From assembly GCF_003932755.1 (NCBI RefSeq), contig NZ_CP024202.1, positions 4,650,001-4,714,000 of the forward strand: 64,000 nt of DNA, written 5' to 3'. The DNA is from Methylomicrobium sp. wino1 (lineage in GTDB: Bacteria; Pseudomonadota; Gammaproteobacteria; Methylococcales; Methylomonadaceae). The position numbers were made by a program, and so were the translations under genes. The notes under the pieces are model-generated. The model saw nothing but the letters and a program-made list of their open reading frames with translations, was not told where the DNA came from and did no database searches. Shown in pieces: positions 1 through 64,000 of the stretch; the stretch's first letter is position 1, and every line of letters begins with the position of its first letter.

Positions 1-1455
1 CGTTCGGCGCTCCAAACCAAAGAACAGGAACTATCGCTCGTAGAAACTCGCTTCGCTGATGATCAAAGCGGCTGGAGCCTTTATCTTGGTCATGTTACCG
101 CGGACAATCATGTCGAACAAAGTCTGATAAAAAACACTTGGAGCTTAATCGAATTGTTGGCATGGGTGATTGTCAACGGCCTATACCATAAAAAACTGAA
201 ACTTAATCACGACAGTAAAACACTCGCGCTCTCAACGAACGAACTGCAAACCACGACCGAACAATTACATGACTTTATCAGCAGTCGACTCGATAAATTG
301 CACCTCGACCTGCCTAGCTATAAACAGCCCAACCAATGCCAATGCTCGCTATTGTTCATCAATATCGGCATGGAACCGGAAGACGAGCGTGGTGACGGAC
401 GCTTAGTCATGAGCGAACGCTCCGATCCTTTTAGTTATGGCAAGAGCCGTCAATCGTTTCTTCAATCGGTAAACCGGATTTCCATTTCGAACTGGGGAGA
501 AGTTACCGCTAGCCGCGCATACGGACTGGACGGTCTATTCGATACATTCATCGACATCTTCAATAATCATCGACTTCCGATCGCTGATAGCGATGTCAAA
601 GTTATTTGTAATACTTCGGCACGCGCCAATAGCATCAGCCATCGAGCTCAAAGCGTATTCCAAACGTTAATCCGTTGGTTCGGCCGACCGAATCCAAACG
701 AATCCCCCCGCTACATCCTGGCAGGAGCCAAAGATTATTATATTTTTCAAAGAAAAAATAATACCCTACATTATCGAAGCATCGGCACTCGTCAGGAGTT
801 GTTAAACGAATTAAGCCATGCTCAGGGACTTTTTAGCCCGACGCATATCGACCCTTTTTGCCTGGAAGAAAACGAGATACCCGAATTATTGAAATTAAAT
901 AAAGCCAATACGATTCAAGTATTTCATACTGCCACAAAAACAGGTATACAACTTTATTTACTGGACGAAAAAGGCGCACTGTTTCGCCAGCACTACCCTT
1001 CCGCGAAAGTCGACGGTTTATTGCGCCGTTATCAACACTTTTTGGATAACATTCTGAACCGATATTTCTTTGACGATAGCATCTCAATCGAGCACTATGA
1101 AATCAGACAAAATACCAATGCCATCATAAAATATACCCCAAGCGTTACAAACCGAATAAACTTGACACGCGAATTGGATATTCGCGTTTCCGGAGAACAC
1201 TCGGCATCCTACACGCTTTATTGCAACGAAAAAGAATTTTCGACATTGACTTACGGTAAGCGCGCCCTTGCCGCGGCTGCTGAATATATTCTGGAATTTA
1301 GACAATCCCATCAACGATATCCTATTCATATCAGCGATATCGATGTACCGCTCGCAAACTTAGGCATTGAAAACGCATCGGAATTACAAACTATCCTCTT
1401 GTTGAAATATAAACAAAAAATCGAAAACCGTTTAAACAGCATTTCTGGTACATAA
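1..1455 (+). CDS. cyaA: Class I adenylate cyclase, C-terminal part (gene begins before the window)
   Basis: The reading frame is open from base 1 to the stop at 1455, so the first internal start codon is not the gene start. The visible 484 residues resemble the C-terminal regulatory half of enterobacterial-type CyaA. A segment near residues 41-60 (NTWSLIELLAWV, followed by NGLYHK) matches the typical region after the catalytic part, and a later stretch has SRAYGLDGLFDTFIDIFNN. Class I enzymes convert ATP to cyclic AMP in the cytoplasm, with the catalytic part at the N-terminus, which lies outside the window. The gene stands alone, followed by a 153-bp gap and a PilZ gene. Family assignment is by recognition of conserved stretches. 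Confidence 0.85.
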   Translation, partial: RSALQTKEQELSLVETRFADDQSGWSLYLGHVTADNHVEQSLIKNTWSLIELLAWVIVNGLYHKKLKLNHDSKTLALSTNELQTTTEQLHDFISSRLDKLHLDLPSYKQPNQCQCSLLFINIGMEPEDERGDGRLVMSERSDPFSYGKSRQSFLQSVNRISISNWGEVTASRAYGLDGLFDTFIDIFNNHRLPIADSDVKVICNTSARANSISHRAQSVFQTLIRWFGRPNPNESPRYILAGAKDYYIFQRKNNTLHYRSIGTRQELLNELSHAQGLFSPTHIDPFCLEENEIPELLKLNKANTIQVFHTATKTGIQLYLLDEKGALFRQHYPSAKVDGLLRRYQHFLDNILNRYFFDDSISIEHYEIRQNTNAIIKYTPSVTNRINLTRELDIRVSGEHSASYTLYCNEKEFSTLTYGKRALAAAAEYILEFRQSHQRYPIHISDIDVPLANLGIENASELQTILLLKYKQKIENRLNSISGT

Positions 1456-1608
1456 CTATTTTTTTATCTAATGAGTTACAAAATTTAAAAAACTGAGAAC
1501 CCTTAGATGCAAAGATCTTGGCCAGAAATAACATCCCTATTTTTGTAGCTCCGAGGAGCTATTTATCGCGAAATCCTTAGCATCAACACTTTTTAATTCA
1601 TACATCAC

Positions 1609-1974
1609 ATGCACAACGAACAACGCAACCACCCAAGAATATCGGTCAAGGAATTAAAAGCCCATGTCAGTATCGACCGAATCAGGCAGGCCCCGATTGA
1701 AATTGACGGCGACGTTATCGACATTAGCTATACCGGCATTAAAATTCGTCTGAACTCGCCATTACCCGAAGAAAGCGAAGGCATTGTCAAAATTGTCATC
1801 GTGCTCCCCGAATCGAAAATTCCGATAACGATACACGGCGAGATTAAACATTACTGCCCACACTTCGAATACGGCCTGTACCATGGCAACTATTCGACTG
1901 AAGAAGCTTTAGACGAATTAATGTTCGAATGTGTCAAACACACCCAATCGGGCATCGCAATGCCGATAATATGA
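1609..1974 (+). CDS. PilZ domain protein (putative cyclic di-GMP receptor)
   Basis: This is a 121-residue single-domain protein. It has an N-terminal basic motif (NHPRIS, residues 7-12) and a DISYTGIKI segment near residues 39-47. These correspond to the RxxxR and D/NxSxxG c-di-GMP-binding motifs of PilZ domains, although the arginine motif is imperfect (only one clear arginine) and the final Gly is followed by Ile. There is no signal peptide or membrane segment, so it should be cytoplasmic. A perfect short palindrome (AGCTCC-GA-GGAGCT, 1547-1560) lies upstream. It follows cyaA in the same direction, but 153 bp away and not clearly in one operon. Its partner or output is unknown. Confidence 0.75.
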   Translation: MHNEQRNHPRISVKELKAHVSIDRIRQAPIEIDGDVIDISYTGIKIRLNSPLPEESEGIVKIVIVLPESKIPITIHGEIKHYCPHFEYGLYHGNYSTEEALDELMFECVKHTQSGIAMPII

Positions 1975-2189
1975 CTGGGCAACGAATCCACAAAATGCTT
2001 TTGATCCTAAATTCGGCGGTTAAACCATGAAGCATATGAGGTTCTTTAAGTATTTCAATATGATTTTAATAAATATTGGTAACCATTCAGGAGAGAAAAA
2101 CTATTTTGCAAAAGCATGGCAAGCTATTGCATTAACTTATAATTCTTCATGATCTTCATGGGGTGAAATACTTTTTATAGGTTTATCGA

Positions 2190-3275
2190 TCAAAGCGCTC
2201 TCGCTTTCAAAAAGGCTAACTCCGAAATTTCGGTCCAACGCGAAACTTGACTTCTGAAGCTGACGACCGAATCGTAAACTTTTTTGACCGCAGGATCCTT
2301 TGCGGCCATTTCAGCAATAAGCTCGTCCGAAATCTGCTTGAGTTTTTTCAACACATCGTCAGGCAAGGGCAATACCGATACATTGTGCTTGTTCATTAAA
2401 GTATCCAAGGCTTGATTATTACGTGCCGTGTATTCGCTTATCATGTCCATATTTGCAGCCTTACACGCCGTCATTACAATTTGCTGCAAATCTTTCGGCA
2501 ATGCGTCGAAGGCTTTCCGGTTGATAACAGCCTCGATCGTCGAGCCTGGCTCATGCCAACCTGGGTAATAATAAAACTTGGCTACCTTATGCAAACCGAA
2601 AGCTAAATCGTTATAAGGTCCGACCCACTCAGTCGCATCGATGTTATGGGACTGCAAAGCCGTGAATATCTCTCCGCCCGGCAAGTTAACCGTAGTACCG
2701 CCGGCGCGCCTCAAAACTTCGCCACCCAGACCTGGAATACGCATTTTCAATCCATCCAAATCGGCTACCGATTTAATTTCCCGGTTGAACCATCCGGCCA
2801 TTTGCACGCCCGAATTTCCGGACGGCACCGGAATCAGACCGAACGGCTTGTAGAGTTCTTGCCACAACTCCAAACCACCCCCGTAATACAACCAAGCGTT
2901 CATTTCCTGCGCCGTAAAACCGAAAGGTACCGCCGAAAAAAACTGAGCCGCTTCCGACTTACCCTTCCAATAGTAAGATCCGGAATGGCCCATCTCGGCG
3001 GTTCCATTAGCAACCGCATCAAACACTTCAAAGGCAGGCACCAATTCCGAAGCCCCATAGACTTTAACGTTGATCCGCCCACCGCTCATTTCGGTGATCA
3101 TTTGCCCCAATAAGTTAGCGCCATGCCCTAAGCCTGGAAAATTTTTCGGCCAAGCCGTAACCAACTTCCATTTAAAAGGCGTGTCGGCCTTACTGATTTC
3201 GGTACCCGTCAATGTTACAGTACTTGCCGCGACCGTACTCACGCTCGCTTTTTTTATAAATTCTCTACGCTTCAT
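2190..3275 (-). CDS. TRAP transporter periplasmic binding protein, TakP/DctP type (Tat signal)
   Basis: This 361-residue protein starts MKRREFIKKAS, a twin-arginine signal, followed by a hydrophobic Ala/Thr/Val run. The ATG at 3275 is preferred over an ATG at 3287, which abuts the GGAG. The body matches the TakP-like branch of DctP proteins: FGFTAQEMNAWLYYGGGLE, MRIPGLGGEVLRRAG, NLPGGEIFTALQSHNIDATE and WVGPYNDLAFG are hallmark stretches, and this branch is known for alpha-keto-acid binding. Such proteins deliver ligand to a DctQM permease, but no permease gene is adjacent: cyaA/PilZ lie on one side and gapA on the other. Either the permease is elsewhere or the protein serves another role. 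The exact ligand is inferred. Confidence 0.88.
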   Translation of the reverse strand: MKRREFIKKASVSTVAASTVTLTGTEISKADTPFKWKLVTAWPKNFPGLGHGANLLGQMITEMSGGRINVKVYGASELVPAFEVFDAVANGTAEMGHSGSYYWKGKSEAAQFFSAVPFGFTAQEMNAWLYYGGGLELWQELYKPFGLIPVPSGNSGVQMAGWFNREIKSVADLDGLKMRIPGLGGEVLRRAGGTTVNLPGGEIFTALQSHNIDATEWVGPYNDLAFGLHKVAKFYYYPGWHEPGSTIEAVINRKAFDALPKDLQQIVMTACKAANMDMISEYTARNNQALDTLMNKHNVSVLPLPDDVLKKLKQISDELIAEMAAKDPAVKKVYDSVVSFRSQVSRWTEISELAFLKARAL

Positions 3276-3440
3276 AATGCTATGCATCTCCGTAATTGCC
3301 GAAAAAGTTGATGATTACCCGTAATCAAAAAATTGGCTTTGAATGAAACATGAGTTTAACGAAGATTCACAAAACCTACCGAAACTTTCCTTAATAGCAA
3401 CACGGCGATTTATGTTTCCTTGAAGAAACGAATCCCTTTA

Positions 3441-3524
3441 TATACCTTTCGCACTTCAAATTCCGGCACTGCCTAAGGAGGCGCAGGGGTGCTCGGCGCC
3501 GAATTTTGATCTCCGATGAGTATA
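3441..3524. repeat. MITE-like element, family A, short complete copy (84 bp)
   Basis: The element begins TATACCTTTCGCACTTCAAA and ends ATCTCCGATGAGTATA. The two ends form an imperfect inverted repeat of about 27 bp with TATAC termini, around a core containing AAGGAGGCGCAGGGGTGCTC. The same ends occur at 10284-10701 and 44070-44192, and single ends occur at 21405 and about 29668. It carries no coding capacity. It fills most of the gap between the TRAP binding protein and gapA, and ends three bases before the putative gapA -35 element. Confidence 0.7.
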
Positions 3525-3526
3525 CA

Positions 3527-3556
3527 TGGACGGAATATAGCTAATTTTGCTATACT
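3527..3556 (+). promoter_or_regulatory. Putative sigma-70 promoter of gapA-pyk
   Basis: A TGGACG hexamer (3527-3532, 4 of 6 matches to TTGACA) and a TATACT hexamer (3551-3556) are separated by 18 bp, about 75 bp upstream of the gapA ATG. A small inverted repeat, TATAGC-N7-GCTATA (3536-3554), overlaps the -10 box and could be an operator. This comes from pattern matching only. Confidence 0.4.
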
Positions 3557-3629
3557 TTCACGCCGTACGCTGATCAGACACCGATCGGCGCCCACCTAAA
3601 AATCAACCTCACATTACCGGAGAACTTAT

Positions 3630-4640
3630 ATGGCAATTAAAGTCGCAATCAACGGCTATGGTCGTATTGGACGAAATATCGTTCGTGCATTGTATGAATC
3701 TGGCCGCAACGGTGAAATCCAAGTTGTCGCAATCAACGACTTGGGCGACTCAGCTACCAATGCACACCTCACTCAATACGATACCGCGCACGGAAAATTC
3801 CCCGGTGAAGTCGGTGTCGACGGCGATTACATGATTGTCAATGGCGACAGAATTCGTGTACTTTCCGAACGCGATCCATCCAAATTACCTTGGGCCGAAC
3901 TCGGGATCGACGTCGTCCATGAATGTACCGGTTTTTTTACCAGCAAAGCCAAAGCTTCAGCTCATATCACAGCAGGTGCGAAAAAAGTTATCATTTCGGC
4001 CCCCGGCGGTAACGATGTCGACGCGACGATTGTCTACGGCGTCAACCACGACACGTTAAAAGCTTCCGACACGATCATTTCCAATGCCTCGTGCACCACC
4101 AACTGTCTGGCACCATTAGCAAAAGCCTTGAACGATACCATCGGCATCAAACACGGATTGATGACCACGATTCATGCTTACACCAACGACCAAGTATTGA
4201 CCGATGTTTATCACAGCGATTTACGCCGCGCTCGTTCCGCAACACAATCGATGATCCCAACCAAAACCGGCGCAGCCGCAGCTGTCGGTTTGGTTCTGCC
4301 TGAATTGGCCGGAAAACTGGACGGCTTCGCCATGCGCGTACCGACCATCAACGTTTCGGTCGTCGACTTATGCTTTACCGCCGGAAAAGATACCAGCGTG
4401 GATGAAATCAACAGCATCCTGAAATCCGCTTCGGAAAAATCGAACGGCATCTTGGCTTACAACGACAAGCCACTGGTTTCTATCGACTTCAACCATAATC
4501 CTGCATCATCTATTTACGAATCGTCATTAACCAAAGTCACTGAAGGCAACTTCGTTAAAGTTTTGGCATGGTACGACAACGAATGGGGCTTCTCGAATCG
4601 TATGCTGGACACCACTGTTGCTTTGTGCAACGCAAAATAA
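3630..4640 (+). CDS. gap: Glyceraldehyde-3-phosphate dehydrogenase, class I
   Basis: The gene encodes 336 residues, the usual family length. The NAD-binding start is [10 protein letters not shown], the catalytic cysteine sits in [15 protein letters not shown] (about residue 155), and the C-terminus has the conserved [12 protein letters not shown]. The enzyme oxidises glyceraldehyde-3-phosphate to 1,3-bisphosphoglycerate in the cytoplasm; direction in glycolysis or gluconeogenesis cannot be read from sequence. A good ribosome site (CGGAGAAC) lies a few bases before the ATG. pyk starts only 9 bp after the stop, so the two glycolytic genes are almost certainly cotranscribed from the promoter near 3527. 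Confidence 0.97.
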
Positions 4641-4649
4641 AGGGCACTA

Positions 4650-6095
4650 ATGTTACGAAGAACCAAAATACTGGCCACTTTGGGCCCCGCAACGGATAAA
4701 CCCGGGGTCCTGGAAAACTTATTCAAAGCCGGCATCGACGTGGTTCGCATGAATTTTTCACACGGCTCGGCGCAAGACCATATTGACCGAGCCAACAAAG
4801 TTCGCGAATTAAGCCGCAAAACCGGACGCCGCGTCGGCATCTTAGGCGACCTGCAAGGCCCTAAAATACGCATAGCGCGTTTCAAGGAAACGAAAGTATG
4901 GCTTGATGAAGGCCAGGACTTCGCACTCGACATTAACTTGGGACCGAACGACGGCGATAATACCCAAGTCGGCATCACCTACGAACCGCTGGCTCGCGAA
5001 GTGCGCAACGGCAGCCGTTTACTGTTGGACGATGGGCGTGTGGTATTAGACGTGGTCGATACCGACGGTAAACGCGTCAATTGCAAAGTGGTGGTCGGCG
5101 GCGACCTATCCAACAACAAAGGCATCAATTTGATGGGTGGCGGACTATCGGCAGCCGCCTTGACCGAAAAGGACAAGGAAGACATCAAAACAATCGCGAA
5201 AATCGATTGCGATTATGTCGCGGTGTCTTTTCCGCGATGCGCTGCGGACTTGAACGAAGCCCGCGAACTTTTGTTGGCGGAAGGCTGCCATGCCGGCATC
5301 GTCGCCAAGGTCGAGCGCGCCGAAGCCATGGAAGTCATGGATGAAATCATCCTAGCTTCCGATGCAGTAATGGTCGCTCGTGGCGACTTGGGTGTTGAAA
5401 TCGGCGACGCCAATCTTCCGGCCGCACAGAAACGACTCATCAGTCGCGCACGCGAACTGAATCGCATAGCGATCACTGCGACGCAAATGATGGAATCGAT
5501 GATCGAAAACCCGATTCCGACTCGCGCCGAAGTCTTTGACGTTGCGAATGCAGTCGTCGACGGGACCGATGCAATCATGCTGTCGGCCGAAACCGCTTCC
5601 GGTAAATATCCGGTCAAAGCGGTCGAAGCGATGGTACGGGTTTGCGAAGAAACCGAGAAACAACCGAGCGTTCGAGTTTCGAAGCATCGTATGGATACCC
5701 AATTCCAGCGCATTGATGAAGCAATCGCAATGTCGGCGATGTATATGGCGAATCATACAACGATTCATGGCATAGCAGCATTGACAGAATCCGGGTCGAC
5801 ACCGTTATGGATGTCCAGAATCAGCTCGGGAATTCCTATCTTCGCATTTAGCAGCCAGGAAAAAACCTTGGGCAAGGTAACGCTGTACCGAGGCGTTTTT
5901 CCGTTTTATTTCGACAAACATCTGAAAGAGCCGGATCATGCCGAAGTCAACCGCGAGATCGTCAACCACCTAAGAAAGCGCCATCAAGCGCAAGACGGCG
6001 ATAAATTTATTATCACCAAAGGCGACCTGACCGGCGTTCAAGGCGGAACCAACGCATTGAAAGTGATTACCGTGGGTGAAGGCTTAACGCCTTAA
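4650..6095 (+). CDS. pyk: Pyruvate kinase
   Basis: This is a 481-residue full-length pyruvate kinase. It has the N-terminal [14 protein letters not shown], substrate and metal-site stretches ([18 protein letters not shown]) and the signature [13 protein letters not shown] followed by [19 protein letters not shown]. It makes pyruvate and ATP from phosphoenolpyruvate and ADP in the cytoplasm. It is the second gene of a gap-pyk pair (9-bp gap, AGGGC ribosome site) and is closed by a strong terminator at 6126. Many type I methanotrophs carry pyruvate kinase in their ribulose-monophosphate-linked carbon routes, which fits this context. Confidence 0.97.
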
Positions 6096-6125
6096 CGACT
6101 CACTGCCATTTTTAAATGATGCATC

Positions 6126-6155
6126 AAAGGGCGGATATACTCCGCCCTTTTTTTT
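6126..6155 (+). terminator. Rho-independent terminator after pyk
   Basis: A perfect 10-bp stem (AAAGGGCGGA at 6126-6135 and TCCGCCCTTT at 6141-6150) with a TATAC loop is followed by a run of T that extends to 6155. It lies 31 bp after the pyk stop codon. Confidence 0.93.
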
Positions 6156-6246
6156 ATTTCCGACTCCTGATTGTAAGAAGACTAGCCAAGCCTTCACATT
6201 TAGCGAGCGTAAGTCATTTTTCCAGTAATTCCCAATTTGGAAATCA

Positions 6247-6320
6247 ACAAGGGTGTGGCGTGTGCTTGGCGAGGATGTCGGCAGCAGGGCGGATTTTTGC
6301 TCCTGCAAAATCCGCATTCA
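6247..6320. repeat. Dispersed intergenic repeat, family C
   Basis: The segment containing GCGAGGATGTCGGCAGCAGG and GCTCCTGCAAAATCCGCATT recurs in the opposite orientation, nearly intact, at about 45692-45765. A degenerate relative lies near 56710-56765. It is non-coding and directly precedes the inverted repeat at 6321. Confidence 0.65.
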
Positions 6321-6385
6321 CCCAGCACCTAAATTCCATAGCCTATCGGCTATGATCGATAATTTTCGTTAATTTAGGTGCTGGG
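6321..6385. repeat. Inverted-repeat element, family B, with inner hairpin
   Basis: CCCAGCACCTAAATT (6321-6335) is mirrored exactly by AATTTAGGTGCTGGG (6371-6385). Inside lies a second hairpin, CATAGCC-TATC-GGCTATG (6337-6354). The same outer arms recur several times within 10510-10644. It sits between the convergent ends of pyk and the fatty acid hydroxylase-family gene. Confidence 0.75.
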
Positions 6386-6434
6386 TTCAAGCCATCCGTG
6401 GCGTTCAGACTGACGTCAAGTCCAAAAAACCATT

Positions 6435-7271
6435 TTATCTTTTTCCCTTCGGAATCAAACCTAGTAGCTTTGCCACATGTCTTTCGGTAATAAATGCCAA
6501 GAAAAACAATTGTATAAAATTATCGGCTTCGATTAGATCGAGACCGATCTTTTTTGGAACCAATTCCTTGCGAGTTCCAAACAATTGATCCCATACCGAT
6601 AACACGATACCGTAATTACTATCATGTTCGCTACGTAGCGCCGAATGATGGGTTCTATGCAAGGCCGGCGTAATAATCACCTTCGACAACAAATCTTCCT
6701 TCTCGAAAGACAAATTCGAATGATGGAAGAAAATAAAAGACAACTCGATCAGTTCGATCGCGAGAATAACGTAGGCATCGACACCGAAAACAATGACGAA
6801 CAAACATTTCATGATAATTTCAATAAATAAATCGAATACATGAAAACGAAATCCGGTCGTCACATTGAACGTTTTATCGCTATGATGAATCTTATGGAAA
6901 CGCCACAAAAATTCGTTTTTGTGGCTTGCATAATGCCAAGCATAAATCGCAAGATCGAACAGCAAAAAAGATAACACCCATTTAATCGGCCCGTTAGACA
7001 GACCGCTCAATACGCCATAATTCGAAAACTGTTGCGCCACAAAAAAAAGCGAGGACGCTCTTAACGTGGTTAAGATAACGTTATTGAATAAAAAAGCCGT
7101 AGTGTTGGTAACCACCGAATTCTTCGCGACTTTCCGATCGAACCGCTGGTAAGGTTTCAACCCTTCTATGACTATTAACAACAGAAATGCTGCTATCGCC
7201 AATAATAAAAAGATCTCATTCAATGGTAAACCTTGCTCGGTAACCGGTAAAGAACCATCCGTAACGTTCAT
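6435..7271 (-). CDS. Fatty acid hydroxylase / sterol desaturase superfamily membrane protein
   Basis: The 278-residue protein has several hydrophobic segments (about residues 18-37, 60-78, 98-115 and 150-190). It carries the histidine clusters of the di-iron hydroxylase superfamily: HYASH, HKIHH, FHHSN and HRTHH. Members insert oxygen or double bonds into membrane lipids or related hydrophobic substrates; the substrate here is unknown. It lies 102 bp downstream of a short LOV gene on the same strand, so it may be the last gene of the LOV-SRPBCC operon. That link is inferred from position only. Confidence 0.87.
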   Translation of the reverse strand: MNVTDGSLPVTEQGLPLNEIFLLLAIAAFLLLIVIEGLKPYQRFDRKVAKNSVVTNTTAFLFNNVILTTLRASSLFFVAQQFSNYGVLSGLSNGPIKWVLSFLLFDLAIYAWHYASHKNEFLWRFHKIHHSDKTFNVTTGFRFHVFDLFIEIIMKCLFVIVFGVDAYVILAIELIELSFIFFHHSNLSFEKEDLLSKVIITPALHRTHHSALRSEHDSNYGIVLSVWDQLFGTRKELVPKKIGLDLIEADNFIQLFFLAFITERHVAKLLGLIPKGKR

Positions 7272-7373
7272 GGCGCACCTTGACTAATAATACACATATC
7301 AACACCCCATATCGGAAGTCTTGCTGGAAAATTCCCGACCGATCTCCAAAATATCTTCTAATAAATCAAAACA

Positions 7374-7820
7374 TTACAGACTTTCAAGCTGTTTATTTAA
7401 TTTATTGATTGTTTCTTCGTCATCTATTTGCCGAGTAATATCGTATTGCACGCCGAGAAAATAAATCAGCTTGCCGTTCCGATCGAATAATGGAATTATC
7501 TTAAATCGGTTATAGAATAGCTCACCGTCTTTTTTATAATTACGCAAAATCACTTCAACCGGCTTTTGATCATTAATCGCCTCCTGGATCCTCTTAATTT
7601 CTTTTTGGTTTCGGTCGTCGCCCTGCAAGAATCGACAATTGCGCCCAATCACTTCTTCCTGCGAATAACCGGTAACCGCTTCAAACGCTTTGTTGGCGTA
7701 AACAATCGGCATGTCGTCAAGGTCGGGGTCGGCTAGCGTAATGCCGTTAATACATTCATCCAGAATCAGCGATAGAATTTGCGGAATCAGTCCCGGATCT
7801 TTTTCAGCGATAAAAGCCAT
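7374..7820 (-). CDS. Short LOV (PAS) blue-light flavin protein, copy 1
   Basis: The 148-residue protein is a single PAS domain with the LOV signature GRNCRFLQG (about residues 59-67), whose cysteine forms the flavin adduct. It also has the conserved NYKKDGELFYNR strand and the terminal GVQYDIT with the flavin-contacting glutamine. A short helix follows (about residues 129-148), and no effector domain is attached. An AGGAG ribosome site lies 7 bp before the ATG. It follows an SRPBCC gene with a 36-bp gap. The paralogue at 9067-9561 has the same neighbour order. Short LOV proteins signal through dimer or partner changes; the partner here may be the adjacent SRPBCC protein, which is inference. 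Confidence 0.87.
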   Translation of the reverse strand: MAFIAEKDPGLIPQILSLILDECINGITLADPDLDDMPIVYANKAFEAVTGYSQEEVIGRNCRFLQGDDRNQKEIKRIQEAINDQKPVEVILRNYKKDGELFYNRFKIIPLFDRNGKLIYFLGVQYDITRQIDDEETINKLNKQLESL

Positions 7821-7856
7821 GGTTATACTCCTAGATAAATTTTACGATTGGAACAT

Positions 7857-8372
7857 TCAGTATTGGCTGTCGGACGCATTCAATAACCTTCCTTGCGGTT
7901 CACCGTAATGACCACACAGCAGTGTTTGGATGTTTTCCAGCGAATTTTGCAAGCCTTCCTCGATCGCAACCCGAATCAACTTTTCAAACGGCCTCATGAA
8001 AAAATCGACATGCAATAACTCAAAGCTTATTTCTAATCGGGTAGAATCGCTGCAATCATTTTTCGTGAAGCTATAAACTTCACGAAATTCTTGGCTTACC
8101 GATTCCAGCGCCAATATTTGCAACGGCACAAATTCGGTGATCTCGAACATCGATTCAACTTTTTGTCCTTGCTCTATTCTCACTTGCTTGGCTCTTGACC
8201 CGACTCCTATACGATGACCCTGCAGCACCTCAAATTCAATAACTTCTAAGGCCCATTTAGGATAATTATCAAAAAAATGTAATCCGACATAATCAAACAC
8301 GTCAGCGACGGATTTTTCGATACCTATATCAGCTTTGCCGATCAACGGTTTTGATAAATCAAATGCAAACAT
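7857..8372 (-). CDS. SRPBCC (START/Bet v1-like) protein, copy 1 of the LOV-linked pair
   Basis: The frame is open to 8429, but the ATG at 8372 has a strong GGGAGGCGG site just upstream and gives a 171-residue protein starting MFAFDLSKP. This aligns with the start of the paralogue at 9648-10112 (MFGFNSD). Shared stretches include DVFDYVGLHFFDNYPKW, AKQVRIEQGQKVES and MRPFEKLIRVAIEEG. The pattern fits the helix-grip SRPBCC fold, a hydrophobic ligand-binding pocket, though the assignment is by overall feel rather than a strict motif. It lies directly upstream of the short LOV gene and overlaps a possible 41-codon ORF by 14 bp. Confidence 0.72.
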   Translation of the reverse strand: MFAFDLSKPLIGKADIGIEKSVADVFDYVGLHFFDNYPKWALEVIEFEVLQGHRIGVGSRAKQVRIEQGQKVESMFEITEFVPLQILALESVSQEFREVYSFTKNDCSDSTRLEISFELLHVDFFMRPFEKLIRVAIEEGLQNSLENIQTLLCGHYGEPQGRLLNASDSQY

Positions 8373-8484
8373 ACCGCCTCCCGGTCGAACCTGAGTTGAA
8401 GCTTTTTTTATCCGGCACAGAACCGCCATCGGTACGCATTTTCGGATGAATGTCGTTACCCGTCATGGCAACCTTATTGCTCAT
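8359..8484 (-). CDS. Possible small ORF linking the RatA-like and SRPBCC genes (41 codons)
   Basis: The ATG at 8484 overlaps the stop of the RatA-like gene as TAATG. The frame runs 41 codons (MSNKVAMTGNDIHPKM...) and ends inside the SRPBCC gene, overlapping its first 14 bp. Overlaps at both ends suggest translational coupling. The peptide is hydrophilic, has no recognisable domain, and may only be a leader that carries ribosomes across the gap. No similar ORF is seen before the second SRPBCC copy. Confidence 0.35.
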   Translation of the reverse strand: MSNKVAMTGNDIHPKMRTDGGSVPDKKSFNSGSTGRRYVCI

Positions 8485-8921
8485 TAGCTTCCCCCATATC
8501 GCATAGCTGCTTGTTTTTTGAAAGAGTCGACCATCGAATCACAAAGCTGTTTGAATAACGGCCTGAATGCAAGGCTAATGACTTGGTTGGCAAATTCGAA
8601 CTCTAATTCAAGTGAGATCTCACTCCCATGATCTTTCCAAGGATCGAAAAGCCAAACTCCCTTAAGAATCTTAAATGGGCCATCCACAAGACTCATCCTA
8701 ATGGCACGATTTTTTTGCAGAAAATTAATCGTTGTAAAAGAAAATCCGACTCCGCCTTTAGCCATCGTTACGGTTGCCTTCAACCAGTCATCGTTTTTTT
8801 CATTTACCACTGATCGGGTGCACAACGGAATAAAATCCGCATAAGTACCAATATCACTAACTAGAGCGAACATTTGCGAAGGTGAATATTCGACCCGAGT
8901 TTGCCGATTGATTTTAATCAT
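8484..8921 (-). CDS. SRPBCC family protein, RatA / coenzyme Q-binding (COQ10) type
   Basis: The gene encodes 145 residues. The pattern R-V-E-Y-S-P-S-Q-M-F-A-L-V-S-D at the start, a FIPLCTRS segment (family usual: FLPWC) and a C-terminal helix with FKKQAAMRYG match the RatA/COQ10 polyketide-cyclase subfamily. These proteins bind isoprenoid quinones or act on ribosomes; in E. coli ratA is beside smpB, which is not the case here. It is the first gene of the unit 8921-7374, followed by the small ORF, the SRPBCC protein and the short LOV protein. Its role in this unit is unknown. Confidence 0.8.
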   Translation of the reverse strand: MIKINRQTRVEYSPSQMFALVSDIGTYADFIPLCTRSVVNEKNDDWLKATVTMAKGGVGFSFTTINFLQKNRAIRMSLVDGPFKILKGVWLFDPWKDHGSEISLELEFEFANQVISLAFRPLFKQLCDSMVDSFKKQAAMRYGGS

Positions 8922-9066
8922 CGATTGTCTCTATACCCTAAATCGAACAACCAAAAATGACGGAAATGCCGATTTAAAAGGGACCGACAACCTGCCTAAC
9001 AGTACAGCGACGTCATAAGTTACTACCGAAATGAAATCCGCAAAAGTTATAAACACGTTAACGATT

Positions 9067-9561
9067 TCAACGTTTAACTGTTCCATGCTTAGACTGCTGA
9101 CTAAGGTAGTCGGAGCGCCTTAAGTCGAAAGAATTATTCAATTTTTCGATCTCGTGTTGCGCATGTATTTGTTCGGTAATGTCGTATTGAACGCCTAGAA
9201 AATAAATCAACCGACCTTCGTTATCGAACAAGGGGGTAACAGAAAGCCGATTGTAAAAAAGATCGCCGTTTTTTTTATAGTTTTTTAGCGTGACTTCAAC
9301 TGGTCGTTGATTCCTGATCGCATCACGCAACCTTTCGATTTCCGGTTGATCATTATCCTTTCTTTGCAAGAAACGACAATTTTTTCCGATAATTTCTTCA
9401 CGGCTGTAACCTGTAATTCTTTCAAAAACTTCGTTCGCGAAAACAATCGGATTATCATCCAAATCGGGATCGGACAAGGTAATACCATTAACGCATCCGT
9501 CCAAAATTTGAGTAAGAATGTGAGGAATGATTCCCGGGTCTTTTTCTATTTGAAATTTCAT
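9067..9561 (-). CDS. Short LOV (PAS) blue-light flavin protein, copy 2
   Basis: This is a paralogue of 7374-7820. The 164-residue form starts at the ATG at 9561; a TTG two codons earlier is also possible. It has the LOV motif GKNCRFLQR with the photoactive cysteine, the NYKKNGDLFYNR strand and the terminal GVQYDIT. Conserved N-terminal stretches EKDPGIIPHILTQILD and NGITLSDPDLDD match copy 1. The C-terminal tail (about residues 130-164) is longer, polar and basic. It follows an SRPBCC gene by 86 bp, giving the same SRPBCC-then-LOV order as copy 1. No output domain is present. Confidence 0.87.
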   Translation of the reverse strand: MKFQIEKDPGIIPHILTQILDGCVNGITLSDPDLDDNPIVFANEVFERITGYSREEIIGKNCRFLQRKDNDQPEIERLRDAIRNQRPVEVTLKNYKKNGDLFYNRLSVTPLFDNEGRLIYFLGVQYDITEQIHAQHEIEKLNNSFDLRRSDYLSQQSKHGTVKR

Positions 9562-9647
9562 GTTCAATAACCGCCATCTGACTCAAAAAATATTCGGATT
9601 GCTTAACAACATTCATCAATACCAAACTCGGATTAAGGGCTCAATAA

Positions 9648-10112
9648 TTAAGATTCTATTAACATTTTAAGATTACGAACCGTTCGGCTCGCTCCCTCTC
9701 TGACAGCAATATGAATCAACTTTTCAAACGGTAACATGAAAAATTCGAGTTTCAATAACTCGAAAGTAAATGTGACTTCGGTCTGTTCCGCCGAGCGCCC
9801 CGGCTTTAAATCATAAAAACAACGATAGGGATTCGAAACACCTTCAAAAGTCAATTTAGTAAACGGATCGAAACAGGTTACTCTAAAAGTTGACTCGCTT
9901 CTTTGCCCCTGATCGATTCGCACTTGCCTGGCAAGACTATTCAAACGTAACGGTGGATCGCTCAGCAGTTCGCATTCGATGACCTCAGGCGACCACCTAG
10001 GATAATTTTTAAAAAAATCGACTCCGATAAAATTAAACACATCATCCATCGGCTTATTGATGATTGTGCTAGCAGTGCCCGAAGCGGAATGATCCGAATT
10101 AAATCCAAACAT
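9648..10112 (-). CDS. SRPBCC (START/Bet v1-like) protein, copy 2 of the LOV-linked pair
   Basis: From the ATG at 10112 this is 154 residues; a GTG at 10124 would add four. It is homologous along its length to 7857-8372: DVFNFIGVDFFKNYPRW, ARQVRIDQGQRSES and MLPFEKLIHIAVREGA. The likely fold is the SRPBCC helix-grip with a hydrophobic cavity. It is the first gene of a two-gene unit with the second short LOV gene. Repeat-rich DNA (10125-10760) separates it from the restriction island. The ligand is unknown. Confidence 0.72.
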   Translation of the reverse strand: MFGFNSDHSASGTASTIINKPMDDVFNFIGVDFFKNYPRWSPEVIECELLSDPPLRLNSLARQVRIDQGQRSESTFRVTCFDPFTKLTFEGVSNPYRCFYDLKPGRSAEQTEVTFTFELLKLEFFMLPFEKLIHIAVREGASRTVRNLKMLIES

Positions 10113-10283
10113 TGACAAGCTCACGATTTGGTAAACAATAGAAGCGAATAATCCTTGTGACTGGCTCGTTTATTTCATTCATTTCGATCTGAATGAGTTG
10201 CCAAATAGAATATCAGCATAATTCACTCTGGCAATTATACTCCTTGCAATATTGAAGATGTGGTTGGAAATAGCTTCCGGAAA

Positions 10284-10701
10284 TATACCTTTCGCACTTC
10301 AAATTTCGGCAGTGCCTTATAGGAGGCGCAGGGGTGCTCGGCCCCTCACCTAGCGTTAGGTGAGGGGCCAGCATGGAGCTGGCATAGAGCCTTGTATGAT
10401 TAATTTAAATGAATTTTAGCCAGGAAATACTTTAAGCTGTACCGAGTTCATTGGGAGGCCGCTTGAGCCTGAGGACTGGATTAAACCAGAGCCTACATGG
10501 ACGTATTCACCCAGCACCTAAATTCCATAGTCCATTGGCTATGGTTAACTATCTTGGATAATTCATCCAGCACCTAAATTAAGCCATGATTTTGAATCAT
10601 TGCCAAAGACCTATGGAATTTAGGTGCTGGATTTAGGTGCTGGGTTCACGGCGTCCTTTGACGGGTACCCCGGCGCCGAATTTTGATCTCCGATGAGTAT
10701 A
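10284..10701. repeat. Composite MITE-like element, family A, with nested repeats
   Basis: The left end TATACCTTTCGCACTTCAAA (from 10284) and the right end ATCTCCGATGAGTATA (to 10701) are those of the 84-bp element at 3441, but here they lie 418 bp apart. Between them are a perfect hairpin GGCCCCTCACCTA-GCGT-TAGGTGAGGGGCC (10340-10369) and several family B units: forward arms at 10510-10524 and about 10566-10580, reverse arms at about 10617-10644. No gene is seen in 10125-10760. It lies immediately outside the 3' end of the restriction island. Confidence 0.7.
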
Positions 10702-10760
10702 ACTGAGCATACGCGCCACATGCATAATTACGCAAACCATGTGTAACTCCGCGTAATTGC

Positions 10761-11474
10761 CTAGTAAACCCAGTCGTTGTGTGCCAACGGCATACGATTC
10801 AACAAGTCCCGGCGCTCACGCCAGTCAGGAAGAAGCTTTTCCATATGGGCCTTAAACCGTTCATTATGTGTACGTTCAAGCAGATGCACCAACTCATGCA
10901 CTAGGATATATTCCAAACACTCGGGCGGCTTCTTCGCCAACTCTAAGTTCAGCCAAATACGCTTTGCTTGCGTGTTACAGCTGCCCCACTTGGTTTTCAT
11001 CCTCTTAACGCCCCAATCGGCAGCGGCTACGCCTATTTTGCTTTGCCAAACAGTCAATAAGTCAGCGATTCGTTTCTTTAACGCATCTCGGTAAAACGAG
11101 TTCAATGCCAAAGCCCTGTTTTCAGCCGTCGCAGACGCACTGACATACAGGTGTAACCAGCCACGCCCCAACTTGATTTCATGTTTACCGGAGCGCTCTA
11201 CGACATTGAGCCGATAGCGTTTTCCCCATAAGTAATGACATTCGCCACTCACCATTTCCCTGTCAGACTGGCGGGGTTGTTTGGCAAAGTCACTTTGCTG
11301 CTTTTTGATCCAGGGAATGCGACTGATCACCGCCATACGAATAGCCGTATCCGTCATGGATTCCGGCGCAGACACCCGCACGCGGCCATCGGGCGGCAAC
11401 ACGCTGATATGCAGATTTTTAATTGCCTTGCGATTCAACTGCATCGCAATCGAACCGATTTCAATCATTGCCAT
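10761..11474 (-). CDS. YgjP/COG1451-type zinc metallohydrolase (SprT-like)
   Basis: The 237-residue protein has the zinc motif VHELVHLLERTHNERF (HExxH with a downstream His) near residues 190-205 and the preceding KTKWGSCNTQAKRIWLN stretch typical of the YgjP-like family. The ATG at 11474 overlaps the hsdR stop as TGATG. Proteins of this family are frequently found beside hsdR genes of type I restriction systems and have been described as peptidase-like or, for YgjP, as a nucleotide pyrophosphatase. It is the last gene of the island. Its contribution to restriction is unknown. Confidence 0.88.
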   Translation of the reverse strand: MAMIEIGSIAMQLNRKAIKNLHISVLPPDGRVRVSAPESMTDTAIRMAVISRIPWIKKQQSDFAKQPRQSDREMVSGECHYLWGKRYRLNVVERSGKHEIKLGRGWLHLYVSASATAENRALALNSFYRDALKKRIADLLTVWQSKIGVAAADWGVKRMKTKWGSCNTQAKRIWLNLELAKKPPECLEYILVHELVHLLERTHNERFKAHMEKLLPDWRERRDLLNRMPLAHNDWVY

Positions 11475-14400
11475 CACTGATACTCTTTCTGCGCCTTGGC
11501 CAATTCCATTACGCCTTGAATATCCACGTTATAACCAGCCGTTTCTTCCCTGATAGCATTGGCAATTTCACGCTCTTTAAAACGATCACCCGCCCAATCA
11601 GCCTTTTTGGTGTAACGAATCGCAGTATCAATTTTCGTTGCCAATACTTCATCATTGCCAAAGTTATCGTAGAAAGCTCGCTTGGCATTGGTGTCTATGG
11701 AAGGCGGATAATTCGAAGTCGTTTGATCCGGGCGAATGACCTTGCGAGACAGCTCGCGAATTCGCTCCAGATATTCCTGATATTCAATGGCCTTTTGTCT
11801 GCGTAACTCAATCAATTCATCTAATAAAACAGACATCTGTTCGTAATATTTCGGATTAACAGGATTTTCATCCACGATGGTTTTACGCACATTGTTTTCG
11901 ATGGTTTCAGACATGGCTTCTCGGTTCTTGCGGATACTCTCCGGCAAAGCATCCAAGGCATCGGCGCCTTTTTCGACAATCAGCTCGATGAGCCCGAGTT
12001 CTTCAAAATCCATCAAGGTTTCGCTATCATCAGCCCGAATATACATATCTAACAGGTGGCGCATCGCAGGTTCAAAGCGTTTCATCTCCACTAAATCACC
12101 GCTGGCCAGTTTTACCTCGTCGCGAACCTTTTCAAAGTGGGCGACTTCCGACCGGATTGCCTCAACGTCTTGTGCAGAATATCCGGCATCGGCCATTTCG
12201 TTGGCGATATTGGCAAAGACTCGCAGCAGCTTGGCCACGTTCTGGTACAGAGTTAAACGAAGCGCCTCCTTTTCAGTCAATTCATCCTGATTCCATCCTG
12301 ACTCGCCACAAAAATAGTGAATGTAATCCTCGGTGTTCCGCGGGGCTTTTACCGGCTCACATAAAGCGCGTACCATTTCCAGCGCATTATCCAAATCGAG
12401 CTTGGCTTGCTCTAAACGATCTTTTAATAGCCCGGCGACATCCTCCTTGTCGTAGCCGTCAAATGCGCCCTCCGTATAATCCGATACCGCTTTATCCAAT
12501 GAGCGGAACAGGTCTTTGTAATCGATGATATAACCGTATTCTTTGTCATCACCATCCAAACGGTTTACCCGACAGATCGCCTGAAACAGGTTGTGATCGA
12601 CCATTTGCTTATCGATATACAAATACGTTGCCGAAGGCGCATCAAAGCCGGTTAAGAGCTTATCGACCACAACCAGCAAGCGCATTTGCCCTGGCTCATT
12701 CACGAAGCGTTTTATGACTTCCTTTTCGAACTCCCCCACGCGCCTGGCTGCTTGCTCTTCAGGTTGCTCGAAATAATCCGCCAACATCTTGCGGTAGGTG
12801 TCGTATTTAAACAACTTTTCCGTTAAGCCTTCACCGGTTTCTTCACCCTTAATGCCGGCAGCGGTAGGTTGGAAACTGGTAACAATGGCAATCTTGCCTG
12901 CCAAATCGGTTTGGCTGAACATCTCATAGGCCTTACAAACTTGATACACACTAGAGCACACCAACATGGCATTGCCGCGTCCGTCCATCAGGCGCGGCTT
13001 GGTATCCATGTCCAGTAGGATGTCATTCACAATCTGCTGCAAGCGCGATTTGCTGGACAGCACCTTTTGCATGGTGCCCCATTTCTGCTTGAGCTGTGTT
13101 TTGGCTAATCGAGACAGGCCACGGGTTTTCGCCTCAAACCATTCATCCACTTTCTTCTGGGATGTGATGTTTTGGTCTATGTCTCGCGCTTCGTAGCGCA
13201 AATCCAGTACCACGCCATCGGCCACGGCTTCGTCGAATTTATAGGTATGAATGTAAGGCCCAAACACCTCTACGGATTTTTTCTTGTCCTTTTTCATCAG
13301 CGGCGTACCGGTAAAGCCAACAAACATGGCCTGCGGCAGAATCGATTTCATCGCTTCGTGTAACTTGCCCGATTGAGTACGGTGACACTCATCGACAAAC
13401 ACAAATAGATCACCTTTGGCATTGAAATCCGATGGCAGAGACTGCTTTAACTCTGCAATAAACTCATCGGTCGCGGCATCGCTCTCGGAATCGGATTGCC
13501 TACCAAACTTGTGTACCAAAGAACACACCAACCAAGGATTGGGTTGATTGAGTGTCGCCACCAAGTCGGCACCGCTTTTGGTGCGATAAATATCTTCCTC
13601 AACGCCGGTGAAAACTTTTTCAATCTGCTCGTCGAGCTCAGTACGGTCGGTCACGATCAGCACGCGGGCATCTTTTACGTTTTCGCGTATCCATTTGGCC
13701 AGCCACACCATGGTGAGGCTTTTGCCCGAACCTTGAGTGTGCCAAATAATCCCGCCCTCACGCCTTGCTATATGGCGTTTTGCAGCTTCAATACCAAAGA
13801 ACTGATTATGGCGGCAGGTCTTTTTAATACCGGCATCGAAGACAATAAAATCGTGGATAATTTGCAGAAAGCGCGCTTTGTTACACACGCGGCTCAGATG
13901 GAAATCGAGTTTATGGCCATAAGCGTTTTCTATCTCTTCTTTCCACTCAAGGTAATGTTTTTCAGGAGTCTCAATCGTGCCGTAACGCAGGCCTTGAGTA
14001 TCGTTGCCTGCCATCACTAATTGCATGGTGGTGAAGAAATTGCGGACAAAATCTTTCTTTTGGTTATCGAGATTCTGGCGAATACCTTCTGAAACAGACA
14101 CAGAAGAGCGTTTCAATTCAATCACGCCCAGTGCGATACCGTTGACATATAGCACGATGTCGGGGCGCTTTTTGTTTTCGCCTTTTATTGAAACTTCTTC
14201 GGCAATCGCAAAATCGTTCGCTTCCGGGTTCTTCCAGTCAATCAGCCACACGGTTTCGTTTAGATGGCCTGCGCCTTCCTTGTCTTTCACACCGTAACGC
14301 AGCAAACGATAGACCTCTTTATTGGCGTAATAGAGTTTTTTACCTTCGCCCAGTGCAGCCGCCGTATCCAACTGGCGAATGGCACGATTAATGAGCGCCT

Positions 14401-14566
14401 CACTCACACCTCGTTTTTGCAGCCAATCGGTAAGAATGCCCACATCGATATTTTTATTATTGTTTCGATCGTGCCAGTCACCCAAATAGCGATAGCCCAG
14501 GTCATTTTGAAAGAACTGGACGATGCGGTTTTGGGTGATACGTTCTCGCTGGCCGACGTTGCTCAT
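11474..14566 (-). CDS. hsdR: Type I restriction enzyme R subunit (translocase/endonuclease)
   Basis: The gene encodes 1030 residues, the usual HsdR size. In order: an N-terminal nuclease domain with PDIVLYVNG...IELK (PD-(D/E)xK, about residues 135-155), an SF2 helicase with Walker A HTQGSGKS (about 277-284), the DECH box in FVDECHRTQSG, motif III GFTGTP, and a second RecA domain ending with TGFDAPSATYLYIDK. The C-terminus is helical, for docking on the M2S core. It cuts DNA after ATP-driven translocation when sites are unmethylated. It is separated from hsdS by fic and a small ORF, and its stop overlaps the next gene. The whole gene appears intact. Confidence 0.96.
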   Translation of the reverse strand: MSNVGQRERITQNRIVQFFQNDLGYRYLGDWHDRNNNKNIDVGILTDWLQKRGVSEALINRAIRQLDTAAALGEGKKLYYANKEVYRLLRYGVKDKEGAGHLNETVWLIDWKNPEANDFAIAEEVSIKGENKKRPDIVLYVNGIALGVIELKRSSVSVSEGIRQNLDNQKKDFVRNFFTTMQLVMAGNDTQGLRYGTIETPEKHYLEWKEEIENAYGHKLDFHLSRVCNKARFLQIIHDFIVFDAGIKKTCRHNQFFGIEAAKRHIARREGGIIWHTQGSGKSLTMVWLAKWIRENVKDARVLIVTDRTELDEQIEKVFTGVEEDIYRTKSGADLVATLNQPNPWLVCSLVHKFGRQSDSESDAATDEFIAELKQSLPSDFNAKGDLFVFVDECHRTQSGKLHEAMKSILPQAMFVGFTGTPLMKKDKKKSVEVFGPYIHTYKFDEAVADGVVLDLRYEARDIDQNITSQKKVDEWFEAKTRGLSRLAKTQLKQKWGTMQKVLSSKSRLQQIVNDILLDMDTKPRLMDGRGNAMLVCSSVYQVCKAYEMFSQTDLAGKIAIVTSFQPTAAGIKGEETGEGLTEKLFKYDTYRKMLADYFEQPEEQAARRVGEFEKEVIKRFVNEPGQMRLLVVVDKLLTGFDAPSATYLYIDKQMVDHNLFQAICRVNRLDGDDKEYGYIIDYKDLFRSLDKAVSDYTEGAFDGYDKEDVAGLLKDRLEQAKLDLDNALEMVRALCEPVKAPRNTEDYIHYFCGESGWNQDELTEKEALRLTLYQNVAKLLRVFANIANEMADAGYSAQDVEAIRSEVAHFEKVRDEVKLASGDLVEMKRFEPAMRHLLDMYIRADDSETLMDFEELGLIELIVEKGADALDALPESIRKNREAMSETIENNVRKTIVDENPVNPKYYEQMSVLLDELIELRRQKAIEYQEYLERIRELSRKVIRPDQTTSNYPPSIDTNAKRAFYDNFGNDEVLATKIDTAIRYTKKADWAGDRFKEREIANAIREETAGYNVDIQGVMELAKAQKEYQ

Positions 14567-14594
14567 ATCTTTGTCCTTGGCATTTCAATATTGC

Positions 14595-15749
14595 CTATTT
14601 CTCTTCTTGTAAAGATTCTGGAATAAACCCTTGGTTTGCTAGCGCCTTCACCACACCGCGAATTAAGTAGTTATTACTAAATCCAAAGGTATATTGACGA
14701 GCACCTTCGCTAATAGGTTGCAACATTTTACGTTCTACCAATTTTTTAATTTGGTAGGTGCGTTGCGTAGCTGTTAATTCGGGCATGGCTTTCGACAAAT
14801 CAGCGGCTTTGGCAACGCCCAGTTTTGCCGCTATTTGCAAAATAGATTCTTCTTGTTCGGTAATTAATTCACGAGATTTAGCATAGCTTAACGCGGGATT
14901 TAAAATTTTCGTTTGAAGATACGTAAAGTTGGTCAACTGATCCACTTTTTTAAGTTCGGCCAAAATACCTGTAAGTACATATCTGCACCAAGTTTCCTGG
15001 CCATCAGAAGAACCCGTATCTGCTTCGGCTAACATGGCATAGTATTTATCACGATCGTTACAAAATACTGCAGTGGGGTTGAGAACGCGCCCGCCTGTAC
15101 TGACGTTAAAACCATATTTCATTAGTAACGCATAGGTGAGTAGACGGACGACACGCCCATTACCGTTCCCAAAGGGATGAATCCAACCAAAGCGATGGTG
15201 CGCTAAGGCTACTTTGATCAGATCATACTTGGGCGCATCGGCCTGGTTAATAAATGCAACTAACTCCTGCATATAGCCAGGCACTTGTACTGCGTCGGGG
15301 GGAACATGTTCTGACTGAGCAATACGAACTGCCCCCGACCGATAAGCCCCAGGCGTTTTATCACCTTCACGATCTAAGTTATTCACCGTCATATCATGAA
15401 GTTCGCGGATAAAATGTTCAGTGATTGGCATGCAGGGCTTTATTGACGATTCAATATAGTCCATAGCCTTTTCAATATTTACCATTTCGCGCAAATGATC
15501 TGAAGGATCTGCACCCTCTAACTTACTTTCAACGTAATCCGCTAGAGTAGTATGATTGCCTTCAATACGCGCCGAACCCAAGCTTTCCAGCATGTGGAAA
15601 ATCGCTTTAAGCTGGAAAAACATGGGAGCTGGTGTACTGCCACTTAGTTGCAAGCGCCGCAAATGTTCAAGTTCAGTCAGAACATCGACCAAAGGAGAGT
15701 CAAAGGACGGGTTTAGCAAACATAAATCGTGGTGATTAAATTGAGGCAT
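14595..15749 (-). CDS. Fic family protein with N-terminal inhibitory motif
   Basis: The 384-residue protein has the Fic motif [12 protein letters not shown] (about residues 196-207), with catalytic His and the GNGR loop, but with Asn where most AMP-transferases have Asp/Glu. An N-terminal SARIEG segment (about 56-61) fits the (S/T)xxxE(G/N) inhibitory helix. The C-terminus (about 300-370) looks like a winged-helix DNA-binding domain ([18 protein letters not shown]). Such proteins transfer AMP or related groups to target proteins. It lies between hsdS and hsdR, 28 bp before hsdR on the same strand, so it appears to belong to the restriction operon. The target is unknown. Confidence 0.92.
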
Positions 15750-15925
15750 AACTCGAACTATCTATAATGGCGTTGATTGATTATCTTGAATTTACGCTAT
15801 AAAAAACTATAATGTCAATAAGTTATGTGTACAGTGATAAGTCCATTATCTATAATTGCTGCAAAAATTAAGTTAAATAAGCTAGACCGTGCAAGTAAAA
15901 AAACAGATATGGCTTTCAAACTTTA

Positions 15926-16252
15926 CTATTCGTCAAATGCAGTGCGAATTTGGGCTATTGCTTTCCATCGTGATGCCCTAGTTGACTTGTATGATGCTTC
16001 ATCACCAAGTTTCTCGCCCTTTTCACGTTTTGTGATTTTGTATTTGGTCCACATCCGCTCCTGGTACTGCTGCATTGTCGGAAACTCATCTCTATTTAGA
16101 GATGCTAAGTCCACCGACTCCCGATTGGCGCCACTAGGATGGGGGAGATAGGAAATTTTCTTTCCTCTTGCGCAGAGATAATCATGGACGGACATGTGAG
16201 ATATCTGAACTTTTTGGCATAGCGCTTTCTGGGCCTTGCGGCCTAGCACCAA
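15926..16252 (-). CDS. Hypothetical protein in the restriction operon
   Basis: The frame begins 20 bp after hsdS. The longest form uses a TTG at 16252 (108 residues); an ATG at 16195 gives 89 residues starting MSVHDYLCARGKK. Neither has a convincing ribosome site. The product is basic and has no domain I recognise; MWTKYKITKREKGEK and SRWKAIAQIRTAF could be helical. It could be a real small gene or the degraded end of a larger one. A 176-bp AT-rich gap separates it from fic. Confidence 0.35.
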   Translation of the reverse strand: MVLGRKAQKALCQKVQISHMSVHDYLCARGKKISYLPHPSGANRESVDLASLNRDEFPTMQQYQERMWTKYKITKREKGEKLGDEASYKSTRASRWKAIAQIRTAFDE

Positions 16253-16272
16253 AAGCGGCCACTAATAAGAAT

Positions 16273-17685
16273 TTAGCTAGCTTGTTGATCATGTGCAGTT
16301 TCCTTTGCATTCATTAATCGCGTCTTCCCCGTCAGCAGTTCTTGCATCATGCCTTGTTTGATTTGGCGGGTTTTGCCAAGGCGTTGTTCCAGCACCTGAA
16401 TCTCTTCGTCCATATCGGAGAGGATGGTGGCGATGGCGGTTTGTTCTTCTTTTAATGGAACTGGAATTTTATAATTTGCTATTGCTGGCAGTGGTACTCT
16501 TCGATGGCCTGCACTTCCAACCATCTCAGATTCGAGGGACTTCCTAAATACATCTCTATTACTCCAGTAATAAATGAATCTCGAATCCGAGTTATCAGTA
16601 GCTCGCAGAACATGAAATTCGGTACTACCAAAACCAATGTCAGTATGAAGTGTTTCAGCATGGCAACCTTTACCATTCTCAAAGCAGGGAGTTATCTTCG
16701 CAACCAAGACATCTCCACGCTCAAAATAAGTGAACCCACTTTTTACATTTTCAATGGTCATCAGATGTTGACTCGATAGTTGAGCCTGCTCTGTGACATC
16801 TTGCATGCCTACAAATGACACTAGGCTAGTCGGCTTGATGTGCTTCTTCGACACCGAGGGCTGAAATAGCGCTCCGAACCCAAGCACCTCCCAATCCTCC
16901 GGTATTTCCCCCAGTTCACTTGGCTTGGTGCCTTTTTTCGTACCATCTTCACGCAAAGCAAAGGGCGGCAGGCGGTTGCGGCCGGTGAGGAGTTGTTGCA
17001 TGGTGGCGGTTTTGATGGCCTGTTTTTTGGCGATCAGTTTTTCCAGCTCGCTGATTAGGGCATCGACATCGGATAGGGCATTGGCGATGGCGGTTTGTTC
17101 TTTTGTGCTTGGATACGGAATATGTAAAGCTAAAAAACTGCCCTTGGAAATATTTTTCATACTTCCACTTGTACCTGTGGCAGATTCCTTGATTTTTTGA
17201 GCATACACAGGATAGCTTAATAGGAATGCCAGCCACTTTGCATCTGTACCTTTTTCTTGGCTTAATCTCATCTGCCAAAGTCTGTCGGGTAAAAACAGAT
17301 TCGGAACATCTGCTGGAACAAAGCCAAGCTCCCCAACGAGAGCAGGTGTATTCATCCTACTCACTATAATTGAGCCTTTTCTAGCTAAGCACTTAGCTCG
17401 TTTTATATCTCTTGGAAGAATGGATTTTGCTTCAGATGCAAAAAAATAACCATTGCTGACACACGAGGTTTTAAGCACGTGACAACCATGGGGAAAGCCA
17501 TCAAGGCTATCAAGTGAATTGACGCTCACACCTGATTCTAAGGCAGCAACCAGACGATCTAGGTGGAGCACTTCCCAATCCTCCGGTATCACCCCAACTT
17601 CCGTCTGTTTATATCCAACGGGAATTGTGTTCGAAGTCGCTTCCGCCAGATACTTCGGACTCACTTCTGCTACCTGATTACTCAT
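16273..17685 (-). CDS. hsdS: Type I restriction enzyme S (specificity) subunit
   Basis: The start at 17685 (MSNQVAEVS) has a CAGGAG site and overlaps the end of the DUF1016 gene by 8 bp; an upstream in-frame start at 17754 would lie deep in that gene. The 470 residues contain two target recognition domains, each opening with IPEDWEV (about residues 34 and 260) and each closed by a conserved helix beginning KEQTAIANALSDVDALI or EEQTAIATILSDMDEEI. The two half-repeats bind the two halves of a bipartite target. With HsdM it forms the methyltransferase core. Both domains are intact, so the system should read a split site. Confidence 0.96.
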   Translation of the reverse strand: MSNQVAEVSPKYLAEATSNTIPVGYKQTEVGVIPEDWEVLHLDRLVAALESGVSVNSLDSLDGFPHGCHVLKTSCVSNGYFFASEAKSILPRDIKRAKCLARKGSIIVSRMNTPALVGELGFVPADVPNLFLPDRLWQMRLSQEKGTDAKWLAFLLSYPVYAQKIKESATGTSGSMKNISKGSFLALHIPYPSTKEQTAIANALSDVDALISELEKLIAKKQAIKTATMQQLLTGRNRLPPFALREDGTKKGTKPSELGEIPEDWEVLGFGALFQPSVSKKHIKPTSLVSFVGMQDVTEQAQLSSQHLMTIENVKSGFTYFERGDVLVAKITPCFENGKGCHAETLHTDIGFGSTEFHVLRATDNSDSRFIYYWSNRDVFRKSLESEMVGSAGHRRVPLPAIANYKIPVPLKEEQTAIATILSDMDEEIQVLEQRLGKTRQIKQGMMQELLTGKTRLMNAKETAHDQQAS

Positions 17686-18784
17686 CACCCGTCTCCTGTT
17701 GTGCCTGCAACGCCAGTTGCTCCATCGCTTGTTCCCGTTCGCGTTCCAGCTCACGCTTCAATTCTTCTTCGGTCGGCAAATAAAGTAAATACTTGGCGGC
17801 AAATAGTTGTTTCTGCTCCGCCAGTACCGAGTATTTCACAACCGCCTCGCTTTTCTCACTGCACAGCACCAATCCGATGGTGGGGTTATCGTCATCGCCT
17901 TTGCGTTGCTCGTCGTACAGGCGCACATAAGTGGTCGCTCTTTGGCATCCCTGCCACCGCGACATATCGTACATCCTGTACATATCCATCTGACCAATAT
18001 CCTGATGCTTGAGTTTGCCCAGTTTCAGATCCACCAGCAGAAAGCATTTGAGTTTGAAGTTGTAAAATACCAAGTCGATATAGAAGTCTTCATCGTCAAA
18101 GCGAATGCGTTGCTGGCGCTCGACAAAGGCACAGCCCTTGCCCAACTCCAATAAAAACTGTTGCAGGTTGCTGATAATGGCCTGTTCCAGTTCGCTTTCT
18201 TGGTAGGTTTTGTCTTGCAGGTTGAGGAAATCGAGAATATAAAGATCACGCAGATAGTCTTGTGCTGTTTCGGCCAATGGCTGGGTGTTAGCCTTGGCTT
18301 CTTGCTCGACCAATGCTCTGTCTTTGCTGGCCAGCAGGCGCTCGTAATAGAGCACGTTGATTTGGCGTTCTAATGCACGAGCACTCCAACTCTGGCTGAT
18401 CGCCTCTTTCAGATACCAATCCCTTGCGGCTGGATTGTCGATACGCATTAAGGCTCGGTAGTGTGTCCAGCTTAATTCACTACGCACTGCGTCGTGAATT
18501 GGAAAAGCTAGATAAAACTGGCGCATATTACGAAGATTCCCGACATCAAAGCCTTTGCCTAAGCGTTCTGTTAACTGTTGGGAGAGTTGCTGTAATTGTT
18601 GCTTGCCATAGGCAGCACGGCTTTCACCCTGTTGTTCGTGTTCGACAATCATGCGGCCAATCTCCCAGTAGCTTTGCACCATCGCGCTGTTAACCGATTG
18701 ACGAACTTGGCTGCGGGCTTGCTCAATCTGGCGGGCAATAGCATCCACCAGATGGTTTAATCCGGTAAAGTTTAATTCACTCAT
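17678..18784 (-). CDS. DUF1016 / YhcG-type PD-(D/E)xK nuclease family protein
   Basis: The ATG at 18784 overlaps the hsdM stop (ATGA) and has a GGAG site, giving 368 residues. The N-terminal half (about 10-170) is the DUF1016 helical region (YWEIGRMIVEHEQQG, GNLRNMRQFYLAFP, LSWTHYRALMRI, ARDWYLKEA). The C-terminal half has a nuclease-like core, FYIDLVFYNFKLKCFLLVDL followed by KLGK (D...DxK). The last 30 residues are a charged coiled coil. DUF1016 genes often lie inside type I restriction operons, where they may act as accessory nucleases. Here it sits between hsdM and hsdS with overlaps on both sides, so it is translated together with them. Activity is inferred. Confidence 0.93.
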   Translation of the reverse strand: MSELNFTGLNHLVDAIARQIEQARSQVRQSVNSAMVQSYWEIGRMIVEHEQQGESRAAYGKQQLQQLSQQLTERLGKGFDVGNLRNMRQFYLAFPIHDAVRSELSWTHYRALMRIDNPAARDWYLKEAISQSWSARALERQINVLYYERLLASKDRALVEQEAKANTQPLAETAQDYLRDLYILDFLNLQDKTYQESELEQAIISNLQQFLLELGKGCAFVERQQRIRFDDEDFYIDLVFYNFKLKCFLLVDLKLGKLKHQDIGQMDMYRMYDMSRWQGCQRATTYVRLYDEQRKGDDDNPTIGLVLCSEKSEAVVKYSVLAEQKQLFAAKYLLYLPTEEELKRELEREREQAMEQLALQAQQETGDE

Positions 18785-21201
18785 ACCGACCACTCCAAGC
18801 CCATGGCTTTTAGGTGCCCTGCTACTTTGTCGCTAAACTGCTCTACCGATTGACTGATGGCGGGCAGGGGTTCGCTGTAACGCTCTTCCAATTCTTTCAC
18901 TCGATTGGCCAGTTGCTGCGTCACTCGTTCGATTTCGGCAACAATGTTGCTTTCCAGTGTCGCCAGCCATTTATCTTCAACAATCAGGGCTTTGATCTCG
19001 TCGATGCTCAATTTGGGATACTGCTTAAACACGGCTAAATCGAGGGCATCTTGCGCCTCTTTCAGGGCTTTTTTAGACTCCGCTTCGGCATCGAACAGTT
19101 TCTTGGCCTTTTTAAGGGCGGCCTTTTCTTCCGGGTCTGCTGCCAGCTTCAAGCGTTCGGTAACCGTGGCTTTGGTGACTTTGTCTTTATCGTTCAGCGC
19201 TTCACTCAGCAGGCCATCTTCGCCGCCGTTTTCTTCCAAGTAGGTTTCCAGTTCTTGGCTGGCGCTATCGAGTGCGCCTTGCAGGGCATCCACTTGTTGC
19301 TGTTCGCTGGAGAAGAAACGGGCGATGATCAAGGCCGGTGGAATCAATTCGGCTTGGTATTTGGTTTTGTTAATCACCAAATCCGGCGTTTCTTTGAGTT
19401 TTTCGCCCTTTTTAACCGCCAATTCGCGCAGCACCTTACCTGCTGGCCAGTCATCCTGCACCAGTACATAGACATCGTCTTGCATGGTATCCGCCCAGTA
19501 ATCCATCAAAATCTGGTAAATGTCGTATTTGCTGAGCAGTGAGTTGCGGGAATAGCTTTCCAACAAGTCTTCACTAATGCGGTGAATGATCTGTTTTGGC
19601 TGTTCACCTGGTTCTATGGCTTTTAAGTTGGCGCGCTCAGACCAATCGGTAAAGGGCACAAGACTCGCTGCGGCAAAGCTTTTAAATTCCTGGTGATTGA
19701 GAATGGTGATTTTCACCTCGCTGGCTTTGACCAGTGCTTGGCAATAACCTTCGCGCACGGGTTCGAACAGGCTGGCGCGAATACTGGGGAAGACTTGCCA
19801 GTAACGTTCCAAAGCATCGATATCGACATTGGGAATACCGCCCTGCAAATGGGCACTTAAGTCATGCAGGTCTTCCGGCTCGCTGGAATCAATGTAACGC
19901 GGAATATTCAGGTTGTAATCATTCGCGGCGATTTCGCTTATGGGCACCATGCGGGAATAGCGTGGCTGCTCCAGTTGTTTGGTGAACACATCGACGATTT
20001 TGTGAATGTCCTGGCTGCGTAGACGGTTTTTATTGCCATCTTTCATAAAGCCTTTACTGGCATCGACCATAAAGATACCGCTACGGGCGTGAGCGTTTTC
20101 TTTATCAATCACAATAATGCAGGCAGGAATGCCGGTGCCGTAAAACAGATTGGCTGGCAAACCAATAATGCCTTTGATATAGCCTTGCTTGATAAGATTT
20201 TCACGAATGCGCGCTTCGGCATTGCCACGGAACAGCACCCCGTGCGGCAGAATCACCGCGCCTTTGCCGGTGCTTTTCAGGCTTTTGATAATGTGCAGCA
20301 AAAACGTGTAGTCGCCGTTTTTTTCCGGCGGAATACCCCAGGTAAAACGGTCGAATTCATCTTCTTGCGGGTTAATGCCGCTGGTCCAGTTTTTATTGGA
20401 GAACGGCGGGTTGGCGACAGCGAAGTCAAAGGTTTTAAGCCGGCCGTTGGCGTCTTTCCACTGCGGGTCGGAGAGGGTATTGCCTTTCCAGATTTTAGCG
20501 GTAGCGGTGTTGTGTAGAATCATGTTCATACGCGCCAAGGCACTGGTGGCATTGTCCATTTCCTGTCCGAAAATACTCAAACCACGCGGCGCTTCATCGC
20601 TGGCTTTTAACAATAGCGAGCCTGAGCCACAGGTGGGGTCGTAGACGGTTGCGTCTTGCGGCGTATCGCTATTGATACCAATGACTTTCGCGAGAATGCG
20701 CGAGACTTCCGACGGCGTATAAAACTGCCCTTTGGATTTGCCCGATTCGGTGGCGAAGTGGCGCATCAGGTATTCGTAGGCATCGCCAAGTAAGTCGTCA
20801 CCATCGGCACGGTTGTCGCCGAGGTTTAGCCCTTCAAAAATGCCGACCAACTTGCCTAAGCGATCGACCATTTCCTTGCCCTTACCGAGCTTGTCTTCAT
20901 CGTTAAAGTCGGCCACGTCGATGACGCCTTTGAGGTCGTTCTCTTCAGCAAGCGCACTGATAACCTTATTGATTTTATCGCCGATTTCTTTGTCACCTTT
21001 TAGCGCAACCATATCGTCGAAGCTGGCACCTTGCGGCACCACGATCATGCCGTAGGGGTCACCTTTGTACTTATCGGAGACATACTTCATAAACAGCAAG
21101 GTCAGCACATAGTCTTTGTACTGACTGGCATCCATACCGCCGCGCAGTTCGTCGCAGCTAGCCCAAAGGGAGGAGTAGAGTTCGGTTTTTTTAATGGCCA
21201 T
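18781..21201 (-). CDS. hsdM: Type I restriction enzyme M (DNA methyltransferase) subunit
   Basis: The gene encodes 806 residues. It has an N-terminal HsdM helical domain (YSSLWASCDELRGGMDASQY), an AdoMet-binding motif DPTCGSGSLLL (about residues 185-195) and the catalytic NPPF in FDFAVANPPFSNKNW, typical of N6-adenine methylation. After about residue 470 comes a long extension, partly coiled coil (about 620-780), making it longer than the common 500-residue HsdM. It is the first gene of the island and its stop overlaps the DUF1016 start. A 164-bp palindromic element begins 40 bp upstream, so the promoter lies in or beside that element. Confidence 0.96.
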   Translation of the reverse strand: MAIKKTELYSSLWASCDELRGGMDASQYKDYVLTLLFMKYVSDKYKGDPYGMIVVPQGASFDDMVALKGDKEIGDKINKVISALAEENDLKGVIDVADFNDEDKLGKGKEMVDRLGKLVGIFEGLNLGDNRADGDDLLGDAYEYLMRHFATESGKSKGQFYTPSEVSRILAKVIGINSDTPQDATVYDPTCGSGSLLLKASDEAPRGLSIFGQEMDNATSALARMNMILHNTATAKIWKGNTLSDPQWKDANGRLKTFDFAVANPPFSNKNWTSGINPQEDEFDRFTWGIPPEKNGDYTFLLHIIKSLKSTGKGAVILPHGVLFRGNAEARIRENLIKQGYIKGIIGLPANLFYGTGIPACIIVIDKENAHARSGIFMVDASKGFMKDGNKNRLRSQDIHKIVDVFTKQLEQPRYSRMVPISEIAANDYNLNIPRYIDSSEPEDLHDLSAHLQGGIPNVDIDALERYWQVFPSIRASLFEPVREGYCQALVKASEVKITILNHQEFKSFAAASLVPFTDWSERANLKAIEPGEQPKQIIHRISEDLLESYSRNSLLSKYDIYQILMDYWADTMQDDVYVLVQDDWPAGKVLRELAVKKGEKLKETPDLVINKTKYQAELIPPALIIARFFSSEQQQVDALQGALDSASQELETYLEENGGEDGLLSEALNDKDKVTKATVTERLKLAADPEEKAALKKAKKLFDAEAESKKALKEAQDALDLAVFKQYPKLSIDEIKALIVEDKWLATLESNIVAEIERVTQQLANRVKELEERYSEPLPAISQSVEQFSDKVAGHLKAMGLEWSV

Positions 21202-21240
21202 GGTTATTCTTTACTGTGCCGGGCGCTTGCCCGGTCCGTT

Positions 21241-21404
21241 TATACTTCGCACGGTTATGTTTTCGGCTTTTATGGCAATGCTATTTTGTTCGGTAGCAAG
21301 GCGCGAAAACAGGCGTTAAGCTAAGCTATGTAACTGTTTTCGCTACGCAGCTACCGGACAAAAGAGCGCGCCAGAAAACTGAAAATGTGGCCGTGCGAAG
21401 TATA
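21241..21404. repeat. 164-bp palindromic (snap-back) element upstream of hsdM
   Basis: The ends TATACTTCGCACGG (21241-21254) and CCGTGCGAAGTATA (21391-21404) are exact inverted copies. Pairing continues imperfectly inward, with TTTTCGGCTTTT against AAAACTGAAAA and CGGTAGC against GCTACCGG. A central hairpin carries GCGAAAACAG and CTGTTTTCGC arms. It has no coding capacity. It lies 40 bp from the hsdM start and directly abuts a half copy of repeat family A. It looks like a MITE. Confidence 0.75.
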
Positions 21405-21461
21405 TATACCTTTCGGACTTCAAGCTTCGGCAGTGCCTAAGGAGGCGCCGGGGTGTGCGGC
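21405..21461. repeat. MITE-like element family A, left end only
   Basis: TATACCTTTCGGACTTCAAG followed by TTCGGCAGTGCCTAAGGAGG matches the left half of the elements at 3441 and 44070. The matching right end is not found before parE. It immediately follows the 164-bp palindrome. Confidence 0.6.
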
Positions 21462-21780
21462 CCATACGCATCACGTTAAAAATCGTCTAGCGTGATTTGG
21501 CGGGCGAAAGCGCCGTAGGATGGGTAGTAGCGAAGCGGAAACCCATCGCTTTGTTTGAGCGCAGATGCGGTTGTAATAACGCTGCCATTTACCAAACCCG
21601 CGATTTGTTGCAATGGCTCTCATGACGTCCCGGCCAATAGCAATTTAGCTGCAGCGAGGAGCAGCATTTAGATTGATGTGTATGGCAGGACACTCCAGCG
21701 ATGAAGTTTGACCGGCGAAAGGTCCCGCTTGTAGTACCAACCCCTGCTCTCCGCTCCCGACTTACTGCTCACCCTACTCA
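21462..21780. other. Intergenic region, no gene seen
   Basis: Between the repeat half-copy and the parE stop there is no supported ORF, RNA gene or terminator. Short stretches such as CCCATACGCATCACGTTAAA resemble sequence at 29355-29380 and suggest further degenerate repeats. Confidence 0.5.
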
Positions 21781-23670
21781 TCACAAATCCGCCAAATTCC
21801 CTTTGGTTTCGAGCCAATGCTTACGATCCGGCGAGCGTTTTTTGGCTAATAGTAAATCCAGTTGTTCGCTGGTATCGTCATCGGCGGCGACCGTTAATTG
21901 CACGAGCCGGCGGGTATCGGGGTTCATCGTCGTTTCACGAAGCTGGCTCGGGTTCATTTCGCCCAAACCTTTGAAACGCTGAACATTGATCTGGCCTTTC
22001 AATTTCTCTGCCTTAATTCGATCCAAAACGCCTTGACGCTCGGATTCGTCGAGCGCATAAAAGACTTTTTTGCCGATATCGACCCGATACAACGGCGGCA
22101 TCGCGACGAAAACATGACCGGCTTGCACCAGCGCCTTGAAATGCTGGTAAAACAATGCGCAAATCAATGTCGCAATATGATTACCGTCCGAGTCCGCATC
22201 TGCCAAAATACATACCTTACCGTAGCGCAGGCTTCGCAAATCATCCGAACCCGGCTCTATACCCAAAGCCACCGCGATATCATGAACCTCCTGAGACGCC
22301 ATGACTTGGCTCGAATCGACTTCCCAGGTATTCAGGATTTTTCCCCGTAGCGGCATGATTGCCTGAAACTCTCGATCTCTCGCCTGTTTGGCCGAACCGC
22401 CGGCCGAATCGCCCTCAACCAAAAACAATTCGGATCGGCCGATATCCTGACCGGAACAATCTGCAAGCTTACCGGGTAGCGCCGGTCCCGAGGTCAATTT
22501 CTTACGAACGATTTTCTTGGCGGATTTCAATCGCTTTTGCGCACTGGCAATGATAATTTCGGCAATTTTTTCGCCTTCGGACGGATGCTGATTCAGCCAA
22601 AGACTGAAACCGTCTTTCGCAACACCCGAGACGAACGCGACACATTCGCGCGAACTCAAACGCTCTTTGGTTTGTCCCGAAAACTGAGGATCTTCCAATT
22701 TGACCGACAAAATAAAATGGCAGTGCTCCCAGACATCTTCAGGAGAAACCTTGATGCCTCGCGGCAATAGGTTTCTGAAATCGCAAAATTCGCGCATCGC
22801 TTCAGTCAAGCCGGCCCGCAAACCATTGACATGCGTGCCCCCTTGCGCGGTCGGCACCAAATTGACATAACTTTCGTTAATCGCTTCCGGCAAACTATCC
22901 GCCGTCCACACGATGCCCCATTCGACAGCTTCATGATCGGACGTCATTTTGCCCATGAACGGCGGTTCGGGATAAAACTCGGCATCCCCTACACGATCGA
23001 GTAAATATTCCTTTAAGCCGTCCTGGTAACACCACTGCCATTGCTCATCGGTGAACTCGGATTGCAAAGTAATATTGAGCCCCGGGCATAATACCGCTTT
23101 CGCTCTCAATACATGCCTGAGCTTACTGACTGAAATCTTACTCGAATCGAAATATTTTTCATTCGGCCAAAACTTGACCGCCGTACCGGTATTGTTGCGG
23201 CCTACCGAGCCCATTTCGGTCAGATCGCTTTGCTTTTCGCCGTCGGCAAAGGTCATGCTATAAACCTTACCGCCCCGCTTAACCTCAATCTCCAAATAGG
23301 CCGACAAGGCATTGACGACCGAAACACCGACACCGTGCAGACCGCCGGAAAACTGATAATTTTTATTCGAGAACTTCCCGCCGGCATGCAGTTGCGTCAA
23401 GATCACTTCGACACCGGGAATACCCTGCTCCGGATGAATGTCGACCGGCATCCCTCTCCCGTTGTCGCTAACCGATACCGAGCCGTCTTTAGATAACACG
23501 ACAGCAATATTGTCGGCATGTCCTGCTATCGCTTCGTCGACGCTGTTGTCGACTACCTCCTGCACCAGATGGTTCGGTCGGGTCGTATCGGTATACATAC
23601 CCGGCCGTTTTCGGACCGGTTCCAAGCCGCTTAATACTTCTATCGCGGCTGCATTGTAATCATTACTCAT
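21781..23670 (-). CDS. parE: DNA topoisomerase IV subunit B
   Basis: The gene encodes 629 residues, the ParE size, lacking the insert that makes gammaproteobacterial GyrB about 800 residues. The GHKL ATPase is at the N-terminus (VDNSVDEAIAG, DNGRGMPVDIHP, GGLHGVGVSVVNALS). The TOPRIM region has LVEGDSAGGSAKQARDRE and DADSDGNHIATL. With ParC it unlinks daughter chromosomes after replication; parC is not in the window. It is divergent from xseB with an 84-bp gap and is a stable core-genome boundary next to the restriction island. Confidence 0.95.
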   Translation of the reverse strand: MSNDYNAAAIEVLSGLEPVRKRPGMYTDTTRPNHLVQEVVDNSVDEAIAGHADNIAVVLSKDGSVSVSDNGRGMPVDIHPEQGIPGVEVILTQLHAGGKFSNKNYQFSGGLHGVGVSVVNALSAYLEIEVKRGGKVYSMTFADGEKQSDLTEMGSVGRNNTGTAVKFWPNEKYFDSSKISVSKLRHVLRAKAVLCPGLNITLQSEFTDEQWQWCYQDGLKEYLLDRVGDAEFYPEPPFMGKMTSDHEAVEWGIVWTADSLPEAINESYVNLVPTAQGGTHVNGLRAGLTEAMREFCDFRNLLPRGIKVSPEDVWEHCHFILSVKLEDPQFSGQTKERLSSRECVAFVSGVAKDGFSLWLNQHPSEGEKIAEIIIASAQKRLKSAKKIVRKKLTSGPALPGKLADCSGQDIGRSELFLVEGDSAGGSAKQARDREFQAIMPLRGKILNTWEVDSSQVMASQEVHDIAVALGIEPGSDDLRSLRYGKVCILADADSDGNHIATLICALFYQHFKALVQAGHVFVAMPPLYRVDIGKKVFYALDESERQGVLDRIKAEKLKGQINVQRFKGLGEMNPSQLRETTMNPDTRRLVQLTVAADDDTSEQLDLLLAKKRSPDRKHWLETKGNLADL

Positions 23671-23678
23671 ACTTCCTA

Positions 23679-23707
23679 ATCACTCATTATCCAATTTCAT
23701 ATATAAT
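23679..23707 (+). promoter_or_regulatory. Putative -10 region of the xseB-ispA-dxs promoter
   Basis: A perfect TATAAT lies at 23702-23707, 48 bp before the xseB ATG in the 84-bp gap between divergent parE and xseB. No good -35 hexamer is found at 16-18 bp spacing (ATCACT is the nearest), so the promoter call rests mainly on the -10 box. Confidence 0.35.
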
Positions 23708-23754
23708 GGCGGGTTTGATTCCATCGCCCAATTTCTACGTACTATTTTATCTAC

Positions 23755-23988
23755 ATGCCGAAAAAAAAAACCACGAATTTATTCGAAGAATCCCTAGCCG
23801 AGCTTGAGCAACTCGTCGAGCAAATGGAACAAGGTGAGCTATCTTTAGAAGACTCGTTAAAATCATTTGAACGCGGCGTCGCCCTGACTCGAACCTGCCA
23901 GAAAGCCTTGCAGGAAGCCGAACAGAAAGTTCAGATTTTACTGGAAAAAAACGGCACTCAAACTCTGGAGCCCTTCACCGATGAGTAA
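23755..23988 (+). CDS. xseB: Exodeoxyribonuclease VII small subunit
   Basis: This is a 77-residue protein with the family core [20 protein letters not shown] followed by [20 protein letters not shown], a helical hairpin. XseB subunits coat the XseA catalytic subunit in exonuclease VII, which degrades single-stranded DNA. The stop overlaps the ispA start by 8 bp. The xseB-ispA-dxs order is a widespread gammaproteobacterial operon, which supports both the call and the start. Confidence 0.95.
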
Positions 23989-24877
23989 CGCACTGAAAGA
24001 CTATCTGACCTTTTGTCAAAACCGAGTCGAAAGAGCCTTGGAAGCCCGACTGCCAAGCGAAAATCAAATTCCGACAAAATTGCACGAAGCCATGCGCTAT
24101 TGCGTGCTGGACGGCGGTAAACGCATGAGGCCAATGCTGACCTACTGTACAGGAAAAGCCTTGGGTATTGCACCGGAAGATTTAGACGGAGCGGCCTGTG
24201 CGGTTGAATTCATTCATGTTTATTCGTTGATACATGACGATTTGCCGGCCATGGACGACGACGATCTCAGACGCGGAAAGCCGACCTGCCATATCGCTTA
24301 TGATGAAGCGACCGCCATTCTGACCGGCGACGCACTGCAAGCACTGGCATTCAAGGTCTTGGCGGACGACCCGACCATCCGAGCCGATGCCGAAAGCCGC
24401 CTAAGAATGATTACGATGCTAACCAAGGCTAGCGGTTCTCAAGGCATGGTCGGCGGCCAAGCCATCGACTTAGAATCGGTCGGCACCATGCTGACCCTGC
24501 CTCAGCTTGAAAATATGCATATCCACAAGACCGGCGCATTAATCCGGGCCAGCGTCAACATGGCGACGTTAACGAGGCCCGATATCGCCCCTAACCAAGC
24601 CGAAGGCCTTGATCATTACGCGAAATGCATCGGCCTATCCTTCCAAGTCAAGGACGATATTTTGGACGAGGAAAGCGATACCGCAACACTCGGCAAAACC
24701 CAAGGCAAAGACAAGGACAACGACAAGCCGACCTACCCAGCCTTACTCGGCTTAGCCGGAGCAAAGCAAAAAGCCCAGGAGCTTCATGAGCAAGCCATTG
24801 AAAGCTTGAACGGATTCGGCTCCGAGGCCGATTTGCTTCGCGACTTGTCGCTTTATATTATTCAGCGGGATCATTAA
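23981..24877 (+). CDS. ispA: Farnesyl diphosphate synthase (geranyltranstransferase)
   Basis: The gene encodes 298 residues. The first aspartate-rich motif is in [17 protein letters not shown] (about residues 85-101) and the second in [20 protein letters not shown] (about 223-242). It condenses isopentenyl diphosphate with dimethylallyl and geranyl diphosphate to make farnesyl diphosphate. That product feeds the squalene synthase of the hopanoid locus 6.5 kb downstream. It overlaps xseB by 8 bp, and dxs follows after 84 bp containing a small GACTTGAACACTCGGG hairpin-like stretch. Confidence 0.96.
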
Positions 24878-24961
24878 TACCCGACTTGAACACTCGGGTA
24901 TTAATCTGCATAATCAGTCGGTAACAGCGTCAGTGCCGATCAACAAGGAATCGATTTATTC

Positions 24962-26824
24962 ATGAAAATCACAGGAAATTTCCCCCTACTAGACAGCATC
25001 AAGCTCCCCTCCGACCTTAGAAAACTGCCGAAGGACCAATTAAAACCGCTTGCGAAAGAACTACGCGAGTTCCTGACTCACACGGTCAGTATTTCCGGCG
25101 GACATTTCTCGGCAGGCCTCGGCACCGTGGAGTTGACCGTGGCGCTGCATTACGTGTTCGACACGCCGCGCGATCAATTGGTCTGGGATGTCGGCCATCA
25201 GGCCTATCCGCACAAGATCCTGACCGGACGCAAGGAGCGCATGACCACGATCCGCACCCGTGACGGTATCTGCGCGTTTCCGAACCGCTCTGAAAGCGAA
25301 TACGATGCCTTCGGCGTCGGCCATTCGAGCACTTCGATCAGTGCGGCATTGGGCATGGCGATCGCATCCGGTTTACGCGGCGAGGACAAGCATTGCGTCG
25401 CAATCATCGGCGACGGCAGCATCACCGGCGGCATGGCCTTCGAGGCAATGAACCATGCCGGTGCGATCGACGCGAATTTGTTGGTGGTTCTGAACGATAA
25501 CGATATGTCGATTTCGCCGAATGTCGGCGCGTTGAATAATTATCTGACTAAGATTCTGTCGAGTAAGATTTATTCTTCGGTACGCGAAGAAAGCAAGAAG
25601 GTCCTAAGCAGTATGCCGAGCGTCTGGGAACTGGCGCGCAAGACCGAGGAGCACATGAAAGGCATGATCGTGCCGGGCACCTTATTCGAGGAATTGGGCT
25701 TCAATTATATCGGTCCGATTGACGGTCACGACCTGGACATGCTGGTGTCGACACTGGAGAATTTGAAACAGATTTCCGGCCCGCGCTTTTTGCATATCGT
25801 CACCAAGAAAGGCAAAGGCTATGCGCCGGCCGAAAAGGACCCCTTGGCCTATCACGGTGTGCCGGCCTTCGATCCGAGCCGGGACTGCCTGCCGAAATCA
25901 GCCCCTTCTCCGCATCCGACTTATACGCAGGTGTTCGGACAATGGCTCTGCGACATGGCCGAACAGGACGAGCGCTTGTGCGGCATTACCCCGGCGATGC
26001 GCGAAGGCTCCGGATTGGTCGCGTTTTCCGAACGCTTTCCGAAGCGTTATTTCGACGTCGCGATCGCCGAACAGCATGCCGTGACGCTGGCGGCGGGCCT
26101 CGCCTGCGAAGGCGGCAAACCGGTCGTCGCGATTTATTCGACCTTTTTGCAGCGCGGCTACGATCAATTGATCCACGATGTGGTCTTGCAGGATCTGGAC
26201 GTCTTGTTCGCATTGGACCGCGCCGGTCTAGTCGGCCCGGACGGCCCGACCCATGCCGGCAGCTTCGATTACACTTACATGCGCTGCTTGCCGAATATGT
26301 TGATCATGGCACCGGCCGACGAGAACGAATGCCGGCATATGCTCTATACCGGTTATATTCATAAAGGCCCGGCTTCGGTACGCTATCCGCGCGGCAAGGG
26401 ACCGGGCGTACCGGTCGATTGCACCATGACCGCGCTACCGATCGGCAAGGCCGAGATTCGCCACCAAGGCGGACGCATCGCGATGCTCGCCTTCGGCAGC
26501 ATGGTGACGTCGTCGGTCGAGGTCGGTAAGCAGCTCGGCGCGACCGTCGTCAACATGCGCTTCGTCAAGCCGCTCGATGAAGCGTTGATTCTGGAACTGG
26601 CGAAGAGTCACGATATCATAGTCACGGTCGAAGAAAACGTCGTCGCCGGCGGCGCCGGCAGCGCGGTCAACGAATTTCTGCAGGCACAAAGAATCGTGAT
26701 GCCGGTCTTGAACATCGGCCTGCCCGATGCCTTCATCGAACAAGGCACGCGCGAGGAATTACTGAGTTTTTGCGGATTGGATACACAAGGCATATTGCAG
26801 AGCATCGAGCAATTTTGCGATTGA
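24962..26824 (+). CDS. dxs: 1-Deoxy-D-xylulose-5-phosphate synthase
   Basis: This is a 620-residue full-length thiamine-diphosphate enzyme. It has [14 protein letters not shown], the ThDP motif [18 protein letters not shown] (about residues 150-167), the transketolase central domain with [20 protein letters not shown] and the C-terminal domain with [18 protein letters not shown]. It makes the first intermediate of the MEP isoprenoid pathway from pyruvate and glyceraldehyde-3-phosphate. It is the last gene of xseB-ispA-dxs. By eye the gene is richer in G and C than its neighbours from about 25080 on. A terminator-like hairpin follows. Confidence 0.97.
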
Positions 26825-26887
26825 TTTTGTAAGCAGTACGAGCATTTCCCATGCTTGGGCTGGGCGCAGGGCGGGTTATTTAACCCG

Positions 26888-26940
26888 TCCCGAATGTTTC
26901 AGCACCACCCCAAACTCGACCGAAACGTTCGGGATAGCTT
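26888..26940 (+). terminator. Terminator-like hairpin after dxs
   Basis: TCCCGAATGTTTC (26888-26900) pairs with GAAACGTTCGGGA (26922-26934), with one G-T type mismatch and a 21-base loop. The sequence then runs TAGCTTTTTCC. A related CAGGACGGG-type hairpin follows apt. Confidence 0.6.
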
Positions 26941-26983
26941 TTTCCTAAAAAAATATACGCGATAAGTACCCTATATTTTAACT

Positions 26984-27499
26984 ATGAACAAATTAAAAGA
27001 AAAAATCCGAGACATCCCGGACTTTCCGAAGCCCGGCATTATCTTCAAAGATATTACACCGCTAGTCAAAGACCCTGTTGCATTAAGACTTGCAGTCCAC
27101 CATCTACTGCATCCGTTCTTGGAAAGAGACATCACGGCCGTAGCCGGCATGGAAGCACGAGGCTTTATATTCGGCGCATTGGTCGCATGGGAACTGGGAT
27201 TGCCGTTTGTGCCACTGAGAAAACCGGGCAAATTACCCTACGACGTACAAAGCGTTTCTTACGACTTGGAATACGGATCGGCGACACTGGAAGCGCATAG
27301 CGATGCGTTTGAAACCGGAGACCGCGTTCTATTGATAGACGACTTACTGGCAACGGGCGGAACCGCCAAAGCCAGTTGCGAACTGGTCGAGAAACTGGGC
27401 GCAACCGTCGAAGCCTGCGCATTTGTCGTTGAGTTGGATTTTCTAAAAGGAAGAGAAAAGCTCGAAGCATATGAAGTTCATTCGTTGCTTCACTTTTAG
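26984..27499 (+). CDS. apt: Adenine phosphoribosyltransferase
   Basis: This is a 171-residue protein with the N-terminal KEKIRDIPDFPKPGIIFKDI, the flexible-loop region RKPGKLPYD and the PRPP-binding motif VLLIDDLLATGGTA (about residues 121-134). It salvages adenine to AMP with phosphoribosyl diphosphate. The sequence and length are typical of bacterial Apt. It stands alone between the dxs terminator and the convergent mlaC-mlaA unit. Confidence 0.96.
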   Translation: MNKLKEKIRDIPDFPKPGIIFKDITPLVKDPVALRLAVHHLLHPFLERDITAVAGMEARGFIFGALVAWELGLPFVPLRKPGKLPYDVQSVSYDLEYGSATLEAHSDAFETGDRVLLIDDLLATGGTAKASCELVEKLGATVEACAFVVELDFLKGREKLEAYEVHSLLHF

Positions 27500-27522
27500 C
27501 ACGATTCTTAGACTTCTCCTAT

Positions 27523-27551
27523 GCAGGACGGGATTTGTAACCCCGTCCTGC
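27523..27551. terminator. Bidirectional hairpin between apt and mlaA
   Basis: A perfect 10-bp inverted repeat, GCAGGACGGG (27523-27532) and CCCGTCCTGC (27542-27551), lies between the convergent ends of apt and mlaA. No clear T run follows, so termination is only suggested. Confidence 0.45.
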
Positions 27552-27604
27552 ACGTTTCGACCATGCCCAAAGTAATCCAAAACGCTCGGGGCGGATTGAA
27601 ACGC

Positions 27605-28486
27605 CTAAAATTCTTGGTTCGGTATCGATTGCGCTTTGACCGCTTCAGAAGCATCCTCCACCGGTATAGGCTTTATATTGTCGAGTGATCCTTCAGGCTC
27701 CGTTTCAGCATCACTTACTTCGTCAAACAACGCCTCGTCAAAATCTAGCAGCGCTTCATTTAAGTCGTCATCGATTTCAACATTTCCATCGTTGATCAGA
27801 TTATTACGCCACTGAAGATAAGATTCTCGGGTAAATACATAAGGGTCCAATGCCGCTTCATCAATGAATTTCAGCGCACCGTCAGCATTAGCCCTAGCAT
27901 TGACAACTTCCAACACTTGTAATGCTTGCACCGGCATTCCAACATAGGTCGCCGGGTTCGCTGCGGTATCCAATACCGCCCCGGGAATACCCCGGGTAGT
28001 CGAGGGCCCTAAAAAAGGCAACATTAAATAAGAACCCTGCGGAACACCCCAGACCGCGAAGGTCTGATCAAAGTCTTCTTCATGATGCTCCAATCCCATG
28101 TCGGCCGCAATATCGAGTAAACCGCCCAGACCCATTGTGGAATTCACCAGAAATCGTCCTGAATCCTCGGCGCTTTGCTGAAACTTGCCCTGCAAAACAT
28201 CATTGATAACGGTATTAATTGTTTTTAGATTGCCGAAAAAGTTATTGACTCCAGTTTGCACAACATCCGGCGTCACGGTTTTGTAAGCTTTGGCGACAGG
28301 TTCGGCTACATATTCGTCAACTGTCATATTAAAAGCGTACACCTTACGGTTTATGTTTTCGTAAGGGTCTACTTCCGACACCGATAAATCTTGATTCGCC
28401 GTCGTCGTGCAACCGCTTAACCCGTAAGCCTGAGCACAAAGAAAAACGACGACTATTCGTTGACGCTTGCTACCAACTATGCGCAT
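27605..28486 (-). CDS. mlaA: Outer-membrane lipid asymmetry lipoprotein MlaA (VacJ)
   Basis: The gene encodes 293 residues with an N-terminal lipoprotein signal ending in LSGC. The MlaA core follows: DPYENINRKVYAFN, FFGNLKTINTVINDVLQGK, RFLVNSTMGLGGLLDIA and FDQTFAVWGVPQGSYLMLPF with the usual GPSTTRG. A long acidic C-terminal tail (about residues 230-293) is unlike the short E. coli protein. MlaA removes phospholipids from the outer leaflet of the outer membrane and passes them to MlaC. The gene lies 7 bp after an mlaC-like gene on the same strand, and the pair sits beside the hopanoid locus. Confidence 0.95.
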   Translation of the reverse strand: MRIVGSKRQRIVVVFLCAQAYGLSGCTTTANQDLSVSEVDPYENINRKVYAFNMTVDEYVAEPVAKAYKTVTPDVVQTGVNNFFGNLKTINTVINDVLQGKFQQSAEDSGRFLVNSTMGLGGLLDIAADMGLEHHEEDFDQTFAVWGVPQGSYLMLPFLGPSTTRGIPGAVLDTAANPATYVGMPVQALQVLEVVNARANADGALKFIDEAALDPYVFTRESYLQWRNNLINDGNVEIDDDLNEALLDFDEALFDEVSDAETEPEGSLDNIKPIPVEDASEAVKAQSIPNQEF

Positions 28487-28493
28487 AAAAAAC

Positions 28494-29111
28494 CTACTGC
28501 TTGGAATAAAGATCGATTTTTTCGCTGATTTTTTCGATCAGCATTTCATAGCCATCACGCTTCAAGATACTGCTATACTCCGAACGCCTTAAAGCCAAAT
28601 CGCTGACGCCGTTGGCAATGATGTTGATTATTCTCCAACCATTGCCTTTTTTCTTCAACATATAATCGAATTTAACATCCTTATCATCCGGTATGACCAA
28701 ATAAGTATGCACGATGACACCGCCTCTTCCGGTCTCTTCTTCCGATTCGAATTTAAACGATTCGCCTGAGTATTCCTTAAAATTGTGCGCGTAAGCCGCA
28801 ACACTGAATCGACTAAACACCTCGACAAATTTTTCTTGTTGATCAGACGACATATTCTCCCATTCACGCCCGACCACAACCCTGGCAATCATATTTAAAT
28901 CATGACTCTCACTGACCGGTTTTTCAAGCTTATCGAAACGGCCTTCATAGCCTAGTTCCTTGCCGTTTTTCATAACATCTAATAACTCGGCTTGAAAATT
29001 TTCAACGACCTCTCTGGCACTGAGAATATCCTCGGCATAGACCTCGGTTAAGCTCAGCAAAAAAAGCAAAAAAAGAACCGATATTTTATTTATTATTAGA
29101 CTCTGATACAT
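28494..29111 (-). CDS. MlaC/Ttg2D-family periplasmic lipid-binding protein, possibly HpnM
   Basis: The ATG at 29111 follows a GGGG site and opens a clean signal peptide (MYQSLIINKISVLFLLFLLS) cut after VYA; a longer frame to 29180 lacks such an N-terminus. The 205-residue form has the MlaC core (AREVVENFQAELLDVMKNGK, FVEVFSRFSVAAYAHNF, GWRIINIIANGVSDLALRRS). MlaC proteins shuttle phospholipids between the membranes. In many hopanoid producers a related protein called HpnM is encoded next to hpn genes, and the position here, one gene from hpnH, makes that plausible. It is probably cotranscribed with mlaA. Confidence 0.88.
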   Translation of the reverse strand: MYQSLIINKISVLFLLFLLSLTEVYAEDILSAREVVENFQAELLDVMKNGKELGYEGRFDKLEKPVSESHDLNMIARVVVGREWENMSSDQQEKFVEVFSRFSVAAYAHNFKEYSGESFKFESEEETGRGGVIVHTYLVIPDDKDVKFDYMLKKKGNGWRIINIIANGVSDLALRRSEYSSILKRDGYEMLIEKISEKIDLYSKQ

Positions 29112-29189
29112 AAAAACCCCAAAAACAGATATTTCCGGCATGCTTTGCCGGCCGTGAAGAAGATATCTAAGATCAACCACATTTCGGTC

Positions 29190-29213
29190 CTTCCCAAGCT
29201 CTATCTTGGGAAG
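29190..29213. repeat. Hairpin repeat, CTTCCCAAG type
   Basis: CTTCCCAAG (29190-29198) and CTTGGGAAG (29205-29213) form a perfect 9-bp stem with a CTCTAT loop. A related unit lies at 39261-39310. It is in the 609-bp gap between mlaC and hpnH, in which I see no gene. Confidence 0.65.
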
Positions 29214-29424
29214 GCAAAAACCGGAAGCCTCTAGCTTCGAGGGATTAGACCGGTCGATTGAACTTGGTTTAACTGTAACCGCTACAAGCGAAGGCGTAGT
29301 AAATACATCGGCTTACTTTCACTTTTACCGCGAAGCCCTATGCAGGACGGGTTAAATTCCCATACGCATGAAGTTAAAAAAGGCCAACCCACTCTGCTCT
29401 TCCCCAAGTTGCTATTAAAGCATG

Positions 29425-29515
29425 TAGCCCGTATGCAGCGTAACGGAATACGGGACTGGCGTGGCTCCTAGCTTCCCGGATTGCGCTCCGTTCCATCCGG
29501 GCTACGCTGTTTATA
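29425..29515. repeat. Palindromic intergenic repeat (CCCGTATGCAGCG / CCGGGCTACG type)
   Basis: AGCCCGTATGCAGCGTAACG and CGTTCCATCCGGGCTACG mark a repeat of the kind often scattered in proteobacterial genomes, with partly complementary halves (CCCGTAT-N-ATACGGG; CCCGGAT-N-ATCCGGG). It has no coding capacity. It occupies the middle of the mlaC-hpnH gap. Confidence 0.5.
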
Positions 29516-29602
29516 CTCGCCGGAAGAGATCGGTAGCGATTCAGCAGCGGGGATCTGTGCTTAGATTGATGCGCATGGGTTGAATACCGCCTCGCATCCG
29601 GC

Positions 29603-29668
29603 TTTGCCGAGAACCCCGGCGCCTCCTTAAGCATCGCCGAAATTTGACGTGCGAAAGGTAAAGATATA
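29603..29668. repeat. MITE-like element family A, single end, reversed
   Basis: Read on the minus strand from 29668, the sequence TATATCTTTACCTTTCGCAC leads into GTCAAATTTCGGCGATGCTT and AAGGAGGCGCCGGGGT. This is the left end of family A with a small insertion after TATA. No matching right end is seen. Confidence 0.5.
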
Positions 29669-29720
29669 CCGGCAACAACGGCATCCATACCTCCATGGGC
29701 ACCGCTCGAACCTACTTTAT

Positions 29721-30833
29721 TTATGAATCCATCGCCTCAACTGTAATAGGAATGCCGGAGAGACTAGAAGCCGGCTTTTCATTTGCATAAACCGGAACCG
29801 GTTCTGGAACCATATCGCCTTCGGTTTTAGGCCCCCTGATCGCTGTCAATAAACCTTTAATCGGGTTTTTCATCATATCTTCTACGGCCGTTGCCTCGTA
29901 GCCGCAATGCGCCATGCAACTCGCGCATTTCGGATTTTTTGAAGTACCGTATTTTTCCCAAGGCGTATCATCGAGCAATTGCTGAAAGGTTTCCGCATAA
30001 CCTTCGTCGGATAACAAGTAGCAAGGCTTTTGCCAACCGAATACATTGCGGGTCGGATTGCCCCATGGCGTACAATTATAGTTTTGATTACCGGCCAAAA
30101 AGTCTAAATAGAGCGACGAATGATTCAATTTCCATTTACGATTCTTGCCGATCTTGAAAATGCCCCGGAATAATTCCTTGACATCGCGTCCTTTGATAAA
30201 GATATCTTGTTGCGGCGCGCGTTCGTAACTGAAACCCGGCGCGATCGTAATACCTTCAACGCCCAATTCCATCGCATAATCCAAAAACTCGGCGACCTCT
30301 TTCGCTTGCTCACCTTGAAACAGCGTGCAATTGATCGTGACTCTAAAACCTTTATCGAGGGCCAACTTGATCGCTTCGACCGCTCTATCGAAAACGCCGT
30401 CCTGGCAAACCGATGCATCGTGCCTTTCTTTATTGCCATCTAAATGAATGGAAAAAGTCAGATAAGGAGATGGCTTGTAATCATCGATCTTTTTCTTCAA
30501 TAACAGTGCATTAGTGCACAGATATACGAATTTCTTTCTGGCGATGATGCCTTCGACAATTGCAGGCATATCTTTATGAATTAACGGCTCGCCACCGGGG
30601 ATCGAAACCATTGGCGCATCACATTCGTCGACTGCTTGCAAACATTCCTCAACCGATAAACGCTTATCTAAAATATCATCCGGATAGTCGATCTTTCCGC
30701 ATCCGGCGCAGGCCAGATTGCATCGAAACAATGGCTCGAGCATCAGAACCAAAGGATACTTTTTAGCCCCTTTCAGTTTTTGTTTAATAAGATAACTACC
30801 AACTGCTAACTGCTGACGTAATGGCACACCCAC
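29721..30833 (-). CDS. hpnH: Hopanoid biosynthesis radical SAM protein HpnH
   Basis: The GTG at 30833 is chosen as start because GGAGG lies 8 bp upstream and the product then begins MGVPLRQQLAVGSY, like known HpnH proteins; ATGs at 30839 and 30848 sit on or before the GGAGG. The 370 residues carry the radical SAM motif CNLACAGCG (CxxxCxxC, about residues 45-53), SIPGGEPLIHKDM and a C-terminal cysteine region NPKCASCMAHCGYE. HpnH adds the 5'-deoxyadenosyl group to the hopene skeleton, giving adenosylhopane, the first C35 intermediate. It is divergent from the squalene synthase-shc operon, with a 471-bp shared upstream region. Confidence 0.95.
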   Translation of the reverse strand: MGVPLRQQLAVGSYLIKQKLKGAKKYPLVLMLEPLFRCNLACAGCGKIDYPDDILDKRLSVEECLQAVDECDAPMVSIPGGEPLIHKDMPAIVEGIIARKKFVYLCTNALLLKKKIDDYKPSPYLTFSIHLDGNKERHDASVCQDGVFDRAVEAIKLALDKGFRVTINCTLFQGEQAKEVAEFLDYAMELGVEGITIAPGFSYERAPQQDIFIKGRDVKELFRGIFKIGKNRKWKLNHSSLYLDFLAGNQNYNCTPWGNPTRNVFGWQKPCYLLSDEGYAETFQQLLDDTPWEKYGTSKNPKCASCMAHCGYEATAVEDMMKNPIKGLLTAIRGPKTEGDMVPEPVPVYANEKPASSLSGIPITVEAMDS

Positions 30834-31304
30834 GGGCATATCCTCCATAGTGACTGATACAAGCAAGGCCGACCCTAATCGAGCCTCATAAAACCGAAAA
30901 TCTACCTGTTGCATGCTTGCAACAGACCGAAAACACTATACATCCTTCCTTGAAAACGACTGCAGGCGAATCAAAAAAACCCACCTAAAATATAAGTCCT
31001 TATAGATTACAATCATTTATAGATTCACAAGTAGAATACTATCTTTTCGGAATTGACTCCAGTTTTAGCATAATTTTATCGTCATAAGAGCCAAATCGGA
31101 GTGCATTGCAGCCTATTTGCAAAAATACAACATTAACTTTTAAATAGTTGATTTTTATTCTATATAACATAGCCGGAGCATAGGATTTTACTCATGTTGG
31201 CTAGAAAACAACATTGCTTTGCAAAATACCAACAAACAGTCTATCATTGCCGTTAAATTCAGTCTGTTTCCAATACCTTCGAGACGAAACCTAAGCTAAT
31301 AATC
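30834..31304. promoter_or_regulatory. Divergent upstream region between hpnH and the squalene synthase operon
   Basis: This 471-bp stretch has no supported gene and is A/T-rich by eye, especially 30980-31260, as expected for a divergent promoter region. Several TATA-like hexamers exist (for example TATATAAC near 31160) but none has a convincing paired -35, so no single promoter is claimed. Confidence 0.4.
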
Positions 31305-32405
31305 ATGAGCGGATTACAACCAACACTGGACAAACCGGAATCGTTAACCGGCCTATCCGACGATGAATTTCAAGCACTGCTGCTTGAAGGCGTCTCCAGG
31401 ACGTTTGCGCTGACAATTCCGCAACTACCGGAAAACCTCTATCGCCCGGTAGCCAATGCCTATCTACTGTGTCGAATTGTCGACACAGTAGAAGACGAAG
31501 TTTCGCTTAGCCCGGAACAGAAAAAAACTTTCTGCGCTCGTTTTATCGAAACCGTCAAGACCGGTCATGGCGCGAATGATTTTGCCGCCGACCTAGCCCC
31601 CTTACTCTCGGAGCAAACCATTCCGGCCGAACATACGCTGATCGATCTGACGCCACGCGTCATTCAAATCACGCATTCGTTCGATCCGCAACAGATTGAA
31701 GCGCTGGCAACTTGCGTCGAAACAATGGCACAAGGCATGCCGATCTTTCAGGCGCAAAACCTAAGCAATGGACTGCCGACCATGGCCGACATGGATAACT
31801 ACTGTTATTACGTAGCCGGCTGTGTCGGCGAAATGCTCGCCAAACTCTTTTGCCATTACTCGCCCGAGATTGCGGTTCATAGAGAGCGACTACTCGAACT
31901 CTCGGTATCGTTCGGACAAGGTCTGCAAATGACCAACATCCTCAAGGACATTTGGGACGACGCCGGGCGCGGCGTTTGCTGGCTTCCCCAAGACATTTTC
32001 GACGAAGCCGGTTTCGACTTGTCCACATTGACGCCGGAAACTGACGACGCGGCCTTCCGAAAAGGCCTTGAACACCTAATCAGCATCGCGCACGGCCACC
32101 TGCGTAACGCACTTACCTATACGCAACTGATTCCGTCTCACGAAACCGGTATTAGAAACTTCTGCCTATGGGCGCTTGGCATGGCGGTCCTGACCTTGCG
32201 AAAAATAAAGCAGCACTTGGATTTTAAACAATCTAACCAAGTCAAGATCACCCGAAACAGTGTCAAGGCAACCATCTTAACGACTCGTCTTACCGGGCGC
32301 AGCAACCTGCTGCTGTCCTTATTGTTTAATCTGACCAGCCGCGGGCTCGAATCGCCCGATTGGACTTACCACCCACAATCCCTGAAAGCTAAGTCAGCAC
32401 TATAA
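31305..32405 (+). CDS. sqs: Squalene synthase (farnesyl-diphosphate farnesyltransferase type)
   Basis: The gene encodes 366 residues. It has an early SRTFALTIPQLP stretch, the first aspartate motif in CRIVDTVEDE (about residues 57-66), MTNILKDIWDDAGRG as the second aspartate motif (about 207-221) and YCYYVAGCVGEML. The pattern is closer to the single-enzyme squalene synthase of eukaryotes and Methylococcus than to the split HpnC/HpnD/HpnE route. It joins two farnesyl diphosphates to squalene, at or near the membrane. shc starts 10 bp after its stop, so it feeds the cyclase directly. Confidence 0.92.
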   Translation: MSGLQPTLDKPESLTGLSDDEFQALLLEGVSRTFALTIPQLPENLYRPVANAYLLCRIVDTVEDEVSLSPEQKKTFCARFIETVKTGHGANDFAADLAPLLSEQTIPAEHTLIDLTPRVIQITHSFDPQQIEALATCVETMAQGMPIFQAQNLSNGLPTMADMDNYCYYVAGCVGEMLAKLFCHYSPEIAVHRERLLELSVSFGQGLQMTNILKDIWDDAGRGVCWLPQDIFDEAGFDLSTLTPETDDAAFRKGLEHLISIAHGHLRNALTYTQLIPSHETGIRNFCLWALGMAVLTLRKIKQHLDFKQSNQVKITRNSVKATILTTRLTGRSNLLLSLLFNLTSRGLESPDWTYHPQSLKAKSAL

Positions 32406-32415
32406 AGGAAGCATT

Positions 32416-34374
32416 ATGTTCACCGACGCCACTACAGAGATCAACACGCGCGACTTGTCCAGCTCCGCCACGGCCATCGTCGCGAAACCGAACGATTTAA
32501 ACAAGGCCATCGGCAAAGCGCAGGATTACCTGCTAAAGCTACAGCAACCGGACGGCCATTGGATCTTCGAACTGGAAGCCGACTGCACGATTCCGTCCGA
32601 ATACATCATGATGATGCATTATCTGGGCGAAATCGACGAAGTACTGCAAGCCAAGATTGCCAATTATCTAAGATCGCGCCAATCCGCGGAAGGCAGTTAT
32701 CCGATGTTTCCCGGCGGCCCAGGCGATATCAGCGGCAGCGTCAAAGTTTATTATGCGCTGAAAATGGCCGGCGATTCGACCGACGCGCCGCATATGCAAA
32801 AGCTAAAAAGCTATATTCTGAGCCAAGGCGGCGCGGCCAGAGCCAACGTCTTTACGCGCATAGCACTGGCGATATTCGAACAACTGCCTTGGCGCGGCGT
32901 GCCTTACATTCCGGTCGAAATCATGCTGTTTCCGAAATGGTTCCCGTTCCATTTGGATAAGGTTTCGTATTGGTCCAGAACGGTCATGGTGCCGTTGTTC
33001 GTGCTGTGCTCAGAAAAAGCAACCGCTAAAAACCCGAATAAAGTCGACATCCTGGAACTGTTTGTCGTTCATCCGGACAAGGAAAAACATTATTTTCCCG
33101 AACGCACGGCGCTGAACAAATTTTTTCTGTTCTTGGATCAACTCGGCCGTGTGACTCGCCCATTGATCCCGAAACGCATGCACCAAAAAGCGCTCGATAA
33201 AGCCCAAGATTGGTTTATTGAACGCCTCAACGGCGAAGACGGTTTGGGCGGAATTTTCCCGGCGATGGTCAATGCATACGAAGCAATGCTGCTGCTCGGC
33301 ATGCCAAAAGATCACGAATTAGTCGTTACGGCTCGCAAAGCGATCGACAAATTGCTGGTCATCAACGAGCACGACGCCTATTGCCAACCTTGCCTGTCTC
33401 CCGTTTGGGATACCGGCCTAACAGCCATGGCTTTGCAGGAAGTCGACAAAAACGGTAATCGTGACGCATTGATTCGCGCCTATGATTGGCTAAAATCCAA
33501 ACAACTGATAGACGAACCGGGCGATTGGCAAGTATCCAAACCTGAATTGGAAGGCGGCGGCTGGGCATTTCAATACGCCAACCCACACTACCCCGATGTC
33601 GACGACACCGGATTGGTTGCGTTCGCCATGGCCGACTCTAATCTGCCCGAGTTGGACGAATCGATACACCGCGCAACACGCTGGATCGTCGGCATGCAAT
33701 CGGAAAACGGCGGATACGGCGCATTCGATGTCGATAATACCTATTATTACTTGAACGAAATACCGTTCGCCGACCACGGCGCATTACTCGACCCGCCCAC
33801 GGTCGACGTCACCGCGCGCTGCGCGATGCTGATGGCACGCGTTGCAAAAGGTCACGACGAATACCGTCCGGCACTGCAACGCACAATCGATTATATTCGT
33901 AGCGAACAAGAAGCGGACGGCTCCTGGTTCGGCCGATGGGGGACCAACTATATCTACGGCACCTGGTCGGTATTATTGGGCCTCGAACAAACCGATGTCC
34001 CTAAAACCGATCCGATGTATGTCAACGCGGCAAAATGGCTGAAAAGCGTGCAACGCGAAGACGGCGGCTGGGGCGAGGATAACTTTAGCTACCATGACGA
34101 ACAAAACTATCGCGGCAAATATCGCTTCAGCACCGCATTCCAAACCGCCTGGGCCGTTATCGGCTTGATTGCCGCCGGCGAAGCACATAGTCCGGAAGTC
34201 AAAGCCGGTGTCGAGTTTCTAATGAAAACCCAGCTGACCGATGGTAGCTGGAACGACAAATGCTTTACCGCTCCAGGTTTTCCAAGAGTGTTTTATTTGA
34301 AATACCACGGCTACGACAAATTCTTCCCTTTGTGGGCCTTGGCCAAATACCGTAACGCGATCAATAACTCGTGA
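32416..34374 (+). CDS. shc: Squalene-hopene cyclase
   Basis: This is a 652-residue full-length triterpene cyclase, also called HpnF. It has repeated QW motifs (such as QQPDGHWIFE, QREDGGWGE and QLTDGSWND), the catalytic acid region PDVDDTGLVAF (about residues 394-404; the family consensus is DxDDTA, here ending in Gly) and FYLKYHGYDKFFPLWALAKY near the C-terminus. It cyclises squalene to hopene and diplopterol as a monotopic membrane protein. A GGAAG ribosome site precedes the ATG. Its stop overlaps the hpnG start (GTGA), indicating coupled translation. Confidence 0.97.
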   Translation: MFTDATTEINTRDLSSSATAIVAKPNDLNKAIGKAQDYLLKLQQPDGHWIFELEADCTIPSEYIMMMHYLGEIDEVLQAKIANYLRSRQSAEGSYPMFPGGPGDISGSVKVYYALKMAGDSTDAPHMQKLKSYILSQGGAARANVFTRIALAIFEQLPWRGVPYIPVEIMLFPKWFPFHLDKVSYWSRTVMVPLFVLCSEKATAKNPNKVDILELFVVHPDKEKHYFPERTALNKFFLFLDQLGRVTRPLIPKRMHQKALDKAQDWFIERLNGEDGLGGIFPAMVNAYEAMLLLGMPKDHELVVTARKAIDKLLVINEHDAYCQPCLSPVWDTGLTAMALQEVDKNGNRDALIRAYDWLKSKQLIDEPGDWQVSKPELEGGGWAFQYANPHYPDVDDTGLVAFAMADSNLPELDESIHRATRWIVGMQSENGGYGAFDVDNTYYYLNEIPFADHGALLDPPTVDVTARCAMLMARVAKGHDEYRPALQRTIDYIRSEQEADGSWFGRWGTNYIYGTWSVLLGLEQTDVPKTDPMYVNAAKWLKSVQREDGGWGEDNFSYHDEQNYRGKYRFSTAFQTAWAVIGLIAAGEAHSPEVKAGVEFLMKTQLTDGSWNDKCFTAPGFPRVFYLKYHGYDKFFPLWALAKYRNAINNS

Positions 34375-35075
34375 TCACAGGGATTATTGCCGCCCTACCG
34401 GAAGAACTAAGCACCCTTTCTTCGGCCAAGCCGAAGAAAGGGTGCTGTCACGTCATCGCCGAAAATATCCTTATCATTCAATCCGGCGCCGGCCCGAAAA
34501 ATGCCAAGCAAGCCGCTGAAAAACTGCTCGATCAAGGCGCCGGACGCCTGATAAGCTGGGGCTGCGCCGCAGCGCTCGCCCCTGACTTGCGCCCAGGCGA
34601 TCTAACTTTGCCTGAGCAACTCATTACCGATGACTTGGAAAGCATCGACATCCACTCTCCCTGGTTTGCCGAAATGCAGGCACTGTTAAACCCGCTTACC
34701 ACTGTCTCGCATATCAGCCTAGCGTCCAGCAATACGCTTGTCGCCACAAGCAAGGAAAAGCAAGACCTCCATAGAAAAACCGGTGCCGCCGCCCTAGACA
34801 TGGAAAGCGTTGCCATCGCCAAAGTCGCTAAAGCCCATCGAATCGATTTCCTGGCCATTCGATCGATCGCAGACCCCGCCAGCATGAGCCTACCTAAAGC
34901 AGTCGCGCACGCATTAACCCCAGACGGCGAAGTCAAAATCGCCAAACTACTTAATTATCTAATCAAACATCCCCTAGAATTTCCAAGCCTGATACAATTA
35001 GGCCGCCATTTTCATGCCTCCCAAAAAACATTGAAACAGGCCGCATCGATTTGGCTGCCATCAATCGTTAACTAA
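34371..35075 (+). CDS. hpnG: Hopanoid biosynthesis nucleoside phosphorylase-like protein HpnG
   Basis: The GTG at 34371 overlaps the shc stop (GTGA). The 234 residues have the nucleosidase/phosphorylase fold signature: GIIAALPEELSTL at the start, SGAGPKNAKQAAEKLL, SWGCAAALAPDLRPGDL and ALDMESVAIAKVAK. HpnG acts after HpnH, releasing adenine from adenosylhopane on the way to ribosylhopane and bacteriohopanetetrol. Its position between shc and hpnN confirms the assignment. Confidence 0.93.
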   Translation: MITGIIAALPEELSTLSSAKPKKGCCHVIAENILIIQSGAGPKNAKQAAEKLLDQGAGRLISWGCAAALAPDLRPGDLTLPEQLITDDLESIDIHSPWFAEMQALLNPLTTVSHISLASSNTLVATSKEKQDLHRKTGAAALDMESVAIAKVAKAHRIDFLAIRSIADPASMSLPKAVAHALTPDGEVKIAKLLNYLIKHPLEFPSLIQLGRHFHASQKTLKQAASIWLPSIVN

Positions 35076-35094
35076 AAACCCGCGCACCGCCGGC

Positions 35095-37713
35095 ATGACG
35101 ACTCAGCATCACGACACCTTTATTCACAGATTATTACTATGGTGGGACCGCCAAGTCGTGCGTTTTTCGTGGACTTTGCTGATTCTAACTACGACTCTGT
35201 GCGGCTTTAGCCTGCATTACACGATCAACAACCTCGGATTCAATACCGACACGACACAAATGCTGTCGCCGGATTTACCTTTTCAGATCAATCGCTTTCG
35301 CCTGAGCGAAGCCTTTCCCGAAGATGCCGCCGCAATCATGCTGGTGGTCGACGGAGATACCCCGGAACAAATCTCGCAGGCCGCTGCCGAACTCGCGCAG
35401 CGCCTAAGCCGCGACAAGAAACACTTCGAGTCGGCAATAATACCGACCGATAATGCATTTTTTAAGCAACAAGCCTTATTATTCCTAAGCCTTGACGAGT
35501 TAGACGACCTATCGAAAAAACTGACCGAAGCCCAACCTTTCATCGGCTATCTCGCGCAACACTACAACCTGGAAGGCTTATTCGAGATCATTCGCCAAGC
35601 GCTCGAGGAAAAAGACAAGTCGTTACCGATGAATCTTACGCCGCTGCTGTCCGCGATAGACGAAACAGTCGACCATCGACTCAATCAGAACCCCCGTTAT
35701 CTATCGTGGCAAAACCTACTGGCCGATCACCGACTCAATACCGAGTCCAAACGATCGATCGTCATTGCCAAACCCAAACTGATTTTTACCGACATCATGC
35801 CCGCCGATTTTGCACTTTCGGCCGCGCGATCCGTGAGTCGATCGATCATGCAGGAAAATCCTGCAGTCCGCATTCGAATTACCGGCGAAACCGCCTTACA
35901 ACACGAAGAACTCGAAACGGTCAGTGAAGGCGCGATTATTTCCGGCATCTTATCGCTGCTGCTCGTTTGCGGCTCGCTATGGTTGAGCTTTCACTCCGTC
36001 AGACTACTCTTGACGACATTGATCGCACTGATCATGGGCCTGATACTGACCGCCGGTTTCGCAACGCTCGCGGTCGGGCACTTAAACATCATCTCGGTCG
36101 CCTTTGCCGTGTTGTATATCGGACTCGGTGTCGACTATGCCACGCATTTGTGCCTACGCTACCGAGAATGCCGTGCAGCCGGCAAGAACAATGAAGACGC
36201 GATCACCGAAAGCATCAACAGCATCGGCTTCTCGTTGTTTTTATGCGCGTTGACCACTGCTATCGGCTTTCTCGGGTTCATACCTACCGACTACTCCGGC
36301 GTGTCCGAATTAGGCATTATTTCCAGCGCCGGCATGTTCATCGGCCTGGGACTTTCCTTATCGATCGTACCCGCCTTATTGAAAGTCATGCCGCTGGGCA
36401 AAACCGCCCCGTTTAAATCCTCGCAACTATCATCGGCCATCGCTCATTTTCCGTTTCGCCACGCCAAAGCGATCAGAATCGTCAGCATACTGCTGGCCAT
36501 TGCCTCAACCGCGATACTCACTCAATTGGAGTTCGATTCCAGCACATTCAATTTACGCGACCCCAGCCGCGAATCGGCCTCGACATTCAAGGAACTCTTA
36601 TCGTCACGCAATGAATCGCCTTATTCGCTGACCGGCCTTGCACACAGCCTAACGGAAGCCGATCGACGCGCCGAAGCGTTGCGTGCCTTGCCTTCGACTC
36701 ATGACGTCCTCACCCTATCGAGCTTTGTCGCCGGCGATCAAGAGGACAAACTCTATCGAATTGATGAACTGGACATGATTCTCGGCGCCCAACTCAAACA
36801 ATTTGGCAAACCGTTGCTTGCCAACGATCAGCGCGATGCCGCGATTCGTTTCGCCGTTACACTGCAAAAAGCCATTGATGAAGCAACGACCTCTGTCCCG
36901 ATTCCGGTATTGGAAACCCTACTCGCACGAATCCACAGCTATATCGAATTTGCCGACCGACAGCCCGAACCGGATACCGAATATAACCAATTGGAACAAA
37001 ACGTACTGGGCCTGCTACCCTATACGATGCAGCGTTTGAGCATCAGCTTGACTGCACAAGCTTACGACCTAGAAGACCTGCCGCCTTACATAAGCGACCA
37101 TTGGCAAAGTAAAACCGGCCTTTATAAAATCATTATCACGCCGGAGAAAAACCTGAACATTGCGAGCCATCGGGAAGCCTTCGTCGATGACGTACAAAGT
37201 ATCGATAAAAGCGTCTCCGGCCTACCGATCATCGATAAAGCCTCCGGCGACGCGATCATACAATCATTTGTCGAAGCCTTCGCTTGCGCATTCGCGGCAA
37301 TCGTTGTGCTCATGCTGATCATTACGAAAAACATCCGCGATACGCTATTGATGATCGGGGCACTTCTGCTTGCAACCCTATTAACCGGCGCGGTCAATGT
37401 CTTACTCAACAATCCGTTTAATTTCGCCAATATCATCGCTCTGCCGCTGCTGATGGGCATGGGCGTCGACAGCGGCATTCATGTCGTACACCGATTGCAC
37501 AGCCACTGGTCGAACGGCGTCGACCTGCTGCAAAGCAGCACCGCACGAGGCGTCTTATTCAGTTCTTTAACAACCTTATGCAGTTTTTCCAGTCTTGCCT
37601 TCACGCCTCATCCGGGCACATCCAGCATGGGCTTGTTACTGGCGATCGGCATTTCCTTTACCATCATTTGCACGTTAATCGTGCTGCCTGCGTTCAGCCG
37701 GCACAAAATATAA
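35095..37713 (+). CDS. hpnN: Hopanoid transporter HpnN (RND/MMPL family)
   Basis: The gene encodes 872 residues. One transmembrane helix (about residues 20-40) is followed by a large periplasmic domain, then five helices (about 275-430, including LGVDYATHLCLRYRE), a second periplasmic domain (about 465-710) and five more helices to the C-terminus (LLMGMGVDSGIHVVHRL). This two-fold symmetry is that of RND/MMPL exporters. HpnN moves hopanoids from the inner toward the outer membrane. It lies 20 bp after hpnG and 17 bp before hpnO in one operon. Confidence 0.95.
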   Translation: MTTQHHDTFIHRLLLWWDRQVVRFSWTLLILTTTLCGFSLHYTINNLGFNTDTTQMLSPDLPFQINRFRLSEAFPEDAAAIMLVVDGDTPEQISQAAAELAQRLSRDKKHFESAIIPTDNAFFKQQALLFLSLDELDDLSKKLTEAQPFIGYLAQHYNLEGLFEIIRQALEEKDKSLPMNLTPLLSAIDETVDHRLNQNPRYLSWQNLLADHRLNTESKRSIVIAKPKLIFTDIMPADFALSAARSVSRSIMQENPAVRIRITGETALQHEELETVSEGAIISGILSLLLVCGSLWLSFHSVRLLLTTLIALIMGLILTAGFATLAVGHLNIISVAFAVLYIGLGVDYATHLCLRYRECRAAGKNNEDAITESINSIGFSLFLCALTTAIGFLGFIPTDYSGVSELGIISSAGMFIGLGLSLSIVPALLKVMPLGKTAPFKSSQLSSAIAHFPFRHAKAIRIVSILLAIASTAILTQLEFDSSTFNLRDPSRESASTFKELLSSRNESPYSLTGLAHSLTEADRRAEALRALPSTHDVLTLSSFVAGDQEDKLYRIDELDMILGAQLKQFGKPLLANDQRDAAIRFAVTLQKAIDEATTSVPIPVLETLLARIHSYIEFADRQPEPDTEYNQLEQNVLGLLPYTMQRLSISLTAQAYDLEDLPPYISDHWQSKTGLYKIIITPEKNLNIASHREAFVDDVQSIDKSVSGLPIIDKASGDAIIQSFVEAFACAFAAIVVLMLIITKNIRDTLLMIGALLLATLLTGAVNVLLNNPFNFANIIALPLLMGMGVDSGIHVVHRLHSHWSNGVDLLQSSTARGVLFSSLTTLCSFSSLAFTPHPGTSSMGLLLAIGISFTIICTLIVLPAFSRHKI

Positions 37714-37729
37714 ATTTAGAGGTCTTTTT

Positions 37730-39121
37730 ATGTCTTTCAGCATAGCCGAGCTATTAGCGCAACACAGTGAAGATAAATTTGAGTTGCATGAAAAACATTT
37801 GAACAATCAAATGGTTCGCGTTTTAAAAACAATCGGATACGACCGCAATTACAAACGCGCGGTCGGCCAATATCTCTACGACGAACAAGGCAATGAATAT
37901 CTCGACCTGTTGAGCGGCTTCGGCGTATTCGCGATCGGCCGCAACCACCCGACCGTGATCAGTGCCCTGCAAGAAACCCTGACGCTCGAATTGCCGAACC
38001 TAGTGCAACTCGACGTCTCGATATTGAGCGGTTTACTGGCCAAGGAAATCCTGACCACGACACCGGACAACCTCGAAAAAATGTTTTTTTGCAACTCGGG
38101 CACCGAAGCGGTCGAAGCGGCGATCAAATTTGCGCGCTACACCACCAAACGCGCGAAAATCGTTTATTGCGAGCACGGCTATCACGGTTTGACAATGGGC
38201 GCGCTGTCCCTGAACGGCGAAAAGATCTTCCGAGAAGGCTTCGGACCTCTTCTGCCCGATTGCAACGCGATACCGTTCAACGACTTGGCGGCACTCGAAC
38301 AAGCCCTAAGCAACAAAGATGTCGCGGCCTTTATCGTCGAACCGATACAAGGTAAAGGCGTCAACCTGCCCGATGACGACTACCTAGTCGAAGTCGAACG
38401 CCTCTGTAAAAAATACGGCACGCTATTCGTCGCCGACGAAATCCAAACCGGCATCGGCCGCACCGGTAAATTCTGGGCGATCGATCATTACGGCGCCAAA
38501 CCCGATATGATCCTGATGTCCAAAGCCTTATCAGGCGGTTTCGTCCCGGTCGGCGCGGTCGCGATGACGCAGCACATCATGGACACGGTTTTCAATCGCA
38601 TGGACCGGGCCGTCGTGCACGGCTCGACTTTTTCCAAAAACAACATGGCGATGGCCGCCGGACTGGCCGGTCTCGAAGTCATCAAATCGGAAAACTTGAT
38701 TGAACAAAGCGCGACAGTCGGCAATGACATCATATCCAGCCTGAATGCGCTGTCGACAAAATACGAATTCTTGAAAGAAGCGCGCGGCAAAGGCTCGATG
38801 ATCGCAATCGAATTCCACGCCCCGAAAAGCCTGACATTGAAAGCGGCCTGGGCCATGCTCGAAGCTGCCAACAAAGGGCTGTTCTGTCAAATGATCACGA
38901 TACCGCTATTCAAGGATCACCGGATTCTGACACAAGTCGCCGGGCACGGCATGAACGTCGTCAAGCTGCTGCCGCCGCTGACCTTAACGCAAAAAGATCG
39001 CGATCACATCGTCAACGCCTTCGAACAAACCATCGCCGCAACCCATCAAGTTCCGGGCACAATCTGGGATTTGGGTAAAAACTTGGCAAGTCATGCGCTG
39101 AAGGGTAAGGCGGGGAAATGA
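37730..39121 (+). CDS. hpnO: Hopanoid-associated class III aminotransferase HpnO
   Basis: The gene encodes 463 residues with a GAGG site before the ATG. It has the PLP-enzyme pattern FFCNSGTEAVEAAIKFAR, the metal/PLP segment FVADEIQTGIGRTGKFWA and the active lysine in LMSKALSGGFVPVGAV (about residue 265). HpnO proteins convert ribosylhopane into aminobacteriohopanetriol, the C35 aminohopanoid that methanotrophs modify further. It closes the operon, so the predicted end product of this locus is an amino- rather than a sugar-bearing hopanoid. Related ornithine or acetylornithine transaminases are the alternative, but context argues for HpnO. Confidence 0.92.
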   Translation: MSFSIAELLAQHSEDKFELHEKHLNNQMVRVLKTIGYDRNYKRAVGQYLYDEQGNEYLDLLSGFGVFAIGRNHPTVISALQETLTLELPNLVQLDVSILSGLLAKEILTTTPDNLEKMFFCNSGTEAVEAAIKFARYTTKRAKIVYCEHGYHGLTMGALSLNGEKIFREGFGPLLPDCNAIPFNDLAALEQALSNKDVAAFIVEPIQGKGVNLPDDDYLVEVERLCKKYGTLFVADEIQTGIGRTGKFWAIDHYGAKPDMILMSKALSGGFVPVGAVAMTQHIMDTVFNRMDRAVVHGSTFSKNNMAMAAGLAGLEVIKSENLIEQSATVGNDIISSLNALSTKYEFLKEARGKGSMIAIEFHAPKSLTLKAAWAMLEAANKGLFCQMITIPLFKDHRILTQVAGHGMNVVKLLPPLTLTQKDRDHIVNAFEQTIAATHQVPGTIWDLGKNLASHALKGKAGK

Positions 39122-39260
39122 TATGCAGTATGTTTCCGGAGCCTATGTAAGGCTAAAGATATCGCCAAAGATGGCTTTCCCCTTAGATAAAATGGCTATT
39201 TCTAGTGCTTGCAAGTTATCACAACCAGGTTCAATTCAATTTGCTTGGTTGGTTTTTTTG

Positions 39261-39310
39261 GGAAGCTAGAGCTTCCGATTCTGCTTTCCCAGGCCAGAGC
39301 TTGGGAAAGC
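39261..39310. repeat. Two adjacent small palindromes after hpnO
   Basis: GGAAGCT-AG-AGCTTCC (39261-39276) and GCTTTCCCA-N10-TGGGAAAGC (39283-39310) are perfect inverted repeats, the second related to the hairpin at 29190. They lie between the convergent ends of hpnO and the DUF192 gene and may also act in termination. Confidence 0.6.
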
Positions 39311-39384
39311 GCTGAAAAAATGTACGCGATGCGCACACTACGAAACTTTCCTCTTTCCCCCTGCTAACCGCTTACTGCTCACCA

Positions 39385-39858
39385 CTAACCGCTACCTTCC
39401 CCCAACTCAATCAAAACCCGGTCGCCCTGCACTATTTTCAGCCGTGCGACGGTTCCCGCATTCACCTCCAGCATGTACAAGGCTTTGATACGCGAATCGT
39501 AGACCCCGCAAACCGGCGTTATACAGGGCTGAACATTCTGCAAAATCGATACGATTTTACCTTGCGGCGATATGAACAAAATATCCAACGCAATTTTAGT
39601 ATTTTTCATCCAAACCCCGAGCACATCTTCTTTAGGATGAATAAACAGCATGCCGGTATTGTCGGCAAGCGCTTTGCGAAACATCAAGCCTCTGGACCGG
39701 GCGGTTTCGGTCATCGCCACTTCGAGGTCGATCGCTTGTCGCGACTTTTCGAAAACCAAGCGACCACGGCCCAATCGTTCGGCCGGATAAAGTTCTTGAG
39801 CTTCGGCACTGATCAGCCAAAATAAACAAACCGCCAAACCAAGAAATATTTTTTTCAT
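39385..39858 (-). CDS. DUF192 family secreted protein
   Basis: The ATG at 39858 overlaps the stop of the phosphopantetheinyl transferase gene (ATGA) and begins a signal peptide (MKKIFLGLAVCLFWLISAEA), giving 157 residues; the longer frame to 39912 hides this signal. The DUF192 core is clear: TETARSRGLMFRKAL, GMLFIHPKEDVLGVWMKNT and LDILFISPQGKIV. It is probably periplasmic and of unknown function. Two cysteines (CITPVC) lie close together. It is the last gene of ggt-PPTase-DUF192. Confidence 0.9.
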   Translation of the reverse strand: MKKIFLGLAVCLFWLISAEAQELYPAERLGRGRLVFEKSRQAIDLEVAMTETARSRGLMFRKALADNTGMLFIHPKEDVLGVWMKNTKIALDILFISPQGKIVSILQNVQPCITPVCGVYDSRIKALYMLEVNAGTVARLKIVQGDRVLIELGEGSG

Positions 39859-40553
39859 ACGATTTCTCGCCATTGAATTTTCTCGATAGCGCGATCGATC
39901 ACGACCGCGCAAAAAATGTCACGTTTCCAATCGTTGCAGGCAATCCGCCAGTCCAATGCCGGTGCGAATTCTTCGGGGACGCGCAACATCCGGCCAGGGT
40001 CGCTCGGGTCGACCACGCAACGGTTCAAACCCAAGGCGATGCCTCGGCCGGTCGCTTTCACGAAGGCTTCCTTGCGCGTCCAAAAACGGTAAAACGCGGA
40101 AATCCGCTCCTCCTCCGGCAAAGCTTCCCAGTATGATATTTCTTCAACCGCGAAACATTTCTTAACGATACCGGCCAGACTCGACCGGCTTCTTGACGCC
40201 TCGAGATCGATACCCAAGCGGCACTCTCGGGCTACGGCCAACGCGAAATAATTATCCGAATGCGACAGGTTGAATGTCCAGTCCGGATAATCGGGTAAAT
40301 AGGGCTTGCCGTTCGCCCCGGTCGCAAAAACGAGGGCTTCGGGTTTACATTTCAAGAATTCGGACAACGCCAGACGTTTTTTGGCATGAATCTCGACATA
40401 GCGGTTTTGCATTTCGGCCGTGCACCGCTGCATCGCAGTCGACCGTTCGCTGTCGCTCAGCATGTCATAATAGTTTCGATTCAATACATTTATACTGTAC
40501 AGCTTGCCGTATTCTATTTCGACGCAACCGGGCTTAAGTATCGATTCAATCAT
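39855..40553 (-). CDS. 4'-Phosphopantetheinyl transferase, Sfp type
   Basis: The gene encodes 232 residues. The family signatures are present: FNLSHSDNYFALAV, GIDLEASRSR (GxDxE) and FWTRKEAFVKATGRGI (WxxKEA). The enzyme attaches phosphopantetheine from coenzyme A to carrier proteins of fatty acid, polyketide or peptide synthases. No carrier protein or synthase gene is in the window, so its client is unknown. Its start overlaps the ggt stop by 8 bp and its stop overlaps the DUF192 gene by 4 bp, showing coupled translation. Confidence 0.93.
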   Translation of the reverse strand: MIESILKPGCVEIEYGKLYSINVLNRNYYDMLSDSERSTAMQRCTAEMQNRYVEIHAKKRLALSEFLKCKPEALVFATGANGKPYLPDYPDWTFNLSHSDNYFALAVARECRLGIDLEASRSRSSLAGIVKKCFAVEEISYWEALPEEERISAFYRFWTRKEAFVKATGRGIALGLNRCVVDPSDPGRMLRVPEEFAPALDWRIACNDWKRDIFCAVVIDRAIEKIQWREIV

Positions 40554-42231
40554 TACGAATCACCGCCAACCCCTCGCCGCGCCGATCGCTCGCGGCACTG
40601 AAGCGGCCTTCTCGCTTATCCCATTGCAGCGCTTGCATATCGCCGTATCGGTAGGATATTTCGCGAAACCGATGGCCTAATTTCTCAAGACCTTGCAATT
40701 CTTCAGAGGACAAGCCGCCGGGTTCGTATTGCACGACATCGGGAATATATTGATGATGATAACGCGGCACGCTCACCCAAGAATCCGGGCCGTTGCCGTC
40801 GGCAAAGTCCAATATCCCCAACAAGACCATCGAAATAATGCGGCTGCCGCCCGGCGTTCCCAATACCGCGATGCGCTCGCCGTCTTCGAGAAAAGTCGGC
40901 GACATGCTCGACAACATACGCTTACCGGGCGCTATTGCATTCGGCAATCCGCCGATCAAGCCGTATACGTTCACCGCGCCCGGCCGGCTATCGAAGTCGT
41001 CCATTTCGTCGTTCAAAATCACACCGGTACCTTCAGCCACGAACCCGGAGCCGAACGGATAGTTAACGCTCAAGGTAGCGGCAACCCGGTTGCCTTCGCC
41101 GTCCATCACTGAAAAATGCGTCGTGTTGTCGCCGCCGGCTTGTTCCGGAATATCTCCCGAGAGCATCACGCTCGGCAACAGTCTATCCTTGCGAATCGTA
41201 CTTCTAAGACCGGCCGCATAATCGGGATTAATCAAACGCGAAACCAAAACATCGATAAAATCGGGATCGCCCAAGTACAAAGCCCGGTCATGATAGACCC
41301 GGCGCAAAGCTTCGATCACCAGATGTTTGCGTGTGACTGCATCGATTGCGGTCAAATCGTATTCGGTCAAGATATTCAAGGCTTGCACCAAGCCGATGCC
41401 GCCGGCCGACGGCAGTGCCGCGCCGGTTATTCGAATGCCGCGATAAGTCCCTTTGACCGGCTCTCTTTCGACTACCCGATAATTGTCGAAGTCTTCTTGA
41501 CTCCAAATACCGCCGGCTGCTTTGACCGATTTCAACAGTTTATTCGCCGTTTCGCCGGCGTAAAATCCGGCTGTTCCAAATTCGGCGAGCCGCTGTAAAG
41601 TCTTCGCTAAATCGGGCTGACGCAAAGTCCAACCGGGACCGGGTACTTGGCCGTTATCGAGAAATATCGCGGCCGCCGCCGAGGATGCCTGGATTTGCGG
41701 TAAGCGAAATGACAATAATCGGCGATAGCGTTCGCCGATGACAAAACCGTCGCGCGCATAACGAATCGCCGGTTGCAGCGAAGCGGACAAGGGTAATTTG
41801 CCGTAATGCTCGGCCAAGTGAACCAAGGCCGCAGGGACGCCTGGAATTCCGGCCGACAGGGGCCCGTCGATCGACAGTTTCGGTATGACCTTGCCTTCGG
41901 CATCGAGATACATGTCTTGGTGTGCGGCCAATGGAGCTGTTTCCCGTCCGTCCAGCATCGTTTCGAAACCGTCGGAAGCGCGGTGCAACAACCAAAAACC
42001 GCCGCCGCCCAACCCGGAGCCGGCCGGTTCGACTACTGCCAATACCGCGCTGATCGCAACCGCGGCATCGAAGGCATTGCCACCTTGATCGATCATTTCC
42101 AGCGCGGCGTGGCTCGCCAACGGATGTGCGCTGGCGACTGCGACTTTGTTCTCAGTCGTATGGCCGGTAATGGCCGACAGTGTCAGGAATACGGCCAGAA
42201 CGGCAACGGCTGGTGTTTTTGTTGATTTCAA
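40546..42231 (-). CDS. ggt: Gamma-glutamyltransferase (periplasmic)
   Basis: This is a 561-residue precursor with a signal peptide (about residues 1-25). The self-processing threonine is expected in NTTHFSVMDGEGN (about residue 372), dividing large and small subunits. Further signatures are GSGLGGGGFWLLH, FGSGFVAEGTGVILNDEMDD and GTPGGSRIISMVLLGILD. The enzyme moves or hydrolyses the gamma-glutamyl group of glutathione and related peptides. It is the first gene of ggt-PPTase-DUF192. The link to a phosphopantetheinyl transferase is unusual. Confidence 0.95.
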   Translation of the reverse strand: MKSTKTPAVAVLAVFLTLSAITGHTTENKVAVASAHPLASHAALEMIDQGGNAFDAAVAISAVLAVVEPAGSGLGGGGFWLLHRASDGFETMLDGRETAPLAAHQDMYLDAEGKVIPKLSIDGPLSAGIPGVPAALVHLAEHYGKLPLSASLQPAIRYARDGFVIGERYRRLLSFRLPQIQASSAAAAIFLDNGQVPGPGWTLRQPDLAKTLQRLAEFGTAGFYAGETANKLLKSVKAAGGIWSQEDFDNYRVVEREPVKGTYRGIRITGAALPSAGGIGLVQALNILTEYDLTAIDAVTRKHLVIEALRRVYHDRALYLGDPDFIDVLVSRLINPDYAAGLRSTIRKDRLLPSVMLSGDIPEQAGGDNTTHFSVMDGEGNRVAATLSVNYPFGSGFVAEGTGVILNDEMDDFDSRPGAVNVYGLIGGLPNAIAPGKRMLSSMSPTFLEDGERIAVLGTPGGSRIISMVLLGILDFADGNGPDSWVSVPRYHHQYIPDVVQYEPGGLSSEELQGLEKLGHRFREISYRYGDMQALQWDKREGRFSAASDRRGEGLAVIRND

Positions 42232-42481
42232 ACTCGTCTCCTTGGGTTTTCATAGGTCTCGCGCAGAAGCGCGGAGGCGCAGGGTTTTTCGTGACGCCGG
42301 AGCGTCACTAAAGGCTTGTATTTTAGCCTATGCGACTTCGATATCGCTTATTGTTAATCAACGGTTGCGGAAACTAAAACACCGCGCCTCTGCGCGAGAA
42401 ATTATCAAGCTTTTGCAAACGTCGATCGATTGCATTAAGATTTTGCTCCTTACAGCAGACTGGCTACTCACTTAACGCGGG

Positions 42482-42625
42482 ACAGCTTACGGTTAATCCG
42501 TTCGTGGTAAGCTTACGGTTAATCCGTTCGTGGTGAGCCTGTCGAACCATGGGCGGATTAACCGTCCACCCTTCGACAGGGCTCTCCTGAGCGCAGCCGA
42601 AGGGCTCAGGGCGAACGGTTAATCC
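42482..42625. repeat. Tandem and inverted intergenic repeat (TTCGTGGTGAGCCTGTCGAA type)
   Basis: A 26-bp unit, AGCTTACGGTTAATCCGTTC plus GTGGTR, is repeated twice in tandem. It continues into a long imperfect palindrome with GGTTAATCCGTTCGTGGTGA on one side and CAGGGCGAACGGTTAATCC on the other. A relative lies at 61232-61305. The 42232-42724 gap otherwise shows no gene. Confidence 0.65.
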
Positions 42626-42724
42626 TTAGTGCTTTTGTCCCACCTTAAGTGGGAAGCCCGCAGACTAAACCACCTCAGCTTTAACCCTACTGCATCGTAC
42701 GAATTGAAACAAAAACACTCAAGC

Positions 42725-43600
42725 ATGACGCAACACAAAAGAACCTTAGGCTTCATCGGCATCGGCTTGATGGGCAAACCAATGACTTTACGCTTGCTCG
42801 ATGCAGGCTTTCGCGTCAATGTCTGGAACCGTTCCCGAGACAAGCTGGTACCGGTCGTCGAAGCGGGCGCGCTTGCCTGCGATTCGATCGAGCAATTGGT
42901 CCAGGCTTCCGATGTTGTTTTGTTATGTCTGTCCGATTCGCAGGCCGTGGTTTCGGTCGTCGAAAACTCTATTCTTGACTCAGGCTCAGCCGGAAAACTG
43001 CTAATCGATCTCTCAAGCATCGACCCGAAAACCACGCGTCGACTTACCGGACTATTACAGCAACGCTGCAGCATGACTTGGGTCGATGCGCCCGTTTCCG
43101 GCGGAGTGCAAGGCGCGGAACAAGGCAGCTTGGCGATCATGGCCGGAGGCACCGATAACGATATCGAAACCGCGCGCGAAGTTTTGGCTCCGCTCTACCG
43201 CCAACTGACGCACTTAGGGGAAGTCGGCTGCGGGCAAATTGCAAAAATCTGCAATCAAATGATCGTCAGTTGCAATGTGCTGGTGATCGCCGAAATGATG
43301 GCTTTGGCGAAACAGGCCGGCGTCGATGCCGCTAAAATCCCCGAAGCTTTGGCGGGCGGCTTCGCCGATTCGAAACCTTTACAAATCGTCGGACCGGAAA
43401 TGGCGGACGGAGTTTTCGAACCGATTAAATGGCGCGTCAAAACTTTGCTAAAAGATTTGAATATGGCGGTCGATTTGGCATCCGATCAAGGTAATGCCAT
43501 CCCGATGTCGGGCCTTGCCGCACAACTGATACAATTACACGGCAGTCAAGGTTTTCTCGAACAGGACCCGGCTACATTGATCAAGCTATTCGAACGGTGA
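42725..43600 (+). CDS. Beta-hydroxyacid dehydrogenase, probable tartronate semialdehyde reductase
   Basis: The start MTQHKRTLGFIGIG at 42725 gives 291 residues, the normal size; the frame extends upstream to 42629 through repeat DNA. It has the nucleotide motif GFIGIGLMGKPM, the substrate motif DAPVSGGVQGAEQGSLAIM and the catalytic lysine in GCGQIAKICNQM (about residue 170). The family includes 3-hydroxyisobutyrate dehydrogenases and GarR/GlxR, which reduce tartronate semialdehyde to glycerate. A hydroxypyruvate isomerase-like gene 636 bp downstream supports the latter. Glyoxylate carboligase is not in the window, so the pathway is incomplete here. Confidence 0.85.
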   Translation: MTQHKRTLGFIGIGLMGKPMTLRLLDAGFRVNVWNRSRDKLVPVVEAGALACDSIEQLVQASDVVLLCLSDSQAVVSVVENSILDSGSAGKLLIDLSSIDPKTTRRLTGLLQQRCSMTWVDAPVSGGVQGAEQGSLAIMAGGTDNDIETAREVLAPLYRQLTHLGEVGCGQIAKICNQMIVSCNVLVIAEMMALAKQAGVDAAKIPEALAGGFADSKPLQIVGPEMADGVFEPIKWRVKTLLKDLNMAVDLASDQGNAIPMSGLAAQLIQLHGSQGFLEQDPATLIKLFER

Positions 43601-43611
43601 TGAAAAAACCT

Positions 43612-43700
43612 TTTTCTTCGTTCCCTCCGCTCCAGCGTGGGAATGCATACTGGTCTTGATTCGGCAGCCAAGGAATGGGTTCCCACGAAAGACCATTAGA
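43612..43700. repeat. Family D repeat (GTTCCCACG / GGAGCGGTGGGA), reversed degenerate copy
   Basis: TCGTTCCCTCCGCTCCAGCG and GGGTTCCCACGAAAGACC mark a reversed copy of the unit that occurs three times in tandem at 51975-52262 and once at 59359-59449. Confidence 0.6.
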
Positions 43701-43800
43701 ACCAGAAAGAGCCATAGCGATCAAGCCTTAGATTGCCGTGTCGTCCGGTAAGGCTATTTGTATTTTAGCGTTAACGACTTCGATAATCGCGACGTAGGCG

Positions 43801-43874
43801 TCGCTCCCACTGCGCTAGCAAACCCGTTGTGGGAGCGATCCCCTGATCGTCCCTCACTTAACGCTAGGTGAGGG
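43801..43874. repeat. Two hairpins (TCGCTCCCAC and CCTCACTTAACGCTAGGTGAGG)
   Basis: TCGCTCCCAC (43801-43810) pairs with GTGGGAGCGA. CCCTCACTTA-ACG-CTAGGTGAGGG (43851-43874) repeats the loop stem found inside the elements at 10340 and 44124. The 43601-44236 gap has no gene. Confidence 0.55.
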
Positions 43875-44069
43875 AAAGCCGCAAATGTTAATCAACAATC
43901 AGCGATATCGAAGTCACATTGGCCAAGTTAAGAAGCCTTTTAGAATTTGTATCGCATACCATTTTCAAAGCGTTGTGCTAGCCGGAAGCTTATGAAACGG
44001 TGCGCAGTGCTCACACTAGGATTTACATTTAACCGAAAATGCCCGCGGTTAAAAAAGCCATACCCATAT

Positions 44070-44192
44070 TATACCTTTCGCACTTCAAATTTCGGCAATG
44101 CCGGAGGAGGCGCCGGGGTGTTCGATCCCTCACCTAACGCTAGGTGAGGGATCGAACACCCCGGCGCCGAATTTTGATATACGATGAGTATA
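44070..44192. repeat. MITE-like element family A with a 60-bp perfect palindrome (123 bp)
   Basis: The outer ends are TATACCTTTCGCACTTCAAA and ATATACGATGAGTATA, as in the other family A copies. The core 44109-44168 is a perfect snap-back: 28-base arms (beginning GGCGCCGGGGTGTTCGATCC) around an ACGC loop. It lies about 45 bp before the hydroxypyruvate isomerase-like gene. Confidence 0.8.
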
Positions 44193-44236
44193 ATTGCGTT
44201 ATCCGCAACCTATTTATCAATAGATAAACATCCCCG

Positions 44237-45025
44237 ATGATCAATTTCAGCGCCAACCTCAGCATGCTGTTTACCGAATTGCCGCTATTGGATCGTTTCG
44301 AAGCGGCCAAAAACGCCGGTTTTAGCGCGGTCGAGATTCAGTTTCCTTACAGCGAAAGCATCGATGCGCTTCGCGCCAAACTGGACGAAACCGGATTGCA
44401 ATTGGTGTTGTTTAATGTCGATGTGGACGATTTGTTGCAAGGCGGCGAAGGCTTGGCCGCAGTTCCCGAGAAATGCGAGCGCTTTAAAACCGCCTTGGCC
44501 CAAACCGTCGACTATATCGAGGTTTTGCAACCTAAAGCAGTCAACGTGCTTCCCGGACGCTGTATGAATCCGAGCCGCTTCGAAGACTATCTGCAAACAA
44601 TCGGCAACAATCTGCGCTTGGCGGCCGATACTTTCGCACCCTTCGACGTCAACACGGTTTTCGAAGCCATCAATACAATCGACATGCCGGGTTTTATTAT
44701 CCATAGCGGCGCACAAATGCTCGACTGGCTCGAACGACTCAATCACCCCAATATATTATTGCAAGTCGATATTTATCACTTATCGATGATGAACGAAGAC
44801 CCTGAGGCCTTTATTCGCCGGCACCCCGAAACAATCGGTCACATCCAATTTGCAGATAACCCGGGACGCGGTCAGCCTGGAACGGGAAACATCGATTTCA
44901 AGCGTTTGTTCAATACGATACGGAATTCAGGTTATTCCGGTTGGACCGGTGCCGAGTACAGACCCGTCGGACCGACTCTCGACAGCCTGGACTGGCTCGA
45001 ACAATTTCAGACAAAAAAACTCTGA
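44237..45025 (+). CDS. hyi: Hydroxypyruvate isomerase family protein
   Basis: The gene encodes 262 residues of the xylose isomerase-like TIM barrel. The start MINFSANLSMLFTELPLLDR and AGFSAVEIQFPY are typical of Hyi. The two metal-binding or catalytic glutamates are expected in TVFEAINTIDMPGF (about residue 143) and WTGAEYRP (about 240). The enzyme interconverts hydroxypyruvate and tartronate semialdehyde, which links with the reductase upstream. In a methanotroph this could join hydroxypyruvate of serine-cycle enzymes to glycerate. No strong ribosome site is seen; the MITE-like element is just upstream. Confidence 0.88.
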   Translation: MINFSANLSMLFTELPLLDRFEAAKNAGFSAVEIQFPYSESIDALRAKLDETGLQLVLFNVDVDDLLQGGEGLAAVPEKCERFKTALAQTVDYIEVLQPKAVNVLPGRCMNPSRFEDYLQTIGNNLRLAADTFAPFDVNTVFEAINTIDMPGFIIHSGAQMLDWLERLNHPNILLQVDIYHLSMMNEDPEAFIRRHPETIGHIQFADNPGRGQPGTGNIDFKRLFNTIRNSGYSGWTGAEYRPVGPTLDSLDWLEQFQTKKL

Positions 45026-45150
45026 AAAATTTAGTGCGCGGAGGTTCCGTTATTGAGTATATTTAACACTTGAGCGAGGGGCAGTAAGATTATCCGGGCT
45101 ACCTTTTACTCTACGCGTTTCGACAATTAGAAAAAATATAAGGAAACATT

Positions 45151-45567
45151 ATGAAACTCATCAAACCTTTGATCGCTTGTTGTTTATTATTGCAATTCAG
45201 TTCAGTCTATGCTCAAGGCAATTCCAGTATGCATGACGGACATGGCGCCGGCGGTGGCGGCGGTTCCGCTTGTCAGAAATTAAGAATCAACAAAAACAAA
45301 CTGGTACCGGCACATTTGGCCGAAGTCGCGCCCGAATCGGACATTACATTCAATGCCTTCGGATTCGACAAACCGGAAAATCTTGAGGTCACCGTCAAAA
45401 AGATTCCGATTGCGATTACCACCGAATTCAAGGACCCTTTTTATGTCGTGCGAGGCAAACTGCCCCCCGAATTAAAAGGTACTCATGCGAGAATCAACGT
45501 CAAGCTCAGGTCGCCGATCATTAAATGCATCAGCGAAGACGGTTGGCTAGTAAAAATTTCGGAATAA
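45151..45567 (+). CDS. Small secreted protein of unknown function, His/Gly-rich N-terminus
   Basis: The 138-residue precursor has a clear signal peptide (MKLIKPLIACCLLLQFSSVYA). The mature start is QGNSSMHDGHGAGGGGGSAC, with His, Met and a glycine run. The rest has alternating beta-like stretches (LEVTVKKIPIAITTEF, FYVVRGKLPPEL) and a second cysteine near the end (IIKCISEDGW), so the two cysteines could form a disulphide. I do not recognise the family. AAGGAA forms a good ribosome site. It stands alone between hyi and a repeat. Confidence 0.75.
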   Translation: MKLIKPLIACCLLLQFSSVYAQGNSSMHDGHGAGGGGGSACQKLRINKNKLVPAHLAEVAPESDITFNAFGFDKPENLEVTVKKIPIAITTEFKDPFYVVRGKLPPELKGTHARINVKLRSPIIKCISEDGWLVKISE

Positions 45568-45691
45568 TCCATCCTGAACATACTCCCTTTTGATTGAAAA
45601 ACCGTCTAAGAATAAAAGGCATGGGATGTGTCTATCGAGGACCGCCGTGAACCCATCCATGGGGGCTTGACGGCAGCTAAGCGCCAAGAAT

Positions 45692-45765
45692 GGTGTGAAT
45701 GCAGATTTTGCAGGAGCAAAAATATGCCCCTGCTGCCGACATCCTCGCTAGCCACACCCCATACC
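45692..45765. repeat. Dispersed intergenic repeat, family C, reversed copy
   Basis: On the minus strand it reads GGTGTGGCTAGCGAGGATGT then CGGCAGCAGGGGCATATTTT and GCTCCTGCAAAATCTGCATT, matching 6247-6320. It occupies the 3' gap after the small secreted protein. Confidence 0.65.
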
Positions 45766-45806
45766 TTCATAAAGTTAGCTAATTTTTGAGTATAAAGGGA
45801 GTAGCC

Positions 45807-47276
45807 TTAATTATCATCAGGCAATTCGAAAACTACGCTGATTCCTCCAAGCGGCGAATCTTCCAATCCTATTTTGCCGTGCCTGCTTTCGACGATACGC
45901 CGTGCGATAGGTAAACCGATACCGGCTCCCGCAGGCGTGTCGGTCGTAGTCAATCGCTCGAAGATTTCAAAAACTCTCTCCCGGTATTGCAGAGGAATAC
46001 CGGGGCCGTTGTCGCTGATGCGGTAACGGCTTAGTTTGCCGACGCGTTCTCCGCTGATATGAATTTCAGGAACGGCGTTATCATCGGTAGGCAAGCCATG
46101 GCTTAGTGCATTGTCCATCAATATCCAAAACAAATCGGTCAACCGCGATTTATCTAATGTTGCCGGAGGTAATTTATCGAGGTGTAATTGTACATGGGCG
46201 CGTTTAACGCGAGACTCTAAGCGTTGCAGTAGACTAGACACCAGGGCATCGACATCCTGAATGCCAACCTTTTCGACCGGCTCGCCGGCCGCTATAAATA
46301 ATTGAATATCCTTAACCAACATTCGCAAGTGCGCAGCATCGCGTTCCAAAACTTGCAAGTCTTGATAAACCTCATCATTATGCGCTTCCGGCATGGTTTT
46401 TAAGTGGCCTTGCAAACGCTGGCTATAACTCACCAGGCGCCGGGTCGGCTCCATCAAATGATGAGCAGAAATTTCGGCGAATCGAGTCAGATACGCATTC
46501 GCGCTGACAATTTCCCGGTTTTTTCTAATTAATGCAGCCTCGTTGAGCTTTCGCTCCTCGATGCGCCGCCGAATTAATAATCCGATTGCATAGATAGCAG
46601 CCAAGCCCATAATCCAAATAACGGCCAGCAACAGTATCTTTTCCGGATCGATCCTCGCCGCACCCTCCAAATAAGATTGCAGGGACACGGAAACGCCGAC
46701 GCCTCCCAAGACATCGCCGACACGGTAACCTTGCTCGCTGTGGCATTTCAAACAATATTCGTCGGCCACCATGGCGCTCATCAAGCGAATATAAGGCTCG
46801 CCGTTAATCAGGGCTTGTTCAAAAACTTCCGTTTCGCCCCGCTCGAATTGGTGCAAGGCCGCCGCCTCCCATTCATCGGGTGCATTATCGGGATTCAAAG
46901 GCTTAAAGCCGGTGATCCTTCCTTTAACACCATAAAGCTCTTCGTATTCGTCCATGACTTGCCTAAGCAAATACGCCGGATTCATTAATGTCAGTTTGAT
47001 TCCGGACGGCGTGCTGATATCCCGCTCGGCAATATGCGATAAGGCGGGGTTCGGGCGAGTCCGTTCATCGACAGGAACATAGACGCCGCCATGGCGCGCC
47101 GCCCATTTACGCAAAGCCACATCTTTGTTGAAATGACCGCGCGCTTCCTTAATCGCCATTTCCTGCGCGTACCAAATAGACATATGGCTATCCCAAAAAA
47201 AGAAGCCTGCCACCGAAGCGGTCCAAAGTACCGAGACGACAAGCAATGCTTTCAGCGGCATCGAAGCCTTATTCAT
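45807..47276 (-). CDS. Membrane histidine kinase with DUF3365 haem-type sensor
   Basis: The ATG at 47276 overlaps the preceding kinase gene by 8 bp and has GGGGAG upstream, giving 489 residues. It has a TM helix (about 8-28), a periplasmic DUF3365 sensor with a CLKCHSEQ motif (CxxCH, about residue 180) suggesting c-type haem, a second TM (about 215-238), a HisKA-like segment with AHHLMEPTRRLVSYS (about 280-295), and an HATPase domain with DNALSHGL, DNGPGIP and GAGIGLPIARRIVESRHG. It should phosphorylate a response regulator encoded elsewhere. It is the third gene of a three-kinase operon. Confidence 0.9.
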   Translation of the reverse strand: MNKASMPLKALLVVSVLWTASVAGFFFWDSHMSIWYAQEMAIKEARGHFNKDVALRKWAARHGGVYVPVDERTRPNPALSHIAERDISTPSGIKLTLMNPAYLLRQVMDEYEELYGVKGRITGFKPLNPDNAPDEWEAAALHQFERGETEVFEQALINGEPYIRLMSAMVADEYCLKCHSEQGYRVGDVLGGVGVSVSLQSYLEGAARIDPEKILLLAVIWIMGLAAIYAIGLLIRRRIEERKLNEAALIRKNREIVSANAYLTRFAEISAHHLMEPTRRLVSYSQRLQGHLKTMPEAHNDEVYQDLQVLERDAAHLRMLVKDIQLFIAAGEPVEKVGIQDVDALVSSLLQRLESRVKRAHVQLHLDKLPPATLDKSRLTDLFWILMDNALSHGLPTDDNAVPEIHISGERVGKLSRYRISDNGPGIPLQYRERVFEIFERLTTTDTPAGAGIGLPIARRIVESRHGKIGLEDSPLGGISVVFELPDDN

Positions 47277-49713
47277 AAAGCAGCTCCCCGGCATGCTGTT
47301 GCGGCGGGTTGCTAAGTGGGAGCTCGAAACTAAAAGTGCTACCGCAACCCTCGCCTTGCGATTCCGCGCGAATATTTCCTCCATGATGTTCGACGATCCT
47401 TCGGCACAATGCCAGCCCCATGCCGGTTCCTTCGTAGCGGGATCTTAATTGAAGTCGGCTGAAAAATTGAAATAGCCGATCGATTTGCGTAGGGTCGATA
47501 CCGATGCCATTATCTCGAATAGACACCTGCCAATTAGCCAAGTCGACATTAGAACTGATCTCGATGCGCGGCTGAATATCTGTTTCCCGATATTTAAGCG
47601 CATTACCGATCAAGTTTTGGAACAAGCGACTCAATTCGTCGCGACTGGCAAAGACAGTCGGCCACACTCCTCGCACATCGATTTCAGCCTGCGTGCCGAC
47701 AATATCCGGCTGTAAAAACCCCATCGCTTCATCCAGCGCTTCCTTGCTTTTTAACCATGTCTTTGGCTCGGTTTTTCGCCCCACGCGCGAATAATCCAGT
47801 AACGAAACGATCATCGCATCCATGCGTCTAGCCCCATCGAGCGCAAAAGCCATATTAGTTCTGCTTTCTTCATCCAAGGTGTCGCGCAAAGCGCGTTCCA
47901 ATAATTGCAGATGACCTGTGATCATGCGTAAAGGCTGGCGCATATCGTGCGACACGCTATAGGCGAATTGTTCGAGATCAACATTGGATCGAAGCAATTC
48001 TTCTTCGATTCGTTTCTGTTCGGTCACATCGCGACTAATACCGAACAATCCGACAACCGTCTTGCCGTCGCAGTCGAATACCGGCCATTTATTAGTATTG
48101 ACCCAGCGGAGCTGTCCTTGTAAATCATAGTAAGGGTCAACCTTATTGATCAACGGCTTTCCATCCTTAAAAATAGGCTTTTCTTCTTCATAATAGACAC
48201 GCGCGATTTCTTCCGGAAAAATTTCCGAATCGTGCTTACCGACTAATTCTCGCCAATTGCCGTAACCGGTAACCGTCGCCAATGTTTTACTGCAAAAGCG
48301 AATACGACTATCTTGATCCTTGAAATACACATAATCCGACGTATTATCGAGAAAGGTATTGAAATCGCGGTTTAACTCTTGAGCGGCTTGCTCATAAAGT
48401 TTTCGCTCGGTGATATCGTTAATGAAGCCGTGCCATAGCACACTGTTATCTTCAAGCCTTTCCGGTCGGCTATCCCCTCGCAGCCAACGCAAACCTTGCT
48501 TTGGCAATATAACACGATATTCTTGATGCCATGGAGTCATCGAGGTAGCCGACTCCCGGATAGAAGACATCACGTTATTCCGATCCTCGGTATGTATTCT
48601 CGCGATCACCAAAGCGGCATCTTCACGCACTTGCTCAGGAGTGACTTCATATATGTCTTTAATGCCGCAACTCGCAAAAGGGAAACAAGATCGACCATCG
48701 GAAAACAATCGAAATTGATAAATAACGCCGGGAACCTGTTCGGACAGCTTCGTCAATAGATCGTGACTTTCCTGTAAAGCGCTCTCGCTCCGATCTAAAC
48801 CGGCCACCTGTCGCCGTATCAGATACAATAATACGAACAACACTGACGAAACGACTAAAAACAGCGCGATAGCCCAAGCAATCATGGCATGCTCGACGGC
48901 CATCACCGAAGTCATTTCGGCGGACGTCAATATTCGAAGAGGAAAATCAGCCATGCGCTTTTCGACAACCCAATACGCCTTACCGCCAAATGGCGATGTC
49001 ACCCTGCCCGACCGTTGTCTTTTATCCCGATAAGGCTCCAGCACTTCACGCAATCGAGCGCCGGAATCGCCAGATACGCGCGGATTGCGAAACCACACCT
49101 CGTTATCATTATTCATCACGACCAAAGTCGACCCTGGTACGCGCTCTATACCGGCAAAAACTTCGGCCAAGCGATCAATCGAAACAATCGCAACTACCGT
49201 TCCGGCAAAATGTCGTTCATCATCGAAATAGGGTCGACTTAATGAGACCTCATAATCCCCTTCGCTTATCGATGAAGACATTGGAGAACTCACAAACAGG
49301 CGATCTTCAGAACGATTTAAATGATAGGTGTAAGAGGGGTGATCAAAAACAACCGGCTTATCGCCGGATCCGGCCCAATGAATGACCGCACCGTCGCGAT
49401 CGGCAATTAACAAATCTATTAGCTCAGGATTGGCGGCCAATTCGTCCTGAAACAATTCATCGGCCTTACCTTGCTTCAGCAAGAGCCGTGTTTTAAGCAA
49501 AAAACGATCGATATCGACCAGGACGCGATATAGCAAGACCTCGTTGACACTGGTCGCGGCAGAAGTATGGGTTGCCAAGCCATGAAGGCGATTGATACGT
49601 TCATTTCTGACAACATAGACGATGAACAGAGCAAACAATAGCAATATCCCGCATACGCCCAACGTCACAGTGCGGCGTAGTTTTCGATAAGACCCATTGT
49701 TGCTCTGATTCAT
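47269..49713 (-). CDS. Membrane histidine kinase, Cache-PAS-PAS-HisKA-HATPase
   Basis: The gene encodes 814 residues. TM1 (about 14-32) is followed by a periplasmic double-Cache-like sensor (about 35-275), TM2 (about 283-305), two PAS domains (about 325-445 and 450-570, each followed by DITERK or DVTEQK), HisKA with SHDMRQPLRMI (about 590) and HATPase (NALKYRE, DNGIGID, GTGMGLALCRRIVEHHGG). It has no receiver domain. It starts 18 bp after the CHASE kinase gene stops and its end overlaps the next kinase gene. Its dimerisation region and ATPase closely resemble those of the CHASE kinase, so the two are likely duplicates with different sensors. Confidence 0.93.
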   Translation of the reverse strand: MNQSNNGSYRKLRRTVTLGVCGILLLFALFIVYVVRNERINRLHGLATHTSAATSVNEVLLYRVLVDIDRFLLKTRLLLKQGKADELFQDELAANPELIDLLIADRDGAVIHWAGSGDKPVVFDHPSYTYHLNRSEDRLFVSSPMSSSISEGDYEVSLSRPYFDDERHFAGTVVAIVSIDRLAEVFAGIERVPGSTLVVMNNDNEVWFRNPRVSGDSGARLREVLEPYRDKRQRSGRVTSPFGGKAYWVVEKRMADFPLRILTSAEMTSVMAVEHAMIAWAIALFLVVSSVLFVLLYLIRRQVAGLDRSESALQESHDLLTKLSEQVPGVIYQFRLFSDGRSCFPFASCGIKDIYEVTPEQVREDAALVIARIHTEDRNNVMSSIRESATSMTPWHQEYRVILPKQGLRWLRGDSRPERLEDNSVLWHGFINDITERKLYEQAAQELNRDFNTFLDNTSDYVYFKDQDSRIRFCSKTLATVTGYGNWRELVGKHDSEIFPEEIARVYYEEEKPIFKDGKPLINKVDPYYDLQGQLRWVNTNKWPVFDCDGKTVVGLFGISRDVTEQKRIEEELLRSNVDLEQFAYSVSHDMRQPLRMITGHLQLLERALRDTLDEESRTNMAFALDGARRMDAMIVSLLDYSRVGRKTEPKTWLKSKEALDEAMGFLQPDIVGTQAEIDVRGVWPTVFASRDELSRLFQNLIGNALKYRETDIQPRIEISSNVDLANWQVSIRDNGIGIDPTQIDRLFQFFSRLQLRSRYEGTGMGLALCRRIVEHHGGNIRAESQGEGCGSTFSFELPLSNPPQQHAGELLYE

Positions 49714-49731
49714 GGTGCGTTCGCTGAAAAA

Positions 49732-51900
49732 CTAGTCGGATACCTCATTCTGCGCCAATGGTATTTCAAAAACAAATGCGCTGCCTTTGCCTTCTCCTTC
49801 CGACTCGGCCCAGATGCGACCGCCATGATGCTCGACAATGCGCCGACACAAGGCCAAGCCCATGCCGTTACCGTCGAAGCGCGCCCGTGACTGTAATCGG
49901 CTAAAAAATTGAAACAATTTATCGATTTGCTTGGGTTCGATCCCGATACCATTGTCGGCAATGCGTACCGCCCATAACCCCGCGTGCTCGCTTGAAATCA
50001 CGGTGACTTGCGGCACCTTACTGCCATCGTGATACTTAATGGCATTAGCGATCAAATTTTGCAACAAGCGTGTCATTTCATCGCGGCTCGCGATCAGAAC
50101 AGGCCAATCACCCTGTATGACGATATCGGCGCGCTTCTCTTCGATTTCCACAGCTAAAAATTGCAACGCTTCATCCAAGGACTCGCGGGTTTCCAAGCTA
50201 ATCTTAGGCTCGGTCTTACGACCGACACGAGAATAGTCGAGTAACGAAACGATCATCGAATCCATTCGTTTGGCTCCATCGAGCGCAAAGGCCAAGCTCT
50301 CTTTATCGTCTTCGTTCAATCGTTCAGCCAAACCAAGCTCCAACAAATGCAAATGTCCGGCAATCGTTCTAAGCGGTTGCCGCATATCATGGGAGACACT
50401 GTAGGCAAATTGCTCGAGATCGGCATTCGAGCGCGCTAAGGCCTCGGAGTTTGTTCGTAATATCGTTTCCACCTGTCTACGCTCGGTGATGTCGATACAA
50501 GAACCTATGTAACCGGAAAAATCCCCATGATCATCGACTCGCGGCACCCCATGATCGTCGATCCATCGATAGTCGCCGTCGAAGCGCCTTAAGCGAAATT
50601 CCATACGAAACGGCTCGCGACGATTGAAATGATCTAGATAAAAATCGATACAGTGCTGTCTATCGTCGGGATGGACGTCTTCCAGCCAACCGTTATCCGT
50701 TTCTTGATCTAAGGTTCGTCCCGTAAAACCTAGCCAAACCTTATTAAACCAAAAACAGCGGCTGTCAGTCCCGGAAATCCAAATCAATACCGGCGCCGAA
50801 TCGGCCATTTGCCGAAAGCGCGCCTCGCTCTCGCGTAGCTCACGCGTCATCTCGGTTGCCAACGCCAGCGCTCTAGCGCGCCCGGACGCCAATTGCCAAA
50901 TGATTGTCGCCAACAACACACTCAGCGTTATCCCGGCAGCGGCTATGTAACGCGGTTTATCCAGACTAACCCGGTGTTTGAAGCTGGCCCCGGGATTCAC
51001 CGCTAAAGTCCAAGAATGGCCATCAATCTCGATCGTTCGTACCGTGTTTAAATAGTTGAGGCTCGATAAAGCCTCGGACGAGCTACCATGCATTCTCGTC
51101 TTTTCGGCCATCGTTTCGCCGTCGAATATCTCCAGACTCAAGTCGGATGCGCGTTCTCCGCCAACCCCCGCCATGAAATCATCCATGCGAAACGGTGCAT
51201 AGACCCAAGCAACGATATTGCGGCGCCGTTCTTCGATAGAATCATAAGCCGCGTTTTCGCGGAATAATGGCAAATACATCAAAAAACCGGCTTGCACAGC
51301 TTCATCGGTTTCCTGAACCAATATAACTTTACCTGAGATGCGTGTTTCATTTAGATCGCGCGAATCGGCCATCGCTTTTCTGCGGACCGGCTCGGAATAC
51401 ATATCGTAACCAAAGGCTCGAAGATTGCGATCGGCGAACGGTTCAAGGTATAAAATCGAACTATAAATGTCACGCTCGCCTTCCGGTCGAATCGAGTAGT
51501 TCGGGAACCCTTGAGTGCGAATATCGGCAATATGTTTATCTTTGTCATGACTGGGCACAACTACCGAAAAACCGATACCTTGAATACCGGGGAAATTCCG
51601 CTCGATTTTCAACGTATCCACATAAATACGAAATTCCTTTCGATCGACATGATCGGAAGAAATGAACAATCCTTTTACGCCTAATAAAACTTGCTCGTAA
51701 GCCGCCATACGTTGCTCAATGCGGTCTATAATCTCCCTAACCCTAAAATCGAAATCGATTTTCAAATTGCGCTCAAGATCGGCTTCTGCGTTTTTCCAAA
51801 CTCCGAAAGTCGCTCCAAGCGAAAGTAGCAAAACGAGACTCGATATCAGCAGTGGAAAAAGATGACGTAAATAGGATGGGCCCGAAGAATGTATCGGCAT
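49732..51900 (-). CDS. Membrane histidine kinase, CHASE-PAS-HisKA-HATPase
   Basis: The frame stays open to 52179, but the extra N-terminus is translated repeat DNA; the start is taken as the ATG at 51900 (MPIHSSGPSYLRHL), with 51936 (MLYPGLTFLIFL) as an alternative. The 722 residues have TM1 (about 15-35), a CHASE sensor (about 75-275), TM2 (about 312-330), PAS with a PAC tail (about 355-475, ending DITERRQ), HisKA with SHDMRQPLRTIAGHL (about 500) and HATPase (NAIKYHD, DNGIGIE, GNGMGLALCRRIVEHHGG). It is the first gene of the three-kinase operon. Confidence 0.92.
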   Translation of the reverse strand: MPIHSSGPSYLRHLFPLLISSLVLLLSLGATFGVWKNAEADLERNLKIDFDFRVREIIDRIEQRMAAYEQVLLGVKGLFISSDHVDRKEFRIYVDTLKIERNFPGIQGIGFSVVVPSHDKDKHIADIRTQGFPNYSIRPEGERDIYSSILYLEPFADRNLRAFGYDMYSEPVRRKAMADSRDLNETRISGKVILVQETDEAVQAGFLMYLPLFRENAAYDSIEERRRNIVAWVYAPFRMDDFMAGVGGERASDLSLEIFDGETMAEKTRMHGSSSEALSSLNYLNTVRTIEIDGHSWTLAVNPGASFKHRVSLDKPRYIAAAGITLSVLLATIIWQLASGRARALALATEMTRELRESEARFRQMADSAPVLIWISGTDSRCFWFNKVWLGFTGRTLDQETDNGWLEDVHPDDRQHCIDFYLDHFNRREPFRMEFRLRRFDGDYRWIDDHGVPRVDDHGDFSGYIGSCIDITERRQVETILRTNSEALARSNADLEQFAYSVSHDMRQPLRTIAGHLHLLELGLAERLNEDDKESLAFALDGAKRMDSMIVSLLDYSRVGRKTEPKISLETRESLDEALQFLAVEIEEKRADIVIQGDWPVLIASRDEMTRLLQNLIANAIKYHDGSKVPQVTVISSEHAGLWAVRIADNGIGIEPKQIDKLFQFFSRLQSRARFDGNGMGLALCRRIVEHHGGRIWAESEGEGKGSAFVFEIPLAQNEVSD

Positions 51901-51974
51901 GAGAAATATGAGAAAGGTTAATCCTGGATAAAGCATTTCACCACGAGGATCATGAAAAATAAAACGTTTTTTCT

Positions 51975-52262
51975 GGCTCCCACAATCCTCCGTGGGGACC
52001 CATACTTTAGCCGCCGAAACAACATCGGTAAGCATTCCCACGCTGGAGCGGTGGGAGCGAGGAAAAGTTTCTGGTTCCCACGGTCCTCTGTGGGAACCCA
52101 TACCTTGGCTACCGAAACAACATCGGTAAGCATTCCCACGCTGGAGCGGTGGGAGCGAGGAAAAGTTTCTGGTTCCCACGGTCCTCTGTGGGAACCCATA
52201 CCTTGGCTACCGAAACAACATCGGTAATCATTCCCACGCTGGAGCGGTGGGAGCGAGGAATA
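51975..52262. repeat. Three tandem 98-bp repeat units, family D
   Basis: Units begin at 51975, 52073 and 52171. Each contains a hairpin such as GGTTCCCAC-N8-GTGGGAACC, an ACATCGGTAAGCATTCCCAC stretch and GCTGGAGCGGTGGGAGCGAG. The second and third are almost identical; the first has several differences. Single copies occur at 59359-59449 and (reversed) 43612-43700. The repeats create spurious ORFs on both strands in front of the CHASE kinase gene. They fill most of the 51901-52347 gap. Confidence 0.9.
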
Positions 52263-52347
52263 AGCCTATTGATATGAAAGTTCAAAGAACCAAGCCGAAC
52301 ATATCGGGTCTACACTTGTAACCTTACGCATAAACAATGTTACCGTC

Positions 52348-52860
52348 ATGACAATGATAGCATTCCTTTTGCTTTTGATAGCCATAAGCCCAACGGTTGA
52401 TGCCGATGTTTTTAAATGCATCGCATCATCAGGGAAAATTATTTACCAAGGCAAACCTTGCTCATCCGATGCACAACAAGAAAAAGTCCCGATAGAACCT
52501 ACCGACCCCCGCCAGTTGGCCGAGGCCGAAAGACGACTCGCCATCTGGCAAATGGAACGGGATAAGCAAAAAGCCGACAGACTGGAAGCCGAAAGAATGC
52601 AGAGGGAGGAACAGCATCGCTTCGAAGCGGTTGAGGCACTGAAACGTAGCGCTGAAGCGCAACGTCAACAAGCCGAAGCCGAATTAAGGCAGGCCGAAGC
52701 GTTAGAGAATCAATATCGAATGCCGGCTTACCCGTTCTATTATCTTCCCTATCAGTCAAGATTTCCTTATCGGGACCGCTATAGGGACATTAATCAACCT
52801 CCTAGACGGCCGAAGCGTGATTCTAAATCGACCTGGATGAGAAACTCCTCCCGTCGTTAG
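52348..52860 (+). CDS. DUF4124 domain protein, secreted
   Basis: The 170-residue precursor has a signal peptide ending near TVDA. It then shows DVFKCIASSGKIIYQGKPC, the DUF4124 pattern with two cysteines. The middle (about residues 50-120) is a long charged helix rich in Glu, Arg, Gln and Ala (EAERRLAIWQMERDKQK). The tail is rich in Tyr, Pro and Arg (YPFYYLPYQSRFPYRDRYRD). Its function is unknown; it is probably periplasmic or cell-wall facing. It stands between the kinase operon (divergent) and a DUF2782 gene. Confidence 0.88.
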   Translation: MTMIAFLLLLIAISPTVDADVFKCIASSGKIIYQGKPCSSDAQQEKVPIEPTDPRQLAEAERRLAIWQMERDKQKADRLEAERMQREEQHRFEAVEALKRSAEAQRQQAEAELRQAEALENQYRMPAYPFYYLPYQSRFPYRDRYRDINQPPRRPKRDSKSTWMRNSSRR

Positions 52861-52949
52861 CTCTTGAATGGTTTGCCGGAACTTTTTTCATTACGCTGAG
52901 CCCGCAAGCTGTCATAATAGGCCCCAATAACCGATTTAGAACAAATATC

Positions 52950-53390
52950 ATGATGCGTTTAACTTTAATTTACAGCTTACTGATTATTCCGGCATTCGCA
53001 TTATCGGCCCCGCCGCCCATTTTAATGGATATTCCCGACGTACCGGATATTCCGGCACCGGTGCAAAGCGGACAAGTGATGGAACCCGACCGGACGGTGA
53101 TACGTAGAAGTACGAAAACCACCGAAGCCCTTCCCGAAATTCCAGATGCGCCGATGCCTGTCGAAAGCGGCGAACCGATGGAACCCGATATTACGATCAT
53201 CCGGCGAGGCAAGGAACAAATACAGGAATATCGGATCAACGGCGAGTTGTATATGATCAAAATCGTTCCCGATATCGGCCCGGCTTATTATTTGATCGAC
53301 ACTGACGGCGACGGCAACATGGACGTCAGAGAAAGCGATCTGCATCGCGGCACACGAATCAATCAATGGAAATTGCTTGAATGGAATTGA
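52950..53390 (+). CDS. DUF2782 domain protein, secreted
   Basis: The 146-residue precursor has a short signal peptide cut near ALS. The C-terminal domain has the DUF2782 core: EYRINGELYMIKIVPDIGPA then YYLIDTDGDGNMDVRESD. Residues about 28-90 hold two tandem copies of a motif, DIPAPVQSGQVMEPDRTVIR and DAPMPVESGEPMEPDITIIR. The DTDGDGN segment could bind calcium. Function unknown. Confidence 0.88.
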   Translation: MMRLTLIYSLLIIPAFALSAPPPILMDIPDVPDIPAPVQSGQVMEPDRTVIRRSTKTTEALPEIPDAPMPVESGEPMEPDITIIRRGKEQIQEYRINGELYMIKIVPDIGPAYYLIDTDGDGNMDVRESDLHRGTRINQWKLLEWN

Positions 53391-53405
53391 TCGAAGAAGC
53401 TTAGT

Positions 53406-53428
53406 AGGGTGCGCATCGCGCACCTTTT
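53406..53428. repeat. GGGTGCGCATCGCGCACC repeat
   Basis: TAGGGTGCGCATCGCGCACC lies just after the DUF2782 gene; the same self-complementary unit occurs near 56606 and twice, inverted, at 61084-61163. Confidence 0.55.
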
Positions 53429-53530
53429 CAAGACACTGAAACAAACAGAATGGCAGGAAATTGGCGCGCGTTGCGACGCTCTACGAATGATCGATCGTTT
53501 GTCGGATGTAGTTTGCGGTAAATGAAATCC

Positions 53531-55102
53531 TCAACGCAAAAGAACATCCATGCTGACCCGCTCCAATAGCACCTTACGGTATGCTTCAGCCTTACTAACT
53601 TGCAGGTTTTCAAGCGGATTGAAATCGTCGGTGACGACCAAATCCCCTTCGGCCATCGCATAGCGCCGCTGACTCAATAGCTCCAGCATTTTTGGATTAC
53701 CCTGCCCTGCATGGATCGCAATCGGTTCATCGGACGCCATGAAAATAAAATCGTTAAACTCGGAACCCGGTTCGGAAATATAAACTCGCCGCTCGGCAAA
53801 CGCTTCGCCAAGGGTTCGGTAAACCAATTGCGCCGGCCGTTGACGCTTATTATCGGTAAACCCGACGAAATTGATCGCTAAAATGCCGCCGGGATTCAAA
53901 TGCGCCTTCAACTCCCGAAGCGTTTCTATACTCATCAAATGAGCAGGCTCGGAGCCCCCGGTAAAACAATCGTGAATAATCAAATCGTACGTCTTGGTCA
54001 ATTGCCGAATCTCATAACGCGCATCGCCGACGATCAAATCGCCTGACGGGCGATAATCGAAAAACTTCAATGCCGCCTCGGCCACCGCCGGATCGATCTC
54101 GATCGCATCGGTTTTGACGCCTTGCTTTTCCAAACCGTCCGCAATGTGCCCGCCGCCCAAGCCGATCAGCAATGCAGTTTTGGCCGCCGGGCGAAACAAC
54201 GGCAAGCGCTGCGTGACCCATTGATAAGACAACAAACCCTGCCGGACATTATTTATATCCGCAGCGCTAATCGTCGACGCATCGGACATCATGAAACGTA
54301 CTTTCTGGGTTTCGTCGTCGATCACGCGCACCCAACCGTAAACGCTCTCGGATTCGTAAAGCAAGGTCAAACCCTTACCCCAAGGCTGCGCACGATTATT
54401 TTCATACGCAAACGCACCGCTGCCCAAGCATGAAAAAATAATCACTGCCACACTAATCGTGGTTATTTGCCCTCCAGCTCCGCGCCGTTCATAAAGCGTC
54501 AACAACAACGCCAACAAGCCAAGTAAAGCGCTCAAACCGTACAGCACGGCTCGCGACCCGGTTACCGGCAGTAAATAAAAACCCAGGGCGATGGTACCGA
54601 TCACGCTACCGACCGTGCTGACCGCATAGACCGAACCCGACAAGGCCCCGACATTCGCCAATTGCCGCGCGGCCAGCTTGATCACGTAAGGCCCCGTCAT
54701 CGCCAACAAGGTCAACGGCAGCGTAAACAGTAAAAAAGCGCTGAAAAAAGCGCCGGCTCTAAGGCCCATCGGATCGGTCAGCAGCAACACCGGCCGGGTC
54801 AAGACCGGAATGATCACGGTCGTCAATGCGGCCAAAGCGATCAAATAAGACAAACGAATACGCGGCATGCGGTCGGCAATCCGGCCGCCGAGCCAGTAAC
54901 CGAAGGCCAACGCGATCATCGTTACCGAAATCAACGACGACCAAACATACAAACTGACGCCGTAAAACGGACCGATTAGCCGCGTGCCGAGCAATTCCAG
55001 CACCATTACCGAAGCACCGGTCAACGAAACGGTCAAATACAGTACGATCCGGTCGAAAGCGGAGAGAGTTGGACCGGATGAATGGGTACGCGATTTAGAC
55101 AT
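53531..55102 (-). CDS. Membrane-bound spermidine synthase-like protein (fused MFS/SpdSyn type)
   Basis: The ATG at 55102 (MSKSRTHSSGPTLSAFDR) with an AGG site is chosen; the frame extends to 55159. The N-terminal part (523 residues in all) has seven or so TM helices (about residues 20-240). It includes VLELLGTRLIGPFYGVSLYVW, typical of spermidine synthase-like membrane proteins. The C-terminal part (about 250-520) is an aminopropyltransferase-like fold with GLGGGHIADGL, AIEIDPAVAEAALKFF and DCFTGGSEPAHLMSIE. These proteins are often not true spermidine synthases; the product is unknown. It lies downstream of the first VPLPA-CTERM gene. Confidence 0.85.
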   Translation of the reverse strand: MSKSRTHSSGPTLSAFDRIVLYLTVSLTGASVMVLELLGTRLIGPFYGVSLYVWSSLISVTMIALAFGYWLGGRIADRMPRIRLSYLIALAALTTVIIPVLTRPVLLLTDPMGLRAGAFFSAFLLFTLPLTLLAMTGPYVIKLAARQLANVGALSGSVYAVSTVGSVIGTIALGFYLLPVTGSRAVLYGLSALLGLLALLLTLYERRGAGGQITTISVAVIIFSCLGSGAFAYENNRAQPWGKGLTLLYESESVYGWVRVIDDETQKVRFMMSDASTISAADINNVRQGLLSYQWVTQRLPLFRPAAKTALLIGLGGGHIADGLEKQGVKTDAIEIDPAVAEAALKFFDYRPSGDLIVGDARYEIRQLTKTYDLIIHDCFTGGSEPAHLMSIETLRELKAHLNPGGILAINFVGFTDNKRQRPAQLVYRTLGEAFAERRVYISEPGSEFNDFIFMASDEPIAIHAGQGNPKMLELLSQRRYAMAEGDLVVTDDFNPLENLQVSKAEAYRKVLLERVSMDVLLR

Positions 55103-55343
55103 AAAAAACCTATGAAACAAGAATAATCGACAAGCCAAGCAAGTCCCCGAACAGAACACCGCAGACTAGGATGTCAACGCCGTATCGAATCGGAAAAATT
55201 ATAGAATAAGAAACTTCATCCATCGATTGAAAATCGACCTTGAAAGTTGACATCCTTGTCCGGGGGATGCCGCATCCCAGCGACATTAACTGATGTAAAA
55301 AAACCCGAGGGCTTTTTCAAAAAGGCTAAATTCTAGAATTGAA

Positions 55344-56240
55344 TTAAGCGACCGTCGAGCTCCTTCTAAATCCGATTAAACCGACTAAAGCCGAGCCCAT
55401 TAACCAAACTGCGGCTGGAACGGGAACGGGCTGAAGCGATGCCGATCTGACTGTTAAATCAACGTTGAAGCCTCTATTGGCTTCATCTAAATCATTATGA
55501 GTACCCAAATAATTATGAGCCGTCAGGTCAGGAGCGCGACCATCGCCGGCGGTGTAATAATCCCAAGCTTCGCTCGAAGTGCCGCCAACAGCTACGGAAT
55601 ACCAACCGGCGGTTAAGAAAATATCCGCAACAGAGATCGAATCGGCAGTCGTGTTCACACCGCCAGCAAAGTAGCCGGTAAATGCTTGCGTACCGCATTC
55701 TCCTCCATTATTACACATAGTAATATCGCCCAAGGCTCTGAACACCCCTTCTTTACCGAAATCGGCGGCATTATTGAATATTGCCCAATCGTGTGAACTG
55801 CCGGGCACTAAGTTGTGATCATTATGCGCACCCGCACTCGCATCATGATGCGCACCGGTTCCTTTGTAAATCGAAAAAGCCGGGTTCAAATCGGTCAACA
55901 AGTTAACCGGATCAATGAAATTGTCATTACCAGTATTGCGAACTTGATCGGTCGCCCAGACGTCGACATTAACAAATGAATCTTGCTCTAAATAGAATTT
56001 GGTAAAGCGAATGCGATGACTATTGCCCCAATCGGCATCCAAACCGTCGGCCCAACCGAAATTACCCGCTACCACACCCCTGTCGAAATGATAAGTGGTC
56101 GAGCCGTCACCGTTATTGGTCGAAGAATAGGCATCGGTTATTAAATCGCGGCCATTCCAGCCCACATGCGCCGAAGCTTCTTGTATCGAAACCAAGGCGG
56201 TAACGCCTATTGCCAATGCAGCTAATATAGTTTTATTCAT
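55344..56240 (-). CDS. VPLPA/PEP-CTERM secreted protein, N-terminal-His family, copy 1
   Basis: The ATG at 56240 gives 298 residues; the frame runs to 56303. The signal peptide (residues 1-24) ends ASA, so the mature protein starts HVGWNGRD. A second histidine lies in WGNSHRIRF (H75). The middle is Gly/Asn-rich and includes several more histidines (GTGAHHDASAGAHNDHN). The C-terminus has PVPVPAAVWLMGSALVGL then IGFRRS: a sorting motif, a TM helix and basic residues, recognised by an exosortase-type system. Two paralogues follow on the same strand. The fixed N-terminal His suggests metal binding, which is inference. Confidence 0.87.
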   Translation of the reverse strand: MNKTILAALAIGVTALVSIQEASAHVGWNGRDLITDAYSSTNNGDGSTTYHFDRGVVAGNFGWADGLDADWGNSHRIRFTKFYLEQDSFVNVDVWATDQVRNTGNDNFIDPVNLLTDLNPAFSIYKGTGAHHDASAGAHNDHNLVPGSSHDWAIFNNAADFGKEGVFRALGDITMCNNGGECGTQAFTGYFAGGVNTTADSISVADIFLTAGWYSVAVGGTSSEAWDYYTAGDGRAPDLTAHNYLGTHNDLDEANRGFNVDLTVRSASLQPVPVPAAVWLMGSALVGLIGFRRSSTVA

Positions 56241-56514
56241 AAGATTACCATTTTTGTTGTTAAGTACGAATAGAAAGAAATTTGCAAAACAACGATCCGG
56301 CAAGCCCCCCCGTTGACTTATAACAACGCCATGTTATTTCACGCTCTCTTACCTATTCATTTACCGTGCCAAGCAGATTTTTTTTCGCCCTTATTTTTTG
56401 CTACTACTTCACAAATCCAGAAAAACCAAGTAAATAGCTTGGAATTAATTTTAAGTTCGATTCTCGCCCCAAACTAACTCCAAAACTAATTCACAATATC
56501 GCTCAAAAATTTAC

Positions 56515-56549
56515 GTCATATGCCGTAGTTATGTGTGAAATGACACACA
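56515..56549. promoter_or_regulatory. Shared regulatory-like motif, copy 1
   Basis: GTCATATGCC (56515-56524), GTAGTTA, and ATGACACACA (56540-56549) repeat, with one base difference in spacing, a stronger inverted repeat at 59108-59144. It lies 275-310 bp upstream of VPLPA-CTERM copy 1. It may be an operator; no binding protein is known. Confidence 0.45.
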
Positions 56550-56586
56550 TTTTCTCTTTACGCCTCCTTGTTCCTCGTCATAGACA

Positions 56587-56765
56587 TTAATCTAAGCTTG
56601 GTATGCTGCGCATCGCGCACCTTTTATTCAGGATTTTTACAAAAACGTTAAAACACACCAAACGGCATTCCCGGGTAAAGGGTGCGCGGTGCGACACCCG
56701 TCGAATTAGAGAGAAGGTCGGCGGTGGGGCGGATTTTTGGTCCATGTAAAATCCGGCCCCACTCC
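56587..56765. repeat. Degenerate repeats in the gap between VPLPA-CTERM copies 1 and 2
   Basis: A CTGCGCATCGCGCACC unit (about 56606-56622) and a degenerate family C stretch (GGTCGGCGGTGGGGCGGATT, about 56716) fill this part. The rest of 56241-56807 holds the regulatory-like motif and A/T-rich DNA with no gene. Confidence 0.5.
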
Positions 56766-56807
56766 CAATCACATCAGGCGTAGGATTATATCAACGCCAG
56801 ATCGCAA

Positions 56808-57560
56808 TTAAACAGCTAGAGAACGCTTTCTGAAAGCCCCCAAACCGACCAAGCCCGCTCCCATTAGCCAAATCGCTGCTGGCAAGGGAACTGGCGCGAC
56901 GGTCAAACTAATATCGAAACCTCGGCTGGCATTATCTGCATCAAATCGATTAAAGGCACCACAAGGCTCTCTTTCATAACACGTTCCGCCAATCGCAACG
57001 GAATAAATGCCGGCTTCAAGCGCACCCATCCATGAAACAGCCGTCGCCAAGCCGTCTATTTCGCCGGCATGACCGATGTAATGGATTGTGTCGACTTCAC
57101 CATCATCGTTACCCATAGTAGTCGTTCCCTGTCCGTTCCAGCCCCCTGTTTTCCCTGCCGGCGGAGGAAATGCATCCTCATAGGCTTCATCAGGCAAAAC
57201 ACCGTTATAAAGCGAGAATCCCGGGGTTAAATCCCCTACTCGCAAAGGAAAAGTATTGCCGCCTATCGTGATAAAAGTATCTTGATAATCGGACTCGACA
57301 TGTATTTTGACATTCGATGATTCAGTCAATGCGAACTGTGCCCAAGCGCCTTGATGGCTATCGCCCCAATCTTCGTCCATCGCATCGGCCCATCCGTAGT
57401 TGCTCGATACGATACTATTGGCCGAATAAATATGCTTATCGCCGTCGATAACCGGCGTTAAATTCGTCAAATTGATCCAGTTGATATGCGCAGACGCTTG
57501 CTGGGTTGGAAGAAAACCGACCGCAGCCGCACAGACCATTGTCGGCAACAATTTTTTCAT
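56808..57560 (-). CDS. VPLPA/PEP-CTERM secreted protein, N-terminal-His family, copy 2
   Basis: The 250-residue precursor has a signal peptide (residues 1-24) ending ASA, so the mature form begins HINWINLTN. The second conserved histidine is in WGDSHQGAW (H69), preceded by NYGWADAMDEDW as in copy 1 (NFGWADGLDADW). Two cysteines lie in GGTCYEREPCG. The C-terminal anchor is PVPLPAAIWLMGAGLVGL then GAFRKRS. A FSLYNG segment and a GVLPDEAYEDAF loop match copy 3 (FSLYKG, GLVPLSAFENANF). It should be secreted and processed at the surface. Function unknown. Confidence 0.86.
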   Translation of the reverse strand: MKKLLPTMVCAAAVGFLPTQQASAHINWINLTNLTPVIDGDKHIYSANSIVSSNYGWADAMDEDWGDSHQGAWAQFALTESSNVKIHVESDYQDTFITIGGNTFPLRVGDLTPGFSLYNGVLPDEAYEDAFPPPAGKTGGWNGQGTTTMGNDDGEVDTIHYIGHAGEIDGLATAVSWMGALEAGIYSVAIGGTCYEREPCGAFNRFDADNASRGFDISLTVAPVPLPAAIWLMGAGLVGLGAFRKRSLAV

Positions 57561-57914
57561 AGTTTTTCCTCAAAATAGACGTTAATACAAAAGCCTACAA
57601 ATCGATAACAGCCATGTAAAGTAATGAAATAAATGAACAACGATTTTTCTTCTGTCAGAGTGGATTCCGGCAGTCCATGTCGGAATGAAGGACTTTAAAG
57701 CAAGCCTATAAAAGCTCGTTCCTTATCCGGTTTTACGCCGACATCCGCCTCATCAACCGCCCTTTCGCGTTCAATTCAATAAGCCTCTTCCGGTATCACC
57801 AAGAAGCGATGTCAGACATCCTTGTCCGGGGATACCGCTCCCCAACGGTATTGATTAACTGAAAACCAGACCGGAAACCGACCTGGGTTTAATTGATTCG
57901 ATTCAAGAATTGAA
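57561..57914. other. Intergenic region between VPLPA-CTERM copies 2 and 3
   Basis: No gene is seen. ACATCCTTGTCCGGGGATAC (about 57808-57830) resembles ACATCCTTGTCCGGGGGATG downstream of copy 1 (about 55250), so each of these genes is followed by a related non-coding stretch. No copy of the shared upstream motif occurs here. Confidence 0.5.
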
Positions 57915-58631
57915 TCAAGCGGCGATAGCGCGTTTTCTCATGCCGATCAAGCCGACCAAAGCTGAACCCATCAACCAGACTGCGGCGGGAACTGGGACGG
58001 GCTGGACGCTAGCAATTACACCGTAAGCTCCTGCACCGATTCCGTCAGCGGCCGCACCACCGACTACCAGTGAATATACGCCGGCAAGTAAAAAGATATT
58101 GCTAAGCGATTCGGTTGCGCCTACGCCATTATCGTTAACGGAAGTAATAAATTCAATCGTGTTAATAACACCGCTGTTATTACCCATCGTGGTATCGCCA
58201 ACCGCATTAAACAACCCATTATTCCCGTCAGCAACCGGCCATACAGGCTCGCCTTCAAAATTCGCGTTTTCGAAAGCCGATAGCGGCACAAGTCCTTTGT
58301 ACAAACTAAAACCGACATCGAGATCGGCTAAAACAGGAAAGGTATTGCCGGAATCATCACCTGCGCTATTGTAGGTCGGATAGGTTCCCGGGCCTGCATT
58401 TTCGACGCTGATGTTTACATTAGAATCCTGCTCCAACGTAAAGCTATACCAGCGAACAGTATGACTATCGGCCAAAGTGGGTTGAGTCCCTTGATACCAG
58501 CCATCGTCGTAACCGACTGACGCGACAAACGGATTCAAGTTATCCAGATTTCTATAACCCACATGGGCGTAAGCTTGACTACCTAACAATAACCCTACAA
58601 ATACAACAACAGACGATATTATTTTTTTCAT
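57915..58631 (-). CDS. VPLPA/PEP-CTERM secreted protein, N-terminal-His family, copy 3
   Basis: The 238-residue precursor has a signal peptide (residues 1-22) ending AYA, so the mature form begins HVGYRNLDN. The second conserved histidine is in LADSHTVRWYSF (H57). A shared LEQDSNVNISVE strand matches copy 1 (LEQDSFVNVDVW). The C-terminal anchor is PVPVPAAVWLMGSALVGL then IGMRKRA. AGGAC forms a fair ribosome site. Its 818-bp upstream region holds the best copy of the shared inverted-repeat motif. Function unknown; surface location is expected from the sorting signal. Confidence 0.86.
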   Translation of the reverse strand: MKKIISSVVVFVGLLLGSQAYAHVGYRNLDNLNPFVASVGYDDGWYQGTQPTLADSHTVRWYSFTLEQDSNVNISVENAGPGTYPTYNSAGDDSGNTFPVLADLDVGFSLYKGLVPLSAFENANFEGEPVWPVADGNNGLFNAVGDTTMGNNSGVINTIEFITSVNDNGVGATESLSNIFLLAGVYSLVVGGAAADGIGAGAYGVIASVQPVPVPAAVWLMGSALVGLIGMRKRAIAA

Positions 58632-59107
58632 TAAAAAGTCCTCTTTACTGTTAAACGCTAAAAGTTAACAGTGATATTCGCGGAACCGATACAACAACAA
58701 AACATACAGTCCCCACGCCCCCATCACAAAAACAAGCATACGATTCAGCTAACGCCCATGATTCGTCACTAATAAAGACGACAAACTAGCCCAAGCTAAC
58801 TTGAAAGTTAAGTGAGTACTACCCTCTATCGTTAAACTCAATCAATACTTGATTAAGGAGGCAGCCCGGCCTTCTTGAGTACATACAAGAACCGTGACTT
58901 TCCGGCCCCGTCTCACAACGGGTGTGGCTAAATTGAAAAGGCTATTAAATCCGAATTGAGTCTTAAAATTGACATCAGCTGAACCCAACATCTAGCCCCC
59001 TCGCTTTTAATTGAAGCAGACTACATGCCAATACCTAGTATTTCACTTGGTTTCAATAATTTAAAGTATTGAATAAAGTACTTATAAACTCTTAATTTTA
59101 TGATAAC

Positions 59108-59144
59108 TGTGTCATATGCCACAGTTACTGCGGCATATGACACA
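59108..59144. promoter_or_regulatory. Inverted repeat, shared regulatory-like motif, copy 2
   Basis: TGTGTCATATGCC (59108-59120) and GGCATATGACACA (59132-59144) are exact 13-bp inverted copies with an 11-bp spacer (ACAGTTACTGC). A related site precedes VPLPA-CTERM copy 1. Here it lies about 480-510 bp upstream of copy 3. The rest of 58632-59358 is A/T-rich with no supported gene. Confidence 0.55.
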
Positions 59145-59358
59145 CAACCTCGCTCATAATAAGCGTTCGATTTAACCCAGAAAAAAGAATAGCGATAGGA
59201 ATTTATGAAAAAAGGACCTTTATCCTAGAAAAATCATTTCACCATGAAGAATAAGAAGTTAATTCAATAGGTTGTCGCGCCTTTGCTAAACAATTTCATC
59301 CTCCGGAAAGGTTACTTCAAATTTATGGATAACCTCTTGTAGGACGAAGCCGCATACT

Positions 59359-59449
59359 GGTTCCCACGGTCCTCCGTGGGAACCCATAACTTTGGCTGCC
59401 GAGGCAAGATCGGTATGCATTCCCACGCTGGAGCGGTGGGAACGAGGAA
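59359..59449. repeat. Family D repeat, single copy
   Basis: GGTTCCCACGGTCCTCCGTG through GCTGGAGCGGTGGGAACGAG matches the 98-bp units at 51975-52262. It abuts the end of apbE. Confidence 0.75.
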
Positions 59450-60376
59450 TCACATACTTTTGCGGTTGAAAAGCGAACCGCCGGAATTACCGTGCACATC
59501 GACCCACAAACAAGGCAGTCCTAAGGACTCCAACCACGCGGGCCCTTCCTCTTCCTTCAGCATCGCAATGGTCGCGGCACTCCCGGAAACGACGCAAAAA
59601 TCCCCGACTACGCTAACCGATGCCATATAGCGCACCGGCCAACCGGTTTTGGGATTGAGCACATGACCGTAGCGAACGCCATCGAATTGCAAACAGCGCT
59701 CGTAATCCCCGCTTGAAGCCAAGGCGCCGCCCGAAAGCGCGAGGGCTTCAATGACCTCGCCTTTTTTCCGTGGATGCGCGATACCGACTTGCCAGGGCGA
59801 ACCGTCGGGCCGAGGGCCGATCAGCTTAATGTCGCCGCCGAGATTGATCAACCCGTGCTTGATACCGGCTTGCAAGCACAAACCGGCGGCCCGATCGACC
59901 GCATATTCCTTGACGATGCCGCCGAAATCGAGCTCCATGCCCGGCACCGAAAAAGTCAACTTCGGCGGCGTCCAATCGATTTTATGCCAACCGATTATAT
60001 TCAACAACGCTTGAATCTGCCGCTCTTCCGGTAAATTATCGCGATCGAAACGCCAAGCCTGGCGCAGAATACCGGAGCTGATATCGAACAATCCGTCGCT
60101 TTGCTCGTAACAGGTCAATGCATAATTCAACAAACCGGCGGTTTCGGGATCAACATCTATCGACCCGCCTCGGGCAGCCGTGCGGTTGATCTCGGATAAA
60201 TAACTATCCGGGCGGTAGCGGGAATAGCGTTGCTCCAAGCGCTCCACATCGTCGATTACCATATCGGCAACGTGCTGGGCCGTTTTATGCGAAACCGCGA
60301 ATAACTGGATTTCACAAGGCGTGCCCATGGCCTTGAAATTGAATCGGTAGAATTTTAGGCGCTTGGCTTTTTTCAA
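59450..60376 (-). CDS. apbE: ApbE-family FAD:protein FMN transferase
   Basis: The frame starts with TTG at 60376 (308 residues). The next ATG, at 60328, begins inside the conserved AMGTPCEIQLF strand, so the upstream start is favoured although no ribosome site is seen. Family stretches include YSRYRPDSYLSEINR, MELDFGGIVKEYAVDRA, GLINLGGDIKLIG and HVLNPKTGWPV. ApbE attaches FMN covalently to Ser or Thr of target proteins, usually outside the cytoplasm, yet no signal peptide is visible. The frame is the same as that of the upstream coiled-coil gene, separated by its TAA. A DUF3570 gene nearby is a known ApbE neighbour. Confidence 0.9.
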   Translation of the reverse strand: MKKAKRLKFYRFNFKAMGTPCEIQLFAVSHKTAQHVADMVIDDVERLEQRYSRYRPDSYLSEINRTAARGGSIDVDPETAGLLNYALTCYEQSDGLFDISSGILRQAWRFDRDNLPEERQIQALLNIIGWHKIDWTPPKLTFSVPGMELDFGGIVKEYAVDRAAGLCLQAGIKHGLINLGGDIKLIGPRPDGSPWQVGIAHPRKKGEVIEALALSGGALASSGDYERCLQFDGVRYGHVLNPKTGWPVRYMASVSVVGDFCVVSGSAATIAMLKEEEGPAWLESLGLPCLWVDVHGNSGGSLFNRKSM

Positions 60377-60418
60377 GGTGCGAGTTTGAAATGAGGCGGC
60401 TTGGAAGCCTTGCTTTGT

Positions 60419-60871
60419 TTACATGAATTTAAGAACGGCTACGACTGCGGAAACGGTCAGCCCTAACGACCAAAACATGAACCTATCCATGCGGGTCGTA
60501 ATCTGAATGAGATGTTTATCGACTTGTTCGAAACGTTTATCGACTTGTTCGAAACGTTTATCGATTTGCTCGAAACGTTTATCGATTTGCTCGAAACGCT
60601 TTTCGACCTGCTCGAAACGTTTATCGATTTGCTCGAAACGCTTTTCGACCTGCTCGAAGCGTTTATCAACCTGCTCAAAGCGCTTTTCCATTTGCTTAAA
60701 GCCTTCGAGCATCAATTCGCGTTGATGTTTCAACTCCTCTTCCACACGAATGGTGCGCTCCCTTAATTCCAAATCGTAACGCGAGTCGAAACGGGACTGA
60801 TCGGGCTGTTCGGCCAATACTTTTCGAATCAGAGATTCTATATAATTGATATCTTCTTGCGCTAAAGCCAT
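60419..60871 (-). CDS. Heptad-repeat coiled-coil membrane protein
   Basis: This is a 150-residue protein. Residues 1-60 are helical and charged, about 62-125 hold eight or nine copies of KRFEQ(V/I)(D/E), each exactly seven residues, and the last 20 residues are a TM helix (FMFWSLGLTVSAVVAVLKFM). It should form a long coiled coil anchored by its C-terminus. The family is not certain; DUF1640-like coiled-coil proteins look similar. An AGGAG site is present upstream of the ATG. It lies between DUF3570 and apbE genes on the same strand. Confidence 0.78.
   Translation of the reverse strand: MALAQEDINYIESLIRKVLAEQPDQSRFDSRYDLELRERTIRVEEELKHQRELMLEGFKQMEKRFEQVDKRFEQVEKRFEQIDKRFEQVEKRFEQIDKRFEQIDKRFEQVDKRFEQVDKHLIQITTRMDRFMFWSLGLTVSAVVAVLKFM
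60520..60690. repeat. 21-bp tandem repeats within the coiled-coil gene
   Basis: Units of the type CTTGTTCGAAACGTTTATCG (plus strand) recur every 21 bp, with alternating ATCGA and TCGAC variants. Because the period is a multiple of three and stop-free, other frames on both strands stay open here. Confidence 0.9.
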
Positions 60872-61083
60872 GACCCGGCTCCTTTGAAGTCGTTCTTATC
60901 GGTTCGGAGTATAACATAAGCGCCGATGACGGCTAGCACCGTAGGATTTACATCGCGCGCCTTACCACGGCACAGAACTAGGCTATCGAAAAAATCTATT
61001 TTTAGCTAAATACTGTGTTCCCGCGTTTTAAACTCAAAAATGTTTTTTGAAATTGTTGGTGTTCATAGGTTTTGTAAGTGCCA

Positions 61084-61163
61084 GCCGTAGGGTGCGCATC
61101 GCGCACCTGATCAGGCTCGTCGGTTCGGCACCGTAGACAGGTGCGCGATCCGCACCCTACGGC
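61084..61163. repeat. 26-bp inverted repeat (GCCGTAGGGTGCG type)
   Basis: GCCGTAGGGTGCGCATCGCG (from 61084) is mirrored at 61138-61163 with one mismatch over 26 bp and a 28-bp spacer. Single units lie at 53406 and 56606. Confidence 0.7.
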
Positions 61164-61231
61164 TTCATTGATATCGGTAAGCTTGGGCTTCCTGAACAGA
61201 TTGACCATGATGGAGCCTGGGTAACAGCATA

Positions 61232-61305
61232 AAGTAAATCCGTTCGTCCTGAGCCCTTCGGCTGCGATCAGGAGTGCCCTGTCTAAGGATGAGCGGATTT
61301 GCGCT
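61232..61305. repeat. Inverted intergenic repeat (CCGTTCGTCCTGAGCCC type)
   Basis: AAATCCGTTCGTCCTGAGCC on one side and GGATGAGCGGATTTG on the other form an imperfect palindrome; CCCTTCGGCTGCGATCAGGA matches, reversed, the repeat at 42482-42625. No gene is seen in 60872-61425. Confidence 0.6.
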
Positions 61306-61425
61306 ACGCTAAACGATTTTTACCCGACATTGCAAAAATGACTGAGTATCAGTTACGCGCTTAATTTTCGGCGATTAGAGCCGAACATCGCTTTAATAGT
61401 TTTTTCATACAGACATCATCCGCGG

Positions 61426-64000
61426 TCAAAACATATAGCTCCACGTCGCGAATAGCGTGCCTTTGCGTTCCAATTGAAAGCCGTTAACATCTTCATGCAC
61501 CGGTTGCAGCCATTCGACGCTCAGGTGATTACCGGAAAACTCGCCGCCCGGAACTACCACATTCAGGCCGAAGCCGACATCCCAGAAGCGTCCGCCGTAG
61601 TTTCTTGGATCGTCCAATGTGGAACTTGTCGGATTAATGTCGAGGCAAGGCGCCGAAGTATTCGAAAAATTAACCGAACAATTACCGGGTATCGGATTGA
61701 ACCGTCCTTTGATCGATCCCTCCGTTGTATAGACCCCGCGAACCGAACCCGACAACCAACTCAGGAAGCTATAACTGCCCCAGGCGGAAGCTTGAAACAT
61801 ATTACCGAGTCGATACCCTGAATCGTTTCTATTTTGCATGCGTACCGTTGCATTGGCCTGCGCACCCCAAGAAAACTTGTCGTATTGGCCGAGATAAGTC
61901 AGGCTGGGCAAAAAATCCCAAGTGCCGCTGCCAAGCTGCATTTGGTAATGGATCAAGCCACCGTCCTGCGTGTGTTGGCGATTCAGTTTGATATCGACGT
62001 CGCCGGTCGGCGCGCTGAAACCGAGCCCTAGATTGATATGGTGGCCGCGATGTTTGAATAATTTGAACATACCGAACATCAGCGTATCGCCGATACCGCC
62101 GGTCTGATGTCCGCCGTGCAAATGGTCGGCTCCCGTATTCGCATCCGGGCTTATTCCGGCGAGCGGACGTAAATCCATATCCATGTCCATGAACATCGGC
62201 ATGACCATGATATTGAACCAGTCGGTCGGCGCGTACATCAAGTCGATCATGTGCATATGCATATCATGAAAGGTCGGTATCGTTCGATAATCGTTTGCGA
62301 CCATTGCCGCATCGCTTGCTTTTGCTGTCCGGTTCAGCATGTTACCTGTTTCCCGTAAATACTGATACACATAGCCGACCATGAAATCGCCTTCCTGATT
62401 AAGCATGTGCCCGCCGACGCACATCAAACCGGCGGGCATCAGCGGTTCGTGTCCGGTCATATCATGGTGGTGTTCATGCTCGGTCAAACTACGGCCGATC
62501 GCTGAAAATTCGACACTCACCGAGCCATTGGCGATCCAATAATCGAAATCGGCATAATCCGGCTCGCCGCCTCCGCCTATTTTCATCGAGCCCTGATGCG
62601 TGTAATACTCGAAGCCGGCGTCGAAGCGGACTCCTTTTGTAAATTGTTTACTGATCGTGACGCCGCCGCTCAATGCGCCATAACCGGAAAGCCGATGGTC
62701 ACTGGAAAAGGTTTGGGTCGGCAGCTTGACGTTGTCGCTGGATTCTCTTGCACTATCAGGAACTTCAGACGGACCGACTAACAAGAAAGGCGTATAAAAA
62801 TCGGCTTGGCTTTGCGAGTAATAACGGATTCTCGGCGTAATTGTCCAGCCGTGCCTCAAAGGCTGCACCCAATCGGCTTCAAAAGTATGCGCATTGATGC
62901 CCCAATCGTCAAAATAAAAACGATAGTCAAAATGCAGTGCGGCATCGATCGGATCGACATATTGCACCCAACCGGTACTAAAGCTCCATTGATTCCGAAT
63001 TTCAGGGCGCTGCTCCATAAAGGCTTTTGCTTTCCCCTCGTACACGATACCTTGTCCGCACTCGATTCCACCACAATCTAAATTTATATTAAAATCAGGA
63101 TCAAAAATATCAAAGTTGCTATATCCGACTGGCCTGAGAAAAAAAGCCGTAACTGCTTTATAAGGATTACTTAGATATCCGGTACTACGGGTATAGCCGG
63201 CCCCAAATTTGGCCAACGACGATTTAGTGACGACTTGTGTCAAACCCAAATTGACAGCCCAATCCTCGCGCTTACCTCTTAGTAATCTCTGCCCCCCCAC
63301 TGATTCTGGAATATCCTGTAATTTAGCATACTTTGGATGTAAGTGAGGGAGGCCACCTTCATAAGCCAAAGTATTTAAAAATGGTTGAGCATCATGGTTT
63401 AGCCGAGCCGAGGTTGAACTATTCGCATAACTCAACCCTGCACTGAGAGTAGTCACTTTTTGATTGAAATCGAGTGTTAGTCCAAGATTAGCGAAGCGCG
63501 ATTCATAATCGTTTTCTATCGATAGCCCTCCACCCGCACTCACCGTGGCTTCATCCCATTCATAAGTCAAATTAAAATTACCTTCCTTACGCACCTCTGG
63601 CGAAGCAACTGACATTGTATGTACGTTTCTTCTATCCAAACCGATACCAGCCAAAATAGGAATTTCACCCAAAAAAGGAGGCGTTATCAAACTTTGGTTC
63701 GTTTTTACCGGATTACGCTGAGCATCAAAATATACTGAACCACCCGGTCCATCAAAAAAATATGGCGATGCGCCTGCTACCGCCCCCCCCTCATACGCAA
63801 CATTGCCTTGTCTAGACGAGGGGGCTGTTGTGATCGGAGTTGCGCCCGACCAGGTATCTTGGATGTAATTGAACGCAAATTTGATACGATCGGTTAAACG
63901 GACTCTTGCGCTGGCTTGCAGACTATCGACAGTGATCGGATCGAACTGACTGTTAACTCCTCCTAAATCGCGCTTGCTTTCTTCATAACGCCCGTATTGA
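61426..64000 (-). CDS. DUF3570 outer-membrane protein fused to a second Met/His-rich beta-barrel (start outside the window)
   Basis: The frame is open from 63999 down to the stop at 61426, so the gene begins beyond the window; 857 residues are visible. The first about 500 have alternating amphipathic strands and match DUF3570 proteins (SLQASARVRLTDRIKFAFNY, QDTWSGATPI, GGVTISKQFTKGVRFDAGFE). Around residues 500-530 is a His/Met linker (EHEHHHDMTGHEP, MCVGGHML). The last about 330 residues form another barrel (MVGYVYQYLRETGNML, MVMPMFMDMDMDLRP, GTLFATWSYMF), ending in aromatic residues like outer-membrane proteins. Normally the two barrels are separate proteins. It lies upstream of the coiled-coil and apbE genes. 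Confidence 0.82.
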   Translation of the reverse strand, partial: QYGRYEESKRDLGGVNSQFDPITVDSLQASARVRLTDRIKFAFNYIQDTWSGATPITTAPSSRQGNVAYEGGAVAGASPYFFDGPGGSVYFDAQRNPVKTNQSLITPPFLGEIPILAGIGLDRRNVHTMSVASPEVRKEGNFNLTYEWDEATVSAGGGLSIENDYESRFANLGLTLDFNQKVTTLSAGLSYANSSTSARLNHDAQPFLNTLAYEGGLPHLHPKYAKLQDIPESVGGQRLLRGKREDWAVNLGLTQVVTKSSLAKFGAGYTRSTGYLSNPYKAVTAFFLRPVGYSNFDIFDPDFNINLDCGGIECGQGIVYEGKAKAFMEQRPEIRNQWSFSTGWVQYVDPIDAALHFDYRFYFDDWGINAHTFEADWVQPLRHGWTITPRIRYYSQSQADFYTPFLLVGPSEVPDSARESSDNVKLPTQTFSSDHRLSGYGALSGGVTISKQFTKGVRFDAGFEYYTHQGSMKIGGGGEPDYADFDYWIANGSVSVEFSAIGRSLTEHEHHHDMTGHEPLMPAGLMCVGGHMLNQEGDFMVGYVYQYLRETGNMLNRTAKASDAAMVANDYRTIPTFHDMHMHMIDLMYAPTDWFNIMVMPMFMDMDMDLRPLAGISPDANTGADHLHGGHQTGGIGDTLMFGMFKLFKHRGHHINLGLGFSAPTGDVDIKLNRQHTQDGGLIHYQMQLGSGTWDFLPSLTYLGQYDKFSWGAQANATVRMQNRNDSGYRLGNMFQASAWGSYSFLSWLSGSVRGVYTTEGSIKGRFNPIPGNCSVNFSNTSAPCLDINPTSSTLDDPRNYGGRFWDVGFGLNVVVPGGEFSGNHLSVEWLQPVHEDVNGFQLERKGTLFATWSYMF

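Follow-up and report, generated by a model that had tools for sequence, protein, structure and literature searches.

How do methanotrophs that have neither methanobactin nor CorA gather copper for their particulate methane monooxygenase? The question is raised by three genes in the window, that is, the whole 64,000-nucleotide stretch of Methylomicrobium sp. wino1 DNA analyzed here. An earlier note, made from the sequence alone, had described their products as three VPLPA-CTERM paralogues in which an AxA site stands directly before a histidine and a second histidine follows 34 to 50 residues later, and had proposed that they might be surface proteins holding copper in a histidine brace.

Three VPLPA-CTERM paralogues

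The genes and the other features of the locus are as follows.

55344-56240, minus strand: gene A, ATG at 56240, 298 aa, VPLPA-CTERM protein
55347-55427, minus strand: VPLPA-CTERM tail of A (TIGR03370, E 2.9e-4, under the curated cut-off)
56515-56549, no strand: half palindrome GTCATATGCCGTAGTTA... resembling an operator, upstream of gene A by about 275 nt
56808-57560, minus strand: gene B, 250 aa, VPLPA-CTERM protein
56811-56891, minus strand: VPLPA-CTERM tail of B (TIGR03370, E 6.4e-8, the only tail passing the curated cut-off)
57915-58631, minus strand: gene C, 238 aa, VPLPA-CTERM protein
57918-57998, minus strand: VPLPA-CTERM tail of C (TIGR03370, E 5.8e-4, under the curated cut-off)
59109-59143, no strand: palindrome GTGTCATATGCC-N11-GGCATATGACAC, upstream of gene C by about 480 nt

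The description in the earlier note was borne out. All three proteins carry VPLPA-type tails, and the other two paralogues are 38 and 41% identical to the first. The AxA sites are ASA, ASA, and AYA, giving predicted mature starts of HVGW in A (codon of the first histidine, H1, at 56166-56168), HINW in B (57486-57488), and HVGY in C (58563-58565). The second histidine belongs to a [D/N]SH motif, namely, GNSH in A (mature residue 51, 50 after H1, codon 56016-56018), GDSH in B (residue 45, 44 after H1, 57354-57356), and ADSH in C (residue 35, 34 after H1, 58461-58463). Protein A has in addition a third histidine in SSHDW and a His-rich insert. The listed open reading frame (ORF) of gene A extends upstream to a TTG at 56303. 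A surface location is supported by the signal peptides, by the tails, and by three exosortase-family genes over the cut-off in the host genome. The tail was the sole match of the three proteins in Pfam and NCBIfam, and a PDB search by sequence returned nothing credible for them.

The A orthologue in another genome (G005, locus L099) is preceded, at about 280 nt, by a stretch closely similar to the half palindrome of gene A, and the full palindrome has one occurrence. The idea of a palindrome regulon was discarded, as outside the A/B/C cluster there were three sites with two mismatches versus four for the reversed control.

Conservation and distribution of the family

Searches with family profiles gave 80 nonredundant ORFs, forming 68 clusters at 50% shared 4-mers, that we refer to as the A/B/C family. 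In 78 of them, AxA stands directly before a histidine, with cleavage predicted, and the same 78 contain [D/N/E][S/T/N]H, the second histidine being found between mature positions 35 and 126. Both histidines are therefore kept among homologues, a point on which the earlier note had made its proposal depend beforehand. A simple cleavage rule cut exactly at the histidine in 65 of the 80 ORFs; among the other 15, the AxA-His junction is located further along in 13 (up to about 28 residues) and is absent in two. The automatic choice of H1 fell on an inner AH in L144:7055-9541, L127:1387-2280, L133, L126, and L024, and the AxA-His junction was seen in each. Other VPLPA/PEP-CTERM ORFs of the same loci have AxA before His in only 10 of 95 cases (Fisher p about 1e-35, with rows that are not independent).

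An alignment of 40 members, hand-picked among those bearing the AxA-His junction, left aside 38 of the 78, mostly near duplicates and proteins that are long or carry fusions. It is invariant at H1, H45 (numbered as in B), Y162, and four glycines. The profile built from it misses a 753-aa GWNH ORF of L178 with default filters and matches it at 2.5e-11 without them.

The family is present in 39 of 311 Methylococcales genomes, plus one other genome among those sampled, and missing from the remaining 272 of the order. A scan of genome contigs, with a query partly spent on the tail motif, found members in three of 43 loci (L050, L051, and L052), while viral contigs and the plasmids searched with protein C yielded none.

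Relationship to CorA and MopE

The A/B/C family is distantly related to the copper(I) proteins CorA and MopE, a conclusion that we consider well supported. Comparison by hhalign of the 40 family sequences with 8 CorA sequences gave an E value of 3.3e-4 and placed the DSH histidine opposite CorA His64, ungapped from W33 on. A rerun reached 7.2e-5 with a score of 36.1, and 100 column shuffles attained 19.2 at most. The 8-row CorA alignment derives from 10 ORFs, after exclusion of L205 (partial) and L208, which was kept as a bridge. This bridge is a VPLPA-CTERM protein with LGWTH that matches the CorA profile (6.5e-11), the A/B/C-family profile (1e-7), and Pfam PF18252 (5.6e-8, over the cut-off), and its alignments also set the DSH histidine on the position of CorA His64. 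Toward MopE, hhalign gave only 2e-3 with a probability of 13.5; an 848-aa ORF of G096 joins a MopE domain (4e-88) to a C-terminal GWNH domain matching the family profile (whole-protein 4.4e-10). None of the 40 members matches the CorA family of Pfam (PF18252) at E 0.1, so the CorA link is distant.

The alignment bears on the nature of the site. In PMC3912023, CorA is described as a copper(I) protein of the methanotroph surface that binds copper and is repressed by it, with His64 as proven copper(I) ligand, His114 as second histidine ligand, and Trp62 oxidized to kynurenine beside the copper, a neighboring di-heme peroxidase being its proposed maker. A kynurenine is likewise given for Trp130 of MopE in PMC3423442. 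At the Kyn62 position, the A/B/C family has Asp (31 of 40) or Asn (9 of 40), and judging by the aligned sequences, its members appear to be without the modified tryptophan. A match by eye of the conserved GW (W33) to Kyn62 was dropped, since hhalign puts W33 on the other tryptophan of CorA and Asp43 on Kyn62.

Further histidines are optional. Column 103 is His in 25 of the 40 members, Tyr in B, and Phe in C, and lies no more than about three profile columns from CorA His114, an equivalence uncertain by that same distance; column 140 is His in 22. The equation of His140 with MopE His203, presumably the second histidine ligand of that protein, was rejected, because by eye that strand falls after the His203 loop. 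These columns, together with the fact that neither CorA nor MopE needs an N-terminal histidine, speak for a CorA-like copper protein without a brace, in which the DSH histidine and the optional His103 and His140 (B numbering) would bind copper and H1 would be kept for secretion, folding, or partner contact. However, His103 is absent from B and C and His140 from A and C, which would leave C with His35 as its sole ligand. H1, for its part, never varies in the 40-member alignment. Two other H1-bearing VPLPA groups include members without it. We regard this version of the site as rather unlikely.

Structure models and the fold

AlphaFold2 models of B (pLDDT of 63.6, pTM of 0.69) and C (59.1 and 0.66) are both weak and worst at the N terminus, where residues 1 to 10 have a pLDDT of 54 and 27, respectively; they are not independent, because both used the same 8-row alignment. 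Searched against the PDB with Foldseek, the B model found CorA and MopE at ranks 1 to 3 (4bz4_D, 8.2e-5; 4bz4_A, 1.7e-4; 2vov, 3.2e-4), and the C model found three CorA chains and MopE at ranks 1 to 4 (2.9e-4 to 8.6e-4). Query TM-scores to these structures were 0.42 to 0.51, with rmsd of 6 to 11 Å.

PPC and CBM6 structures were found among the lower-ranked matches of the B model, and PF04151 (PPC) matches two of the 40 members weakly (best E of 0.0015). A role in the matrix has been proposed for many PEP/VPLPA-CTERM proteins, and several members of the A/B/C family are fused to repeat regions. The proteins might thus be PPC-like structural or glycan-binding surface domains unrelated to copper, whose histidines would stabilize the fold or ligate calcium or zinc. 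Yet both models place CorA and MopE above PPC and CBM folds, the invariant DSH histidine aligns with a proven copper ligand, and the family is almost restricted to the order of the methanotrophs, all of which makes a role apart from copper unlikely.

The predicted N-terminal histidine after secretion and the second histidine also recall lytic polysaccharide monooxygenases (LPMOs), as these are presented in PMC10952591 and PMC8424229. A secreted LPMO-like enzyme oxidizing surface or extracellular polymers through a brace is nevertheless very improbable, as neither Pfam, NCBIfam, nor PDB sequences gave an LPMO match, and the proteins of the matched fold are described, in the literature passages at hand, for copper handling rather than catalysis. 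The same searches gave no match to CopC or PmoB, and membership in the LPMO or CopC families was rejected for want of any family sequence match. The copper connection suggested by the earlier note is supported by the relationship with CorA and MopE, but not by any known brace family, and a brace on this beta-sandwich would be newly arisen.

Heme-protein neighbors and genomes with CorA

Of the 30 CorA loci retrieved, 29 adjoin a CXXCH ORF on the same strand, with two CXXCH motifs in 19 of the 30, and 5 of 5 such neighbors tested were CCP_MauG proteins. At 36 short A/B/C-family loci (31 distinct places), no ORF with two CXXCH was found within 1.5 kb, flanks that may miss a gene upstream. Among the longer family loci, one of 28 has such an ORF, a CCP_MauG gene of G006 (L101:8730-10937) that shares the strand of the family gene and lies upstream of it by 0.85 kb. 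The heme-protein gene of CorA loci is generally missing from A/B/C-family loci, with the exception of G006. The role of the peroxidase is uncertain, since M. alcaliphilum grew unharmed after losing the gene, according to PMC3912023.

Within the genus of the window, CorA is found in G002, G003, and G004 and the A/B/C family in G000 and G005. Both profiles match in 6 of the 311 genomes, clearly in two (G084 and G117), and the anticorrelation is weak (Fisher p of 0.09).

A proposed copper site

Our main reading, to which we give a probability of about 0.5, is that the A/B/C proteins are a kynurenine-free branch of CorA in which H1 and the His64 equivalent form a histidine-brace-like copper site at the surface. 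Signal peptidase would expose His1, and the exosortase-type tail would keep the protein on the cell. The predicted beta-sandwich would bring the [D/N]SH histidine to the place of CorA His64, and Asp or Asn would replace Trp62, the di-heme peroxidase usually not being at the locus. The amino group and imidazole of His1 would then complete the site, so that the mature N-terminal histidine may hold copper in place of the lost modified tryptophan. A third histidine near the CorA His114 position, which A and the majority of the aligned relatives possess, would be dispensable. The function would be copper capture at the surface, the job of CorA in species without it. Copper binding, the role of H1, and copper acquisition are what we infer for the family. 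Gain of H1 and loss of Trp are not mutually tied, since H1 also occurs in the 10 other VPLPA ORFs counted above and in 6 of 16 listed VPLPA ORFs in which GWxH is retained.

More tentatively, it is possible that a branch of CorA/MopE exchanged kynurenine and its di-heme maker for a mature N-terminal histidine, with a brace new on this fold and an exosortase anchor, and that it replaces CorA even within one genus. If so, the histidine brace originated independently here, and the kynurenine of CorA and MopE is replaceable. Literature searches found no work joining "histidine brace" and "PEP-CTERM," "MopE" and "PEP-CTERM," or "VPLPA-CTERM" and "Methylomonas." The analysis names a candidate surface family, tied to CorA and MopE, whose structures make them the solved surface copper proteins among methanotrophs, and predicts a change of copper site, with N-terminal histidine in and kynurenine out.

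Comparison with known systems

PPC domains (PF04151) share with the A/B/C family a general strand layout and an LxxGxYxxxxGG-type motif, but their match is limited to the two members mentioned; they are not known to have a conserved H1 or DSH. Histidine-brace proteins (LPMOs, CopC, PmoB, and PmoF1, and the mono-His YcnI) have the mature N-terminal histidine and, except for YcnI, a second histidine ligand; no sequence match to the family was found, and the brace geometry is only proposed here.

MopE and MopE* (Methylococcus capsulatus Bath; 2vov) appear, from the weak models, to belong to the same fold group. The GWTH histidine of MopE, which we take to be His132 (the numbering fits the PDB chain), corresponds to the DSH histidine, and its AHPGFILFW corresponds to LxPxFSLY of the family, although MopE is larger and secreted, and its profile match is weak.

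CorA (Methylomicrobium album BG8; PF18252, Cu_bind_CorA; 4bz4), a beta-sandwich surface protein of about 200 aa, is the best fold match of both predicted models. The A/B/C family differs from it by Asp/Asn instead of Trp/Kyn62, a predicted mature His1, the VPLPA tail, the apparent lack of His114 in B and C, the absence of a direct Pfam match, and a peroxidase gene that usually does not adjoin (G006 excepted). What they have in common is the alignment of His64 with the DSH histidine and of W33 with a Trp that does not vary among the aligned CorA sequences, the distance from the mature N terminus to that Trp being 22 residues in C versus 24 in CorA.

Gene cluster and candidate operators

The three VPLPA-CTERM paralogues (A, B and C) are real ORFs, and each carries what the earlier note had read in it, a signal peptide with an AxA site directly before a histidine (H1), a second Ser-His 34 to 50 residues on (the DSH His, H45 in B numbering) and a VPLPA-type tail. 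They are separate genes, with gaps of about 350 to 570 nt, and are accompanied by two operator-like sites:

55344-56240, minus strand: gene A, with AxA directly before His, GNSH 50 residues on and a VPLPA-type tail
56515-56549: operator-like site related to the palindrome below, 275 nt upstream of A
56808-57560, minus strand: gene B, with AxA directly before His, GDSH 44 residues on and a VPLPA-type tail
57915-58631, minus strand: gene C, with AxA directly before His, ADSH 34 residues on and a VPLPA-type tail
59109-59143: operator-like palindrome GTGTCATATGCC-N11-GGCATATGACAC, about 480 nt upstream of C

In a scan of the whole genome, sites with no or one mismatch to GTCATATGCCRYAGTTA were confined to this cluster, which suggests a local regulator. 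The site upstream of A is closely similar in the orthologue from G005, a genome of the same genus, and these sites provide a handle for expression tests. Gene A also has a His-rich insert, GTGAHHDASAGAHNDHNLVPGSSHDW, after FSIYKG, present as well in the G005 orthologue (SSFDW there), which is a possible extra metal site. The cluster is flanked by a fused MFS/spermidine-synthase gene and an apbE gene. Pfam searches of 22 of the other window proteins returned no known copper gene, and the whole window holds no ORF with two CXXCH motifs. Elsewhere in the window, hsdR, hsdS and hsdM (type I restriction-modification) lie at 10761-21201, with a Fic gene and a YhcG/DUF1016 nuclease gene in between.

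Conservation of the two histidines

We searched 1,764 ORFs of the fetched loci with two profiles, one of 18 members and another trimmed to hold neither histidine. The 94 matches gave 80 nonredundant family ORFs (68 clusters at 50% shared 4-mers, some being close copies). The earlier note had asked about loss of either histidine among homologues; the predicted cleavage site directly before His (AxA|H) was kept in 78 of the 80, and the same 78 had [D/N/E][S/T/N]H (77 by pattern and one NNH by reading), although the seeds of both profiles bear H1, which favors such members. Of the two exceptions, one is a fragment truncated where its locus ends and the other, L035, comes from a GWNH-bearing side group. 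Among non-family VPLPA/PEP-CTERM ORFs of the same loci, AxA|H lay at or adjoining the predicted cut in 10 of 95. The second His occupies mature positions 35 to 126. In a hand-picked alignment of 40 members (mean column identity, 21%), only H1, H45, Y162 and four glycines were invariant, and the remaining histidine columns varied (position 103 in 25 members, position 140 in 22).

Distribution

A, B and C are the only full-length members in their own genome. With that genome counted, the family was found in 39 of 311 Methylococcales genomes (E value of 1e-6), five of which (G203, G250, G255, G096 and G123) had a best E value weaker than 1e-15, and in 2 of 369 genomes of the class sample and 2 of 398 of the phylum sample. 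The other genome was G631 in both, and its protein (G631:C1:2195290-2195859, locus L133) is the sole member outside Methylococcales in the samples searched, with a PEP rather than a VPLPA tail. Genomes had up to eight matched places, often clustered. Fusion to repeat regions was seen in some members, for example the proteins of about 690 to 830 amino acids with long repeats at L144:7055-9541 (+), L146:6238-8352 (+) and L150:6693-8756 (+).

Relationship to CorA and MopE

Mature B (model pLDDT 63.6, pTM 0.69) and mature C (model pLDDT 59.1, pTM 0.66) were modeled with AlphaFold from the same eight sequences, so the two models are not independent, and both are poor at the N-terminus; H1 and H45 may meet in the fold. 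Among 350,542 PDB chains, the best structural matches of both were the copper(I) proteins CorA of Methylomicrobium album BG8 and MopE of Methylococcus capsulatus. We also gathered CorA sequences from relatives and compared profiles, with modest probabilities: 40 family members against 8 CorA gave an E value of 3.3e-4 (probability 38), a repeat gave 7.2e-5 (probability 63, score 36.1, versus maxima of 19.2 in 100 column-shuffled profiles and 12.5 with the reversed profile), and the comparison with three MopE sequences gave 2e-3 (probability 13.5). The copper link proposed in the earlier note gained support from a distant relationship to CorA and MopE. What the analysis establishes lies in the sequences, the fold matches, the homology and the gene neighborhoods; copper binding by the family proteins themselves is something we infer.

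Family NYGWADAMDEDWGDSHQGAWAQF aligned to CorA AYSWYNLSMGYLGWTHHSNWGFV without a gap, pairing the DSH His with CorA His64, Asp43 with Trp/Kyn62 and Trp33 with the other invariant CorA Trp. The kynurenine position is Asp in 31 and Asn in 9 of the 40 members. None of the 40 matched Pfam PF18252 (CorA) directly, so the family is a distant CorA branch. The two are bridged by a VPLPA-CTERM protein with LGWTHTSNW (L208:1222-1995, +, genome G218), matched by the CorA profile at 6.5e-11 and the family profile at 1e-7 and above the PF18252 cutoff. Exosortase-anchored CorA relatives therefore exist; none was named in the literature found by a limited search. In G096, an 848-amino-acid ORF (L178:16685-19228, −) contains a MopE domain (4e-88) and, C-terminally, a GWNH domain matched by the family profile (4.4e-10), and four sister GWNH ORFs adjoin it (3.4e-12, 2.5e-11 with filters off, 3.6e-11 and 5.1e-7). 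Of 16 listed VPLPA ORFs in which GWxH is retained, 6 also had H1, so the replacement of Trp by H1 does not hold strictly. In the window's own genome, a further VPLPA-CTERM protein (L005:1468-2397, −, region G000:C1:2132635) has a mature HVMY start and a CorA-like GWAH motif, and some of its look-alikes in other genomes have GWxH without H1.

Within the window's genus, CorA occurs without the family in G002, G003 and G004, the family without CorA in G000 and G005, and neither in G001 (79% complete). Both profiles matched in 6 of the 311 Methylococcales genomes; clear CorA (53 genomes, E value below 1e-20) and clear family (34, below 1e-15) overlapped in two, G084 and G117 (Fisher P = 0.09).

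The heme-gene neighbor

Of the 30 CorA loci listed, 29 had a CXXCH ORF on the same strand, in 19 cases with two CXXCH within the 1.5 kb of flank, and all five such ORFs tested with Pfam were CCP_MauG, the di-heme peroxidase family; the discussion in the CorA study leaves the role of this enzyme open (PMC3912023). At the 36 short family loci, which represent 31 distinct places, two-CXXCH ORFs were absent, and the one single-CXXCH ORF lay on the opposite strand. Among 28 longer loci, five had a single-CXXCH ORF. One, in G006, had a two-CXXCH ORF, a CCP_MauG gene (L101:8730-10937, −) that shares the strand of the family gene and lies 0.85 kb upstream of it. Upstream heme genes can be overlooked by a 1.5-kb scan, and absence of the partner is therefore a rule seen, not a proven law. 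Further upstream in G006, L101:12271-13242 encodes a VPLPA protein with WGHAGRW, which may be the real partner of that CCP_MauG.

Proposed copper site compared with CorA

CorA is a cell surface protein repressed by copper; His64 and His114 bind its single copper(I) ion, accompanied by a water and by kynurenine 62 at a distance of 2.9 Å (PMC3912023). In the family, export would expose His1 and the VPLPA tail would anchor the protein, whose role may be copper capture when supply is low. Copper would be bound by the His64 equivalent and, from His1, by both the imidazole and the N-terminal amine; Asp43 would lie close by, as would a third His in some members. Because such a brace would supply three nitrogens, the second CorA ligand would be dispensable, and its loss in B and C fits this arrangement.
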